From NCBI GenBank assembly GCA_030149525.1, contig JASBRJ010000188.1:1-43663 (forward strand): 43,663 nucleotides of DNA, given 5' to 3'. Positions 1 to 43,663 of this stretch are shown here, one piece after another. Source of the DNA: a bacterium. Its GTDB lineage: Bacteria > Vulcanimicrobiota > Xenobia > Xenobiales > JADMJV01. Position 1 is the first letter of the stretch, and every line of letters starts with the position of its first letter. Both the position numbers and the translations under genes were made by a program. The notes under the pieces are model-generated. The model did not search any database. It was not told the origin of the DNA and was given only the letters and a program-made list of their open reading frames with translations.

Positions 1-449
1 ACCGTCTTGTGGTAGAACGTGTTGTTGTCCTTGAGGTAAAAATAGTATTCGATACAGTCGAGTTTATCGATCACTTCAGCGCGATGGCCGGTCTCCTCTA
101 GAATCTCTCGAACAGCCGTCTCTTCCAGGCTTTCGTTCTCATCGACTCGACCTTTGGGGAAGGCCCAAACTCGCCCCCCCTTTTTGGAGACGAGGCAGAT
201 CTGAGCCCGGTTGCCTTTTTTGCGAACCAACAGCCCTCCGGCGGAACGCTGCTCAGCTTTCTTGGCACCGAAGACGCCACTCTTGGCATCACCGCCACCG
301 CCCAGGAATCGCTTAGGACCCCCGCTCTCCGAGGGGCGCTTTGCCGAGCCTCCCAGAAATTTTCCCGGTCTGGTTTCGGGTCCACCGCCGCCCAGAAAGC
401 GGCGCTGATGCTCCTTGCCGTCGTCACTCGCCAAAGTCGAGATCCTCAT
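1..449 (-). CDS. Nudix hydrolase, C-terminus beyond the window
   Basis: The minus-strand frame is open from ATG 449 to the window edge (149 residues visible). It contains a complete Nudix box at residues 100-122: G100, E106, then R114-E115-I-L-E118-E119-T-G121, matching GX5EX7REUXEEXGU. Nudix enzymes hydrolyse nucleoside diphosphates linked to another group; the fold start 'SAGGLLV' and lack of other domains resemble Ap4A-hydrolase or MutT-like members, but the substrate is unknown. Residues 1-68 form an unusual basic, glycine-rich extension with three (R/K)FLGG motifs at about 17, 30 and 47. The start lies inside the end of the upstream gene (26-bp overlap) with AGGAG only 1 nt before the ATG; an in-frame TTG at 434 is an alternative. 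Same-strand partner of the glycosidase-like gene. Confidence 0.85.
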   Translation of the reverse strand, partial: MRISTLASDDGKEHQRRFLGGGGPETRPGKFLGGSAKRPSESGGPKRFLGGGGDAKSGVFGAKKAEQRSAGGLLVRKKGNRAQICLVSKKGGRVWAFPKGRVDENESLEETAVREILEETGHRAEVIDKLDCIEYYFYLKDNNTFYHKT

Positions 450-1947
450 TCTCCTGACGAGGGCTCTTCACGTCCCGAGCGAGGCTCAGGTCGAAAAAGA
501 CCCATCCTTTGGGCTTCACGCTACCGTCTCGAGTATAGCGAAGACGAGAAATTCCCGGATAAACTTGAATCGGACGTTCCGGTCGGGCCTGGTCCGCCAG
601 TTCCTGATACTGGTCGGTGAGAGTGCGGATAATGTAGGGATGGTACTCGTACATCATGGGAACCACGAAGTCCACGGGCCAATTGAGCCAGGCTTGAGCG
701 CAATAATCGTAGCCGGAGGTGCGAAATTTCCCCTGATCTCGGTCGCGATAGTAGAGGGGGACCACCGCGGCCGAGGTTTGGAGTTTTCGGGGGAGCTTTT
801 GGCAGATCTCCGTGACCAGGCTGGTCACCGCTTGTTGACGGCGTTCCAGGGTGCTCGTGAGCAAACGGTACTGTTGCATTTCGCTACTGTCGGAGGCGCT
901 GAAGTAGCGATATTTACCGTCTTGGACTCCAGTCTCTGAAGACAGACCCTGGCCGTCTACGGGGTATCGAACATGGTCGAAGTGAATCCCCGCGAGTCCA
1001 GGGTGATGTTCGGCGATGTTTGTGATGGCTTGGGTGAGGAGTCGTCGGACTTCCGGATTCTCGGGGTCGACGTAGATGGAGCGCAAGTGAGTGCCGCGAG
1101 GGGCGGGAAACGGATCGTCGTCGGCGGAGGCCAGCAGAAGAAAGTCGGGTCGTTCTCCTCCGGCTTTGATAAGCGCGGAGATGAGAGCACCGATAGGGTG
1201 ACCGTCGGATTCGATTCCGTACCCTTTGAGGAGAGCTTCTAGTTGAACCGTATCGCAGCCGTTTCGAAAAAGAGAGGAGGCCTCTTTGAGCGCTTTAAGC
1301 GGAAGCTCTCCGTTGAGTTCTTTCTCTACCAAGCTCTCATACCCGGGACGGGCGTCGACGCCCTGGGTGAAGGAGAGGCGCTCCGCCTGAGCTTCGAGAT
1401 AGCGGTGCATCAGGCGGCCCCACAGACTTGGACCGTTGTGCCAACCCAGCATGACGTCGTTATTGTCCATGCGCCAGTAAAACATGTGAACCCAAGCGTG
1501 GACCTCAATGCCGGCCGCTTGACCTTCTTCGATGAAGATCTGCAAAGGGTCCAGGACCGTGTCGAACTGAACCGTGTAGTTCCAAAGAAGATGGGGATAA
1601 ACGGGATGAGTCGGTTGCTCCGGGTGGTAGGCGACGACCCGAGCTTCGCTGTTTCGCGCCGGTTGTTCGATGGTCGGACAGATCCCGTAGCCCCGGAGAA
1701 AAGTCTCCAAGAAAACACTGGTGACGTTCTGCTTTTTTAGCCGGTCAAAGACATCTCTTGCCACCCCACGCACTTCACTCTCCGTGTACCGGCGGGTTCC
1801 TGGGAAAAACCAGTCCGGCGACAGCCAGACTCCGGACATTTCCTGCGCGGCGCTGGGAAGAGCGAGCAGAACAAGCAAACAAAGTGCTCTTAGTAGGCAT
1901 ATCGGGGAGACCCTGGAAGTGGCAGATATCACGGATTTTGCGTTCAA
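424..1947 (-). CDS. Secreted GHL10 / DUF187 glycoside-hydrolase-like protein
   Basis: A 507-residue protein with an N-terminal hydrophobic signal segment (about residues 17-34, ending ALPSAAQ), then a GHL10-type (DUF187, YngK-like) TIM-barrel: 'SGVWL' near the mature start, 'AGIEVHAWVHMFYW' in the first third, and 'GIHFDHVRYP' and 'DFVVPMMYEY' further on. These are typical of this glycoside-hydrolase-like family. It probably acts on extracellular or envelope polysaccharide; the substrate is not known. Length is normal for the family. The start is TTG 1947; in-frame GTG 1932 also leaves a full signal peptide, and neither has a strong Shine-Dalgarno. It is divergent from the pilin cluster, and its 3' end overlaps the Nudix start, suggesting co-transcription. 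Confidence 0.8.
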   Translation of the reverse strand: MNAKSVISATSRVSPICLLRALCLLVLLALPSAAQEMSGVWLSPDWFFPGTRRYTESEVRGVARDVFDRLKKQNVTSVFLETFLRGYGICPTIEQPARNSEARVVAYHPEQPTHPVYPHLLWNYTVQFDTVLDPLQIFIEEGQAAGIEVHAWVHMFYWRMDNNDVMLGWHNGPSLWGRLMHRYLEAQAERLSFTQGVDARPGYESLVEKELNGELPLKALKEASSLFRNGCDTVQLEALLKGYGIESDGHPIGALISALIKAGGERPDFLLLASADDDPFPAPRGTHLRSIYVDPENPEVRRLLTQAITNIAEHHPGLAGIHFDHVRYPVDGQGLSSETGVQDGKYRYFSASDSSEMQQYRLLTSTLERRQQAVTSLVTEICQKLPRKLQTSAAVVPLYYRDRDQGKFRTSGYDYCAQAWLNWPVDFVVPMMYEYHPYIIRTLTDQYQELADQARPERPIQVYPGISRLRYTRDGSVKPKGWVFFDLSLARDVKSPRQENEDLDFGE

Positions 1948-1977
1948 GAACGCCCATGCGATCCCTTCGTCATCCGG

Positions 1978-2007
1978 TTGGGCACGGGCCGTCTATTTTG
2001 ATATACT
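1978..2007 (+). promoter_or_regulatory. Sigma-70-like promoter of the first minor-pilin cluster
   Basis: TTGGGC (1978-1983), an 18-nt spacer and TATACT (2002-2007), with an extended -10 TG directly upstream (TGaTATACT). Transcription would start near 2014, about 7 nt before ATG 2021. No Shine-Dalgarno precedes that ATG, so the message would be nearly leaderless. Called from sequence pattern only. Confidence 0.5.
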
Positions 2008-2020
2008 TTGAGCTATCGTT

Positions 2021-2554
2021 ATGAGTTTTAGAGTCGGAGTCAAACCTTCGAGAAGAGAGCGACGCCTCCAGGGCGTAGCCCACAAAACACGGGGGTTGAC
2101 GCTTCTTGAGACTATGCTGGCTCTGATCATGTTGAGTCTGCTCATCGTGGGTGTTCTCGGACTGCTGGGCAGTCTGTTGGTGGCCAGTACCAAGTCCACA
2201 GATACGACCGCGGGAACCTTCGTGGCCCAATACCTCTTTGACAGAGCGAGTGAGACCGGTCCTCCCGACCCAGCGGGGGGAGTGATCGAAGATACGGAGC
2301 AGTTGCATTCCCACGAAGAGGAGCAACCCGTAAACTATCGGTATCGAATGGAATGGACAAAGGTCGGTGAAGCCTCGTCCTACTACGTGGGAACCAAAAA
2401 AGAGCGGAGCCAATTTGGGCCGGACTTGTGGCATGTAAAGGTGACAGTATGGTGGATGGTCGAAAACCCTGAGGACGGACGTGCTGAAGGGGGAGGTCGA
2501 AGAACGATAACTATGGAGCGATTGATATCGTTTGAGCCTCCAAAGGTGGAATGA
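2021..2554 (+). CDS. Prepilin-type minor pseudopilin, PilV/GspI-like
   Basis: A 177-residue protein with a type III prepilin signal: a long basic leader (residues 1-28) ending in G, then L-T-L-L-E and a hydrophobic helix (about residues 29-51), the E at mature position 5 being the standard assembly residue. Prepilin peptidase would cut after the G. The remainder is a small globular region without recognised motifs. It is first in a PilV-PilW-PilX order with two further genes, overlapping the next gene by 4 nt (ATGA). Known role of such proteins: priming or capping type IV pili or type II secretion pseudopili in the inner membrane. The leader is longer than the usual 6-20 residues. Confidence 0.85.
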   Translation: MSFRVGVKPSRRERRLQGVAHKTRGLTLLETMLALIMLSLLIVGVLGLLGSLLVASTKSTDTTAGTFVAQYLFDRASETGPPDPAGGVIEDTEQLHSHEEEQPVNYRYRMEWTKVGEASSYYVGTKKERSQFGPDLWHVKVTVWWMVENPEDGRAEGGGRRTITMERLISFEPPKVE

Positions 2555-3291
2555 CCTTTCGACGAGAGACTTACCGTAGAACCGGCAGACTGAGCACTCA
2601 CCCTGTCGGACGCCGAGATCGGGGCTTCACTTTAACGGAGGCCCTGGTTACAATTCTGGTGTTTTCTTTTTTTCTGGGCGTCCTGTTCTTCACGATCTCC
2701 TACGGATTTCGAACGTTTTCAGTAGCGGTGGCCAGGTCCGATGTGACAACGGAGGCCCGTCGGTTGATGCTTTTCATGGAGAACGAGCTTCGAAGTTCGG
2801 CCTATTTTTCCATCAAGACTGTGAAGCGAACCGTGGGAGGATCGCTTGCTAGAGACGGTCTCTGTTTTGTCTCGCTTCTCGATTGGTCGCGGCCGGACGC
2901 TTACAACGCCACCGAAGGTCGGCCTGACTGGGACCGTTATCTCATCTATTACGCAACCAAGGAGACACCTTCGGGAAGTTTGGTGCGCACGGCTATCAAT
3001 CCGCAATCGGCTTTGGACGTGGGCTCGTTCCCCTATCCCCCTTTTGCCGACAAACCGTTCGACTACATGCTAGACGATCCGCTTCAATATAAAGGGAGTG
3101 ATCTCGCCAATACAAGAATCCTGGCCTCCAAGGTGAAATCTTTTTCGGTCAGCACGGTGGCCACGAGTTCGGAGGTAGACGTGAGAACGATTCTACGCCA
3201 GAACGGGATCATGACACGGCGAGGAGACGGAAATCGCGAAGGCGGCACTTTTGAGTTACACTATAGAGTACATCCACAAAATACAAACTGA
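2551..3291 (+). CDS. Prepilin-type minor pseudopilin, PilW/GspJ-like
   Basis: A 246-residue protein. A basic leader ends 'RDRG', followed by F-T-L-T-E (mature Glu5) and a hydrophobic helix at about residues 26-47, giving a clear prepilin cleavage site. After the helix comes 'TTEARRLMLFMENELRSSAYF', the typical amphipathic continuation of PilW/GspJ-like proteins, then a beta-rich globular domain. Translation is coupled by ATGA overlap to the PilV-like gene, and the PilX-like gene follows 11 nt downstream. It probably forms part of a pilus or pseudopilus tip complex. The equivalent gene in the second cluster is at 40350. Confidence 0.85.
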   Translation: MTFRRETYRRTGRLSTHPVGRRDRGFTLTEALVTILVFSFFLGVLFFTISYGFRTFSVAVARSDVTTEARRLMLFMENELRSSAYFSIKTVKRTVGGSLARDGLCFVSLLDWSRPDAYNATEGRPDWDRYLIYYATKETPSGSLVRTAINPQSALDVGSFPYPPFADKPFDYMLDDPLQYKGSDLANTRILASKVKSFSVSTVATSSEVDVRTILRQNGIMTRRGDGNREGGTFELHYRVHPQNTN

Positions 3292-3302
3292 GGTTCAGAA
3301 TT

Positions 3303-5672
3303 TTGGCGTCCAATAATCAAGGCAAAGCTAGAAGTCGCAGGGGGATCGCTCTCATCAGTGTGCTCTCGGTTTCCGTCATCCTGCTCGCCATGGCGGGGGC
3401 GTTTTTTGCAGCGCACAAAACCGATCTGGTGCTCATGGGTACGTCTCAGAATCTTGAGAAGACGAAGAACGCTGCCCTATCGGCATCGGAGTATTTCCTC
3501 TACAAACTTCAAAACGATCAGAGGTTCGGGAGCATAGCGTTTCGAGAGGATCTCGTTGAACATGAGACCTTCCCTCCCGGCTCAAGTGAGCCGCTTCTTG
3601 AGATAGATCTCATCGGCGAGGACAACGATGTCAAGAAGAACGTGATCAAAGGGGAGATGCCCTCCACCGGACTCACCTTCGAGGCCCGTCTGGTCAATAA
3701 CCTGAATGCGACCAGCCCTTACGGCGACGCCCCTCCTCGCACGGCCAGGGTATGGATCACGGCCAGGCGCGGCGCTGTGGTCAGGAGAATGGATTTTATC
3801 CTCAAACGAAGTCCCATAGCCTCAGCTTCCATGCTGAGCGGCGGCGATATCCATGTTCAACTGACAAATTCTGAGAACGGTCACTGGTGGCTGGGGGGGC
3901 GTCAGCCGTCCGGCAACGCTGTTCGTGCTAATGGAACAATTTATGGCCCGGAGGTGCTGAGCCCGACAGGAAGAGCTGTTCTGTTTGAACCTCCGGAAGG
4001 TCTGGCCACTAAGATCAAGCCCCCTTACGGTGTCATTCAGGGCAAAAGGCTGAAGATGCAACTGGACGGCGTTTCCGACTTTCTCAAACCCGGTGATGAA
4101 GAACTCTTGAAAGCCGAGGAGAACATAAAAGGCGTTCTCAGTCCCGGTAGTTCGGAACTCAAGATTCCGGAATTAGACAGCGACGATCTCTCCTCTCCCT
4201 CCACGCGCTTTGAGCTACCGGCAGGCAAAGTGAGCTTCCGTACCGTCACCACCGGCAACAAGGTGGTCCACGAGCTGCTCGAAGATGGAAAAGTGAAGGC
4301 CCGTTACGACGGTTTGAATCGTAACGACCGATTCTACACCTGGAACGACAGCCAAAGTCTGGCGGTAGCGACTTTCGACTTGGAAAACCGGGTCATGTCG
4401 GTCAGGGAGAACGTCGAACTGCAAGCCCCCCGCGGCGTTTCTTTTGAACTGGCCGCTGAAGACGAATCCGGCGCCAGTACCGGCAATCAGCCGACCCTCG
4501 TCCTAGGGAGCGAAGCGGTCGGTGCCAGTTTGAAAGCGACCGGGATCAACATCGAAGGCTCGGTAGGCGGCATGGGAGCGCTCAAGGCTGGAAAGGGCGA
4601 CCTGAAGATTCGAGCCAAGAGCACCCTTTCCACGACGCCTGACTTCGGCATTGCACTCCATTCAGAGCGAGATGTAATTCTTTCTAAGCCCGCCCAGTCG
4701 AATCAAGACGGTATTCCAACCGATTGGGACGCTTTTTCCAAGGCCTACAAGAAGCATTCCATTCCAGGAGTCGATAATTGGGCCCAACAAGACGACGCGA
4801 AAAAGTCGGAAATCGCGGCCCAGTTTTCCTCTGTAAAATTGTACTCGCCCGGAGAGACCAATCTGGGCTCCGACCCCATTTGGCTTAGTCTTACCAAGGA
4901 TTATCCAGCGGACCAGGCCGCCAAGAAGGCCTATCTTGAGTGGATGCGCCAAGAAGTTCCGGAGGTGACACGCGAGGTGCCCTTAGAGCCCGGGGACCCG
5001 GGCTACGAACCGCCCGTCGATCCTGCGCCGCCTGTGGACCCGGTCGATCCCGCGGATCCGATTGACCCCGCCGATCCTAGCCTGCCAGTGGACCCGGCTG
5101 ATCCGCCTCCGCCCCCGCCGCCTCCAAAGACGAAGACGGTTGTGGATCAACCCTACGTTCCACCCGGTCCCGGAATCAATGTGGAAAACTACGTGCGGCT
5201 CCGAGAGTATCTCAAGACCCTCAAAGCGAACAAGCCCGATCCCAGCTGGCTTGGGTCCAGTGAGCCGGATATACAACTGGCTCGTCGTAACGACGTCAAG
5301 GCGATGATTCGTAACCAGCTATCAAGTTTTCAGTTGGCCGCCGGCCAGACCACCATTGAAAACAACGGTCATGTGACCCTCAAGTGGAACAAGTTGGGCC
5401 AGTACTTCACTGGACAGAACCCTTTCCTCACGGGCTTTAGCCCGGACATGAAGTTCAGGGGCCTGATCTACGCCGGCGGGCGATTCTCATTCGACACTCA
5501 GAAGCAGGGAATTGAACTCGAAGGAGCCCTCATAGCAGGCGATGACATGAGTATCACTAACGCCACCGGTGCCCGATTTATCTATAACTCGGAGCTTCTG
5601 GAGAATCTCTTCTCCACGAACGAGGGTGACTATAGTGCCAAACTTGAAAAAGCCTTCTGGGCCTACTACTAG
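3303..5672 (+). CDS. Large PilX-like pilus assembly protein with Pro/Asp linker
   Basis: A 789-residue protein beginning with a short basic stretch then one transmembrane helix (about residues 15-35, 'GIALISVLSVSVILLAMAG') followed by a coiled 'TKNAALSASEYFLYKLQND' segment, the N-terminal pattern of PilX/GspK-like minor pilins. The extracellular part is far larger than canonical PilX. A low-complexity linker of DP, DPADP and poly-Pro lies at about residues 565-610, and the C-terminal region ('GLIYAGGRFSFD', 'GALIAGDDMSI') resembles the repetitive beta-type end seen in the second cluster's PilX-like protein. Start is TTG 3303, 11 nt after the PilW-like stop. Its 3' end overlaps ispF by 38 nt. 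Function as a surface or tip adhesin-like pilin is inference. Confidence 0.75.
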   Translation: MASNNQGKARSRRGIALISVLSVSVILLAMAGAFFAAHKTDLVLMGTSQNLEKTKNAALSASEYFLYKLQNDQRFGSIAFREDLVEHETFPPGSSEPLLEIDLIGEDNDVKKNVIKGEMPSTGLTFEARLVNNLNATSPYGDAPPRTARVWITARRGAVVRRMDFILKRSPIASASMLSGGDIHVQLTNSENGHWWLGGRQPSGNAVRANGTIYGPEVLSPTGRAVLFEPPEGLATKIKPPYGVIQGKRLKMQLDGVSDFLKPGDEELLKAEENIKGVLSPGSSELKIPELDSDDLSSPSTRFELPAGKVSFRTVTTGNKVVHELLEDGKVKARYDGLNRNDRFYTWNDSQSLAVATFDLENRVMSVRENVELQAPRGVSFELAAEDESGASTGNQPTLVLGSEAVGASLKATGINIEGSVGGMGALKAGKGDLKIRAKSTLSTTPDFGIALHSERDVILSKPAQSNQDGIPTDWDAFSKAYKKHSIPGVDNWAQQDDAKKSEIAAQFSSVKLYSPGETNLGSDPIWLSLTKDYPADQAAKKAYLEWMRQEVPEVTREVPLEPGDPGYEPPVDPAPPVDPVDPADPIDPADPSLPVDPADPPPPPPPPKTKTVVDQPYVPPGPGINVENYVRLREYLKTLKANKPDPSWLGSSEPDIQLARRNDVKAMIRNQLSSFQLAAGQTTIENNGHVTLKWNKLGQYFTGQNPFLTGFSPDMKFRGLIYAGGRFSFDTQKQGIELEGALIAGDDMSITNATGARFIYNSELLENLFSTNEGDYSAKLEKAFWAYY
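5010..5133 (+). repeat. Pro/Asp low-complexity linker repeat inside PilX-like gene
   Basis: Degenerate tandem coding repeat specifying DP, VDP and DPADP units followed by eight prolines. The DNA repeats variants of GTCGATCC and CCGATC in frame. It probably encodes an extended flexible stalk between the membrane-proximal and distal parts of the protein. Confidence 0.6.
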
Positions 5673-6207
5673 CGAAGAGCCGCTTTCTCGACAGGATGTT
5701 CTCCAACTGATTCGGGAGAACACTCAGTTCAGAACAGGCATCGGCTATGATGTCCATCGTTTTGCTAAGGAGCGCAAGTTGATTCTGGGCGGAATAGAGA
5801 TCCCTTACGAATTCGGCCTGCTCGGTCATTCGGATGCCGATGTGATCACCCACGCCGCCATGGACGCGGCTTTGGGAGCTGCCGGCTGTTCGGATATCGG
5901 GACCTATTTTCCCGATACAGACGAGCGATTCAAGGGAGCTGATTCTATTGAGTTGGCCCGACAGGTTCAGGGAATTCTGGCCGAAGCCGGATTTCAACTG
6001 GAAGGGCTTGATATCATGGTGGTGGCTGAAGCGCCCAAGATGAAGCCCCACTTCCCGGCGATGAAAGAACGACTGTGCGACGCGTTCGGCTTGCCCTTAG
6101 AGCAACTCGGGCTGAAAGCGACCACCAACGAAAAGATGGGTTGGGTAGGCCGTGGCGAGGGTATCGCTTGTCTTGCCAGCGCCCTGGTTCGAAAGCTTCC
6201 CGGTTAG
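5635..6207 (+). CDS. ispF: 2-C-methyl-D-erythritol 2,4-cyclodiphosphate synthase
   Basis: IspF converts CDP-methylerythritol 2-phosphate to the 2,4-cyclodiphosphate in the MEP isoprenoid pathway, in the cytosol. The signature 'GIGYDVHRF' gives zinc ligands D39 and H41; 'HSDADVITHAAMDAALGAA' gives the third ligand H73; 'DTDERFKGADS' and the C-terminal 'KATTNEKMGWVGRGEGIA' are diagnostic. I start at GTG 5635, preceded by GAGGG at suitable spacing; TTG 5644 is possible. No ATG occurs before the conserved domain, so the protein carries a roughly 32-residue N-terminal extension compared with the usual ~157-residue enzyme. The start lies inside the PilX-like gene (38-nt overlap), an odd housekeeping/pilus pairing. 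No other MEP gene is in the window. Confidence 0.95.
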   Translation: MPNLKKPSGPTTSEEPLSRQDVLQLIRENTQFRTGIGYDVHRFAKERKLILGGIEIPYEFGLLGHSDADVITHAAMDAALGAAGCSDIGTYFPDTDERFKGADSIELARQVQGILAEAGFQLEGLDIMVVAEAPKMKPHFPAMKERLCDAFGLPLEQLGLKATTNEKMGWVGRGEGIACLASALVRKLPG

Positions 6208-6282
6208 TGCTTGAAGGGATTTCAGAGCTTCGCAGCCTAAGTCCCCTCAAGCAACACACGAACGTCTATCTGGAGGAAAATT

Positions 6283-6972
6283 ATGAAATTTCATTATCAC
6301 GGACATTCCGTCCTAGCCTGTTCCACCGACAAACACACGGTTCTTTTCGACCCCTTCTTTACCGGCAACCCCAGCAACGGTGACGTACCCGCCGATCTTA
6401 AGCCCGATACCATCATTCTCACTCATGGACACGAGGATCACGTGGGGGACACGGAGACTATCGCTAAATCCAGCGGTGCCAAGGTTGTGGCCGTCTATGA
6501 GTTGGCCAATTTTTTGGGCACAAAAGACCTGGAAACCGTACCCTGCGGACTGGGTGGGCGAGTCAATCACGACTGGGGTTGGAGCAAATTTGTTCCCGCT
6601 TTCCACTCCTCCTCATACGAAGGCAAGTATATGGGCATGCCCGCCGGAGTCGTTATCGATTTCGGAGGTGTGCGGATTTATAATACCGGCGATACCTGCG
6701 TTTTTGGCGACATGGCTCTCATCGCTGAGATGTACAAGCCGGAAGTTATGATTCTGCCCGTGGGTGGTCATTTCACCATGGACGCTTTCGAAGCCAAGAA
6801 AGCTATTGAGTTAGTGAAGCCTAAAGTGGTCATCCCTGTGCACTACAACACCTGGCCGCCACTTGAGATGGACGTCCAGAAGTTCAAGAGAGAGGTTGAG
6901 TCGGAGCTTCAAGCACGGGTCGAAGTTTTGGCCGTAGGAGAAACTTTTGAATTGGTAGCCGGTCAAGTCTAA
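6283..6972 (+). CDS. UPF0173 metal-dependent hydrolase (metallo-beta-lactamase fold)
   Basis: A 229-residue single-domain protein with the full metallo-beta-lactamase signature: H48-x-H50-x-D52-H53 in 'THGHEDH', a later 'NTGDTCVFGDM' metal Asp, and 'PVHYNTWPP' near the end. The pattern 'MKFHYHGHSVL...DPFFTGNP' is typical of the UPF0173 (YtkL-like) family. These are binuclear metal hydrolases related to UlaG; the substrate is unsettled. Strong Shine-Dalgarno GGAGG with 6 nt to ATG 6283. It stands between ispF and the phosphodiester-glycosidase gene, all on the plus strand, with a 75-nt upstream gap. Confidence 0.92.
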   Translation: MKFHYHGHSVLACSTDKHTVLFDPFFTGNPSNGDVPADLKPDTIILTHGHEDHVGDTETIAKSSGAKVVAVYELANFLGTKDLETVPCGLGGRVNHDWGWSKFVPAFHSSSYEGKYMGMPAGVVIDFGGVRIYNTGDTCVFGDMALIAEMYKPEVMILPVGGHFTMDAFEAKKAIELVKPKVVIPVHYNTWPPLEMDVQKFKREVESELQARVEVLAVGETFELVAGQV

Positions 6973-7032
6973 AGACATGACATTCGCGCTACCGCATCTT
7001 TTTGGAGAGAGCGGTGGCGCGCCCTTTGCCCC

Positions 7033-8811
7033 ATGAAGCATCCTCACCAAAAAATAATGGGAGTTCTTCTCCTAACGCTTTTCTTTGTCTCTACTCTCCC
7101 TTCGCTGGGAGCCGAGGGATCGTTCTCGGTCGAGCATGTCAGCGCTCGGGTGGACAAGAATACGCTGCGCCTCGTGCTCCGAACGGCTCAGCCCGATCCT
7201 ACCGTGTCGGCCTATTTTTTGTCGGCTCCGGATCGTCTGGTCATCGACATCGCGGACTCCAAAGGTTCGCTCAAACTCGGTCGCAAACCGGCTACCAAAA
7301 TGGTCCGAAGCTGGGCTGTGAAGAGAAGTGGTCTGAACCGAACCAGCCTGGTTTTAGGCTTGCGCTACCGTCCGCCTAACTCCCACATAGGATTAGACGT
7401 GGTGGGCAATTCCGTGGTGGTGGAAGTGTCCACCGAGCCGGGGCACAAAGACAAGTGGAAGCTCACCGAAGGGGTGACCTGGGTTAGGGAGGACCGCTTT
7501 CTGGCCGGCCGATGGACCCGCACCAATCAACTCCTTTTTGATCCTAAGGACAAAAATGTGGAAGTTTTGGTGGGCCTTGCCAACGAAAAGACCAACGCCC
7601 GTGAAAAGCTCTCCGACATGGTTCGGCGGTACGACGCCCTGGCGGGTATTAACGGTGGTTTCTTTGCCGGAGGGGGGGGAGCCCTGGGACTGGTTTATCG
7701 GGACGGGCGAATGATCGTCCCTCATGTGTCTCGTCGACCTCCTCGTTCCGGTTTTGGGATGACCGAAGACGGCAGGCCTCTCTTTGGTCGTTTGGCCGCC
7801 GCCGGTCCCACCATCAAAGATCTGGACGGAGCCGATTGGTCTCAGGTGAAGCTGGCTCTGGGGGGCGGGCCGCGACTACTCAAGGACGGCACCACAAAGA
7901 TCACCGCCGATTTGGAAGAGTTGGGGCCCAAGGGCAACAACATCACTCGTGTGGCCGCTCGCACCGTGGTGGGAATGACCAAGAGTGGAACACTCCTTTT
8001 CGGGACGGTCACCGGCTTTCATGACAATCACAAAGAAGGGGTCAAATTCGGGCCGCTGGTTCAATGGCTCAAGACCCTGGGAGTTCAGGAGGCGGTCAAT
8101 TTTGACGGCGGCTCCTCCGTGGATATGGTGGTGGGCCCGCATATCGTCTCCGACGGTCCGGCCAATGCCAGCAAGGAAAAGGCTGTGGCCACCGCTTTGT
8201 TGATCAAGGATAAGCGAGAAAGGTTGTTCCCCGAGACGGCCACCTGGGATTTCTCGACCCAGACCTTACCGGCCGACGGCAAGAGTACCGCGACCCTTCG
8301 AGTTCAATTGAAACAGGGGAACGGTCAACCTGTGCCCGACGGCACTCATGTGCACCTCTTCGGTCATGGAGTGAACGTTGACCCGGCGGAGTCAAAGACC
8401 AAGGACGGCCAGGTCGAGGTGAGGATAAAATCCGTTCTCAGGCCAGGGCAAGCGCGAATCACTCTCAACGCCGGACCCCTCACTGAGAAGAGGACTTTCG
8501 TGCTCAAGGCCGGTGGCGTCAAGGACCTCTTGATCGAGGGGGTCGGTGCTCGACCGCTGGACAACGAAAAGTCCATGCAGACAGCGACCGTGAAGGTGCA
8601 GACGGTCGATCAATGGGGTAACGGAGTTCCTAAGCAAGCCATCAAATGTTCCGTCGACGGGACGGAGGCCGTGGCCTTTACCACCGACCATCGGGGAATT
8701 ATGGCGCTGGACGTCGAGGTCTCTCGACAAGGCGGGACGTTCACGGTGAGCCACCCGACCGGCGGCCAACATACCTATCATATTCCAGCTTTCGAATCTC
8801 CGAAGGAGTAG
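7033..8811 (+). CDS. Secreted AMIN-domain / phosphodiester glycosidase (NAGPA-like) protein
   Basis: A 592-residue exported protein. Signal peptide at residues 1-27 (ends SLGAEG); an AMIN-type beta domain at about 30-135 ('LVIDIADSKGSL', 'VVGNSVVVEVS'), which in other proteins binds peptidoglycan; a NAGPA/DUF2233 phosphodiester glycosidase domain at about 195-390 with 'AGINGGFFAGGG', 'LALGGGPRLL', 'RVAARTVVG' and 'AVNFDGGSSVDMVV'; and a C-terminal region (about 400-590) that looks like two invasin-type Ig-like domains. The family removes sugars linked by a phosphodiester, so a wall-glycan or teichoic-acid-like substrate is plausible. ATG 7033 has no Shine-Dalgarno; ATG 7057 is also possible. 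Confidence 0.85.
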   Translation: MKHPHQKIMGVLLLTLFFVSTLPSLGAEGSFSVEHVSARVDKNTLRLVLRTAQPDPTVSAYFLSAPDRLVIDIADSKGSLKLGRKPATKMVRSWAVKRSGLNRTSLVLGLRYRPPNSHIGLDVVGNSVVVEVSTEPGHKDKWKLTEGVTWVREDRFLAGRWTRTNQLLFDPKDKNVEVLVGLANEKTNAREKLSDMVRRYDALAGINGGFFAGGGGALGLVYRDGRMIVPHVSRRPPRSGFGMTEDGRPLFGRLAAAGPTIKDLDGADWSQVKLALGGGPRLLKDGTTKITADLEELGPKGNNITRVAARTVVGMTKSGTLLFGTVTGFHDNHKEGVKFGPLVQWLKTLGVQEAVNFDGGSSVDMVVGPHIVSDGPANASKEKAVATALLIKDKRERLFPETATWDFSTQTLPADGKSTATLRVQLKQGNGQPVPDGTHVHLFGHGVNVDPAESKTKDGQVEVRIKSVLRPGQARITLNAGPLTEKRTFVLKAGGVKDLLIEGVGARPLDNEKSMQTATVKVQTVDQWGNGVPKQAIKCSVDGTEAVAFTTDHRGIMALDVEVSRQGGTFTVSHPTGGQHTYHIPAFESPKE

Positions 8812-8817
8812 GTTTCT

Positions 8818-10275
8818 TTGCCCTCCATCGTTCTCGCCACCGTCAATGCCAAGTTTCAACACGCGGCCTTCGGTTTGCGTTACCTGTTGAGCAACCTTCG
8901 AGAGTTGAGAGAATACGCCGTTCTCAAGGAATGGAGTCTGGGTATTCGGGCCCGCGATGTGGTGGAGGAGCTTCTGGCCCTTGAACCCACTATCGTGGGC
9001 TTTTCTGTTTATATCTGGAACTCGGAGATTCTCACCGAGATCGTAACGCTCTTGAAAAAGCTCCGCCCCTCGATCATCGTGGTCCTAGGCGGGCCCGAGG
9101 TGAGCTACGAATGGGAAGAACAAACGATCTTTCAGAGAGCCGACTATCTGGTGAGAGGAGAGGGGGAGGTGGCTTTCCTGGACCTCTGCCGGAAGATTTT
9201 GGCAGGCCAGTCGCCGCCTCTCAAAGCGATTCCCGGGGGTCTGCCTCTTTTGGGGGAACTGGTCTGGCCTTACCAGGAGTACAACGATTTTGATTTAGAG
9301 CATGGTCGGGTGGTCTACGTGGAAGCCTCCCGAGGGTGCCCTTTTCAGTGCGCCTTTTGCCTGTCGTCCTTGGATAAGTCGGTGCGGGCTTTCGAGCTGG
9401 AGCCGTTCTTGGAACAGATGGAGGCGCTCCTGAAGCGTGGTGTGAAGCGCTTCAAATTTGTGGATCGCACCTTCAATCTCAAAGCCTCGGTCTCGGAGAG
9501 GATCATGTCGTTTTTCTTGGAGCGATATGAGACGGGAATGTTCCTTCACTTTGAGATGATTCCCGACCGCTTACCCGAGTCGCTGCGCCCACTGATTCGG
9601 AGCTTTCCGCCCGGGGTTCTCCAATTTGAAGTGGGTATTCAGAGCTTCGACCCTCAGGTGTGCGACCGCATCGGGCGCCGGCAGAAGTTTTCGGCCATCG
9701 AAGACAATCTGCGCTTCTTGGACCAAGAGACCGGAGTCCATGTTCACGCCGATCTCATAGCAGGCTTACCCGGGGAAGACTTGCAGAGTTTCGGTCGTGG
9801 ATTCGACCGCCTCTACGGTTACGGGGTGGCGGAGATTCAGGTCGGGATTCTCAAGAGGTTACGAGGCACGCCCATCACTACCATCGGTGAGGAATGGGGA
9901 ATGGTATACAGTGAAACACCGCCCTACGAGGTTCTGAGCACAGCCCATCTGAGTTTCTTCGAACTTCAGCGACTACAGCGCTTCGCTCGCTACTGGGATC
10001 TTGTCTCCAACAGCGGTCGATACCCTCGGCTCACGGAAGCACTTTTGAGTCGGGGAGCGCCTTTTGAGACGTTCTTGCGATTCTCCGACTGGCTGTTTGA
10101 ACAGGTGGGAACGACCGGTGGGATCGCTGCCCGCAGACTGGCTAAGCTACTGGCCAAGTATCTCGGAGCCCTCGGGGTCTCGGAGGTGGAGAATCTTTTG
10201 TCCGACGATCTCAGTTCCAAGCCTGTTTCCAAGTTGCCCAAGCGCCAGGCCAGACACAGCCTTAGTTCCCTATAG
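8818..10275 (+). CDS. B12-binding-domain radical SAM protein, DUF4080 type
   Basis: A 485-residue protein with an N-terminal cobalamin-binding-like Rossmann domain (residues 1-130; 'EPTIVGFSVYIWN', 'VVLGGPEVSYE', 'LVRGEGE') followed by a radical SAM core with C174-x3-C178-x2-C181 for the 4Fe-4S cluster, then 'FKFVDRTFN', 'FEVGIQSFDP' and 'HADLIAGLPGED'. The C-terminal ~150 residues match the DUF4080 type. Members are unassigned methyltransferase-like enzymes; the reaction is unknown. Start TTG 8818 is chosen because AAGGAG at 8803-8808, inside the previous gene's end, sits 9 nt before it. The stop overlaps the convergent YpfJ-like gene in a palindromic CTATAG. Confidence 0.88.
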   Translation: MPSIVLATVNAKFQHAAFGLRYLLSNLRELREYAVLKEWSLGIRARDVVEELLALEPTIVGFSVYIWNSEILTEIVTLLKKLRPSIIVVLGGPEVSYEWEEQTIFQRADYLVRGEGEVAFLDLCRKILAGQSPPLKAIPGGLPLLGELVWPYQEYNDFDLEHGRVVYVEASRGCPFQCAFCLSSLDKSVRAFELEPFLEQMEALLKRGVKRFKFVDRTFNLKASVSERIMSFFLERYETGMFLHFEMIPDRLPESLRPLIRSFPPGVLQFEVGIQSFDPQVCDRIGRRQKFSAIEDNLRFLDQETGVHVHADLIAGLPGEDLQSFGRGFDRLYGYGVAEIQVGILKRLRGTPITTIGEEWGMVYSETPPYEVLSTAHLSFFELQRLQRFARYWDLVSNSGRYPRLTEALLSRGAPFETFLRFSDWLFEQVGTTGGIAARRLAKLLAKYLGALGVSEVENLLSDDLSSKPVSKLPKRQARHSLSSL

Positions 10276-11136
10276 CCGCTGGGCTGAGAAGGTGTCTCCC
10301 TGATCGTAGTCGCCGCTCTCAAAGCCTCGCCGAAACCAGCGGACTCGCTGCTCCGAGGTTCCGTGAGTGAAAGCGTCGGGCACCACATACCCTTGAGACT
10401 GTCTTTGCAGGGTGTCGTCGCCGATGGCGCTTGCGGCTTGCAGAGCTTCCTCGATGTCGCCGGGCTCCAGCATCTGGAATCTTTTTTGAGCGTGATGAGC
10501 CCACAGTCCGGCATAAAAGTCGGCTTGCAATTCCACCTTGACCTGGAGGGCGTTGGCCTCTTTTTTGGAGAGCGACCGCTTTGATTGAGAGACCTTGGCC
10601 AGAGTTCCGTTCAGATTTTGAATGTGATGACCGACCTCATGGCCTATGACGTAAGCCTGGGCGAAATCTCCAGGGGCTCCCAGTTTGTGGGACAACTGAT
10701 CGAAAAAGCCCAGGTCCAGATAGAGATTCTCATCTCCTGGACAGTAGAAAGGCCCCACCGCAGAGCCCGCCAGTCCGCAAGCGCTTTGGACACTGTCGTC
10801 GAAGAGCACCAGGCGCGGTTCCTGATATTGACGGCCCTGTTGGGAGAAGATGTCGCCCCATACCACCTCTGTGTCTCGAAGAACAACTTTCACAAAATCC
10901 TTGCGTTCCTGAGTGACCGGGTCGTTGGCATTTCTGGTGACGGGGGGGCGTTGGCTCTCGCCCGAGAGAAAGAGGGAAAGAATCTCGGTGGGGGAGACAC
11001 CCATTAGATAAAGGACAAGCACCAGAACCACCGTCCCGACACCGCCGCCCCCGAGAATGCGGCCACCACGACGCGCTCCGCCGCTTCCCGTTTGGTCGAT
11101 GACGTTGGAACTGCCTTCTCTATCTCGCCAGCGCAT
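10270..11136 (-). CDS. YpfJ-type neutral zinc metallopeptidase
   Basis: A 288-residue protein of the YpfJ/KPN_02809 family (PF04228). One N-terminal membrane helix (about residues 26-46) follows a basic 'RWRDREGSSNV' start typical of the family. The zinc site is H166-E167-x2-H170 in 'VIGHEVGHHIQ', and 'SACGLAGSAVGPFYCPGDENLYLDL' and 'ELQADFYAGLWAHH' supply the family signatures and the distal ligand. Length is normal. A Shine-Dalgarno AGGAG lies 7 nt before ATG 11136. It probably acts on the periplasmic side; its physiological substrate is unknown. Divergent from the next gene and convergent with the radical SAM gene. Confidence 0.93.
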   Translation of the reverse strand: MRWRDREGSSNVIDQTGSGGARRGGRILGGGGVGTVVLVLVLYLMGVSPTEILSLFLSGESQRPPVTRNANDPVTQERKDFVKVVLRDTEVVWGDIFSQQGRQYQEPRLVLFDDSVQSACGLAGSAVGPFYCPGDENLYLDLGFFDQLSHKLGAPGDFAQAYVIGHEVGHHIQNLNGTLAKVSQSKRSLSKKEANALQVKVELQADFYAGLWAHHAQKRFQMLEPGDIEEALQAASAIGDDTLQRQSQGYVVPDAFTHGTSEQRVRWFRRGFESGDYDQGDTFSAQRL

Positions 11137-11256
11137 GTCTCTTCTCCTCAGTGTTGTTGGGGAAGTCTTTCCTTTGCCGACTCTTTAACCCTATAAGGCA
11201 TGACATCTGGGACGGAATTTGATAATCTTTTAACTCAAGTATTGGATAATTCAGCT

Positions 11257-12954
11257 ATGGAAATCAATCGCACAGCTCAAGCCCCGACTCAGAGAATCGC
11301 TCCAGCGGCCGCAACCGAAGCCGCCTCCGGTGCGGAAAAGAGTGGACAGGCCCAAGACCCTTCTAAGTTCTGGAAGCCTACAGCCGATTGGGCCGGCCGG
11401 ATGGTCCTTCCGAAAGAGGGCGAGCGATTGAACGGAGGGGTGCTGTTCGAAGTCCGCCAGGCTCCCAAGAATCATTCCCACCTGAAAGGCCAGACCATTT
11501 GGCTGAATTTTGAAGACTCTGATTGGGTGAAGCGCGAGACCCGCGACGTTAACCCCAACAAAGAAACCGAAAAAGGGATTCAGCTAGGCTATCAGCATCC
11601 TGAGCGCATTATGGGCTGGAAGCAGGTCTCTCCGCTGGAGTCGCTGGCTGGTGCTCGTGCCCAAGACGACATGGTGGTGTCTCTGAAAGATGTGCGAGTC
11701 GACGGCAAAAAGTTAATGATAAAAAAGGAGCCGGTTCAGATCACCGGTTCCCAGAAAGCCCTGGTCACCTTCGAGAAAAAGATCGACGGACACACCTGGC
11801 AAGTGAGGCACTGGAACCCGGAAAGCAAGGATTTCAGCGGTCCCCAAGAGATTATCAAGACCACTGGGCGAGACGATCTGGCTCCCATGAAAGACCGCCG
11901 GATGAACCGCAAAGGTTGGTATCTCTACGGCGATCCGAACCAGAAGGGCCAGATGGAAGTGGGGGCTCTGGAGCCTAGAGAGCTTCTTCAGGTGGGGACC
12001 GACCAGGTTATCCGAGGCAAAGATGCTGCCCTTCGCTACCTGAAGGAAGAGAACTGGCGCCTGGAAGAGCGGGAGAAAGGTCATATGACCCGGACTCTCT
12101 TGCGCCCGGCTGAAGCCAAGGAAACGGCAGGAATCACTCCTCTCAAAGAGCAGGCCGCGGAGGCTTTCAAGCCGGGAGACAAGGCGATTCTTCTTCATCT
12201 TTTCGGAGGCGCAGTGGGTGCCCCGGCGACCCTCGGTGTATTCCTCGGTCACTTTGCCTTCGGTCTGGCCGAAGTGGTGACCGACCCGTTCACTCAGGAG
12301 CCACGGTTCCATGTGGAGTACAAGCAGATTTACGCCCATAATCGTGGCGGTATCGTTTCCGGAAGCCAGAGCTGGCAGTCCTATATGGGCGACACTCATC
12401 GCGGTCTGGTCTTCGACCGTCCGGTGTCGGACTCGGTGGTTAAGGTTCCCGAGCTTTTCGACGCAAGCAAAGGGGCCAAGGGCTCTGACATGCTGGAAGA
12501 CCGTCTGGCCGAAATGGCGGCTCGATATCGGTCCGGACACGGCGACGGAGCCAGTTTCGTTTCCTCGGCTCAGAACTGCTCTCAGGATTCGTCCCAAGCG
12601 CTTCACGCCACCATCTCCGACTGGAAGCAAGCCGTTGCCGACGGAACGATTCCTGAGGAACTGGTGACTTTCTCCCAGGAGTTGACCAGCCACATCACCC
12701 CGATCTTCGGCTGGGCGCCCAAGGCTTGGAAGAGAATGGCCAGCAATCAGCAAGCCAAAGCCAAGACTCTGAAATGGTTACCGGCCTTGAAGGCTCCCAA
12801 AACCATTCTGCCTCGTCAGAACTACGAGGGGCTTAACAAGATGGCCATCGATCTGGGCCGGGAGTCCATGATTCTTAAGACGAGTGTTATCGGGGCGGAT
12901 AATCCCGACGCGGTTCCGTCGGAACCTCTCCAGGATCTGAATCCTTTCAACTAG
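11257..12954 (+). CDS. Large protein resembling cyanobacterial 'Abi (CAAX) family' proteins
   Basis: A 565-residue protein from ATG 11257; an upstream in-frame ATG 11200 would add 19 residues, but that stretch is AT-rich and a GATAAT box ends 6 nt before 11257, so I prefer the shorter form. The first ~60 residues look disordered. The centre contains 'GVFLGHFAFGLAEVV' (H332), 'IYAHNRGGIVSGSQSW' (H361), 'SYMGDTHRG' and 'QNCSQDSSQALHATI' (C441). From memory these match cyanobacterial proteins labelled predicted Abi (CAAX) protease, yet the EExxxR motif of true CAAX proteases is absent and there are few membrane segments. The conserved Cys and His suggest a thiol hydrolase; that is inference. It overlaps the calpain-like gene tail-to-tail by 8 nt. 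Confidence 0.6.
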   Translation: MEINRTAQAPTQRIAPAAATEAASGAEKSGQAQDPSKFWKPTADWAGRMVLPKEGERLNGGVLFEVRQAPKNHSHLKGQTIWLNFEDSDWVKRETRDVNPNKETEKGIQLGYQHPERIMGWKQVSPLESLAGARAQDDMVVSLKDVRVDGKKLMIKKEPVQITGSQKALVTFEKKIDGHTWQVRHWNPESKDFSGPQEIIKTTGRDDLAPMKDRRMNRKGWYLYGDPNQKGQMEVGALEPRELLQVGTDQVIRGKDAALRYLKEENWRLEEREKGHMTRTLLRPAEAKETAGITPLKEQAAEAFKPGDKAILLHLFGGAVGAPATLGVFLGHFAFGLAEVVTDPFTQEPRFHVEYKQIYAHNRGGIVSGSQSWQSYMGDTHRGLVFDRPVSDSVVKVPELFDASKGAKGSDMLEDRLAEMAARYRSGHGDGASFVSSAQNCSQDSSQALHATISDWKQAVADGTIPEELVTFSQELTSHITPIFGWAPKAWKRMASNQQAKAKTLKWLPALKAPKTILPRQNYEGLNKMAIDLGRESMILKTSVIGADNPDAVPSEPLQDLNPFN

Positions 12955-13945
12955 GGCGCTGCTCCATAGTGACCGACATAAAATTGTCGGCGTATTCCTT
13001 GTGAGAGAGGCGAAAGACGCCGTCGTTCTCTCCGTCGTCGCCCGGTTCACCCAATCCATGAGGGTTCCTCAATTGGATACTCTCGTCGTCGCAGGTAAGG
13101 ACGGTGTAGGCGTGGGCGCTCTGTAAACCCCTGGTGGGTAATGGGCCTTTCCAGGTCCCGGTCACCACCACGGCTTCGTTTTGCAGGGCGTTTTGAATCT
13201 CTTTGATAATAGGTTGAATGGGTGGGAGCTTTAGAGTTGGAGCGCTCGGTTTTTTTGCCGAGAGGACTCGATTCAAATGGGCGTATAGCAGGTTGTTGGG
13301 AAGAGTACGAGTGACCGACTCGTTTCCGGTCAGCGCCTTGATGGGGCGTTCCGGTTGGTTGGCCCGAGCCTTGGCGATGGCCCCGATCTCCTGACCGCTT
13401 TCATGAATTCCCCAGGCCTTTTCCAGAGATCCCAGGCTCTCCGTGTGGAGCGCCTGTTCTGTAGGTGTGAGGGCATTCAGAGAAATGGTATGTTTGGCGC
13501 CCGGAAAAGTGACCTCAAGCGCGCCGTTCGCCTCTTTGACCATAGACTGCAAAGCGCCCGGTTGGCGGCGCTCCAGTGCGTAGGCGGCGGAGACGAAGCC
13601 GCAGCTCGGTGCCAATCCCTGACTGTAAGGCCGGTCGCTCGTGTTCTGAATCTTGCTGAAGTAGTGAGCGTAGGCAGAGTCGAGATGGCGCTCGTCTGCC
13701 TGGGAGAGGATATTCTCGATCTGAGCGCTGTCGATGGGAAGGCTCTCTTCCGAACCGGCCCGGCGAGCCTGGTTCTGGGCCTCACGATAGAGCACGGCAA
13801 GAGCCGCCGCATCTTTGCCCTTGATGTTGCTGTCGGAAATGTTTTGGAACAACTCACTAGTGTCGATGGCGAAGTCGCCGTTGCGGTCCCATTGCTGGAA
13901 GTTCTTTTGCCAGGTTCTAGCCAGACCTTGAGTGAGTTTGTTCAT
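12947..13945 (-). CDS. EF-hand plus calpain-like cysteine protease
   Basis: A 332-residue protein. Residues 20-31 form a canonical EF-hand loop with D20, N22, D24, D28 and E31 at ligand positions 1, 3, 5, 9 and 12, flanked by helices. A papain/calpain-fold domain follows: Q109 and C115 in 'YSQGLAPSCGFVSAAY', H278 in 'LQSAHAYTVLTC' and N294 in 'LRNPHG', the order and local sequence of the calpain (C2) Gln-Cys-His-Asn set. No signal peptide is visible. A calcium-responsive intracellular protease is the natural inference. ATG 13945 has AAGG close upstream. The 3' end overlaps the Cys/His-motif protein gene at 11257 by 8 nt on the other strand. Confidence 0.75.
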   Translation of the reverse strand: MNKLTQGLARTWQKNFQQWDRNGDFAIDTSELFQNISDSNIKGKDAAALAVLYREAQNQARRAGSEESLPIDSAQIENILSQADERHLDSAYAHYFSKIQNTSDRPYSQGLAPSCGFVSAAYALERRQPGALQSMVKEANGALEVTFPGAKHTISLNALTPTEQALHTESLGSLEKAWGIHESGQEIGAIAKARANQPERPIKALTGNESVTRTLPNNLLYAHLNRVLSAKKPSAPTLKLPPIQPIIKEIQNALQNEAVVVTGTWKGPLPTRGLQSAHAYTVLTCDDESIQLRNPHGLGEPGDDGENDGVFRLSHKEYADNFMSVTMEQRPS

Positions 13946-13976
13946 GCCTTGTCAGAATACCGGGGGGCGCTGAAAA

Positions 13977-14294
13977 ATGCATGATAGAGAGCCAGTGGCA
14001 ATAGCTTCTACTTCACTTCGTAATAGACGGCCTGAACACTGTAAGGTCCGTCATCACGAAATCGCTGCTTCCGGCTCAAGCCCCAAGACCTATGTCGGTG
14101 GACTAGGGGTTCACGAGGACGGAACTATCGAATATCGAGGAAAGGACAAGTGTCTCGAATGGTTCAATCAGTCTAAGCCTTATTTTAGCAACGACCCAGC
14201 CTTGTTGCGTCGTTACCTAAAGCGACTACAGTACTGTAGAGACAACTATGACGGTTATAACAGTCACCGGCAGCTCGCTTTTCGAAGGAGATAA
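13977..14294 (+). CDS. Hypothetical small ORF in AT-richer island, possibly a gene remnant
   Basis: A 105-codon ORF not recognised as any family. Its second half ('GGLGVHEDGTIEYRGKD', 'CLEWFNQSKPYF', 'LLRRYLKRLQYC') looks protein-like; its first ~35 residues do not, so the true start may be internal. There is no convincing Shine-Dalgarno. The region is visibly AT-richer than its neighbours and lies between the calpain-like gene and the HNH endonuclease, suggesting acquired or decaying DNA. It overlaps the next small ORF by 47 nt in another frame, so the two could be halves of one frameshifted gene. Confidence 0.35.
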   Translation: MHDREPVAIASTSLRNRRPEHCKVRHHEIAASGSSPKTYVGGLGVHEDGTIEYRGKDKCLEWFNQSKPYFSNDPALLRRYLKRLQYCRDNYDGYNSHRQLAFRRR

Positions 14295-14466
14295 AAAAAT
14301 CTTAGCTTCTGGTGAAAATCTGATGACAGTTCTGGAGAGGCTACCTTTCAACAGTTCTATGATTAAGAGTGAAGAGTTTGACCTCGCAATTATGATTGTC
14401 GAAGACGGTCCGAGAATTGGTCACATTTGTTTGTCAAAGTCTAGTTGGGTTGCACGTACTAGATAG
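14248..14466 (+). CDS. Hypothetical small ORF, possibly continuing the preceding one
   Basis: A 72-codon ORF beginning ATG 14248 within the previous ORF. The sequence ('SLFEGDKKILASGENLM', 'EEFDLAIMIVEDGPRIG') has a believable protein composition but no recognised motif, and the last ten residues look random. GC content is low relative to flanking genes. It may be an independent overlapping gene or the second half of a frameshifted one. No promoter or terminator is evident. Confidence 0.35.
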   Translation: MTVITVTGSSLFEGDKKILASGENLMTVLERLPFNSSMIKSEEFDLAIMIVEDGPRIGHICLSKSSWVARTR

Positions 14467-14793
14467 CAAAGGCGCTTGGTGCGCTCCTCTTCTTGACCCG
14501 CAGCGCTGTTGCGGAGGCGGGGCGCGGATGAAGGGGTGGCGGCTCCGTGTAGAGGGCAAAGTTCTCTGGCTTCTGACCGTTCGGGTCACACTAGGTTTGC
14601 GAGGTGGCTGATAATCTGGCTACCCTACACGAGCCCGCACTCTGAATAGCCCAAATTATCCCCAAATAGAGGCTAAATACAGCACGGTTTTGCGAGGTCT
14701 GAAGTGGGCTCCGTCGAAGGTGTTACAGTTGGCAAAAATGGCTTTATGAAGCCGTTATTTCGCTACCCGATACCTTCTATAAAGGAGCCGAAA
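14467..14793. other. Intergenic stretch with no supported gene
   Basis: I see no convincing coding frame. The HNH reading frame stays open back to 14704, but a clear Shine-Dalgarno-supported start lies at 14794. A short interrupted palindrome TGACC-GTTCG-GGTCA occurs near 14574-14590, loosely like the palindromes inside the HNH gene. The stretch switches from GC-rich (14470-14560) to AT-rich (14610-14700), consistent with an insertion boundary, though no terminal repeats were found. Confidence 0.4.
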
Positions 14794-16302
14794 ATGAGCC
14801 TGAGACCTTTATCAATAGACCCCAAAAGATTCCGACTTGCCGAGCTGATTTCCATGGGTGAGCGGGTGCGACACAATCTGGCTTTGAGAGCAGTCGGTAC
14901 GTTGACTTCCAGTCGTCTTACCCTGGGTCGGTGCTTGCTGGCGATTCAGGAGACGGGCGACTTTAAGAAGTTTGGATGTTCGTCTTCCACTCATTATGCG
15001 ATCGCGAAGTTGGGGATGGAGAAATGGGAGGCCAATGAGTTCAAACGAGTCGCTCGAGCGTTGATTCTCTTGCCGGAGTTGTCGTTGGCGGCGGAAGAGG
15101 GAAGGCTTGCCTGGGGAAAGCTACGGGAGATTGTTCGGGTTGCTATTGAGGAAACCGAGGAGTATTGGCTGCAGCTTGCCGGTCGTTACAACGATAAGCA
15201 GATTCAGGCCCTGGTGAGTAAGACTCCACGTGGAGCCGTACCCGGTGAAGTGGACCTGGAGGAGACCGCCTATCGGTCCTACTTTCAATGTCCCTTCGAC
15301 CCGGAAACAAGTGTTCTATACGATGCCGCGAAGCGCGCCTTCTCTTTGAAGCAGAATAAAGCCATGACTCATGCTGAGTTCATGAAAGAACTTCTCGCTT
15401 CGTATCAGGCCAATAAGCCGCTCGACGAAGAGACTAAGGCCAAGATCCTTGAGGAGGCCGATAAAGATCTCCAGGCGGAGCGGGCTCGACTCATTCCTAT
15501 TGTTGTCGAAGCGCGGGAGAACGCTGTGGAAATGGGGCTTATTGAGGCTGATGATGATATCCTCGTGTTTGTAGATTTGGACCCGCACCGGGTTCAGTCG
15601 GGGCATGCTGATGAACTTTTGGCCGGGGCCTTGGGGGTAGAGTTCAATGAAAGGCTCATCGCTCAAATGGACCCGCACCGGGTCGAGCCTGACCAGGCTG
15701 CAAAGTTTCTGGTCGAGGCCTTGGGTGAGGGGGCCGATGGAAAGCTCATCTCTCAAACGAACCCGCACCGGGTCCCATCCGGCAGCGCCGCCGAATTGCT
15801 GGCCGAGGCTCTCGGCATAGCCTCTATCAATGAAGAGTTGCTGACCCAACTGGACCCGGTGCGGGTCCAAATAGATCCAATTAAAAACCCTTGGGCGAGC
15901 ACCCGCGTCCGCTTCACTCTCAACGCCCGAAGCACCACCAAAGCCCAATCAAGAGAAATCCTACGCCGCGACTGCTGGTGCTGTAGCACCCCGGGGTGCC
16001 CAAATCGAATTTGGCTCCACATCCATCACCTGGAAAGCTACTCCAAAGGCGGAAAAACCGAGCCGGGGAACCTGATAGGCCTGTGTTCCGCCTGCCACAA
16101 AAACACTCACGACGGACTCCTCAAAATCGAACGCCAATCCGACGGCCGATTACTCTTCTTCGACCAGAACGGAGCTCGCTTAGACCGCCAGGTTGACCTA
16201 CACATCGCCGAATGGCTGGATTATGAAATAGGCTGGACCGGGGGAGAGCACGATTCCTACAAGGCCAGGTGTGGAAGCGATTGGGCGGTGTTTGCCTCCT
16301 GA
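14794..16302 (+). CDS. HNH endonuclease (13E12-like) with internal palindromic repeats
   Basis: A 502-residue protein. Start ATG 14794 is chosen over upstream GTG 14704 because AAAGGAG lies 6 nt before it. The N-terminal ~230 residues form a helical domain like the DUF222/13E12-type region of HNH proteins. Residues 263-362 carry repeated DP(H/V)RV units. The C-terminal HNH nuclease has C394/C397 and C431/C434 as likely zinc ligands, H411-H412 in 'HIHHL', N426 in 'PGNLIGLC', H435 and H439. Such proteins are single- or double-strand DNA nucleases, often in multicopy, mobile or defence-related families. It is flanked by AT-richer sequence with no neighbouring methylase, so its role is undefined. 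Confidence 0.85.
   Translation: MSLRPLSIDPKRFRLAELISMGERVRHNLALRAVGTLTSSRLTLGRCLLAIQETGDFKKFGCSSSTHYAIAKLGMEKWEANEFKRVARALILLPELSLAAEEGRLAWGKLREIVRVAIEETEEYWLQLAGRYNDKQIQALVSKTPRGAVPGEVDLEETAYRSYFQCPFDPETSVLYDAAKRAFSLKQNKAMTHAEFMKELLASYQANKPLDEETKAKILEEADKDLQAERARLIPIVVEARENAVEMGLIEADDDILVFVDLDPHRVQSGHADELLAGALGVEFNERLIAQMDPHRVEPDQAAKFLVEALGEGADGKLISQTNPHRVPSGSAAELLAEALGIASINEELLTQLDPVRVQIDPIKNPWASTRVRFTLNARSTTKAQSREILRRDCWCCSTPGCPNRIWLHIHHLESYSKGGKTEPGNLIGLCSACHKNTHDGLLKIERQSDGRLLFFDQNGARLDRQVDLHIAEWLDYEIGWTGGEHDSYKARCGSDWAVFAS
15580..15867 (+). repeat. 90-bp-period array with four 15-bp interrupted palindromes
   Basis: The 15-mer GACCCGCACCGGGTC, an interrupted palindrome with 6-bp arms and CAC centre, occurs at 15580-15594 (last base T), 15670-15684 (exact) and 15760-15774 (first base A). 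The fourth copy at 15853-15867 is its exact reverse complement. Spacings are 90, 90 and 93 bp. Each lies in the same reading frame of the HNH gene and encodes (D/N)PHRV, the inverted copy DPVRV. Between them is a weakly conserved helical unit ('ELLAGALG', 'KFLVEALG', 'ELLAEALG'). Confidence 0.9.
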
Positions 16303-16409
16303 CCAACCAAGGCGACTTATTGCCAGGTCTCTTGTAAAGGCTCCTCATCCGGCATGGATGTGCGACACTTTCCTGAAGCCAGCCTTAAGACTTTAAAGGA
16401 AGCCTAAAG

Positions 16410-16484
16410 ATGGCGATTTCCATGGAACAGACCGTCGACCTCTCTGTTTACGAACATGAACAAACAGTGGAGGAAGAATTATGA
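16410..16484 (+). CDS. 24-codon leader ORF coupled to the next gene
   Basis: ATG 16410 is preceded by AAGGA at about 9 nt and opens a 24-codon frame rich in Glu that ends with TGA 16482-16484, overlapping ATG 16481 of the following gene as ATGA. A Shine-Dalgarno plus an ATGA junction suggests translation and coupling. It may be a leader peptide controlling the downstream gene rather than a functional protein. No amino-acid run pointing to classic attenuation (such as repeated Trp or His) is present. Confidence 0.45.
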   Translation: MAISMEQTVDLSVYEHEQTVEEEL

Positions 16485-17494
16485 AGAAATGGATCGCGTT
16501 TATTGTGGGCATGTTGACCTTGCCCGGTTTGGCTCTGACGGTGTCGGTGGACGGTGAGAAATTGCCTGCCGATCCGGCTCCGATTATGTCTCAAGGGCGA
16601 GTTCTGGTGCCGTTGCGTCAGGTCTTTCAGGCTCTGGAGGCTGAAGTTGACTACAAGAACGGCACAGTTACGGCCAAGCGCGGTGACAACACCGTCAGAC
16701 TGAAGCCGTTTCAGAAGCAAGCCGAGGTCAACGGGAAAAGCGTGACTCTGGATGCCCCTGCGCAGGTGGTCGACGGCCGCACTTTCGTCCCCCTAAGATT
16801 CGTGGCTCAGGCGCTGGGTGAGCCGGTCCAATGGCAGAGCACTACTCGCACCGTCCTCATCGGGGAGGGCACGGTGGCAGCGGCACCCTCGCCCCAGCTT
16901 CCCGCTCGCCTCAAGCAGCTTGTGGTAGGCAACCAGGGTGGCGTTCTGAAGGTGAAAAGCCTGGGGGGAAGCGACGTTGTCTACTACCGAGGCCTAGACG
17001 ACCGCTCCACCGCCCCGCTTTCTAGCGAGGACCAGGATCAAATTCTTCAGTCGTTAGGAATGGAGAACCCTGTTGCTATCGCTGACGCCGTGGAACAGGT
17101 GATCGGAGCTTATCAATCGCTGCCCCAAAAAGAAGCCATCGCGTTCCTGGGAGTGATGAACTCTCTGCCCGCCGAACGTCTTGAAACCGCGCGTCAGCAA
17201 AGAATTCAAAGCTTCTTGAGCAGGGTGATGCAGCAAGATTCTTCGGTCTACAATCGCCGACAAGCCGTGCTGGCTCTGGCTGTAGGCTCTCAGGTCAACG
17301 CAGAGACCGCCCAGGCCGTGCTCGACTTCTACTCCGGGAGCGAGAACCTCTGGGAAACCTTCCCGGTGCAACAGTTCTTCGAATACCAGGCCGAGCGCTT
17401 GAGTCAACTGCCCAACTATCCCACCGTGAAATCAGGAGCCCTGGCGGTGAACTCCCTCTATCGAGACAGCATCGCTCAGTATCTCGGAAACTAG
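16481..17494 (+). CDS. Secreted protein with copper-amine-oxidase N-terminal-like domain
   Basis: A 337-residue protein with a signal peptide (residues 1-20, 'KKWIAFIVGMLTLPGLAL') and a CuAO_N1 domain (PF07833; about 21-120) built of two repeats, recognisable by 'GRVLVPLRQVFQALEAEVDY' and 'GRTFVPLRFVAQALGEPVQW', each followed by a short strand ending in 'V'. In many bacteria this domain sits on cell-wall or envelope proteins; it has no oxidase activity itself. The C-terminal ~200 residues are helical and not recognised. Strong GGAGGA lies 7 nt before ATG 16481, inside the leader ORF. A terminator hairpin follows 22 nt after the stop. Confidence 0.8.
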   Translation: MKKWIAFIVGMLTLPGLALTVSVDGEKLPADPAPIMSQGRVLVPLRQVFQALEAEVDYKNGTVTAKRGDNTVRLKPFQKQAEVNGKSVTLDAPAQVVDGRTFVPLRFVAQALGEPVQWQSTTRTVLIGEGTVAAAPSPQLPARLKQLVVGNQGGVLKVKSLGGSDVVYYRGLDDRSTAPLSSEDQDQILQSLGMENPVAIADAVEQVIGAYQSLPQKEAIAFLGVMNSLPAERLETARQQRIQSFLSRVMQQDSSVYNRRQAVLALAVGSQVNAETAQAVLDFYSGSENLWETFPVQQFFEYQAERLSQLPNYPTVKSGALAVNSLYRDSIAQYLGN

Positions 17495-17515
17495 CTAGGA
17501 CGTCCGGTTCAAACG

Positions 17516-17546
17516 AAAAAGCTTCCTCAATGAGGAAGCTTTTTTT
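17516..17546 (+). terminator. Intrinsic terminator that contains the next gene's start codon
   Basis: AAAAAGCTTCCTCA (17516-17529) pairs with TGAGGAAGCTTTTT (17531-17544), followed by further T residues. The near-perfect stem with flanking A and T tracts would work in either direction. The ATG of the next gene (17530-17532) falls in the loop and 3' arm, so the hairpin would also block ribosome access to that start. Confidence 0.85.
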
Positions 17547-19629
17547 CGTCTGTCTCCTGTTTTGTTTGTGTCGACCGGGACAGGCTCAGGCCACGCCCTG
17601 GGATGAGGCAGGACGAGCGCCTGATGACTGTGAGTTGGTCGTTGGCTGGACGGTAGAGGATTCCATTGACTTCAAGCCTTTCTGGAAACGGGCTTTTCAG
17701 ATCGATGCCGCCTCGCGAGACGACCAACGACCCCGGTTGAGTGAGATGCTGGCCGTCACAGGGTTCAGCCTGGAACAGTGGTTGTCCCATTTCGACGGGA
17801 CCGGCTCCTGGGTCATTCTGTCGGAAAGCCAGGGCTATATCCTCAATCTGGGTTTGGCCGAAGAGTCTCGACTCAATGAGGAGTTGGCGGCGCGAATGTC
17901 TGAGAAGATCACGGACGGTAAGCTCTTCAAGAAGATCGACGAGACTCTGTTTGTCCAATGCGACGAGAAGGAGCTTTCTTTCCTCTTCGGTGCTCCGGTT
18001 GGGGCCCCGAATGTTCTGGCCAATCAGAAGAAATTTGCGGCCGCTCGGGCAAAACTGGGGAAAGCCGGCTCGTCTGTAGTGGTCTATCAGCCGCTCACTC
18101 AAGGTTATCGAGCGCTGAGCATCGATCTCAAATCAGGGATTGCCGAGGGGTTCTGGGCTTTCCCCGAGTCGGGACAAGCTCCGGCAGGTTTGAAGGCCGA
18201 GGTCTTGAGACGACGACCTGAGGAGCTGAAGACCTTCATCGCCGTCGACCTGCCCTGGCTTCAACAGACCCTAGCCCAACTCAAGACAGAGTCTCCGGGT
18301 GTCTTGAGCACTCTTGGTGGAGTCCTCAGTCAACAGACTTTGGAAGGTGGGTTGTTCGAGGTGGTGGAGGCTCAAGGTCTGATGGGGATGGACTCCGACC
18401 CTTTGAGCTTTCTGATGGCCGGAGCCCAAGACGTCACAATGTATGCGGGAGCGCGTTACAAGAGTTTGCCTGCCCTCGAGAAATTTCTTACCGCTCTAGA
18501 GCAGAAGACAAGGCTTCGGACTCTCTCGGAGTGTAAGGAGAATATTCACAACCTCACCTTTTGTCTGGCTCGCTATGAGGTCGACCTGAAGAAAGGAACT
18601 CCTGAAACAGTGGAGGCCCTGGCACCCAGATTCTTGAGAACGATCCCCAAGTGTCCTTCTGCAGGGCGGTCGACCTACGCCATAGGACAGGACGCCCAAG
18701 GCTCTTACGTCTACTGTGCCGGTCATCATCATCCCCAGACAAGACCGAACTTTCCCCGCTCAGGGGAGGGGGGAGCCACCGCAGGGGAATTGCGCGATGT
18801 TCCGGAGTTAGTGACATTTTCTCGTCTGGACGGGGAGGGGAGAGCGGCTTACCGCTTGGTTTCAGGACAGCGAATTATGGTGGAAAGTCGAGAGCGGTTT
18901 GTTTCCCTCAGCGATGGAGAGCAAGACAAAGAGTTCTTACTCAACCAACCCGTGAACCTGCCGGACCTCGCCAGGAAGAACCTCCAATGGGGCGGTGAAA
19001 GGTTGGTCTATCTGGACTTCACTGAACTTGCTGCCGGAGTTCCGCTGCTTCAGCAGTTCGCGCGGCAGGAGAACGGCTACGGAGCGACCAGTTTGATGGC
19101 CGAGGCGCTCTTGGACTCGCTCAACCTGAGTGGTGAGACTCAGGGCAGCAACGCGCTGAGATGGGAGCCCGATGGCTTGGCCTATCGAGGAAGTGGCGTC
19201 TGGGCTCAGCCCTTGGTTGCAACAGGCGTCGCTTTCACGCCTCTTTGGATAGACTCGGCTATACGCCGGGAGCAGGTTCAATTGGCGAACGTTTGTCGAA
19301 CAAATGTTCTGAAACTTGCCACGGCTCTCAAAGCCTATTCCGAGGCGGGAGAAGGTCCCTATCCCGAAAATCTCTCTCAACTGGTGCCCGATTTTCTCCC
19401 TGAACTGCCGGTTTGTCCGGTGGTGGGTAAAGACACCTACTCGGAAAGTTACCGCTGGAATCTTCCTTACAACTGGGAGCCCAGGTCGGGGGTTTTTGAA
19501 CTCTTTTGCAAAGGCCATTCTCACAAGGGAGCCGGTTGGGACGAGGATGAACCGTTCTTCAACCTGGACACCGGTGTTCGGCCGAAGCTCGATTCAGAGC
19601 CAGCAAGCCAAGTTGAGAAAGATTCCTGA
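17530..19629 (+). CDS. Exported protein with two pilin-type C-terminal modules
   Basis: A 699-residue protein with a signal peptide (residues 1-21, 'LFFVCLLFCLCRPGQAQA'). Most of it is a large periplasmic-type domain I do not recognise; weak similarity in style to DUF3352 proteins is only a suspicion. Two segments, about residues 334-405 and 586-680, share the pattern C-x2-N-x3-L-x3-L-x2-Y ... L-x-P-x-FL ... P-x-CP-x2-G-x2-TY ... C-x-GH-x-H. This is the globular end typical of type II secretion G/pilin-like proteins, here without the pilin helix. No Shine-Dalgarno precedes ATG 17530, which lies inside a terminator hairpin. The 3' end overlaps the convergent membrane-protein gene by 36 nt. Confidence 0.65.
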   Translation: MRKLFFVCLLFCLCRPGQAQATPWDEAGRAPDDCELVVGWTVEDSIDFKPFWKRAFQIDAASRDDQRPRLSEMLAVTGFSLEQWLSHFDGTGSWVILSESQGYILNLGLAEESRLNEELAARMSEKITDGKLFKKIDETLFVQCDEKELSFLFGAPVGAPNVLANQKKFAAARAKLGKAGSSVVVYQPLTQGYRALSIDLKSGIAEGFWAFPESGQAPAGLKAEVLRRRPEELKTFIAVDLPWLQQTLAQLKTESPGVLSTLGGVLSQQTLEGGLFEVVEAQGLMGMDSDPLSFLMAGAQDVTMYAGARYKSLPALEKFLTALEQKTRLRTLSECKENIHNLTFCLARYEVDLKKGTPETVEALAPRFLRTIPKCPSAGRSTYAIGQDAQGSYVYCAGHHHPQTRPNFPRSGEGGATAGELRDVPELVTFSRLDGEGRAAYRLVSGQRIMVESRERFVSLSDGEQDKEFLLNQPVNLPDLARKNLQWGGERLVYLDFTELAAGVPLLQQFARQENGYGATSLMAEALLDSLNLSGETQGSNALRWEPDGLAYRGSGVWAQPLVATGVAFTPLWIDSAIRREQVQLANVCRTNVLKLATALKAYSEAGEGPYPENLSQLVPDFLPELPVCPVVGKDTYSESYRWNLPYNWEPRSGVFELFCKGHSHKGAGWDEDEPFFNLDTGVRPKLDSEPASQVEKDS

Positions 19630-19950
19630 CAGCCAGTTCACCGAGGCGGTGAGAAGGGCGCCGGTATAATAGGCTCTGCTCTGACTTCGCGACCGATTCT
19701 TCACGTAAAAGAAGAGCTGGAAAACGAGGATGCTCAAGAAAAAGTGAAAGGCGAAGAGCAGCAACGGAACGGCCGGGAGATTCAAAAAGTGAAGCAGCGG
19801 CACGGCACTCGCGCTGGCACCGGCAAGGGCCAGAGAAGCTATCAGAAAAAAAGATAGCTGCTTCTGGCGGAGCGGTGTCATCAACATGACGGTCGTCAAA
19901 GCGGCGACGTTCAACGCCCACACACCTAGGAATATAAGAAAACTGATCAT
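19594..19950 (-). CDS. Small four-helix membrane protein of unknown function
   Basis: A 118-residue, strongly hydrophobic protein with four likely transmembrane helices (about residues 2-22, 31-52, 58-82 and 94-115) separated by short basic loops ('PLRQKQ', 'KNRSRSQSR'). No family is recognised. GGAGG 9 nt before ATG 19950 supports translation. A longer frame in another phase (19559-19975) covers the same DNA but has random composition. The gene is convergent with the pilin-module protein and divergent from the zinc-ribbon membrane protein downstream. Confidence 0.7.
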   Translation of the reverse strand: MISFLIFLGVWALNVAALTTVMLMTPLRQKQLSFFLIASLALAGASASAVPLLHFLNLPAVPLLLFAFHFFLSILVFQLFFYVKNRSRSQSRAYYTGALLTASVNWLSGIFLNLACWL

Positions 19951-20058
19951 CGTCTATAGCCTCCATCAGTACCATAGCGGAAGGGGAGCGGAAACGGGCT
20001 ATCTAGGGGTGGTCGAAGTGGGTATCCGATCAGATGCTCTTTCTCAAGGTGGGAATTG

Positions 20059-20913
20059 ATGAGGGTCGAAGCGTTTCTCATGAGTCTCGATTTTGAACAC
20101 GCCGATACAGGGCAAGAGTCTGCCGGAATCCAGTGCGGGGTCTGCCGTAAGCCTATTCTCGACCAATACTACCAGGTGAACCAGGGTGCTATGTGCGACT
20201 CCTGTGTGAAGGGCCATTTTGCCGAGTCGCCCGGACTGAAGGGTTACTTGAGGGCCTGGGGTTTCGGGGCTGTTGCGGCCTTTCTGGGAGCATTGCTGGA
20301 TCTTGTTATCACTTCCGTGACCGGCTACCAACTTGGGCTCATCGCCCTGGTTATGGGTTGGATGGTAGGTTTTGCCGTCAACGTCGGCTCTCGTGGGCGC
20401 GGTGGTCGATGGTTTCAGTTTATGGCCCTGGTTCTAACTTATCTGGCGATTAGCGCGTCCTTCACCGGGCAGGTGCTCAAATACGCAGCTCAACAGGGGG
20501 GTGTCGATCCGGTGGCAATTTCCACTCCCGGCGCCGAGTTGACGCCTGCGGCTCCTCAACCGGTGGCCACACCGGTTGCCGCTGAGACTCCGACCGCTGT
20601 GGAGCCGACCGGTGAGACGCCGACCGCTGAGACGGCCCCTGCGGAAGCTCCGACTCAACCTGTTGTTGAGACCCCCACGCCAACTGCCGGAGAAATGATC
20701 GTCTCCCTGGGGTTTTTGATGGGAATGTGTCTGGCTTTGCCGGTTTTGGTGGGCTTTGAAAGCCCCATCAGTCTTCTCATCAACGCTTTCGCGCTGTGGG
20801 AAGCGTGGCGAATGACGAAGAGAGTAGAAGTAGAAGGACCGTTTCTGGTCGGCTCCGGTGAGGTCGGCAAAGACTCTTCCCAAGAAGAAGAGAACAGGAG
20901 CGAGACTCAATAA
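20059..20913 (+). CDS. Zinc-ribbon membrane protein with Pro/Thr/Ala-rich loop
   Basis: About 284 residues. The N-terminal 'CGVC' and 'CDSC' pairs form a four-cysteine zinc ribbon (LIM-like spacing). Two or three transmembrane helices follow ('GFGAVAAFLGALLDLVI', 'LGLIALVMGWMVGFAV', 'FMALVLTYLAISASF'), then a disordered Thr/Pro/Ala/Glu repeat (about residues 155-215), and a last hydrophobic segment. AAGGTGGG sits 5 nt before ATG 20059; TTG 20056 and ATG 20080 are alternatives. It lies immediately upstream of the M50 protease gene, separated by one base, so the two very likely form an operon. Function unknown; a partner or substrate of the protease is inference. Confidence 0.7.
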   Translation: MRVEAFLMSLDFEHADTGQESAGIQCGVCRKPILDQYYQVNQGAMCDSCVKGHFAESPGLKGYLRAWGFGAVAAFLGALLDLVITSVTGYQLGLIALVMGWMVGFAVNVGSRGRGGRWFQFMALVLTYLAISASFTGQVLKYAAQQGGVDPVAISTPGAELTPAAPQPVATPVAAETPTAVEPTGETPTAETAPAEAPTQPVVETPTPTAGEMIVSLGFLMGMCLALPVLVGFESPISLLINAFALWEAWRMTKRVEVEGPFLVGSGEVGKDSSQEEENRSETQ

Positions 20914-20914
20914 G

Positions 20915-21901
20915 TTGACAACCTTTTGTATCGGCTGCACAACGGAGCTTCCTTCCTCCGCTCTGGTCTGCCCCAACTGTCGCAAGCTCGTTCATACCGA
21001 GCGATTGAAGACGCTAGCCCAGGAGGCCGAGGGAGCCGAGAAAGACGGTGATGTCGAAACGGCTATCACTCTCTGGCGTGAGGCTCATTCTTTGCTTCCC
21101 CCTGAGACGTCGCAGGCTCAAACCATCGGACAGAAGATAGCCGGACTGAGCAAAAAGCTAGGTAAGCCCACCTCACCTGTGCCGAAGTCTCTAGCAGCCC
21201 TGGGAGCGTTTGGTCTTCTTTTGTGGAAGTTCAAATTTTTGTTGGTGGGGCTGTTGTCTAAAGGCAAACTGCTCATCTTTGGTTTGAGCAAAGTGGGAAC
21301 TCTGAAGTCCATGGCGCTTTTCGTTGCCATCGCCGGTTCAGAGTGGGGCTGGGCCTTCGGTCTGGGTCTGGTGGTCTCCATCTACATTCACGAGATGGGC
21401 CACGTGGCCTCATTGGTAAGACACGGAATACCCGCTGAGCCGCCCATGTTCGTCCCAGGATTGGGGGCTTTCGTCCGCTTAAAGCAGCGCCCGGCCAACA
21501 AAACCGAAGACGCCGCCATCGGACTCGCAGGCCCGGTCTGGGGGTTGGCCGCCGCTGTCGTCTGCGCCCTCGTTTGGTACGCCACCGGTTCATCCATCTG
21601 GGGCAGCCTGGCCAAGTTCGGAGCCCTCATCAATCTGTTCAATCTCCTGCCGTTCTGGCAACTCGACGGTGGCCGAGGAGTTAAGCCCTTAACGCGAGGA
21701 CAGAGAGTCGTTCTTCTCGGAGTGTGTGGCCTGGCCTATCTGTTGACCCAGGTGAGTCTTCTTCTCCTCATCGGGCTTCTCATGATTTTTCAACTGCTTC
21801 CCCAAGGCGATGAGAAAGGTCACCCGGCCACCCTGGGCCTATACGCCTTCTTGTTACTGAGCTTGTCAGTCCTCTCAGCCCTTCCGGTGGCCTTGTCATA
21901 G
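20915..21901 (+). CDS. Zinc-ribbon, M50 site-2 protease family membrane protein
   Basis: A 328-residue protein from TTG 20915, the first start after the preceding stop. The N-terminus has C5-x2-C8 and C19-x2-C22, a zinc ribbon, then a helical TPR-like stretch (30-80). The membrane domain has the M50 zinc site H159-E160-x2-H163 in 'YIHEMGH' and the second motif 'NLLPFWQLDGGR' with D251. These features define an intramembrane metalloprotease of the site-2 protease type. Such enzymes cleave membrane-anchored regulators; the target is unknown. It is co-transcribed with the zinc-ribbon membrane protein. Confidence 0.88.
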   Translation: MTTFCIGCTTELPSSALVCPNCRKLVHTERLKTLAQEAEGAEKDGDVETAITLWREAHSLLPPETSQAQTIGQKIAGLSKKLGKPTSPVPKSLAALGAFGLLLWKFKFLLVGLLSKGKLLIFGLSKVGTLKSMALFVAIAGSEWGWAFGLGLVVSIYIHEMGHVASLVRHGIPAEPPMFVPGLGAFVRLKQRPANKTEDAAIGLAGPVWGLAAAVVCALVWYATGSSIWGSLAKFGALINLFNLLPFWQLDGGRGVKPLTRGQRVVLLGVCGLAYLLTQVSLLLLIGLLMIFQLLPQGDEKGHPATLGLYAFLLLSLSVLSALPVALS

Positions 21902-21934
21902 GAACCTGAGCCACTCACCCCAAACACAATCTTC

Positions 21935-22336
21935 GTGAGCAACAGGCTTTCCAAGCAACTCAAAGATCAGAAATTTTGCCTCCTAACAACCTTTAAGAAG
22001 GACGGTCAAGCTGTCTCTTCCCCCATGTGGTTCTGCCTCGACGGAGAAACGGTTTATATGACCACCCGTGGTCGGTCGTGGAAGGTCAAAAGGATGCTTC
22101 GGAACCCTAAGGTAACCATCGGCTGGTCCAACGGCTCCGGTACAAAGCACGGCAAATTGGTGGAGGCGGAGGCCTCTATTCTCACCTCCGGGGAGGAGTT
22201 TGAGAGGGCCAAGCAACTGCTGAACAAGAAGTACGGGCTGAAGAAGAAAGTGATCGATTTCGGGCTCCGTTTTGCTAAAGACAAGACCGAGGCTATCGTG
22301 AAGGTGGAGAGAAAGACATCCGGCTCCAGCGACTAA
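21935..22336 (+). CDS. PPOX-class (pyridoxamine oxidase-fold) F420/flavin-binding protein
   Basis: A 133-residue split-barrel protein. 'KFCLLTTFKKDGQAVSSPMWF', 'DGETVYMTTR', 'SWKVKRMLRNPKVTI' and 'VEAEASIL' match the PPOX-class F420-dependent subfamily (Rv1155/Rv2991-like). Such proteins bind F420 or FMN and reduce various substrates; the true cofactor cannot be read from sequence. Start GTG 21935 has no Shine-Dalgarno, but no upstream start is available in frame. It follows the M50 gene by 33 nt and precedes the lipoprotein by 5 nt. An F420-type LLM oxidoreductase elsewhere in the window supports an F420-using cell. Confidence 0.82.
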   Translation: MSNRLSKQLKDQKFCLLTTFKKDGQAVSSPMWFCLDGETVYMTTRGRSWKVKRMLRNPKVTIGWSNGSGTKHGKLVEAEASILTSGEEFERAKQLLNKKYGLKKKVIDFGLRFAKDKTEAIVKVERKTSGSSD

Positions 22337-22341
22337 AGGTA

Positions 22342-24069
22342 ATGCTGACCCTGTTTTTGGTGGCCTCCCTTTTCGGATGCGGCTTGCGTCCAGCGCCTCC
22401 GGTTCATGAGAGTCCTCCTCTTATAGCTTCTCCCAGCCCGGAACGTACCATTGAGAGGCCCCTTGAGATGGTCTCACCGAGTCCAACTCCAACTCCGACA
22501 CGGGCTGCCGCCGAACCCGCCTCATCGGGTAAGGTTGCCGCTACCGTAGCTCCGGCCCGACACAAAAGAGAACCTCTGGTGAAGCCGAGCTACAGCAATC
22601 TTGCTTTGGAACTTCCTCTTGCCTCATCCGCTACCGGGAGCGCGGAGAGTCTCAAGCGCCTGCGAAGCAACGCCGAGTACGAAGGCTCGGCGGGGAGTTG
22701 GCGAAAGCTTGCCGATGCGGCGGTGGAGGCCGAGAGTTTTTCGGTTGCCCACGAAGCCTACTCCAAGGAGGCGGCTATTTATCGAAGTCTTGGTCATACC
22801 CAAGCGGCCATCGCCGAAGAGATTAAGGCTCGAAAGTATGCCACGGAGAGTGGATTCTATGTTTCGGTGAGCGCCCCCAAGGCTGAACAGAAATTGGAGC
22901 GCTTGGAGCCCGCACGCGGCTGTTATGTAGGTGCTTTCATCGACCGCGACGATTCCTTGGAGAAGAAGTACTTTCAATCTCAACTCCACGGGGATATCCC
23001 CCAGTTCAATGACATGGTTCAGAAGCCTCACTCCAGCTTTTTCATGTATCGTTCTTATGGAAAGCCGTTCCCCAAACAGTGGGCAGAGTATTGCAAGGAG
23101 AACGGCGCTATTCCCCACATCGCCTGGGAGCCCCGGTCTTTGGAGGAGGTCAAAGACGACGATTATCTGCACACTTTTATCGAGGAGGCTGCCCAGCTTG
23201 ATCACCCCGTGATTCTCCGCTTCGCCAGCGAAATGAACGGTGAGTGGACGCGCTATCACGGAGATCCCGCTGCCTATAAGAAGATGTTCCGGATGGTCTA
23301 TCAGGCCACCCGAAAAGCTCCCAAGGTGGCCCTGATGTGGTGTCCCAACTCGGTTCCTCAGAAGTCCATCAAGGATTACTACCCGGGTGATGATTCGGTG
23401 GACTGGGTTGGTGTGAACTTTTATTCGGTCCCGTTCCTAGATAACGATCCTAAGCGCCCCGGCGATCTTCTTTACCCCACCGACCACCTTCGTTACGTTT
23501 ACGAAACCTATTCCAAGAAAAAGCCTATTGCGGTGGGGGAGTGGGCGGCGAGTCAGGCCACCGCCCTGAGCGACAAACCGCTGACAAAGTTCGGCATCAC
23601 CAAGATGTCTCAACTCTATGCCACGATACCTCTTCGCTATCCCAGAGTGAAGATGGTGAACTGGTACGATTGCAACAATCTCATCCAAGCCAAATCCGAT
23701 CGCAGGCTCAACAATTACCAGCTAACCAAGCCCCAAGCTGTGCTTGAAGCTTATCAGAGAGCCGTTTCCAATCGTTATTATCTCAGCCCGGACAAGGTCG
23801 CTCCATTCCATTATAAAGCCGTAGAGAAATCGTTCGACCTGGGTCCTTCAGACGAGTTCCGGCTCTGGCTCAAGAGCTATGACCCCACTCTCAAGGTCTA
23901 TTTTCAGGTGGGCGACAAGGTGGTTCAGGCCTCCGACGACCCCCTGAACTGGTATCTCACCGGTGAGCAACTCAGGCCCTATGGCAAAGGCCTTCTGGTC
24001 ATGAAAGCTTACGATTCCAAAGACCGAGAGGTCTGCAAACTTCAGATGAAGTTCAAGGTGAACTCTTAA
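22342..24069 (+). CDS. Lipoprotein with GH26-like (beta-mannanase-type) catalytic domain
   Basis: A 575-residue protein. Lipobox 'SLFGC' puts the lipidated Cys at residue 13. A Pro/Ser/Thr-rich linker (20-80) and a short helical region that could be TPR-like (105-170) follow. The catalytic barrel (about 190-455) has 'VILRFASEMNGEW' with E297 as the likely acid/base and 'PIAVGEWAAS' with E400 as the likely nucleophile, the GH26 arrangement. A beta-rich C-terminal domain (about 470-575) is probably carbohydrate-binding. The likely substrate is a beta-mannan or related beta-glycan, but GH26 also contains lichenases and xylanases. The 3' end overlaps the convergent kinase-like gene by 17 nt. Confidence 0.82.
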   Translation: MLTLFLVASLFGCGLRPAPPVHESPPLIASPSPERTIERPLEMVSPSPTPTPTRAAAEPASSGKVAATVAPARHKREPLVKPSYSNLALELPLASSATGSAESLKRLRSNAEYEGSAGSWRKLADAAVEAESFSVAHEAYSKEAAIYRSLGHTQAAIAEEIKARKYATESGFYVSVSAPKAEQKLERLEPARGCYVGAFIDRDDSLEKKYFQSQLHGDIPQFNDMVQKPHSSFFMYRSYGKPFPKQWAEYCKENGAIPHIAWEPRSLEEVKDDDYLHTFIEEAAQLDHPVILRFASEMNGEWTRYHGDPAAYKKMFRMVYQATRKAPKVALMWCPNSVPQKSIKDYYPGDDSVDWVGVNFYSVPFLDNDPKRPGDLLYPTDHLRYVYETYSKKKPIAVGEWAASQATALSDKPLTKFGITKMSQLYATIPLRYPRVKMVNWYDCNNLIQAKSDRRLNNYQLTKPQAVLEAYQRAVSNRYYLSPDKVAPFHYKAVEKSFDLGPSDEFRLWLKSYDPTLKVYFQVGDKVVQASDDPLNWYLTGEQLRPYGKGLLVMKAYDSKDREVCKLQMKFKVNS

Positions 24070-25012
24070 GAAAGACCTCGGCCTTCTTCAACATCTCTCG
24101 GGAGAATGGGTGTAGGTTGGCGGTGTTGGCCCAACCCTGGCGAAATCTCGAATAATCGCTCCAGGCTATGCAAAAGAGCTGCCGCCACTCTTGTTCCAAA
24201 TCCTCAAAACCGTCTCGTTCATCCTCTTCCATGGCCTCTTTGAGGAAGGCGAAGTAAAGCTCCAGCCAGCTTTCCCCCACTTCGGCTCGGGCCTCTCTCA
24301 GAAGGCTTCGTTCCAGAAAGAGGCAGACATCCCTGATTCCGCAGCCTCGTCCCACATATTGGAAGTCTACCGCCGCCACTTGATTGTCTGGGGTCCAGCA
24401 GAAGTTGGGCGGCTTGGCGTCGCCGTGAACAAGGGTTTGGTAGCGAGCGGACTTCAGGTGGTTATCAAGGGAGTGGGCCAGGTCTTTGAGGGGGCCGGGC
24501 GGCATTCTTTGATATTCTTCCTGACGAGTGTCGAGATGCCAGTAGCATCCCTGTTCCCAAAGATCGCAGATATCATTCTTCAGGAATTCCGAGTGAAAAT
24601 GCGCTAGCCACCGCAAGCCTTCTCTCGTTTGTGCGGCGGTGGGGTAGGGGCTGGGGTGAAATCCGGAATTGGCCAGGTCTTCCAGAAGCATCCAGCAGCT
24701 TTTGCTATCCTCTTTTACCCCAAAACAAGACGCCACCCGGCAATCTTCATTGCAACGGACGGCGTATTTCGTATACCAGGTTCGTTCGACCTGATAGGAC
24801 CGAGCTTTGCGTTGGTGGGAGACAGAGTGGTCCAAGCCCTCGGGCATCACTACCTCTTTAAGAATGACGCTGGGAGTGACACCTCCTCTGAGGTGAATGC
24901 GAAGCAAACTTCCGTAGCCGTTCCATAGTTCTTGAACAGGCACGACTCGGTCGATCTCTTTTGCACGGGTTTGGGCAAGCGTCCAGGCTTGCCATCGGTT
25001 GGTGGTTTCCAC
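24053..25012 (-). CDS. Ecdysteroid-kinase-like / aminoglycoside-phosphotransferase-fold protein
   Basis: A 319-residue kinase-fold protein. 'VILKEVVMPEG' supplies the ATP-binding Lys region, 'MLLEDLANSGFHPS' the hinge, 'LVHGDAKPPNFCW' the catalytic loop (HGD..PxN) and 'AAVDFQYVGRGCGIRDVCLFL' the metal-binding DFQ motif. The last is typical of the EcKinase-like/CHK family (PF02958), known for phosphorylating hydroxyls on small molecules. Substrate unknown; drug-resistance function should not be assumed. The start is GTG 25012. It lies 36 nt downstream of the Rrf2 gene on the same strand and could be the third gene of the OYE operon. Confidence 0.8.
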   Translation of the reverse strand: METTNRWQAWTLAQTRAKEIDRVVPVQELWNGYGSLLRIHLRGGVTPSVILKEVVMPEGLDHSVSHQRKARSYQVERTWYTKYAVRCNEDCRVASCFGVKEDSKSCWMLLEDLANSGFHPSPYPTAAQTREGLRWLAHFHSEFLKNDICDLWEQGCYWHLDTRQEEYQRMPPGPLKDLAHSLDNHLKSARYQTLVHGDAKPPNFCWTPDNQVAAVDFQYVGRGCGIRDVCLFLERSLLREARAEVGESWLELYFAFLKEAMEEDERDGFEDLEQEWRQLFCIAWSDYSRFRQGWANTANLHPFSREMLKKAEVFLKSSP

Positions 25013-25048
25013 GGCCCTGGCTTTGTTATCCTCTGGGCCGGTGGAACC

Positions 25049-25483
25049 CTACTCGGAGTCTTCTAACTCACGAATCAGGGTGGAGAGGGTTCGCTTGGAG
25101 AGACTTTCCTCCATGCTCTCCTGAGCTTGATCCAGCAGCCCCGTCATGGCGTACTTGATTCGGCACGACACCGAGCACTTCTCCTGAGGGGGATAGGTGT
25201 GGAGGGAGAATACTTTGGGAGCGTTTACAGCCCGATAGATATCGAGCATGGTGATCTCCTGGGCGGGTCTTGCCAAGGAGCAAGACCCGCTGGGACCTCG
25301 GGTGGTGTGAACCAGGTTTGCCTTGGCCAGCAAAGATAGCGTTCGCCTTACAAAGCTTGCGCTGGTATTGATGCTTTGAGCGAGTAAGGCCGAAGTGACG
25401 GGCTCGGAGTCGGCTCTTGCATGACATCCGAGCACCGCCATGATGTGAACGGCTACGGCGAACTGTGTATTGGCTGGTGCCAT
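25049..25483 (-). CDS. Rrf2-family transcriptional regulator
   Basis: A 144-residue protein with the Rrf2 winged helix: 'FAVAVHIMAVLG' helix 1, 'SALLAQSINTSASFVRRTLSLLAKANLV' recognition region, 'TRGPSGSCSLARPAQEITMLDIYRAVN' wing. It has C103 and C107 in 'EKCSVSC' plus C20 and C68. Iron-sulphur Rrf2 proteins (IscR, NsrR) use three closely spaced cysteines, so here redox or electrophile sensing by thiols, as in YwnA/CymR-type members, is more likely. It starts 7 nt after the Old Yellow Enzyme stop, so the two are co-transcribed, and it may autoregulate that operon. Confidence 0.9.
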   Translation of the reverse strand: MAPANTQFAVAVHIMAVLGCHARADSEPVTSALLAQSINTSASFVRRTLSLLAKANLVHTTRGPSGSCSLARPAQEITMLDIYRAVNAPKVFSLHTYPPQEKCSVSCRIKYAMTGLLDQAQESMEESLSKRTLSTLIRELEDSE

Positions 25484-25490
25484 GACACGA

Positions 25491-26546
25491 CTATACAGCG
25501 GCTAGCGTTGGATAGTCCAGGTATCCTTTCTGTCCACCTTCGTAGAAAGTGGAGTAGTCGGGCTCGTTGAGCTCCGCCTCTTGCCGGAAGCGTTCGGCCA
25601 GATCGGGATTGGCGATGTAGAGCCTTCCAAAAGCGACGGCGTCGGCCCGGTCCTCGGCCAAGGCTTTCTCGGCGGTATCTCTCTGGAAGCCTTCGTTAAG
25701 GATGATGGGGCCTCCGAAGGCTTCATGAATGTGGGGTGCCAGGCTGTCTTCGGCTTCGTGCTCGCGCAGGCAGAGAAAGGCGATGCCTCGCTCTCCCAAT
25801 TGGTGAGCCAGGTAGGTGAAGAGCGCTTTGGGATCGGAGTCACCCATGTCGTGAGTGTCGCAGCGAGGAGCCAGGTGCATTCCCACCCGACCGGGGCCCC
25901 AGACGGAAACCACGGCGTCGGTGACTTCCAGAGCAAAACGTGTTCGGTTCTCAATGGTACCGCCGTATTGATCGGTTCTCTGATTGGACTTGTCCTGGAG
26001 GAATTGGTCGATGAGATAGCCGTTGGCTCCGTGAATTTCCACGCCGTCAAAGCCGGCTTTCTTGGCATTCTCGGCTCCCAGACGAAACTGTTCCACCACC
26101 TTGGCCACTTCTTCGGTGGTCAGGGCGCGAGGCTCAGGGTAGGGTCGCTTGGGTCGGAGCAGACTGACCTCTCCCTCGGCGGCAACGGCAGAGGGAGCCA
26201 CCGGCTTCTCTCCGTTCAAAAAGCTTGGATCGGAGATTCGGCCCACATGCCACAGTTGCAGCAAGATTTTGCCACCTTTTTCATGAACGGCTTGGGTCAC
26301 TTTGCTCCAGGCATCGGCCTGCTCTTGCGACCAGATCCCCGGAGTATCGGCGTATCCCACCCCCAGAGCGTCCACCGAGGTGGCCTCGCTAATGATGAGT
26401 CCGGCGCCGGCTCTCTGGGCGTAGTAGCGGGCCACGTCGGGCGTGGGCACGCGACCAGGCGACCGAGCCCGGGTCAGAGGGGCCATGATAACTCGGTTCT
26501 TGAGTTCCAGTTCTCCGAGGGTCACTGTTTCAAATAATTTCGACAT
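25491..26546 (-). CDS. Old Yellow Enzyme-family alkene reductase (NemA-like)
   Basis: A 351-residue FMN flavoprotein that uses NAD(P)H to reduce activated C=C bonds in electrophiles and some nitro compounds. 'LFETVTLGELELKNRVIMAPLTRARS' at the start, 'KILLQLWHVGRIS', 'GFDGVEIHGANGYLIDQFLQDKSNQRTD' and 'ADAVAFGRLYIANPDL' are diagnostic, including the HGAN substrate-binding pair. Start ATG 26546 has GGAG 8 nt upstream; the frame extends to 26588 but lacks a better start. A sigma-70-like promoter lies upstream at 26589-26617. It heads an operon with an Rrf2 regulator and is divergent from a TetR gene. Confidence 0.95.
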   Translation of the reverse strand: MSKLFETVTLGELELKNRVIMAPLTRARSPGRVPTPDVARYYAQRAGAGLIISEATSVDALGVGYADTPGIWSQEQADAWSKVTQAVHEKGGKILLQLWHVGRISDPSFLNGEKPVAPSAVAAEGEVSLLRPKRPYPEPRALTTEEVAKVVEQFRLGAENAKKAGFDGVEIHGANGYLIDQFLQDKSNQRTDQYGGTIENRTRFALEVTDAVVSVWGPGRVGMHLAPRCDTHDMGDSDPKALFTYLAHQLGERGIAFLCLREHEAEDSLAPHIHEAFGGPIILNEGFQRDTAEKALAEDRADAVAFGRLYIANPDLAERFRQEAELNEPDYSTFYEGGQKGYLDYPTLAAV

Positions 26547-26588
26547 AAATAGATCTCCAAATTGTAGGGTTGAGACGTCTGAAGACAA

Positions 26589-26617
26589 TTGTTACTTTAA
26601 AAGTTGCAAATAGTCAA
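26589..26617 (-). promoter_or_regulatory. Promoter of the OYE-Rrf2 operon with overlapping palindrome
   Basis: On the minus strand TTGACT (26617-26612), a 17-nt spacer and TAACAA (26594-26589) form a good sigma-70-like promoter reading into the Old Yellow Enzyme gene. A perfect palindrome ACTTT-A-AAAGT (26594-26604) overlaps the -10/spacer region and is a candidate operator. Confidence 0.6.
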
Positions 26618-26627
26618 GCGAAAAAAA

Positions 26628-26657
26628 TTGACAGCGTTAATTTAACAGTGGTAATCT
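26628..26657 (+). promoter_or_regulatory. Promoter and operator of the TetR gene
   Basis: Consensus -35 TTGACA (26628-26633), 18-nt spacer, and an extended -10 TGG-TAATCT (hexamer 26652-26657). GTG 26664 begins 6 nt after the -10, so transcription would start at the start codon. The perfect palindrome GTTAA-T-TTAAC (26636-26646), sitting between -35 and -10, is a candidate TetR operator. Confidence 0.55.
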
Positions 26658-26663
26658 TTGCTC

Positions 26664-27275
26664 GTGGCCCGCTCTAAGCTCAAAGATTGTGACATCAACA
26701 AGTTTCGCGAAAACCTTTGCGACGTTGCCCTGAAGTTATTTGCCGAGCGAGGCAGAGAAGGGGTGAGCTTAAGAGCAGTGACCAAGGCCATGGGCTGCAG
26801 CCATACCACACCTTACCGTTACTTTGAAAGTGTCGAGGCGATTTTTGCAGCGGTGAGAAGCCGTTGTTTCGAGCGTTTTGAAACATTCTTGCGAATGCGT
26901 CTGGACCCCATTGAAGATCCCCTAGAGGCTATTCGACAACTCAGCCTGTCCTACTTCGATTTTGCCTTTCGCAACCGCTCGGAATTCGAGGTGATGTTCG
27001 CTATGGACCAACCTGATCCCACACTTTATCCAGAATCTATTGAAGCGGGAAAAAAGGCCTGGCAGGTGCCGCTGGAACTGAGTCGCCGAGCGGTGGAGAG
27101 TGGCGCTCTGGAAGCCGACCCCGAAGAATTGGCTCATCTGCTCTGGTCGGGTGTTCACGGGATCGCGGTCTTGCATCTGGCCGGCAAATTCTCCGTGGGT
27201 AAGGATGCTTCTGAACTTTTGATTCCTCATGTTGAGGCTTTGATTCGCGCTTACAAAAAAAGGAGAGACCCATGA
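26664..27275 (+). CDS. TetR-family transcriptional regulator
   Basis: A 203-residue protein; the N-terminal helix-turn-helix is 'FAERGREGVSLRAVTKAMGCSHTTPYRYFESVEAIFAAV', the classic TetR pattern with 'TPYRYF' in the recognition helix. The rest is an all-helical ligand domain of the TetR_C type ('FDFAFRNRSEFEVMF', 'LLWSGVHGIAVLHLAG'). GTG 26664 is chosen because a promoter -10 box lies 6 nt upstream; TTG 26658 is possible. It is divergent from the Old Yellow Enzyme operon and coupled by ATGA to the thioesterase gene. The palindromes in the 117-nt intergenic region suggest control of itself and possibly of the OYE operon. Confidence 0.92.
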   Translation: MARSKLKDCDINKFRENLCDVALKLFAERGREGVSLRAVTKAMGCSHTTPYRYFESVEAIFAAVRSRCFERFETFLRMRLDPIEDPLEAIRQLSLSYFDFAFRNRSEFEVMFAMDQPDPTLYPESIEAGKKAWQVPLELSRRAVESGALEADPEELAHLLWSGVHGIAVLHLAGKFSVGKDASELLIPHVEALIRAYKKRRDP

Positions 27276-28057
27276 ATTTTGATCAGGTTATCGATTTCCG
27301 CGCCGACGGGGAAACGTTTCGAGGGTCTGTGCCCGAGGAGTGGCGACAGGGAAGGACGGCCTATGGCGGGGCGACCGTGGCCGCGGCCGTGCGGGCTTTG
27401 AGAACAAAGGTACCGGCCGAGCGATCATTGCTTCAGTTCAGCGCCCAGTTTGTCAGTGTGGCCGGTAAGGACGAGTTGGAGTTTGTTCCTGTGATTCTGG
27501 CCCAGGGGTCCAATGTGACCAGCGGATTGGTCACCGGCTATTCCGAAGGTCGGGCATGCCTAACCGTGACGGCGATTTTCGGAGCCCCACGAGTCTCTTC
27601 AAAATCTGTGGACGTGCCCCCGGTGGAGAAAGCCGACCCGGAGACTCTTCGGAAGTTTCCCTACATCGAGGGAATCACTCCACAGTTTACGCAAAAGATC
27701 GAATACAAGTTGCTCAAGACCACGCTTCCTTTCAGTGGCAGTGAGCCGGGGGTCGAGGGCTATTGTCGCCATCTCACCCCGTGTGGAGGGGCCGAGGAGG
27801 CAACCATCGGCTTGCTCGACGCCTGGCCACCTGCGGTTCTCACTATGCTCGAACACCCCTCACCGGCCAGTACCATCAGTTGGAGCGCCCACTTTTTTCA
27901 GCCTCCCGCCCACAACCTCGATGATTGGTGGTACTACACGGCGGAGCCCATCCGGTTCAAGGACGGGTACGCTACCACCCAAGCGCGACTCCACGCGCCG
28001 GACGGGAGCCTGGCGGCCTGGTCGGAACAGTTGGTGGCCGTCTTTGAAAAACGGTAA
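27272..28057 (+). CDS. Acyl-CoA thioesterase-like double hot-dog protein
   Basis: A 261-residue protein of the thioesterase-like superfamily (TesB/PF13622 type). 'FRGSVPEEWRQGRTAYGGATVAAAVRAL' is the first hot-dog signature; 'SLLQFSAQFVSVAG' and the second-half 'ASTISWSAHFFQP' and 'YYTAEPIRFKDGYATTQARLHAPDGSLAAWSEQLVAVF' complete the double fold. It probably hydrolyses acyl-CoA thioesters in the cytosol; chain-length preference is unknown. It overlaps the TetR stop as ATGA, so the regulator likely controls it. It ends 3 nt before the stop of the convergent cyclase gene. Confidence 0.85.
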   Translation: MNFDQVIDFRADGETFRGSVPEEWRQGRTAYGGATVAAAVRALRTKVPAERSLLQFSAQFVSVAGKDELEFVPVILAQGSNVTSGLVTGYSEGRACLTVTAIFGAPRVSSKSVDVPPVEKADPETLRKFPYIEGITPQFTQKIEYKLLKTTLPFSGSEPGVEGYCRHLTPCGGAEEATIGLLDAWPPAVLTMLEHPSPASTISWSAHFFQPPAHNLDDWWYYTAEPIRFKDGYATTQARLHAPDGSLAAWSEQLVAVFEKR

Positions 28058-28060
28058 GCC

Positions 28061-31000
28061 CTACACGGTATAGATCGTCTCGCTCTCCAAACGATAACGC
28101 TTTACAGGCACAGAATCCTTGATCCTATGGGAACTTCGTTCATCCAAGATGATCGCTCCATCGACCCGATCGGAGAGGGATTGAAGATGATGAGCTGCTC
28201 GGACCGGGGCTCCGAAGACCGAGTACTGCAGTTGACCTGACGTTCCCATGAGGGAGAGATTGATCTCACCGGTGGTGATCCCGGAGCCTACTCTGAGAAT
28301 TCCCTCCTCAAGGCCCGCCTCTTCAGCGACCTTGGCAACGACTTCCGGTACCTGCTGGGCCGAACGCACGGCGGCGAGGACCGGATTGTCTACTGGGTCG
28401 AGGGGCCCGAAGACCACAATCTGGGCATCTCCCTGATAGGTGATGAGGTGCCCTCCGTTCTTCTCGTAGATGGCGGCGGTCTTTTCGTGGTAGCTGTTGA
28501 GAAGTGACAGGATCTCGGAGGGGGAACGACCTTCTGATAGTGTGGTGTAGCCACGTATGTCGGTGAGAAGAATCGTTGCCGTGGTGGTGATATCGGCGAC
28601 CGTACCGTCGCGTTCCAGCTGTTCTTGGAGGCGCCGAGGAATGTAGTTTGTCATAGCTCGATTGGTTTCCGTGACGCTGAGAACCCAGCCGAAGATAACC
28701 GAGGTGAGTGCTATGACCGAGAAGCCCGATCCTACGAAGAGTCCGGCCGAGGCCGACGACGTGGCCAGAACAATCCCGGCGGCCACGCCCGCCACGAGGA
28801 GGGCTATCTGGCTTGCTGCGGAGGTGAGCCTCCAGGATATGTAAAGGATGAGAGTGCCGAAAGCCCAGACGAGGCTCCAGGTGAAGACATTCGTGGAAAC
28901 ATCGTCAAGCAGACCACCGGTGAGCAAGGTTTGCAGACTCAGAGCGTGGATGAGGGCCCCTTTGAGAGAACCTACCGGCGTCTCAAAGGCGTCCGACCGA
29001 CCGCGGAGGTTGTCTCCGCAAATGACCGTCTTGCCTTTCAATTCTTCAAAAATCGGATCTCCGGGGTCCAGCAAGCGATGATAGGACACGGTTTGAGGAA
29101 GAGGCCCCCAACGGATGAGGTACTCGCGACGCCCCTTCAGAGATTCCGCCACTTCGGGCTTGAGAATTCTCACCATCTTCTGTGCTATCCCCGGACCGAG
29201 AAGAGTGTGTTGGTCGAGGGGAATCTCCCACAGAGCGTATCGGAACTCGTCGGCTGTGTTTCCGGGAGCGTGATTGATGAGGCCCCAACGGTCGCTTTGA
29301 GCAAGTCCCGGGAGAAGTTGAGGAGAGAGCGCATCGCCATATCCGTCTTCCCTGGCGGCGGCCGCCACCAGGGCTTGAGAATGGTTGTTCACGGCTTGAG
29401 TCAGGGCCAGATCTTCTTCCGGTGTCGACGGATCCTCGAAGAGAAAATCGAGAAAGACGCATTTCGCTCCGGCTCTCACACAATTTTCAATAACCTTGGC
29501 GTGGAGGTGTCGTGGCCAGGGCCATTCCCGTTGAGCCAGACTCTCCTCGTCCAGGCCGGCGAACACAATCGGGGCGCGGCGAGTGTTGGGAGTCAGTGAG
29601 TCGAGAAGCATTTCGTGAAAGGGGAGTTTGCTGCTCAGAGGGACAGTCACCAGCAAACTTGCTAGACTGAGGGCCAGAAAGGCCTGCCGGGGGAGGTTGG
29701 CACTATCGTTGGTAAGCGGCGTTGCTTCCACCGGGGGGGGAGAGAAGAGGGATTTCACTTCCCACACTTTGAGCGGTTCGGCTCGACCTTTCACTGAAAT
29801 CTCCCCCACCTCGGAGGCTTCCGCCTTAGGCCCCAGAGGTTCCACCGTGTCGACCGATGCCAGAACAGGCGCGCCTGTCTTTTTGGCCTGGCCCATGAGG
29901 CGCGCGGCACTATTGGTGGTGTCGCCCACGGCAGCCACACTATGGTATTGGCCACCCCCCACCTGCCCGGTGGCCACAGGCCCCGTCACTACCCCGCAGA
30001 AAACAGCGTTGTCGCCGTCGGGGGTCTCCAGCAGTTGGTTCACTCTGGTCACGATGTCCAGGGCGCAGGCGAGGGCCTGAGAGCGGTGGTTGGCTTCTCC
30101 TTCCAGGCCGAAAGCTATCATTTGAGCATCCCCTTGAAGATCGACCAGACGTCCGCCGAATCTGTTCACCGAGTAGCCTATAGTTTTGGAATAGGCGGCT
30201 CGGGCGTCGTGAGACCGTTCCAGGTCATTGCTTTCCAGGTCTTTGATCGTTTCGGGAAGATTGGTAAAGAGGATGGTCGCCACTATTTCTTCTCCGGATT
30301 TTTGCAGAGGCGTGAGCCCGCCCAGGCTTCTCAGGAGCAGATGAACTCGCCATGAACGAAGCAAAAGATGAGCCAGAAGGACCGTCAGCCCCGCCAGTAG
30401 GACAGCGCTTTGATGGAGAAAGAACCCCCTGGAAAAGATGACCTGGCTGAAGCCCAGCCAGGAGCCGGCCCAGGCGAACCACCAGCCCATTGCCGAGGAT
30501 GTGCGCCGACCTGGTAGCACCAGGCTGAGAAAGGCGAGAAAAAGCAGGCAAGTGAGAATGTTGAGGGGTTGGGGAAAGGGGGCAAACGAACTCTGGGGGG
30601 AGAGCAAACTGTTGAGGACGGTCCCGTAGAGTTCGATTCTCACCATATCGCCCACCGGTGTGTCGAACTCGATGGAGTCGGCCACATTGAGATACATGCC
30701 GAGGAGGATGAGGCGCCCTTGGAGGGAGATCTCTTCCTTGAGGAGATTGAGAAGCGGCACCGGTTGCAAAGGGTTGAAGTCGACCGCCCCCTGCTCTTTC
30801 GAAGACGACGTTGCGGAGAGAAAGCGGGAGTACGAGGAGCGGTAAGAATAGCTGTCGGCGACCTGGAAGAAAGGGTAAAAACGGCCCTCGGAGTCGGTCT
30901 TCAGCTCGCCTCCGGGGAATTTTACGGAGTTTTTGGTGACCTCGACTTGAGCTGGTGAAAGACCACGAAACTTTAGTAACGTCACTAAAGGCGGCGCGAA

Positions 31001-31381
31001 CTCAAGAGCCTCTCCTTCCCTGCGGTAAAGATAGATGGAGCGGAGCAGTCCGTCGGAGTCGGGCTTGAAGAACGGTTCGAGGTTCTGCCCCGTGATATCC
31101 ACGGCAAAAGTAGGCAGGGCTTCGGCGATCTGGGAAAGCTCTTCCTGTCGCGCCCCCTCGGCGTAGGCCTCCCGGTCGATAGCGGAAAGGACTAGTTCCG
31201 GCGCCATTTTCGGCTCGCCGTACCTCTGGCGGACAAGCGCCACTTGATAATCGTAAAGATCGGTTTCCAGGCTCGAATGGGGGAGGGTTTGCCAGCCTAG
31301 AATCCAGGCAAGGAACCCTACGAGGAAGAGAATTCTACTTCCCGGCTTAGGCTTGAGTGCTCCGGTTGGAGATGGCTTCAT
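28061..31381 (-). CDS. Tandem CHASE2-class III nucleotide cyclase (two sensor-cyclase halves)
   Basis: A 1106-residue membrane protein made of two similar halves. Half 1: N-terminal helix (15-33), CHASE2 sensor (about 38-265, 'VGDMVRIELYGTVLNSLL'), three membrane helices (272-342), cyclase domain (about 365-545). Half 2: helix (565-583), CHASE2 (590-825, 'AFETPVGSLKGALIHA'), three helices (832-902), cyclase (935-1100). Class III cyclases need two metal Asp and an Asn/Arg pair. Domain 1 has N374 where the first Asp belongs, D418, and intact D487, N490 and R494. Domain 2 has both Asp (D941, D985) but A1058, R1061 and H1065 replace Asp, Asn and Arg. Neither has the usual substrate Lys. Coupled to the FecR gene by TGATG. 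A composite active site is inferred. Confidence 0.88.
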   Translation of the reverse strand: MKPSPTGALKPKPGSRILFLVGFLAWILGWQTLPHSSLETDLYDYQVALVRQRYGEPKMAPELVLSAIDREAYAEGARQEELSQIAEALPTFAVDITGQNLEPFFKPDSDGLLRSIYLYRREGEALEFAPPLVTLLKFRGLSPAQVEVTKNSVKFPGGELKTDSEGRFYPFFQVADSYSYRSSYSRFLSATSSSKEQGAVDFNPLQPVPLLNLLKEEISLQGRLILLGMYLNVADSIEFDTPVGDMVRIELYGTVLNSLLSPQSSFAPFPQPLNILTCLLFLAFLSLVLPGRRTSSAMGWWFAWAGSWLGFSQVIFSRGFFLHQSAVLLAGLTVLLAHLLLRSWRVHLLLRSLGGLTPLQKSGEEIVATILFTNLPETIKDLESNDLERSHDARAAYSKTIGYSVNRFGGRLVDLQGDAQMIAFGLEGEANHRSQALACALDIVTRVNQLLETPDGDNAVFCGVVTGPVATGQVGGGQYHSVAAVGDTTNSAARLMGQAKKTGAPVLASVDTVEPLGPKAEASEVGEISVKGRAEPLKVWEVKSLFSPPPVEATPLTNDSANLPRQAFLALSLASLLVTVPLSSKLPFHEMLLDSLTPNTRRAPIVFAGLDEESLAQREWPWPRHLHAKVIENCVRAGAKCVFLDFLFEDPSTPEEDLALTQAVNNHSQALVAAAAREDGYGDALSPQLLPGLAQSDRWGLINHAPGNTADEFRYALWEIPLDQHTLLGPGIAQKMVRILKPEVAESLKGRREYLIRWGPLPQTVSYHRLLDPGDPIFEELKGKTVICGDNLRGRSDAFETPVGSLKGALIHALSLQTLLTGGLLDDVSTNVFTWSLVWAFGTLILYISWRLTSAASQIALLVAGVAAGIVLATSSASAGLFVGSGFSVIALTSVIFGWVLSVTETNRAMTNYIPRRLQEQLERDGTVADITTTATILLTDIRGYTTLSEGRSPSEILSLLNSYHEKTAAIYEKNGGHLITYQGDAQIVVFGPLDPVDNPVLAAVRSAQQVPEVVAKVAEEAGLEEGILRVGSGITTGEINLSLMGTSGQLQYSVFGAPVRAAHHLQSLSDRVDGAIILDERSSHRIKDSVPVKRYRLESETIYTV

Positions 31382-32652
31382 CAGCGCCGGGCAGTAGCCC
31401 GTTCGTTGCTTTTTTCGGCCGATTCTTCCACTAGGAAGAAGCCCTCGAGAGCTTCCCCGGCGACCTCATTTTCAGTGTTCAAAGGGATAATTCGAAATTT
31501 GTGTCGGCCGGGCGGGAGCGGTTCGGCATCTTCCGGCATGGTGTAGTTAAGCTGATCGGTGATGTCGGCCCATTCCACCTGACCCTCTTCGGTAGGGGCG
31601 AAAAAAGCGATTCCGTATTTAGGGCAAGACAAGCTGGTCCAATTGATAGTGGGACGGGGAGCAAGAACAGTGAGATTTTCTCCTGCGCTAAGGGGTGTTG
31701 AGTCGTTCGTTTTCCTTGCTGCCGTCTCTGAATCGGGTGCTTGACCTGCCAGAATTTTTTGAATATCGGACATGGTCTCATCCGGGGTCGAGGCGGTGGT
31801 CGTTTCCCGTCCTTGCGGTGCGTCGGCGAGCAGTTGCTCTAGTCTTGCCAGAGTCTCATTCGCCTTGTCGAAGTCTGCTTCGTCCTTGTACTTGTCCACC
31901 GCCTCGTTTCTCTCTTGACCATTTCGGGCTCGATTTTCAAGAATAGCCGTCACCTTGTGACTAGTCTTATTGAGAGTGGCAGTTCTTCTTGGGAGGTCGG
32001 CCTTGAGAAAAGCGTAGCCAAGATCGTTGATGGCACCCAAAAGTTCATCGTACATAGGGCCGAGATCGTCTTTGAGGCGCTGCCGCAGATCGGCCTGAGA
32101 GAAACTGTTCTGGGAAGTGGACGCGCCCGAACCAAAGATAATCTCATCACCCGGACGAGCTCCCGCGTTACCTCCATCGGCCTCCACTCCCACGTCGCCT
32201 TCGAGCAGACTTAGCTTGGTGCTCCCGTCGGGTAGAAGTTGAACCACAAACTCCGTACCTCGGATACCCATCACCCCGCCGGCGGTTCGAATCTTCACCG
32301 GATGAGCTTTCTGTTTATCGAATTTGGCCCAAAAGGTGCCTTTTTTGAGGTGGATCGCTTCCCTGATAACTTCGCCTTCTCGCTCTGAGACGATCTCTAC
32401 CTCACAGTCTTTGCCCAGACTTAGCTTCCCCCCCAGGAAAAATCGGATGTTCGCCCAGGAGCCCGGGTCGGTCTTGAAATGGTTGCCGATACTGGCATTT
32501 TGCTCAAGAAAAGAGCGGTACCATTGCGCTGTCTCGGTCTTTTGACGAAAGAGGTTTTCTTGACCATACATCTTTTCCACTTGCGCCACTGGTTCAGCGG
32601 CAAGCAAGCTGGTTGAGAGAGCTAGAGCGCAGATGATATGTTTTATTTTCAT
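31381..32652 (-). CDS. FecR-domain secreted protein
   Basis: A 423-residue protein with a signal peptide (1-18, 'IICALALSTSLLAA') and a FecR domain at about 60-170 ('GSWANIRFFLGGKLSLGKDCEVEI', 'KIRTAGGVMGIRGTEFVV', 'LSLLEGDVGVE'). A helical region with possible coiled coil (about 185-270), a disordered stretch and a C-terminal beta segment ('RPTINWTSLSCPKYGI', 'LPPGRHKFRIIPLN') follow. Its stop overlaps the cyclase ATG as TGATG. FecR next to CHASE2-cyclases is a known arrangement, for example in cyanobacteria, and suggests a periplasmic partner for the CHASE2 sensors. GAGGAGATC upstream of ATG 32652 gives a good ribosome binding site. Confidence 0.88.
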   Translation of the reverse strand: MKIKHIICALALSTSLLAAEPVAQVEKMYGQENLFRQKTETAQWYRSFLEQNASIGNHFKTDPGSWANIRFFLGGKLSLGKDCEVEIVSEREGEVIREAIHLKKGTFWAKFDKQKAHPVKIRTAGGVMGIRGTEFVVQLLPDGSTKLSLLEGDVGVEADGGNAGARPGDEIIFGSGASTSQNSFSQADLRQRLKDDLGPMYDELLGAINDLGYAFLKADLPRRTATLNKTSHKVTAILENRARNGQERNEAVDKYKDEADFDKANETLARLEQLLADAPQGRETTTASTPDETMSDIQKILAGQAPDSETAARKTNDSTPLSAGENLTVLAPRPTINWTSLSCPKYGIAFFAPTEEGQVEWADITDQLNYTMPEDAEPLPPGRHKFRIIPLNTENEVAGEALEGFFLVEESAEKSNERATARR

Positions 32653-32756
32653 AGAGATCTCCTCGCCTTGCTCCTTAAGAGGACCGGTCGCTAAAGATTA
32701 AAGGATTTGGAGTAAAGACCTCTGTGACGACGCTCACAGCAGGGCGTCCGGAAAAA

Positions 32757-32787
32757 GAAAGACCCCGGCGTTCTGACCGGGGTCTTT
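32757..32787 (-). terminator. Intrinsic terminator of the alanine-dehydrogenase-like gene
   Basis: AAAGACCCCGG and CCGGGGTCTTT pair around an 8-nt loop (CGTTCTGA). Read on the minus strand the stem is followed by a T-rich run (TTTCTTTTTCC). It lies 20 nt after the stop at 32808 and separates that gene from the FecR-cyclase operon. Confidence 0.85.
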
Positions 32788-32807
32788 CACCGTTTGAGCG
32801 ACAGGTT

Positions 32808-33968
32808 CTATCCTTTCTTGGGATGAGGATATTCTGCTTCACGATTTTGGAAAGAGAGAATTTTCGGATTCAAGATCTTCCCGTCTTGAATCTCGATAGA
32901 CTTGGCGATAGTCGGTTCCTTGGCCCATTCTTCGGGACCTAACATCACCGTCTCCAGGAACGGCAGAAGCGCCATGGAGATATCGAAGGAGGCGGACTCC
33001 CAGAGATACGACGGAGTGTGATCCACGGCATAGTAAAGCACGCCGCGGCCCACTCGGAAGGCCGGATCTTCAAAGCTTGTGGGCTTAGCAAACCCGAATC
33101 CCATGGCCTCGTCGCAAGAAACGTCGACAATAACACTTCTTGGCTTGAGGTCGTTGACTCGTTCGTTGGGAACGAACATGAGCGGCTTGTCGGTGTCCTG
33201 CAGAATGCAGTTTACGATGACGTCGTATTCGCAGAGTTCGTCGGTTAAGGGGCGGTCGTCTTCTTGAGAAAGGTGGTCGTGGCTGATGAGGTCCGTTCCC
33301 TCACCGGAGCGGTCGGAGTACTCGCGATAGGTGAGTCCGGGCACCTGGGTGGTGACGGCCTGCACGGCCCGCTGGGTGTAGACTGTGATGTCGGAAAATC
33401 CCAACCCCTGAAGAGCGTAAACCGCGCCTCTGGCGGTGGAACCGAAAGAGATGACGGCGGCACGGCGGTCGGGGCGGCCGTAGTGGCCGGTAAACCCGGC
33501 GAGCGACAGGGCGTGGAGCACAGAGCAATAGCCCGCCATCTCGTTATTCTTATGGAAGGTATGGTAGCCCCAGCTCCCGTCTTTGTTCCAGCCATGCATG
33601 GCTTCCCAGGCGATGTAGGTCAGTTTCTTGTCGATGCCCACCTGGGTGATCGGTTCTCCCTGCACGCAGTGAGGCCAGCCCCATATTGTCTGGCCTTCCC
33701 GGAAAAAGGGGAAATCTTGCTCTGTGGGTTTGGGCAGCAGAACAACATCACAATCCTTGAAAAGGTCTTCTCTCGATTTCACTCCAGCGAACTGCTGTTC
33801 AAGGCTCGAGTCATCCAGGCCGAACCGTTCCCCGTAGCCCTGCTCGAAGTAGATATGAGACCGGAGCTTTTCGGGAATTTGGGAAAAATGCTCCTGGTGG
33901 AGAGGGACGCGTCTTTCATTTTCTTTAAATGCGGTGCCGATGACACCGAGGGTTAAGTAGTTGCTCAT
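32808..33968 (-). CDS. Alanine dehydrogenase/N5-(carboxyethyl)ornithine synthase-type enzyme
   Basis: A 386-residue NAD(P)-dependent oxidoreductase. The N-terminal 'GVIGTAFKENERRVPLH' (K15, E16, R19/R20) is the alanine dehydrogenase/transhydrogenase-type substrate motif; 'IAWEAMHGWNKDGSWGYHTFHKNNEMAGYCSV' contains the 'FHKNNE' seen in N5-(carboxyethyl)ornithine synthases; 'RAAVISFGSTARGAVYALQGLG' is the Rossmann NAD site. The reaction is probably reductive condensation of pyruvate with an amino acid, but alanine dehydrogenase activity cannot be excluded. ATG 33968 is chosen for AAAGG 9 nt upstream; the upstream in-frame extension to 34136 has random composition and overlaps the divergent cupin gene. 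A terminator follows. Confidence 0.78.
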   Translation of the reverse strand: MSNYLTLGVIGTAFKENERRVPLHQEHFSQIPEKLRSHIYFEQGYGERFGLDDSSLEQQFAGVKSREDLFKDCDVVLLPKPTEQDFPFFREGQTIWGWPHCVQGEPITQVGIDKKLTYIAWEAMHGWNKDGSWGYHTFHKNNEMAGYCSVLHALSLAGFTGHYGRPDRRAAVISFGSTARGAVYALQGLGFSDITVYTQRAVQAVTTQVPGLTYREYSDRSGEGTDLISHDHLSQEDDRPLTDELCEYDVIVNCILQDTDKPLMFVPNERVNDLKPRSVIVDVSCDEAMGFGFAKPTSFEDPAFRVGRGVLYYAVDHTPSYLWESASFDISMALLPFLETVMLGPEEWAKEPTIAKSIEIQDGKILNPKILSFQNREAEYPHPKKG

Positions 33969-34052
33969 AGGCTGGCCTTTCCGGGGAGCCCGGGGGGTCC
34001 TTCTTCTGGGCCGTTTAAGAGGTGATAAACCAACCCGAAAGAAGGGTCGAGC

Positions 34053-34664
34053 ATGCAATCCATACACGCCGATAATGTCAACTGGAAGTCTACCAAACGC
34101 GGAGTTCGTGAAGCCAAGATTTTTAGCGCTTTCCACGGCTCAGACGAGACGCGAATCGACCTGGTGGAAGTGCCTGCGGGCAGCTACATTCCACCTCACC
34201 GACACAGTTTTCGACGCGAGTTTATCACTATTCTCGTATCGGCGGGTGCTCAGATGCAGATCGGGGACCGGATCTTCCGCCCCATCGCCGGACAGGTCTT
34301 TCATCGCGAGCCGGAAGATGTTCTCGCTGTCACCAACGATTCTCACCACCCCTTTCAATACTCGGTGGTGAGGTTCGGATTTGAGCCTACCGATATTGTC
34401 TGGATGGGCAAGTCTTCGGAAGACAACGAAGAGGTGGTTGAAGAAGCGGCTGGGGCAGAGGAAGCTGCGACCGAAGAAACTGTCGAGGAAAAAGAAGTCG
34501 CCTCCGCAGAGGAACAGTCGGCGTCCCAAGAGGACGAGGAGGAATCCCAGCAGTCCGAAGACGGAGCCCAGGACGACGAGACGACCTCCAAAGGCGATGC
34601 CGACGAGTCCGCTCAGGACGACAAGGCCAAAAAGAAAAAATCTCCCAAAAAGAAAAAGAAGTAA
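34053..34664 (+). CDS. Cupin-domain protein with acidic-then-polylysine tail
   Basis: A 203-residue protein. Residues 1-120 form a small cupin: 'IPPHRHSFRREFITILVSAGAQMQIGDRIFRPIAGQVF' with H-x-H and Glu as metal ligands and a later His in 'DSHHPFQYSVVRF'. Residues 121-185 are almost entirely Glu/Asp/Ala/Ser, then 'KAKKKKSPKKKKK' ends the protein. The enzymatic or sensory role of the cupin is unknown. AGAAGGG lies 7 nt before ATG 34053. It is divergent from the dehydrogenase gene (84-nt gap) and 24 nt upstream of the F420-type oxidoreductase gene. Confidence 0.75.
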   Translation: MQSIHADNVNWKSTKRGVREAKIFSAFHGSDETRIDLVEVPAGSYIPPHRHSFRREFITILVSAGAQMQIGDRIFRPIAGQVFHREPEDVLAVTNDSHHPFQYSVVRFGFEPTDIVWMGKSSEDNEEVVEEAAGAEEAATEETVEEKEVASAEEQSASQEDEEESQQSEDGAQDDETTSKGDADESAQDDKAKKKKSPKKKKK

Positions 34665-34688
34665 ATTCTTTCGAGGGCATTCCCTGTC

Positions 34689-35651
34689 ATGGCAGTTGAC
34701 TGGACTTACGGGCGGTTGGGTTATGTGCTCGCCGGTGAAGAGCACCCCCCACGCGAGTTAGTCCATTGGGGTGTGAAGGCCGAAGCCGCGGGCTTCGGTT
34801 TTTGCTTTCTCTCCGATCATTTTCACCCCTGGAATTTTCATCAGGGTCACAGTTCTTATCTCTGGTCGGTTTTAGGAGCCCTAGCCTCTCAAACTGAGAG
34901 AATGGCTCTGGTGAGTGCCGTGGTCTGTCCCATTTTGAGGATGCATCCCACCACTCTGGCTCAGGCCGCCTCCACGGTTTATCATCTCAGTGAGGGTCGC
35001 TTTCATCTCGGATTGGGCACGGGGGAAAGCCTAAACGAGAGTATCCTGGGGGAGGGGTTTCCACCGTTTGAGGAGAGGCTGAACCGCCTGGCAGAAGCCG
35101 TGGGTGCGGTGCGGGAGTTGCTGGAGGGGGAATGCGTGACTTGGACCGGAGAGTATTTTCGAGTGGAAAAGGCCCAGCTCTTCGACCCGGCTCCTGAGCT
35201 GAAGATCTTCCTGGCCGCATCTGGGGAGCGGGCGGCCCGGTTTGCGACCCGAAAAGGCGACGGTCTTATCTGCCTGGGAGCGCGTCCCGAACTGGCCCAA
35301 ATCTTCGATTGTGAAAAGCCCCGGCTGACCCAGCTCTCGGTCTGTTGGGGGGTGAGCCGGGAGAAAGCTGCCACCATGGCCCATCACTTCTTTCCCGAGG
35401 TCGCCATGCCTGGGACTCTGTTCACCAGGCTCTCGACACCCGCAGATTTTTCTCGCGCCGCAGCCTCGGTATCCGTCGAAGATGTGGCGGCTTCCATCGT
35501 CTGCGGCCCCGATCCGGGCTCCTATCTGGAAGCCATTAAAGACTGTTTGGAGGCAGGTTTCGATGGGGTGGCACTCCATCAGATCGGCCCCGATCAGGAG
35601 GGGTTTCTGGATTTTTGGGAGAGAGAGTTGAAAGGGGCGTTTGAAGGCTAA
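34689..35651 (+). CDS. LLM-class F420-dependent oxidoreductase (G6P-dehydrogenase-like)
   Basis: A 320-residue luciferase-like barrel. 'LGYVLAGEEHPPRELVHWGVKAEAAGFGFCFLSDHFHPWN', 'VCPILRMHPTTLAQAASTV', 'GRFHLGLGTGESLNE' and 'DGVALHQIGPDQ' match the TIGR03557-type F420-dependent enzymes related to Fgd glucose-6-phosphate dehydrogenase. It probably transfers hydride to or from coenzyme F420; the substrate is not certain. GAGGG precedes ATG 34689. The cupin gene lies upstream and the alpha-glucosidase gene downstream, all plus strand with short gaps. Confidence 0.85.
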   Translation: MAVDWTYGRLGYVLAGEEHPPRELVHWGVKAEAAGFGFCFLSDHFHPWNFHQGHSSYLWSVLGALASQTERMALVSAVVCPILRMHPTTLAQAASTVYHLSEGRFHLGLGTGESLNESILGEGFPPFEERLNRLAEAVGAVRELLEGECVTWTGEYFRVEKAQLFDPAPELKIFLAASGERAARFATRKGDGLICLGARPELAQIFDCEKPRLTQLSVCWGVSREKAATMAHHFFPEVAMPGTLFTRLSTPADFSRAAASVSVEDVAASIVCGPDPGSYLEAIKDCLEAGFDGVALHQIGPDQEGFLDFWERELKGAFEG

Positions 35652-35698
35652 ATCTTGTCTTCTGCGGGAGCCAGGCTTCACAAACAGAAGGGGCTTGC

Positions 35699-38011
35699 AT
35701 GAAACGCCGTATCCTTCTCGTTCTGCTCCTTCTCACCGAACTGACCCTGGCCGACAACTATACCTTTCTAGGCTCCTACAGGGGCCACCAGGGGCAAAAG
35801 TCGGGCGTGACCGTCGAGACCACGAACCGCACCCTCGCTCTCTCATTCTACCAGGGAGGAGTGGTGAAGGTTCAGATCGGCGAGGCGAAAGCTCCCTCCT
35901 ATCTGGAGTTGAGCGAACTCTCCCCAGTTTCTGTGAACACTCGAGAGACCGCCCATAAGCTCATCGTTGAGTTCCCCGGTGGTCGCGCGGAGATCGCCAA
36001 GAACCCCGTCCGCTTCAGCCTTCTCCGTGAGGACGGCTCGGTTGCTCTGGCCGACGACCCTGGGTTCGGCCACGGCTGGGACGGCAAGGAAGTGAGGGTT
36101 TGGAAGACTCTCAACGAGGATCACCGCTTCTTCGGCTTAGGAGAGAAGACAGGTGACGTCGATAAGCGCGGGCGTTTCTTCACCAATTGGAACGCCGATA
36201 CGCCCGCCTATCGCAACGATACCGATCCCTTGTATTGCGGGATTCCCTTCTTTTCTGGAATCAGTCAGGGCAAAGCCTTCGGGATTTTTTTCCCCAACAG
36301 CTATCGTTCCACGTTCAACCTGGGCGCCGGCAACAAACGGCTCTTTAGTTTCGGAGCCGAAGACGGCGATCTCGTTTATTACGCTTTCACTGGGCCCAGT
36401 ATGAAAGAGGTGATCCGTCAATACACTCAACTGACCGGTCGAATGCCTCTGCCCCCGAAGTGGGCTCTAGGATACCAGCAGTGTCGTTGGAGCTACTCAC
36501 CCGAATATGAGGTTCGGGACATCGCCAAAGAGTTTCGTCAGCGTCGGATTCCCGCCGACGTGCTCTATTTCGATATTCACTACATGGACGCGTATAAAGT
36601 TTTTACCTGGCATCCCCAACGTTTTCCCAACCCCACTCAACTGCTGAGCGATCTGCAGCGACAGGGTTTCAAAGCCGTTACCATTATCGATCCCGGGGTG
36701 AAGGTGGAGAAAGGCTATCCGGCTTATGAAGAAGGGGTCGCCCAGGGTCATTTTCTGAAGTTTTTAGACGGCGAGCTCTTTCAGGGGCAGGTCTGGCCAG
36801 GTTGGTGTCATTTCCCTGATTTTAGAAAGGCTGCCACACGCGCCTGGTGGGGAGCCAAAAATGCTGCTCTCCGGGAAATGGGGGTCGACGGATTCTGGAA
36901 CGACATGAACGAACCGGCATTGTGGGGCAAGGAGATGCCGTTTACCGTCGAGGGTATCAAGTCGCTTCACAACGTTTTCGGTCTTTTGATGGCCCGGGCC
37001 ACTTACGAAGGCTTGATCAAAGACAATCCTGAGCTTCGCCCCTTCATCGTGACCCGCGCCGGTTGGGCCGGGATCCAGCGTTTCGCCGCCGTTTGGACGG
37101 GCGACAACTCGGCAAGCTACGACGATCTGGCTCTGTCCGTTAGAACCAATATCGGGCTCGGTCTGTCCGGAGTCCCGTTCGTAGGTTGCGATGTGGGAGG
37201 TTTCGTGGGTCGGCCGGACCCGGAACTGTATGTGAGATGGATGCAGGCGGCGGCACTTTCGCCCTTCATGCGGAGCCATACAGTTCAGGACACACCCGAC
37301 CAGGAACCCTGGTCCTTCGGCGAAGAGACGGAACGGCGTTGTCGCGAAGCGATTGAACTTCGATACAAACTGATGCCCTATCTCTACTCAGAGCTTCACC
37401 ACGCCTGCCGGACGGGGCTTCCCATGTATCGACCGGTATGGCTCGAGTTTCCCGCTGATCGAACAGCCTATCAAAATGACTATCAGCATCAGTTCATGCT
37501 CGGGGACAGTCTGCTGGCGGCTCCGGTTCTCCGTCAAGGCCAAAGATTTCAGAAGGTCTATTTGCCCCAAGGCAAGTGGTTTGAACCTACTGGTGAAAAA
37601 GTCTACCAAGGGGGGTCGACAGTGCTGGTGGAGGCCTCTTTGGATCAGCTTCCGCTCTTCTATCGGGCCGGCTCCATCGTGCCCACACGAGAAGTCCAGC
37701 AGTTTGTCGATCAGAGCCCTCTTGAGACGCTGGAGTTGACGGTTGTTCCGGGCGCCGACGGTCGATACGAGATGATAACAGACGACGGTCTCACTCGGAA
37801 TGCAATCCAACGGACCAGCCGTTTTACCCTGCGGGGAAATCGCTTGAGTGTCGAACTACCCCAAGCGGGCGGCAACTCAACGATTCGACGGCTGAAGATT
37901 CGTGTGGCAGGACTGTCCGATGGGGCGGAGGTTACCTTCAACGGACGCCAAGCGGAGGTGGAAGAAGGATGGGTAATTTTTACCGCAGATTCAGGGCTTT
38001 TATCCTGGTAA
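35699..38011 (+). CDS. Secreted GH31 alpha-glucosidase-type glycoside hydrolase
   Basis: A 770-residue protein with a signal peptide (residues 1-18). Layout: N-terminal GH31 beta domain with 'FFGLGEKTGDVDKRGRFFTNWNAD', catalytic barrel from about 255 ('KWALGYQQCRWSY'), nucleophile D402 in 'DGFWNDMNEP', acid/base D469 in 'AAVWTGDNSASYDDL', and two C-terminal beta domains. These are the GH31 signature sites. Likely alpha-glucosidase or alpha-xylosidase activity on exported substrates; which one is not decidable. Shine-Dalgarno-like AAGGGG lies before ATG 35699. It follows the F420 oxidoreductase by 47 nt. Confidence 0.93.
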   Translation: MKRRILLVLLLLTELTLADNYTFLGSYRGHQGQKSGVTVETTNRTLALSFYQGGVVKVQIGEAKAPSYLELSELSPVSVNTRETAHKLIVEFPGGRAEIAKNPVRFSLLREDGSVALADDPGFGHGWDGKEVRVWKTLNEDHRFFGLGEKTGDVDKRGRFFTNWNADTPAYRNDTDPLYCGIPFFSGISQGKAFGIFFPNSYRSTFNLGAGNKRLFSFGAEDGDLVYYAFTGPSMKEVIRQYTQLTGRMPLPPKWALGYQQCRWSYSPEYEVRDIAKEFRQRRIPADVLYFDIHYMDAYKVFTWHPQRFPNPTQLLSDLQRQGFKAVTIIDPGVKVEKGYPAYEEGVAQGHFLKFLDGELFQGQVWPGWCHFPDFRKAATRAWWGAKNAALREMGVDGFWNDMNEPALWGKEMPFTVEGIKSLHNVFGLLMARATYEGLIKDNPELRPFIVTRAGWAGIQRFAAVWTGDNSASYDDLALSVRTNIGLGLSGVPFVGCDVGGFVGRPDPELYVRWMQAAALSPFMRSHTVQDTPDQEPWSFGEETERRCREAIELRYKLMPYLYSELHHACRTGLPMYRPVWLEFPADRTAYQNDYQHQFMLGDSLLAAPVLRQGQRFQKVYLPQGKWFEPTGEKVYQGGSTVLVEASLDQLPLFYRAGSIVPTREVQQFVDQSPLETLELTVVPGADGRYEMITDDGLTRNAIQRTSRFTLRGNRLSVELPQAGGNSTIRRLKIRVAGLSDGAEVTFNGRQAEVEEGWVIFTADSGLLSW

Positions 38012-38020
38012 ACTCTCCCT

Positions 38021-38503
38021 ATGAGACAAGCGCTTCTCTTCTTTGTTCTACTCTCTCTGTCGGCGCTCTGTGCCGGGGCGCAAGAGACTCAAATAGACTC
38101 GCTTGACTGGTCCCTCACTCCGGAGACGGCTCTGACTCGTCTGTCGGAGTCGGGCAAAGACACAAAGCTCAAGCACTTCGGTAAAACAGGGGTTCCATAC
38201 CTCACGTCGTCGATATCCTATCTGGGCAGCATCTGGGAGGGCACCTTATATTTTGGGGACGACGACACTCTTAATCAGGTTCTGCTTCAGTTGGACGAGG
38301 TTACCTGGAGTCAGGCTAACAGAATTCAGAAGCTCGCCGTTGCCCGATTCGGCAAGACTTACCAAACGGATGTTAAGGAAGGGCAGAGCCGAACCGACAC
38401 CAATTTCCGATGGGTCCTCCCCGATCGGAACGTGATGGTCTCGGCTGTTCGCTACAAGGGCCAGGAAAACGTCCTCGTTTGGTTTCAATTTACACCGCGC
38501 TAG
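38021..38503 (+). CDS. Small secreted protein of unknown function
   Basis: A 160-residue protein with a clear signal peptide (residues 1-20, 'ALLFFVLLSLSALCAGAQE') and a small alpha/beta domain ('YLGSIWEGTLYFGDDDTLNQVLLQLD', 'FRWVLPDRNVMVSAVRY'). The alternation resembles small periplasmic proteins that pair a strand-rich core with a 'KLAVARFGKTY' helix, but no family is recognised. There is no Shine-Dalgarno; TGG-TAAACT ends 6 nt before ATG 38021, a possible extended -10 of a leaderless promoter. It starts 9 nt after the GH31 gene, so it could also be co-transcribed with it. Confidence 0.72.
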   Translation: MRQALLFFVLLSLSALCAGAQETQIDSLDWSLTPETALTRLSESGKDTKLKHFGKTGVPYLTSSISYLGSIWEGTLYFGDDDTLNQVLLQLDEVTWSQANRIQKLAVARFGKTYQTDVKEGQSRTDTNFRWVLPDRNVMVSAVRYKGQENVLVWFQFTPR

Positions 38504-38581
38504 AAAAGGGTCAGTCGTAGACATGGGTGAGCACGGTCGACCCGGCGGCGATGGCGATCGTTGTCAGAGCCCCGAACAAAG

Positions 38582-39742
38582 CTATCGGTTCACTTGTGAC
38601 TCTTGGGCTAGCTTCCTTCGATTGATAACCACGAAAGCCGGGAGAGAGCAAAGCATAAGCAGAGCTGAGGCGATGAAGGCTGTTGGGTATCCGTAGCCTT
38701 GCGAAATGTATCCGGAGCAGAGGCCTCCCAGTAGGATTCCGCCGTCGAAAGAGGCTGTAAATAGAGCCAGCCCGGCTCCTCGCTTGCGAGGTTCACTCCG
38801 TTTCACAATGTATGAGGAAAGCCCCGGAAAAAGAAAGCCGTGTCCGATACCGTTGAAGGTGGCGGCGATTAAGAGTAGGCCGGGAGAAGGCGCGTAGACC
38901 AGTGACCCGATGGCCAAGCTGCACCCGGCCATCATACTTCCACTTCCAACCACAAGACTGTTGATGGAAAGTTTGTCGATAAGAGGGCCGGCAAAGACTC
39001 GCACGGCAACCGAGGCCACGGCGAAGCCGCTGAAGTACAGTCCGACCTTCTCCATATGAAGCGTCTTGGTGAAGGGGGCGATGAAAGAGATGATCGTTCC
39101 CACAACCCAGCCGAACGGTATGCTCACGACGACAGTGGCGAGGTGGTCGCCAACTCTGAGCTCCGGGGAGACCGATTGGGGTAGCTCGTCTTGTTTCACT
39201 CGGGTTTCCGGCAAAGTGCAGGCGAGCATCCAGCAAGCGACACCTGTGGCGAAAAGCCAGTGGAACATGTGCTGAAAGCCGAAGTTGAGATAGATCTTCT
39301 CGAAGGCGAATGGTCCGGCGGCGGCACCTAGCAGCCCCGACACTCCAAAGACTCCTTGCATCTGACCGATTTTCTCCGGCGGCGAGATGTCGGCTACCCA
39401 GGTTAGGATGGCGGTGATGTAGATTCCTAGCCCGAAGCCTTGAATCAAACGTGCGAGAATCCAGAGATCGAAGCGATCCCCCATGAAGGGGTAGGCCAGG
39501 GGGGGAAAGTGAAGCATAGCCGCTCCCGCCACCAGGAACGGTCGGCGCCCCCATCGTTCCATACCTTTGCCCAAGCCCCAACGGCTGAGAATGGCCGCAC
39601 TGGAAAAGCTGGCCGCCATCCATCCTATCTCCCAGTCTTCAAAGCCGGTCTCTTTCCAGTAGAGCGAGAGCAGAGTTGCACTCATATGGCAACACATGGA
39701 AAGGAAGTTGGTTAAATGGGCAATATACCAGGACCGAGTCAA
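38582..39742 (-). CDS. Major facilitator superfamily transporter
   Basis: A 386-residue, 12-helix protein. 'SRWGLGKGMERWGRRPFLVAG' between helices 2 and 3 is the MFS loop signature, and 'ARLIQGFGLGIYITAILTWVADISPPEKIGQMQG' follows; the second half repeats the pattern ('GPLIDKLSINSLVVGSG', 'SEPRKRGAGLALFTASFDGG'). It resembles drug/arabinose-efflux-type MFS proteins; the substrate is unknown. The TTG 39742 start lacks a good Shine-Dalgarno. It is divergent from the second pilin cluster and convergent with the small secreted gene, separated by 78 nt. Confidence 0.88.
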   Translation of the reverse strand: MTRSWYIAHLTNFLSMCCHMSATLLSLYWKETGFEDWEIGWMAASFSSAAILSRWGLGKGMERWGRRPFLVAGAAMLHFPPLAYPFMGDRFDLWILARLIQGFGLGIYITAILTWVADISPPEKIGQMQGVFGVSGLLGAAAGPFAFEKIYLNFGFQHMFHWLFATGVACWMLACTLPETRVKQDELPQSVSPELRVGDHLATVVVSIPFGWVVGTIISFIAPFTKTLHMEKVGLYFSGFAVASVAVRVFAGPLIDKLSINSLVVGSGSMMAGCSLAIGSLVYAPSPGLLLIAATFNGIGHGFLFPGLSSYIVKRSEPRKRGAGLALFTASFDGGILLGGLCSGYISQGYGYPTAFIASALLMLCSLPAFVVINRRKLAQESQVNR

Positions 39743-39897
39743 GATGAGGGATTCCCCGGAGAGAAGGAGCCTTCCTCGAAACGTCTTCTCCGGCTTTCTT
39801 CGAAGAATGAAAATACTCGGGGTGTGAGGTTCTTTTCTCTTAGTGGATCCTGGTCGGAAAGGTTTCTTTCAGCGTGCAACTTGGTAACAATCTAAAG

Positions 39898-39926
39898 TTG
39901 GTAAACGCCCTTTTTTGGGTCATAAT
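39898..39926 (+). promoter_or_regulatory. Possible promoter of the second minor-pilin cluster
   Basis: TTGGTA (39898-39903), 17-nt spacer, CATAAT (39921-39926). Transcription near 39933 would leave only the GGAGG Shine-Dalgarno and start region in the leader. A direct TTGGTAA repeat occurs 17 bp upstream. The remaining intergenic DNA (39743-39897) shows nothing else I can support. Confidence 0.4.
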
Positions 39927-39943
39927 GTCGGGAGGAGGTCCGT

Positions 39944-40360
39944 ATCAAACAACGTGGGGATAAAAGAGCATTCTCTTTGCTCTTGGAAGTTGTCATCGGC
40001 TTTGGAGTCTTTGCTGCGGCTGTTCTATTTCTGTTCGGGCTTTTCGCCACCTCGAAGAAAGCTCAGGCCAGTTCAAAGAATCTGGCCATTGCCTCGGAAC
40101 TCTGTCGAGAGTCCATGGAGCGCGAGTTAGCCAAAGGGTACGCGGGGATTGTCACTATCAACCCTCCCATTCCGCTTCGTTCTATACAATCCACGGTTAA
40201 CGGCGTCACCAGTACGACCGATTTCGAATTGAGCGTGGATGTCAACGAATTGCTGGTCACCGCCGATAGTGTACCCCGGAAACTGGTCACAGTCATCGTC
40301 TCCTGGGATGGGGTGACCGGGCGGCGAAAGGTCGAACTGGAGACTATCGTTGTTGACTAG
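39944..40360 (+). CDS. Prepilin-type minor pseudopilin, PilV-like (second cluster), odd start
   Basis: The protein core is a prepilin: basic leader 'KQRGDKRA', then F-S-L-L-L-E and a hydrophobic helix ('VVIGFGVFAAAVLFLFGLF'), then a small domain of about 95 residues. The leader is needed for processing, yet no ATG, GTG or TTG lies upstream of it in frame: the stop TAA is at 39923 and the next codons have no usual start. GGAGGAGG (39931-39938) sits 5 nt before ATC 39944, so I take ATC as the start; the first conventional start, TTG 39977, would begin within the cleavage site and delete the leader. It overlaps the PilW-like gene by 11 nt. A sequencing error is an alternative. Confidence 0.65.
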   Translation: MKQRGDKRAFSLLLEVVIGFGVFAAAVLFLFGLFATSKKAQASSKNLAIASELCRESMERELAKGYAGIVTINPPIPLRSIQSTVNGVTSTTDFELSVDVNELLVTADSVPRKLVTVIVSWDGVTGRRKVELETIVVD

Positions 40361-41009
40361 GCGCATCAAAGCCGGGTTCACCATTCTTGAACTGATGGTC
40401 TATTCCACCATTCTCCTTATTTTGGTGGGCTCCATCACGCTGGCCGTTCAGGCCGGAATGAAATACATGCGCCAGGGCACCGAGTATCAGGAAGCCCAGC
40501 GCCAGACTCTCATCGGATTGAAGGCGATCACAAGCGATCTGACCAGGAGCACCACGGCTTGGCGAGATCCCGACGGCGGAACGCCCGCTATGGTCGATGC
40601 GGATCACCTAATTTTTCTGTCTCCCATTCCCGACCCTCCGGCCACCGACTGGACCTACGACGGTGACCGGTTGCAGTATCACGCCTGGCTTTGTTACTAC
40701 GTTACCGCCACGCCGATAGGGGATCTGGTTAGAGTGAGACGGCCTCTGTCAACGCCCGAGCCGTCCAATAATATTTCTGCCATTCCGTCTCTTTCCGACA
40801 TGCAGACCCCCCAAGCCGGAGACGAGCGAAAAGTGATTGCCCGAGGAGTCACGGAGTTCCGCCTCAACGACGGCATCACCGCTGCTCAGGTTCAAATCAA
40901 TCTGACCTGCTCGGTCAATTGGGAAGACACCGACGGGGACGGTTCCAACGACAGAGAGATCGTGACGTCGATTTCCGGACAATCTTTGGCAACATTGCCG
41001 AATTCTTAG
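40350..41009 (+). CDS. Prepilin-type minor pseudopilin, PilW-like (second cluster)
   Basis: A 219-residue protein with a short basic leader ending 'KAG', then F-T-I-L-E (mature Glu5) and a hydrophobic helix ('LMVYSTILLILVGSITLAVQAG'), a clear type IV prepilin cleavage site. 'RQTLIGLKAITSDLTRSTTAW' is the PilW/GspJ-like amphipathic continuation. Start is TTG 40350 or the adjacent TTG 40353, both overlapping the PilV-like gene by about 10 nt. It is the second of three syntenic pilin genes, mirroring the cluster at 2021. Confidence 0.85.
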   Translation: MLTRRIKAGFTILELMVYSTILLILVGSITLAVQAGMKYMRQGTEYQEAQRQTLIGLKAITSDLTRSTTAWRDPDGGTPAMVDADHLIFLSPIPDPPATDWTYDGDRLQYHAWLCYYVTATPIGDLVRVRRPLSTPEPSNNISAIPSLSDMQTPQAGDERKVIARGVTEFRLNDGITAAQVQINLTCSVNWEDTDGDGSNDREIVTSISGQSLATLPNS

Positions 41010-41015
41010 TATACT
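40986..41015 (+). promoter_or_regulatory. Internal promoter for the second PilX-like gene
   Basis: TTGGCA (40986-40991), 18-nt spacer, TATACT (41010-41015), lying within and just after the end of the PilW-like gene. ATG 41022 begins 6 nt after the -10 and has no Shine-Dalgarno, the pattern of a leaderless transcript. The gene could thus be expressed apart from the two genes upstream. Confidence 0.55.
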
Positions 41016-41021
41016 GTGTTT

Positions 41022-42440
41022 ATGCTCACTTTGAAGAAGCGTCGTCCCAAAGGCATCGCCCTGATTGTTGTCCTTCTAGCTCTTGTTGTTCTTGCGGCTG
41101 TGGGAGGGGGAGTCGTTGCCATCAGCACCGACAACCTCATGCACGCCCACACCGGAAACGAGAGTCTCGAGGCTCTCTATGCGGCTCGGGCAGGCGCCTG
41201 GCATAAGCTCGGCCAGATTCGTGCCGGAGACGATTCTCCCATCAAGACGCCCATGGTGCTTCCTCGAACCAAGAGTTCTTACACGGTCGAAGTGACGAAA
41301 CCGTCGGGTGGTCCAAAGAGCTTTCCGCCTCCCAATACCATTTATGTCGAGGCCACCGGGAAGAGTTTTAGTGGCAAAGTGCGCAGAGTGGGCATTCTGG
41401 CCGAGATGTCCCAGAGCCGTTGGAATCACGCGGCGTTCGGCAATAGGCAAGTGGTTATGAAGTCGGGCTCCTACACCGATAGCTTCAATAGCGACGGAGG
41501 AGCCGTGGACCACTCCAAGGCCAGTATCGCCACCAATAATGCCGTGGACGGGATCGTTATTGAAGATCACAAAGCCGTGGTGATCGGTTGGTCGAACTCA
41601 CTCGATGTCTCCACCGGCAAGAAGAAAAAGAAAAAAGACAAGGATGGTTCCAAGACCAAACTTGTGGCCGAAGCCAACGCTCAGGGGCCTCCGGGCTCTA
41701 CCGAGAACCTTGTGGTGGCGGGTGGAAAAGACGTCGATCAGGCCTACAATTCTTTTGTCACCGGAGCTTCTAAGGCGAACAACAAGCCGGTGACCGTCCC
41801 CCCCCTTACGCCGGTTACGACCATCGGTGCGCCTGATCTCACTGTTCCTGGTTTGAACAGCGTAAATATTACCACGGCAACGCCCGTCAACTTGACACCT
41901 GGAGCTTACCAAGACTTGACAGTTGGAGCCGGAGGTGTGGCTGTTCTTGATGTCTCTGCGGTGACGGGCTCTAAGGCCCAGTTCAGCTTCCACGCGGTAG
42001 ACCTCAACGGCGGAACCCTTATGGTCAAACAACAGGTGCCTCCCATTCCTGTCGAAGTCTACGTCGACACCGGCGATGGTACCGACTCCACAGCCGGAGT
42101 GAGAATGACCGGAAGCTCGTTGATTAATCCCGTCGATAAGCCGATCAACCTCCAGCTCCTCATAGCTGGAAAGGGAACCAATAACTTTCTCGAGGGCTAC
42201 GACGACTTGAAAGACGGCTTGACCCCGAAAGCCTACTATGTCGCTTATGCCCCTCAAGCGGAGATCACCGTAAGTCGAGGGCAGATTTTTGGCTCTGTCG
42301 TGGCTAAGAGAGTGACCCTGGACGGAGAGTCTCTCACCGACCCCACCAAAGCACCGGCCGTTATCCACTTCGACCAGACTCTCTTAGACGACACCAGCAA
42401 CCCGCCGCAGATCTCTGTCTTAAGCGTCCGAAACTTCTAA
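41022..42440 (+). CDS. PilX-like pilus assembly protein (second cluster)
   Basis: A 472-residue protein from ATG 41022 with a basic start 'KKRRPKG' and a single hydrophobic helix ('IALIVVLLALVVLAAVGGGVVAIS') followed by 'ESLEALYAARAGAWHKLGQI', the PilX/GspK-type N-terminus. The rest is a beta-rich surface domain ending in repetitive bactofilin- or polymeric-adhesin-like sequence ('ITVSRGQIFGSVVAKRVTLDG'). A lysine-rich insertion 'KKKKKKDKDGSKTK' lies near residue 200. It is the last gene of the PilV-PilW-PilX trio, preceded by its own possible promoter, and its 3' end overlaps the convergent transporter gene by 21 nt. Confidence 0.8.
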   Translation: MLTLKKRRPKGIALIVVLLALVVLAAVGGGVVAISTDNLMHAHTGNESLEALYAARAGAWHKLGQIRAGDDSPIKTPMVLPRTKSSYTVEVTKPSGGPKSFPPPNTIYVEATGKSFSGKVRRVGILAEMSQSRWNHAAFGNRQVVMKSGSYTDSFNSDGGAVDHSKASIATNNAVDGIVIEDHKAVVIGWSNSLDVSTGKKKKKKDKDGSKTKLVAEANAQGPPGSTENLVVAGGKDVDQAYNSFVTGASKANNKPVTVPPLTPVTTIGAPDLTVPGLNSVNITTATPVNLTPGAYQDLTVGAGGVAVLDVSAVTGSKAQFSFHAVDLNGGTLMVKQQVPPIPVEVYVDTGDGTDSTAGVRMTGSSLINPVDKPINLQLLIAGKGTNNFLEGYDDLKDGLTPKAYYVAYAPQAEITVSRGQIFGSVVAKRVTLDGESLTDPTKAPAVIHFDQTLLDDTSNPPQISVLSVRNF

Positions 42441-43663
42441 CGCCTCAGCCCTTCGATTCTGGGCCCGTCCCAGCCCGATGGCCACCCCTATGAAGGCGAG
42501 CCCGAACGGGACCGCCACAAGCGATATCGCCTGGAGGCTTGAGGTGAAGGCTCGAATAGCCTCCACCGCCCCCGAGGCGATGGTGTCCCCGGCCCGATAG
42601 ACGAAAGTGTCGATAAAGCTCTTGGAGAGGTACTTTTCTCGTCGACTCACCACGGTGTAGAGGATTTCCCGGGAAGGCCGAGAGACGCCGTAGTTGCAGG
42701 TGTAGCGGCAGATCTCCACGGCTGCCAGAAGGTAAAGACCCTTATTGAAGCCCAATACCAGAAAGCCGACAGTTGTGACCACGGGGACGAGGGAGAGACC
42801 GGCGGTGAGTCCGATGAGCGGCAGCAACCGGCCCGTCAAAAAGAGCTGAATGATAAGCGTGAGGCTTGATGTGATCAGGTTGACCGTGGAGTAGAAGTCA
42901 ACTCTATCCACTCGCGAGGTGAGGGTCTCGGCCACAATGTACTGCTTCTGAAACCACAGAAACGACGAGGTGAAGCTGTAGATGAGAAGATAGAGGCAGA
43001 TCCCCAGCAGGTAAGGCGACTTCAGGATATCGCTGACCCCGGAGAGCGCGTTCGGTTTGTCTTCCTCGGGAGGGCGTTCCGGTTCTTCATAATTCTGGGC
43101 CAGGCGATTCATGGCAAAGACCGCCATCTCCAACGAGACGACGGAGAGAAAAAGGAGATTGGTAGGACCGATATCGTCGACCAGGGTCTTGGTCAAAAAA
43201 GAGCCCACCAACTGACCCAGGGTTCCGCCCGCCCCCACGAAACCGAACAGCTTTTTGCTCTCTCGGGAGTTGTAAAGATCGGCCAGAAAAGCCCAGAAAA
43301 TGGACGTGGCGAACAGATTGAAGACGCTCACCCAGATAAAGAAGGCCACTCCCACTCCGAAGGCAACGCCTGCTACTTCTACCGCTTTTCCTGTCTCAGG
43401 CATCTGTCCGGTTGAGACCAAATATTTGAAGATAACGATGAACCCCAGAATATTGAGAGCGAAGAAGCGGTAGGTGAGGCGGATGAAGGTGAGTCGAGAG
43501 AACCGGTTCATCAAGTAACCGAAGATAGGGTTCACAACGGTCATGGCGATGAGGGTGCCCACGAACAACTTGGTCTGAAAGTCGGTGCCCAGAAGCAGGC
43601 CCACGTCGTCTCGGAGAGGCTTGATAACGTAGTAGCCGGTGAGAATGCAGAAGATGTAGAGCG
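42420..43663 (-). CDS. MFS/NTP-NDP-exchange-type transporter, N-terminus beyond the window
   Basis: The frame is open from the right window edge to the stop at 42420 (414 residues visible); the internal GTG at 43604 is not the true start because the upstream codons 'LYIFCILTGYYVIKPLRDD' are coding. This segment, with 'FVGTLIAMTVVNPIFGYLMNRFSRLTF' next, matches proteins annotated as NTP/NDP exchange transporters or related MFS members. Ten or so membrane helices are visible. ATP/ADP-type translocases of this kind are known in intracellular bacteria and chloroplasts, but many free-living bacteria hold uncharacterised relatives, so nucleotide transport is not established. Convergent with the PilX-like gene. 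Confidence 0.75.
   Translation of the reverse strand, partial: LYIFCILTGYYVIKPLRDDVGLLLGTDFQTKLFVGTLIAMTVVNPIFGYLMNRFSRLTFIRLTYRFFALNILGFIVIFKYLVSTGQMPETGKAVEVAGVAFGVGVAFFIWVSVFNLFATSIFWAFLADLYNSRESKKLFGFVGAGGTLGQLVGSFLTKTLVDDIGPTNLLFLSVVSLEMAVFAMNRLAQNYEEPERPPEEDKPNALSGVSDILKSPYLLGICLYLLIYSFTSSFLWFQKQYIVAETLTSRVDRVDFYSTVNLITSSLTLIIQLFLTGRLLPLIGLTAGLSLVPVVTTVGFLVLGFNKGLYLLAAVEICRYTCNYGVSRPSREILYTVVSRREKYLSKSFIDTFVYRAGDTIASGAVEAIRAFTSSLQAISLVAVPFGLAFIGVAIGLGRAQNRRAEALEVSDA

Follow-up and report, generated by a model that had tools for sequence, protein, structure and literature searches.

Complementary catalytic losses point to one composite active site in a fused CHASE2 cyclase of the Vulcanimicrobiota

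Can two cyclase domains that have each lost part of the catalytic machinery make up one working site when they lie in the same bacterial chain? This question was raised by a gene in the window analysed here, a stretch of 43,663 nucleotides from the phylum Vulcanimicrobiota (the current NCBI name for Candidatus Eremiobacterota, or UBP9), its contig being contig 149 of an 8.27-Mb assembly in 398 contigs. The genome is rich in cyclic-nucleotide signalling, as judged from 15 class III cyclase matches and 23 cNMP-binding matches. The gene lies on the minus strand (28061..31381), was delimited from its open reading frame and Pfam matches, and encodes a fused CHASE2-cyclase-CHASE2-cyclase protein of 1106 aa. 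Two stretches of the protein matched Guanylate_cyc (PF00211; E 3.3e-20), as expected of class III cyclase domains, and two matched CHASE2 (PF05226; E 1.3e-36), in agreement with the two sensors named in a preliminary description of this DNA.

Each half follows the order of a CHASE2 receptor cyclase, in which CHASE2 leads through transmembrane helices to the cyclase domain. The first CHASE2 region (about aa 40-260; 30602..31264, minus strand, from Pfam with approximate borders) looks degenerate; CHASE2 was also weak or absent by Pfam in the corresponding genes of relatives, and one of these, in genome G003, gave no CHASE2 match at all. It is followed by cyclase domain 1 (D1; aa 361-545; 29747..30301, minus strand), by the second CHASE2 domain (aa 586-845; 28847..29626, minus strand, the best Pfam stretch) and by cyclase domain 2 (D2; aa 930-1106; 28064..28594, minus strand). 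Residues, profiles and a structural model were used to place the two cyclase domains, of which D1 is C2-like and D2 is C1-like.

In its standard form, class III catalysis depends on both metal Asp and on Asn and Arg. The catalytic residues were written as a six-letter signature (first metal Asp, Lys position, second metal Asp, Asp, Asn, Arg), which read N-D-D-D-N-R in D1 and D-T-D-A-R-H in D2. D1 has N374 at the first metal Asp (30260..30262, minus strand; N, S or G in ten orthologues) and retains D414 at the Lys position, Q416, D418 and the D487-N490-R494 triad of base and transition-state residues (29900..29923, minus strand; invariant in ten orthologues). D2 retains the first and second metal Asp, D941 (28559..28561, minus strand) and D985 (28427..28429, minus strand), both invariant in ten orthologues; it has T981 at the Lys position, and its Asp, Asn and Arg are replaced by A1058, R1061 and H1065. 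N374, D487, N490, R494, D941, D985, A1058, R1061 and H1065 were all found exactly as the preliminary description had given them; it had overlooked D418, the second metal Asp, which D1 keeps. The losses in the one chain are complementary and leave the residues of one active site, as in a pseudoheterodimer.

The protein is very probably a class III nucleotide cyclase of the membrane, acting as a heterodimer or pseudoheterodimer with one composite site. D941 and D985 of D2 would hold both catalytic metals and the phosphates, and D1 would supply the base pocket (D414, Q416 and D487) together with the transition-state residues N490 and R494. Packed head to tail, the two domains would form one working site and a dead mirror site. 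As for that dead site, the Asn-to-Arg replacement at R1061 (codon 28199-28201 of the window) was invariant in 10/10 D2 domains; an Arg of this type could form a salt bridge there with the invariant second metal Asp of D1, and the site is perhaps structural or regulatory.

A homologue search was carried out in 58 related genomes and then in 149 genomes of the phylum. Among the 149, exactly ten D1-type genes stood above a clear score gap (at least 262 bits, the next match reaching 192). Two of the ten are fused chains of the source genome, namely the window protein and a 1206-aa paralogue on contig 267 (locus L016), which also matched Guanylate_cyc (E 3.8e-26). The remaining eight are separate genes, found in five genomes of the same family (G001-G005) and three of the same order (G006, G011 and G012), and each is directly followed by a D2-type gene. 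Start and stop overlapped by 4 bp in 7/7 intact split loci, and in G006 the second gene of the pair appears frameshifted. The ten D1/D2 pairs thus come from one phylum and three families, the second fused paralogue included. UBA6111 was left out of this count; at its locus L096 (6600-8620, G010:C32) both genes survive as remnants, with internal deletions and frameshifts and with the same residues where readable, which could mean either that one functional unit was lost in parallel or that the assembly is in error.

The signature was [N/S/G]-D-D-D-N-R in 10/10 D1 domains and D-[T/N]-D-[E/D/A]-R-[K/E/H] in 10/10 D2 domains. Close homologues could have carried full catalytic sets or other patterns of degeneracy; all ten pairs instead showed the same complementary pattern, which is therefore not a matter of chance. 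Since the ten pairs form one orthologous lineage, they testify to one origin that has been retained and not to ten independent events. The single-gene relatives, from this and other phyla, had complete metal, Asn and Arg sets, reading DDDDNR in 21 cases and DxDDNR in nearly all others.

Each half might instead pair with itself and use an unusual chemistry, as a D1-D1 homodimer with one metal Asp and a D2-D2 homodimer without Asn and Arg, and such an arrangement could draw on the second metal Asp kept in 10/10 D1 domains and on the invariant Arg at the Asn position of D2. We consider this highly improbable, as neither domain alone has the two metal Asp plus Asn/Arg that standard class III catalysis needs. 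The pairs are, moreover, always adjacent, with the 4-bp overlap wherever they are intact and split, and in UBA6111 both genes look degraded together.

A further explanation would make the protein a pseudo-cyclase receptor that has lost catalysis and keeps these residues for a structural role. The long branches of the window copy, the non-canonical Lys position and the gamma-phosphate Arg, whose position is not conserved in D2, would all fit such a receptor. On the other hand, when the composite site was defined as both metal Asp of D2 plus the Lys-position Asp, Asp, Asn and Arg of D1, it was retained in 60/60 cells over the ten pairs. The equivalent mirror site was retained in just 11/60, 10 of them being the second metal Asp of D1. 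It is not expected of a dead pair that exactly one complementary set should be kept. General conservation was also low, only 15% of the fully filled columns being invariant in D1 and 22% in D2, and loss of catalysis thus appears improbable.

The preliminary description had supposed that the complementarity evolved within this chain, and the relatives speak against it, as in them it is spread over two distinct genes that overlap, and the chain arose by fusion later. When 61 cyclase domains were placed in a maximum-likelihood tree, D1 formed one clade (100/98) and D2 another (99/98), and both nested in a family (100/97) whose members are complete and have Asp at the Lys position. The branching within D1 mirrored that within D2. 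The two fused copies were sisters with support of 99/84 in D1 and a weak 82/14 in D2; the window copy had the longest branches of the pair (1.53 and 1.26) and still kept all six composite residues. Its faster evolution could reflect relaxed constraint. As eight other genomes encode the halves in neighbouring separate genes, complementary heterodimerisation predates fusion. Read from the sequences, the simplest history would be that a homodimeric CHASE2 cyclase duplicated, that the two adjacent genes underwent complementary loss, and that fusion and a further duplication came later in this lineage.

Profile comparison assigned the halves to the two types seen in known heterodimeric cyclases. 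The D1 profile matched the C2 half of AC9, AC5 and sAC as well as sGC beta, and the D2 profile matched the C1 half of AC5, AC8, AC9 and sAC as well as sGC alpha; the IIC2 chain gave only E 0.014 with the D2 profile. The order of the roles is thus reversed with respect to mammals, which upholds the opposite N-to-C order proposed earlier.

AlphaFold2 models of both paralogues were built from alignments of the fused chains and D2 genes (A8 and A9), and the D1 register was checked with alignment A5. Alignments that mixed fused, D1 and D2 sequences (A3, A4, A6 and A7) were dropped, as both halves fell on one set of columns. Confidence was moderate for both models: pLDDT was 59.8 and pTM 0.48 for the window protein, with both cyclase domains mostly at about 75-90, and pLDDT 69.5 and pTM 0.54 for the paralogue. 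The best PDB matches of both were full-length human membrane adenylyl cyclases (AC9, AC5 and AC8). Against the soluble C1-C2 structure of AC9, TMt was 0.67 for the window model and 0.68 for the paralogue model; against sAC, the window model reached 0.57-0.58. For the paralogue model, TMq was about 0.40-0.44 with two-domain targets as compared with about 0.21 with one-domain targets. Both models superposed on both catalytic domains of AC9 simultaneously, and since such TM scores require both cyclase domains to be superposed together, the models hold a head-to-tail class III dimer. From this superposition we infer that the metal Asp of D2 (D941 and D985) would face Asn and Arg of D1 (N490 and R494) and be available with them over one dimer interface. 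Structure prediction could have set the domains apart; in both paralogues it gave the class III dimer arrangement instead. The single composite site put forward in the preliminary description therefore draws support from the pattern in all close homologues and from the models of two paralogues.

Domain swapping would place the composite site between chains, either of two fused proteins or of FecR-bridged complexes. The halves are encoded as separate proteins in eight other genomes, where pairing must be between chains, and bacterial class III cyclases are known to dimerise in this way (PMC4821796, PMC9552081). For both paralogues, however, AlphaFold2 packed D1 against D2 within the same chain, a single-chain prediction that is itself compatible with a swap. 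We regard this intermolecular version as unlikely, though by a much smaller measure than the homodimeric or the catalytically dead one.

At the Lys position, the protein has Asp414 in D1 and Thr981 in D2. The absence of the usual Lys from both halves, as described earlier, was thus borne out, but it is a subfamily trait and not special to this protein: the loss precedes the origin of the pair and was seen in 21 complete relatives with Asp at this position; in 16/21 of them the residue two places ahead of the second metal Asp was Gln. Judged from the sequences, the phylum contains a cyclase subfamily whose members are complete in other respects and in which this Asp is ancestral. These CHASE2-type cyclases (loci L056, L057, L060, L068, L100-L115 and L118) occur in Eremiobacterota, with one in Armatimonadota, and mostly carry the motif D-[YF]-Q-G-D-A-Q. 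Another cyclase of the source genome (L010, G000:C289) lay on a very long branch and read DDDPNR, Asp occupying the Lys position and Pro the Asp position.

Base recognition relies on a Lys/Asp pair in adenylyl cyclases and on Glu/Cys or Glu/Ala in guanylyl cyclases (PMC6592433). The window protein had Asp414 and Asp487 instead, and showed neither the adenylyl cyclase signature (Lys paired with Asp/Thr) nor the guanylyl cyclase one (Glu paired with Cys/Ala). Base recognition has been ascribed to Q144 in the cytidylate cyclase EaPycC and to D94 in the uridylate cyclase BcPycC (PMC11224242), and in our alignment these residues fell two positions before the second metal Asp, where D1 has Gln. Equating D94 of BcPycC with the Lys position by numbering was rejected, since the 7r65 alignment put it two residues before the metal Asp. 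The Gln at this pyrimidine-cyclase position may hint at the substrate and is taken as a lead only. Identity with a Pycsar PycC was also rejected: PADLOC PycC scores reached at most 78 bits as compared with 379 bits for a genuine single-domain PycC, and the matches here were generic, no higher than for ordinary cyclases. It is a rather doubtful possibility that this lineage, with its split and fused members, is an obligate heterodimeric bacterial class III cyclase producing a non-standard cyclic nucleotide, such as cUMP or cCMP, at its single composite site.

Directly upstream of the cyclase gene, a FecR-domain protein of 423 aa is encoded (31381..32652, minus strand; Pfam FecR E 1.8e-11), with a hydrophobic N-terminus resembling a signal peptide. 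The coupling of the two genes proposed earlier held, as the junction reads TGATG and the FecR stop and cyclase ATG share one base. A FecR gene also precedes the cyclase gene or genes at every other locus examined (L016, L058, L062, L063 and L066). The fused paralogue at L016 has FecR-domain genes on both sides (2298-3392 and 7069-8658), and in genus g2 two FecR genes lie ahead of the D1/D2 pair. This co-conservation suggests that FecR and the CHASE2 cyclase form an extracytoplasmic sensing complex. As a CHASE2 sensor and membrane helices lie ahead of each cyclase domain, a signal from outside, possibly presented by the FecR protein, would alter the packing of the halves and thereby control the synthesis of a 3',5'-cyclic nucleotide.

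Mammalian transmembrane AC1-AC9 (class IIIa) likewise have, in a single chain, two membrane blocks with a cyclase domain after each, and one active and one degenerate site, with metal residues and base or transition-state residues from different domains. They differ in having the C1-type domain N-terminal and the C2-type domain C-terminal, two 6TM blocks where the window protein has CHASE2 and TM blocks, and Lys where it has Asp at the base position. Because of the reversed order, the window protein would work like such an enzyme but is not classed as one, and, being nested in a bacterial homodimer-type family, it arose independently of AC1-AC9. The inverted order is not unprecedented. In alveolate guanylyl cyclases GC1 provides nucleotide and transition-state residues and lacks one metal Asp, and GC2 provides both metal Asp (PMC6592433); TgATPaseP-GC, PfGC alpha and the Paramecium and Tetrahymena GC share the order of the window protein, but are eukaryotic, carry P4-ATPase-like domains and use an E/A base pair for GTP.

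The split pairs resemble sGC alpha/beta and the heterodimeric rhodopsin cyclases (PMC8815786) in having two distinct subunits with different roles from separate genes, although those are eukaryotic and have other sensors. Clade A PycC of Pycsar has two consecutive cyclase domains (PMC11224242) and so resembles the fused protein as a bacterial chain with two class III domains; on PADLOC models the fused cyclase scored far below genuine PycC. Single-gene bacterial CHASE2-class III cyclases, presumed homodimeric, share the domain order of each half, and the pair nests among them, but they hold the full catalytic set in one chain.

Bacterial class III cyclases have been described as monomers that homodimerise, which one of these two papers calls a fundamental difference from the mammalian pseudoheterodimers, and the mammalian enzymes have been inferred to derive from duplication and fusion of a bacterial gene (PMC4821796, PMC9552081). 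Measured against open-access journal articles, a heterodimer with complementary losses departs from this homodimer view. Catalytic domains of Rv1625c carrying D300A and R376A complement each other in receptor chimeras (PMC4821796), so a composite site of this type works in principle. One phylum preserves the steps of an independent case, from complete single genes through adjacent complementary pairs to the fused chain. The order of events, with complementary loss before fusion, and the role of the dead second site thus become testable in bacterial proteins, and the pairs point to an uncharacterised cyclase subfamily.
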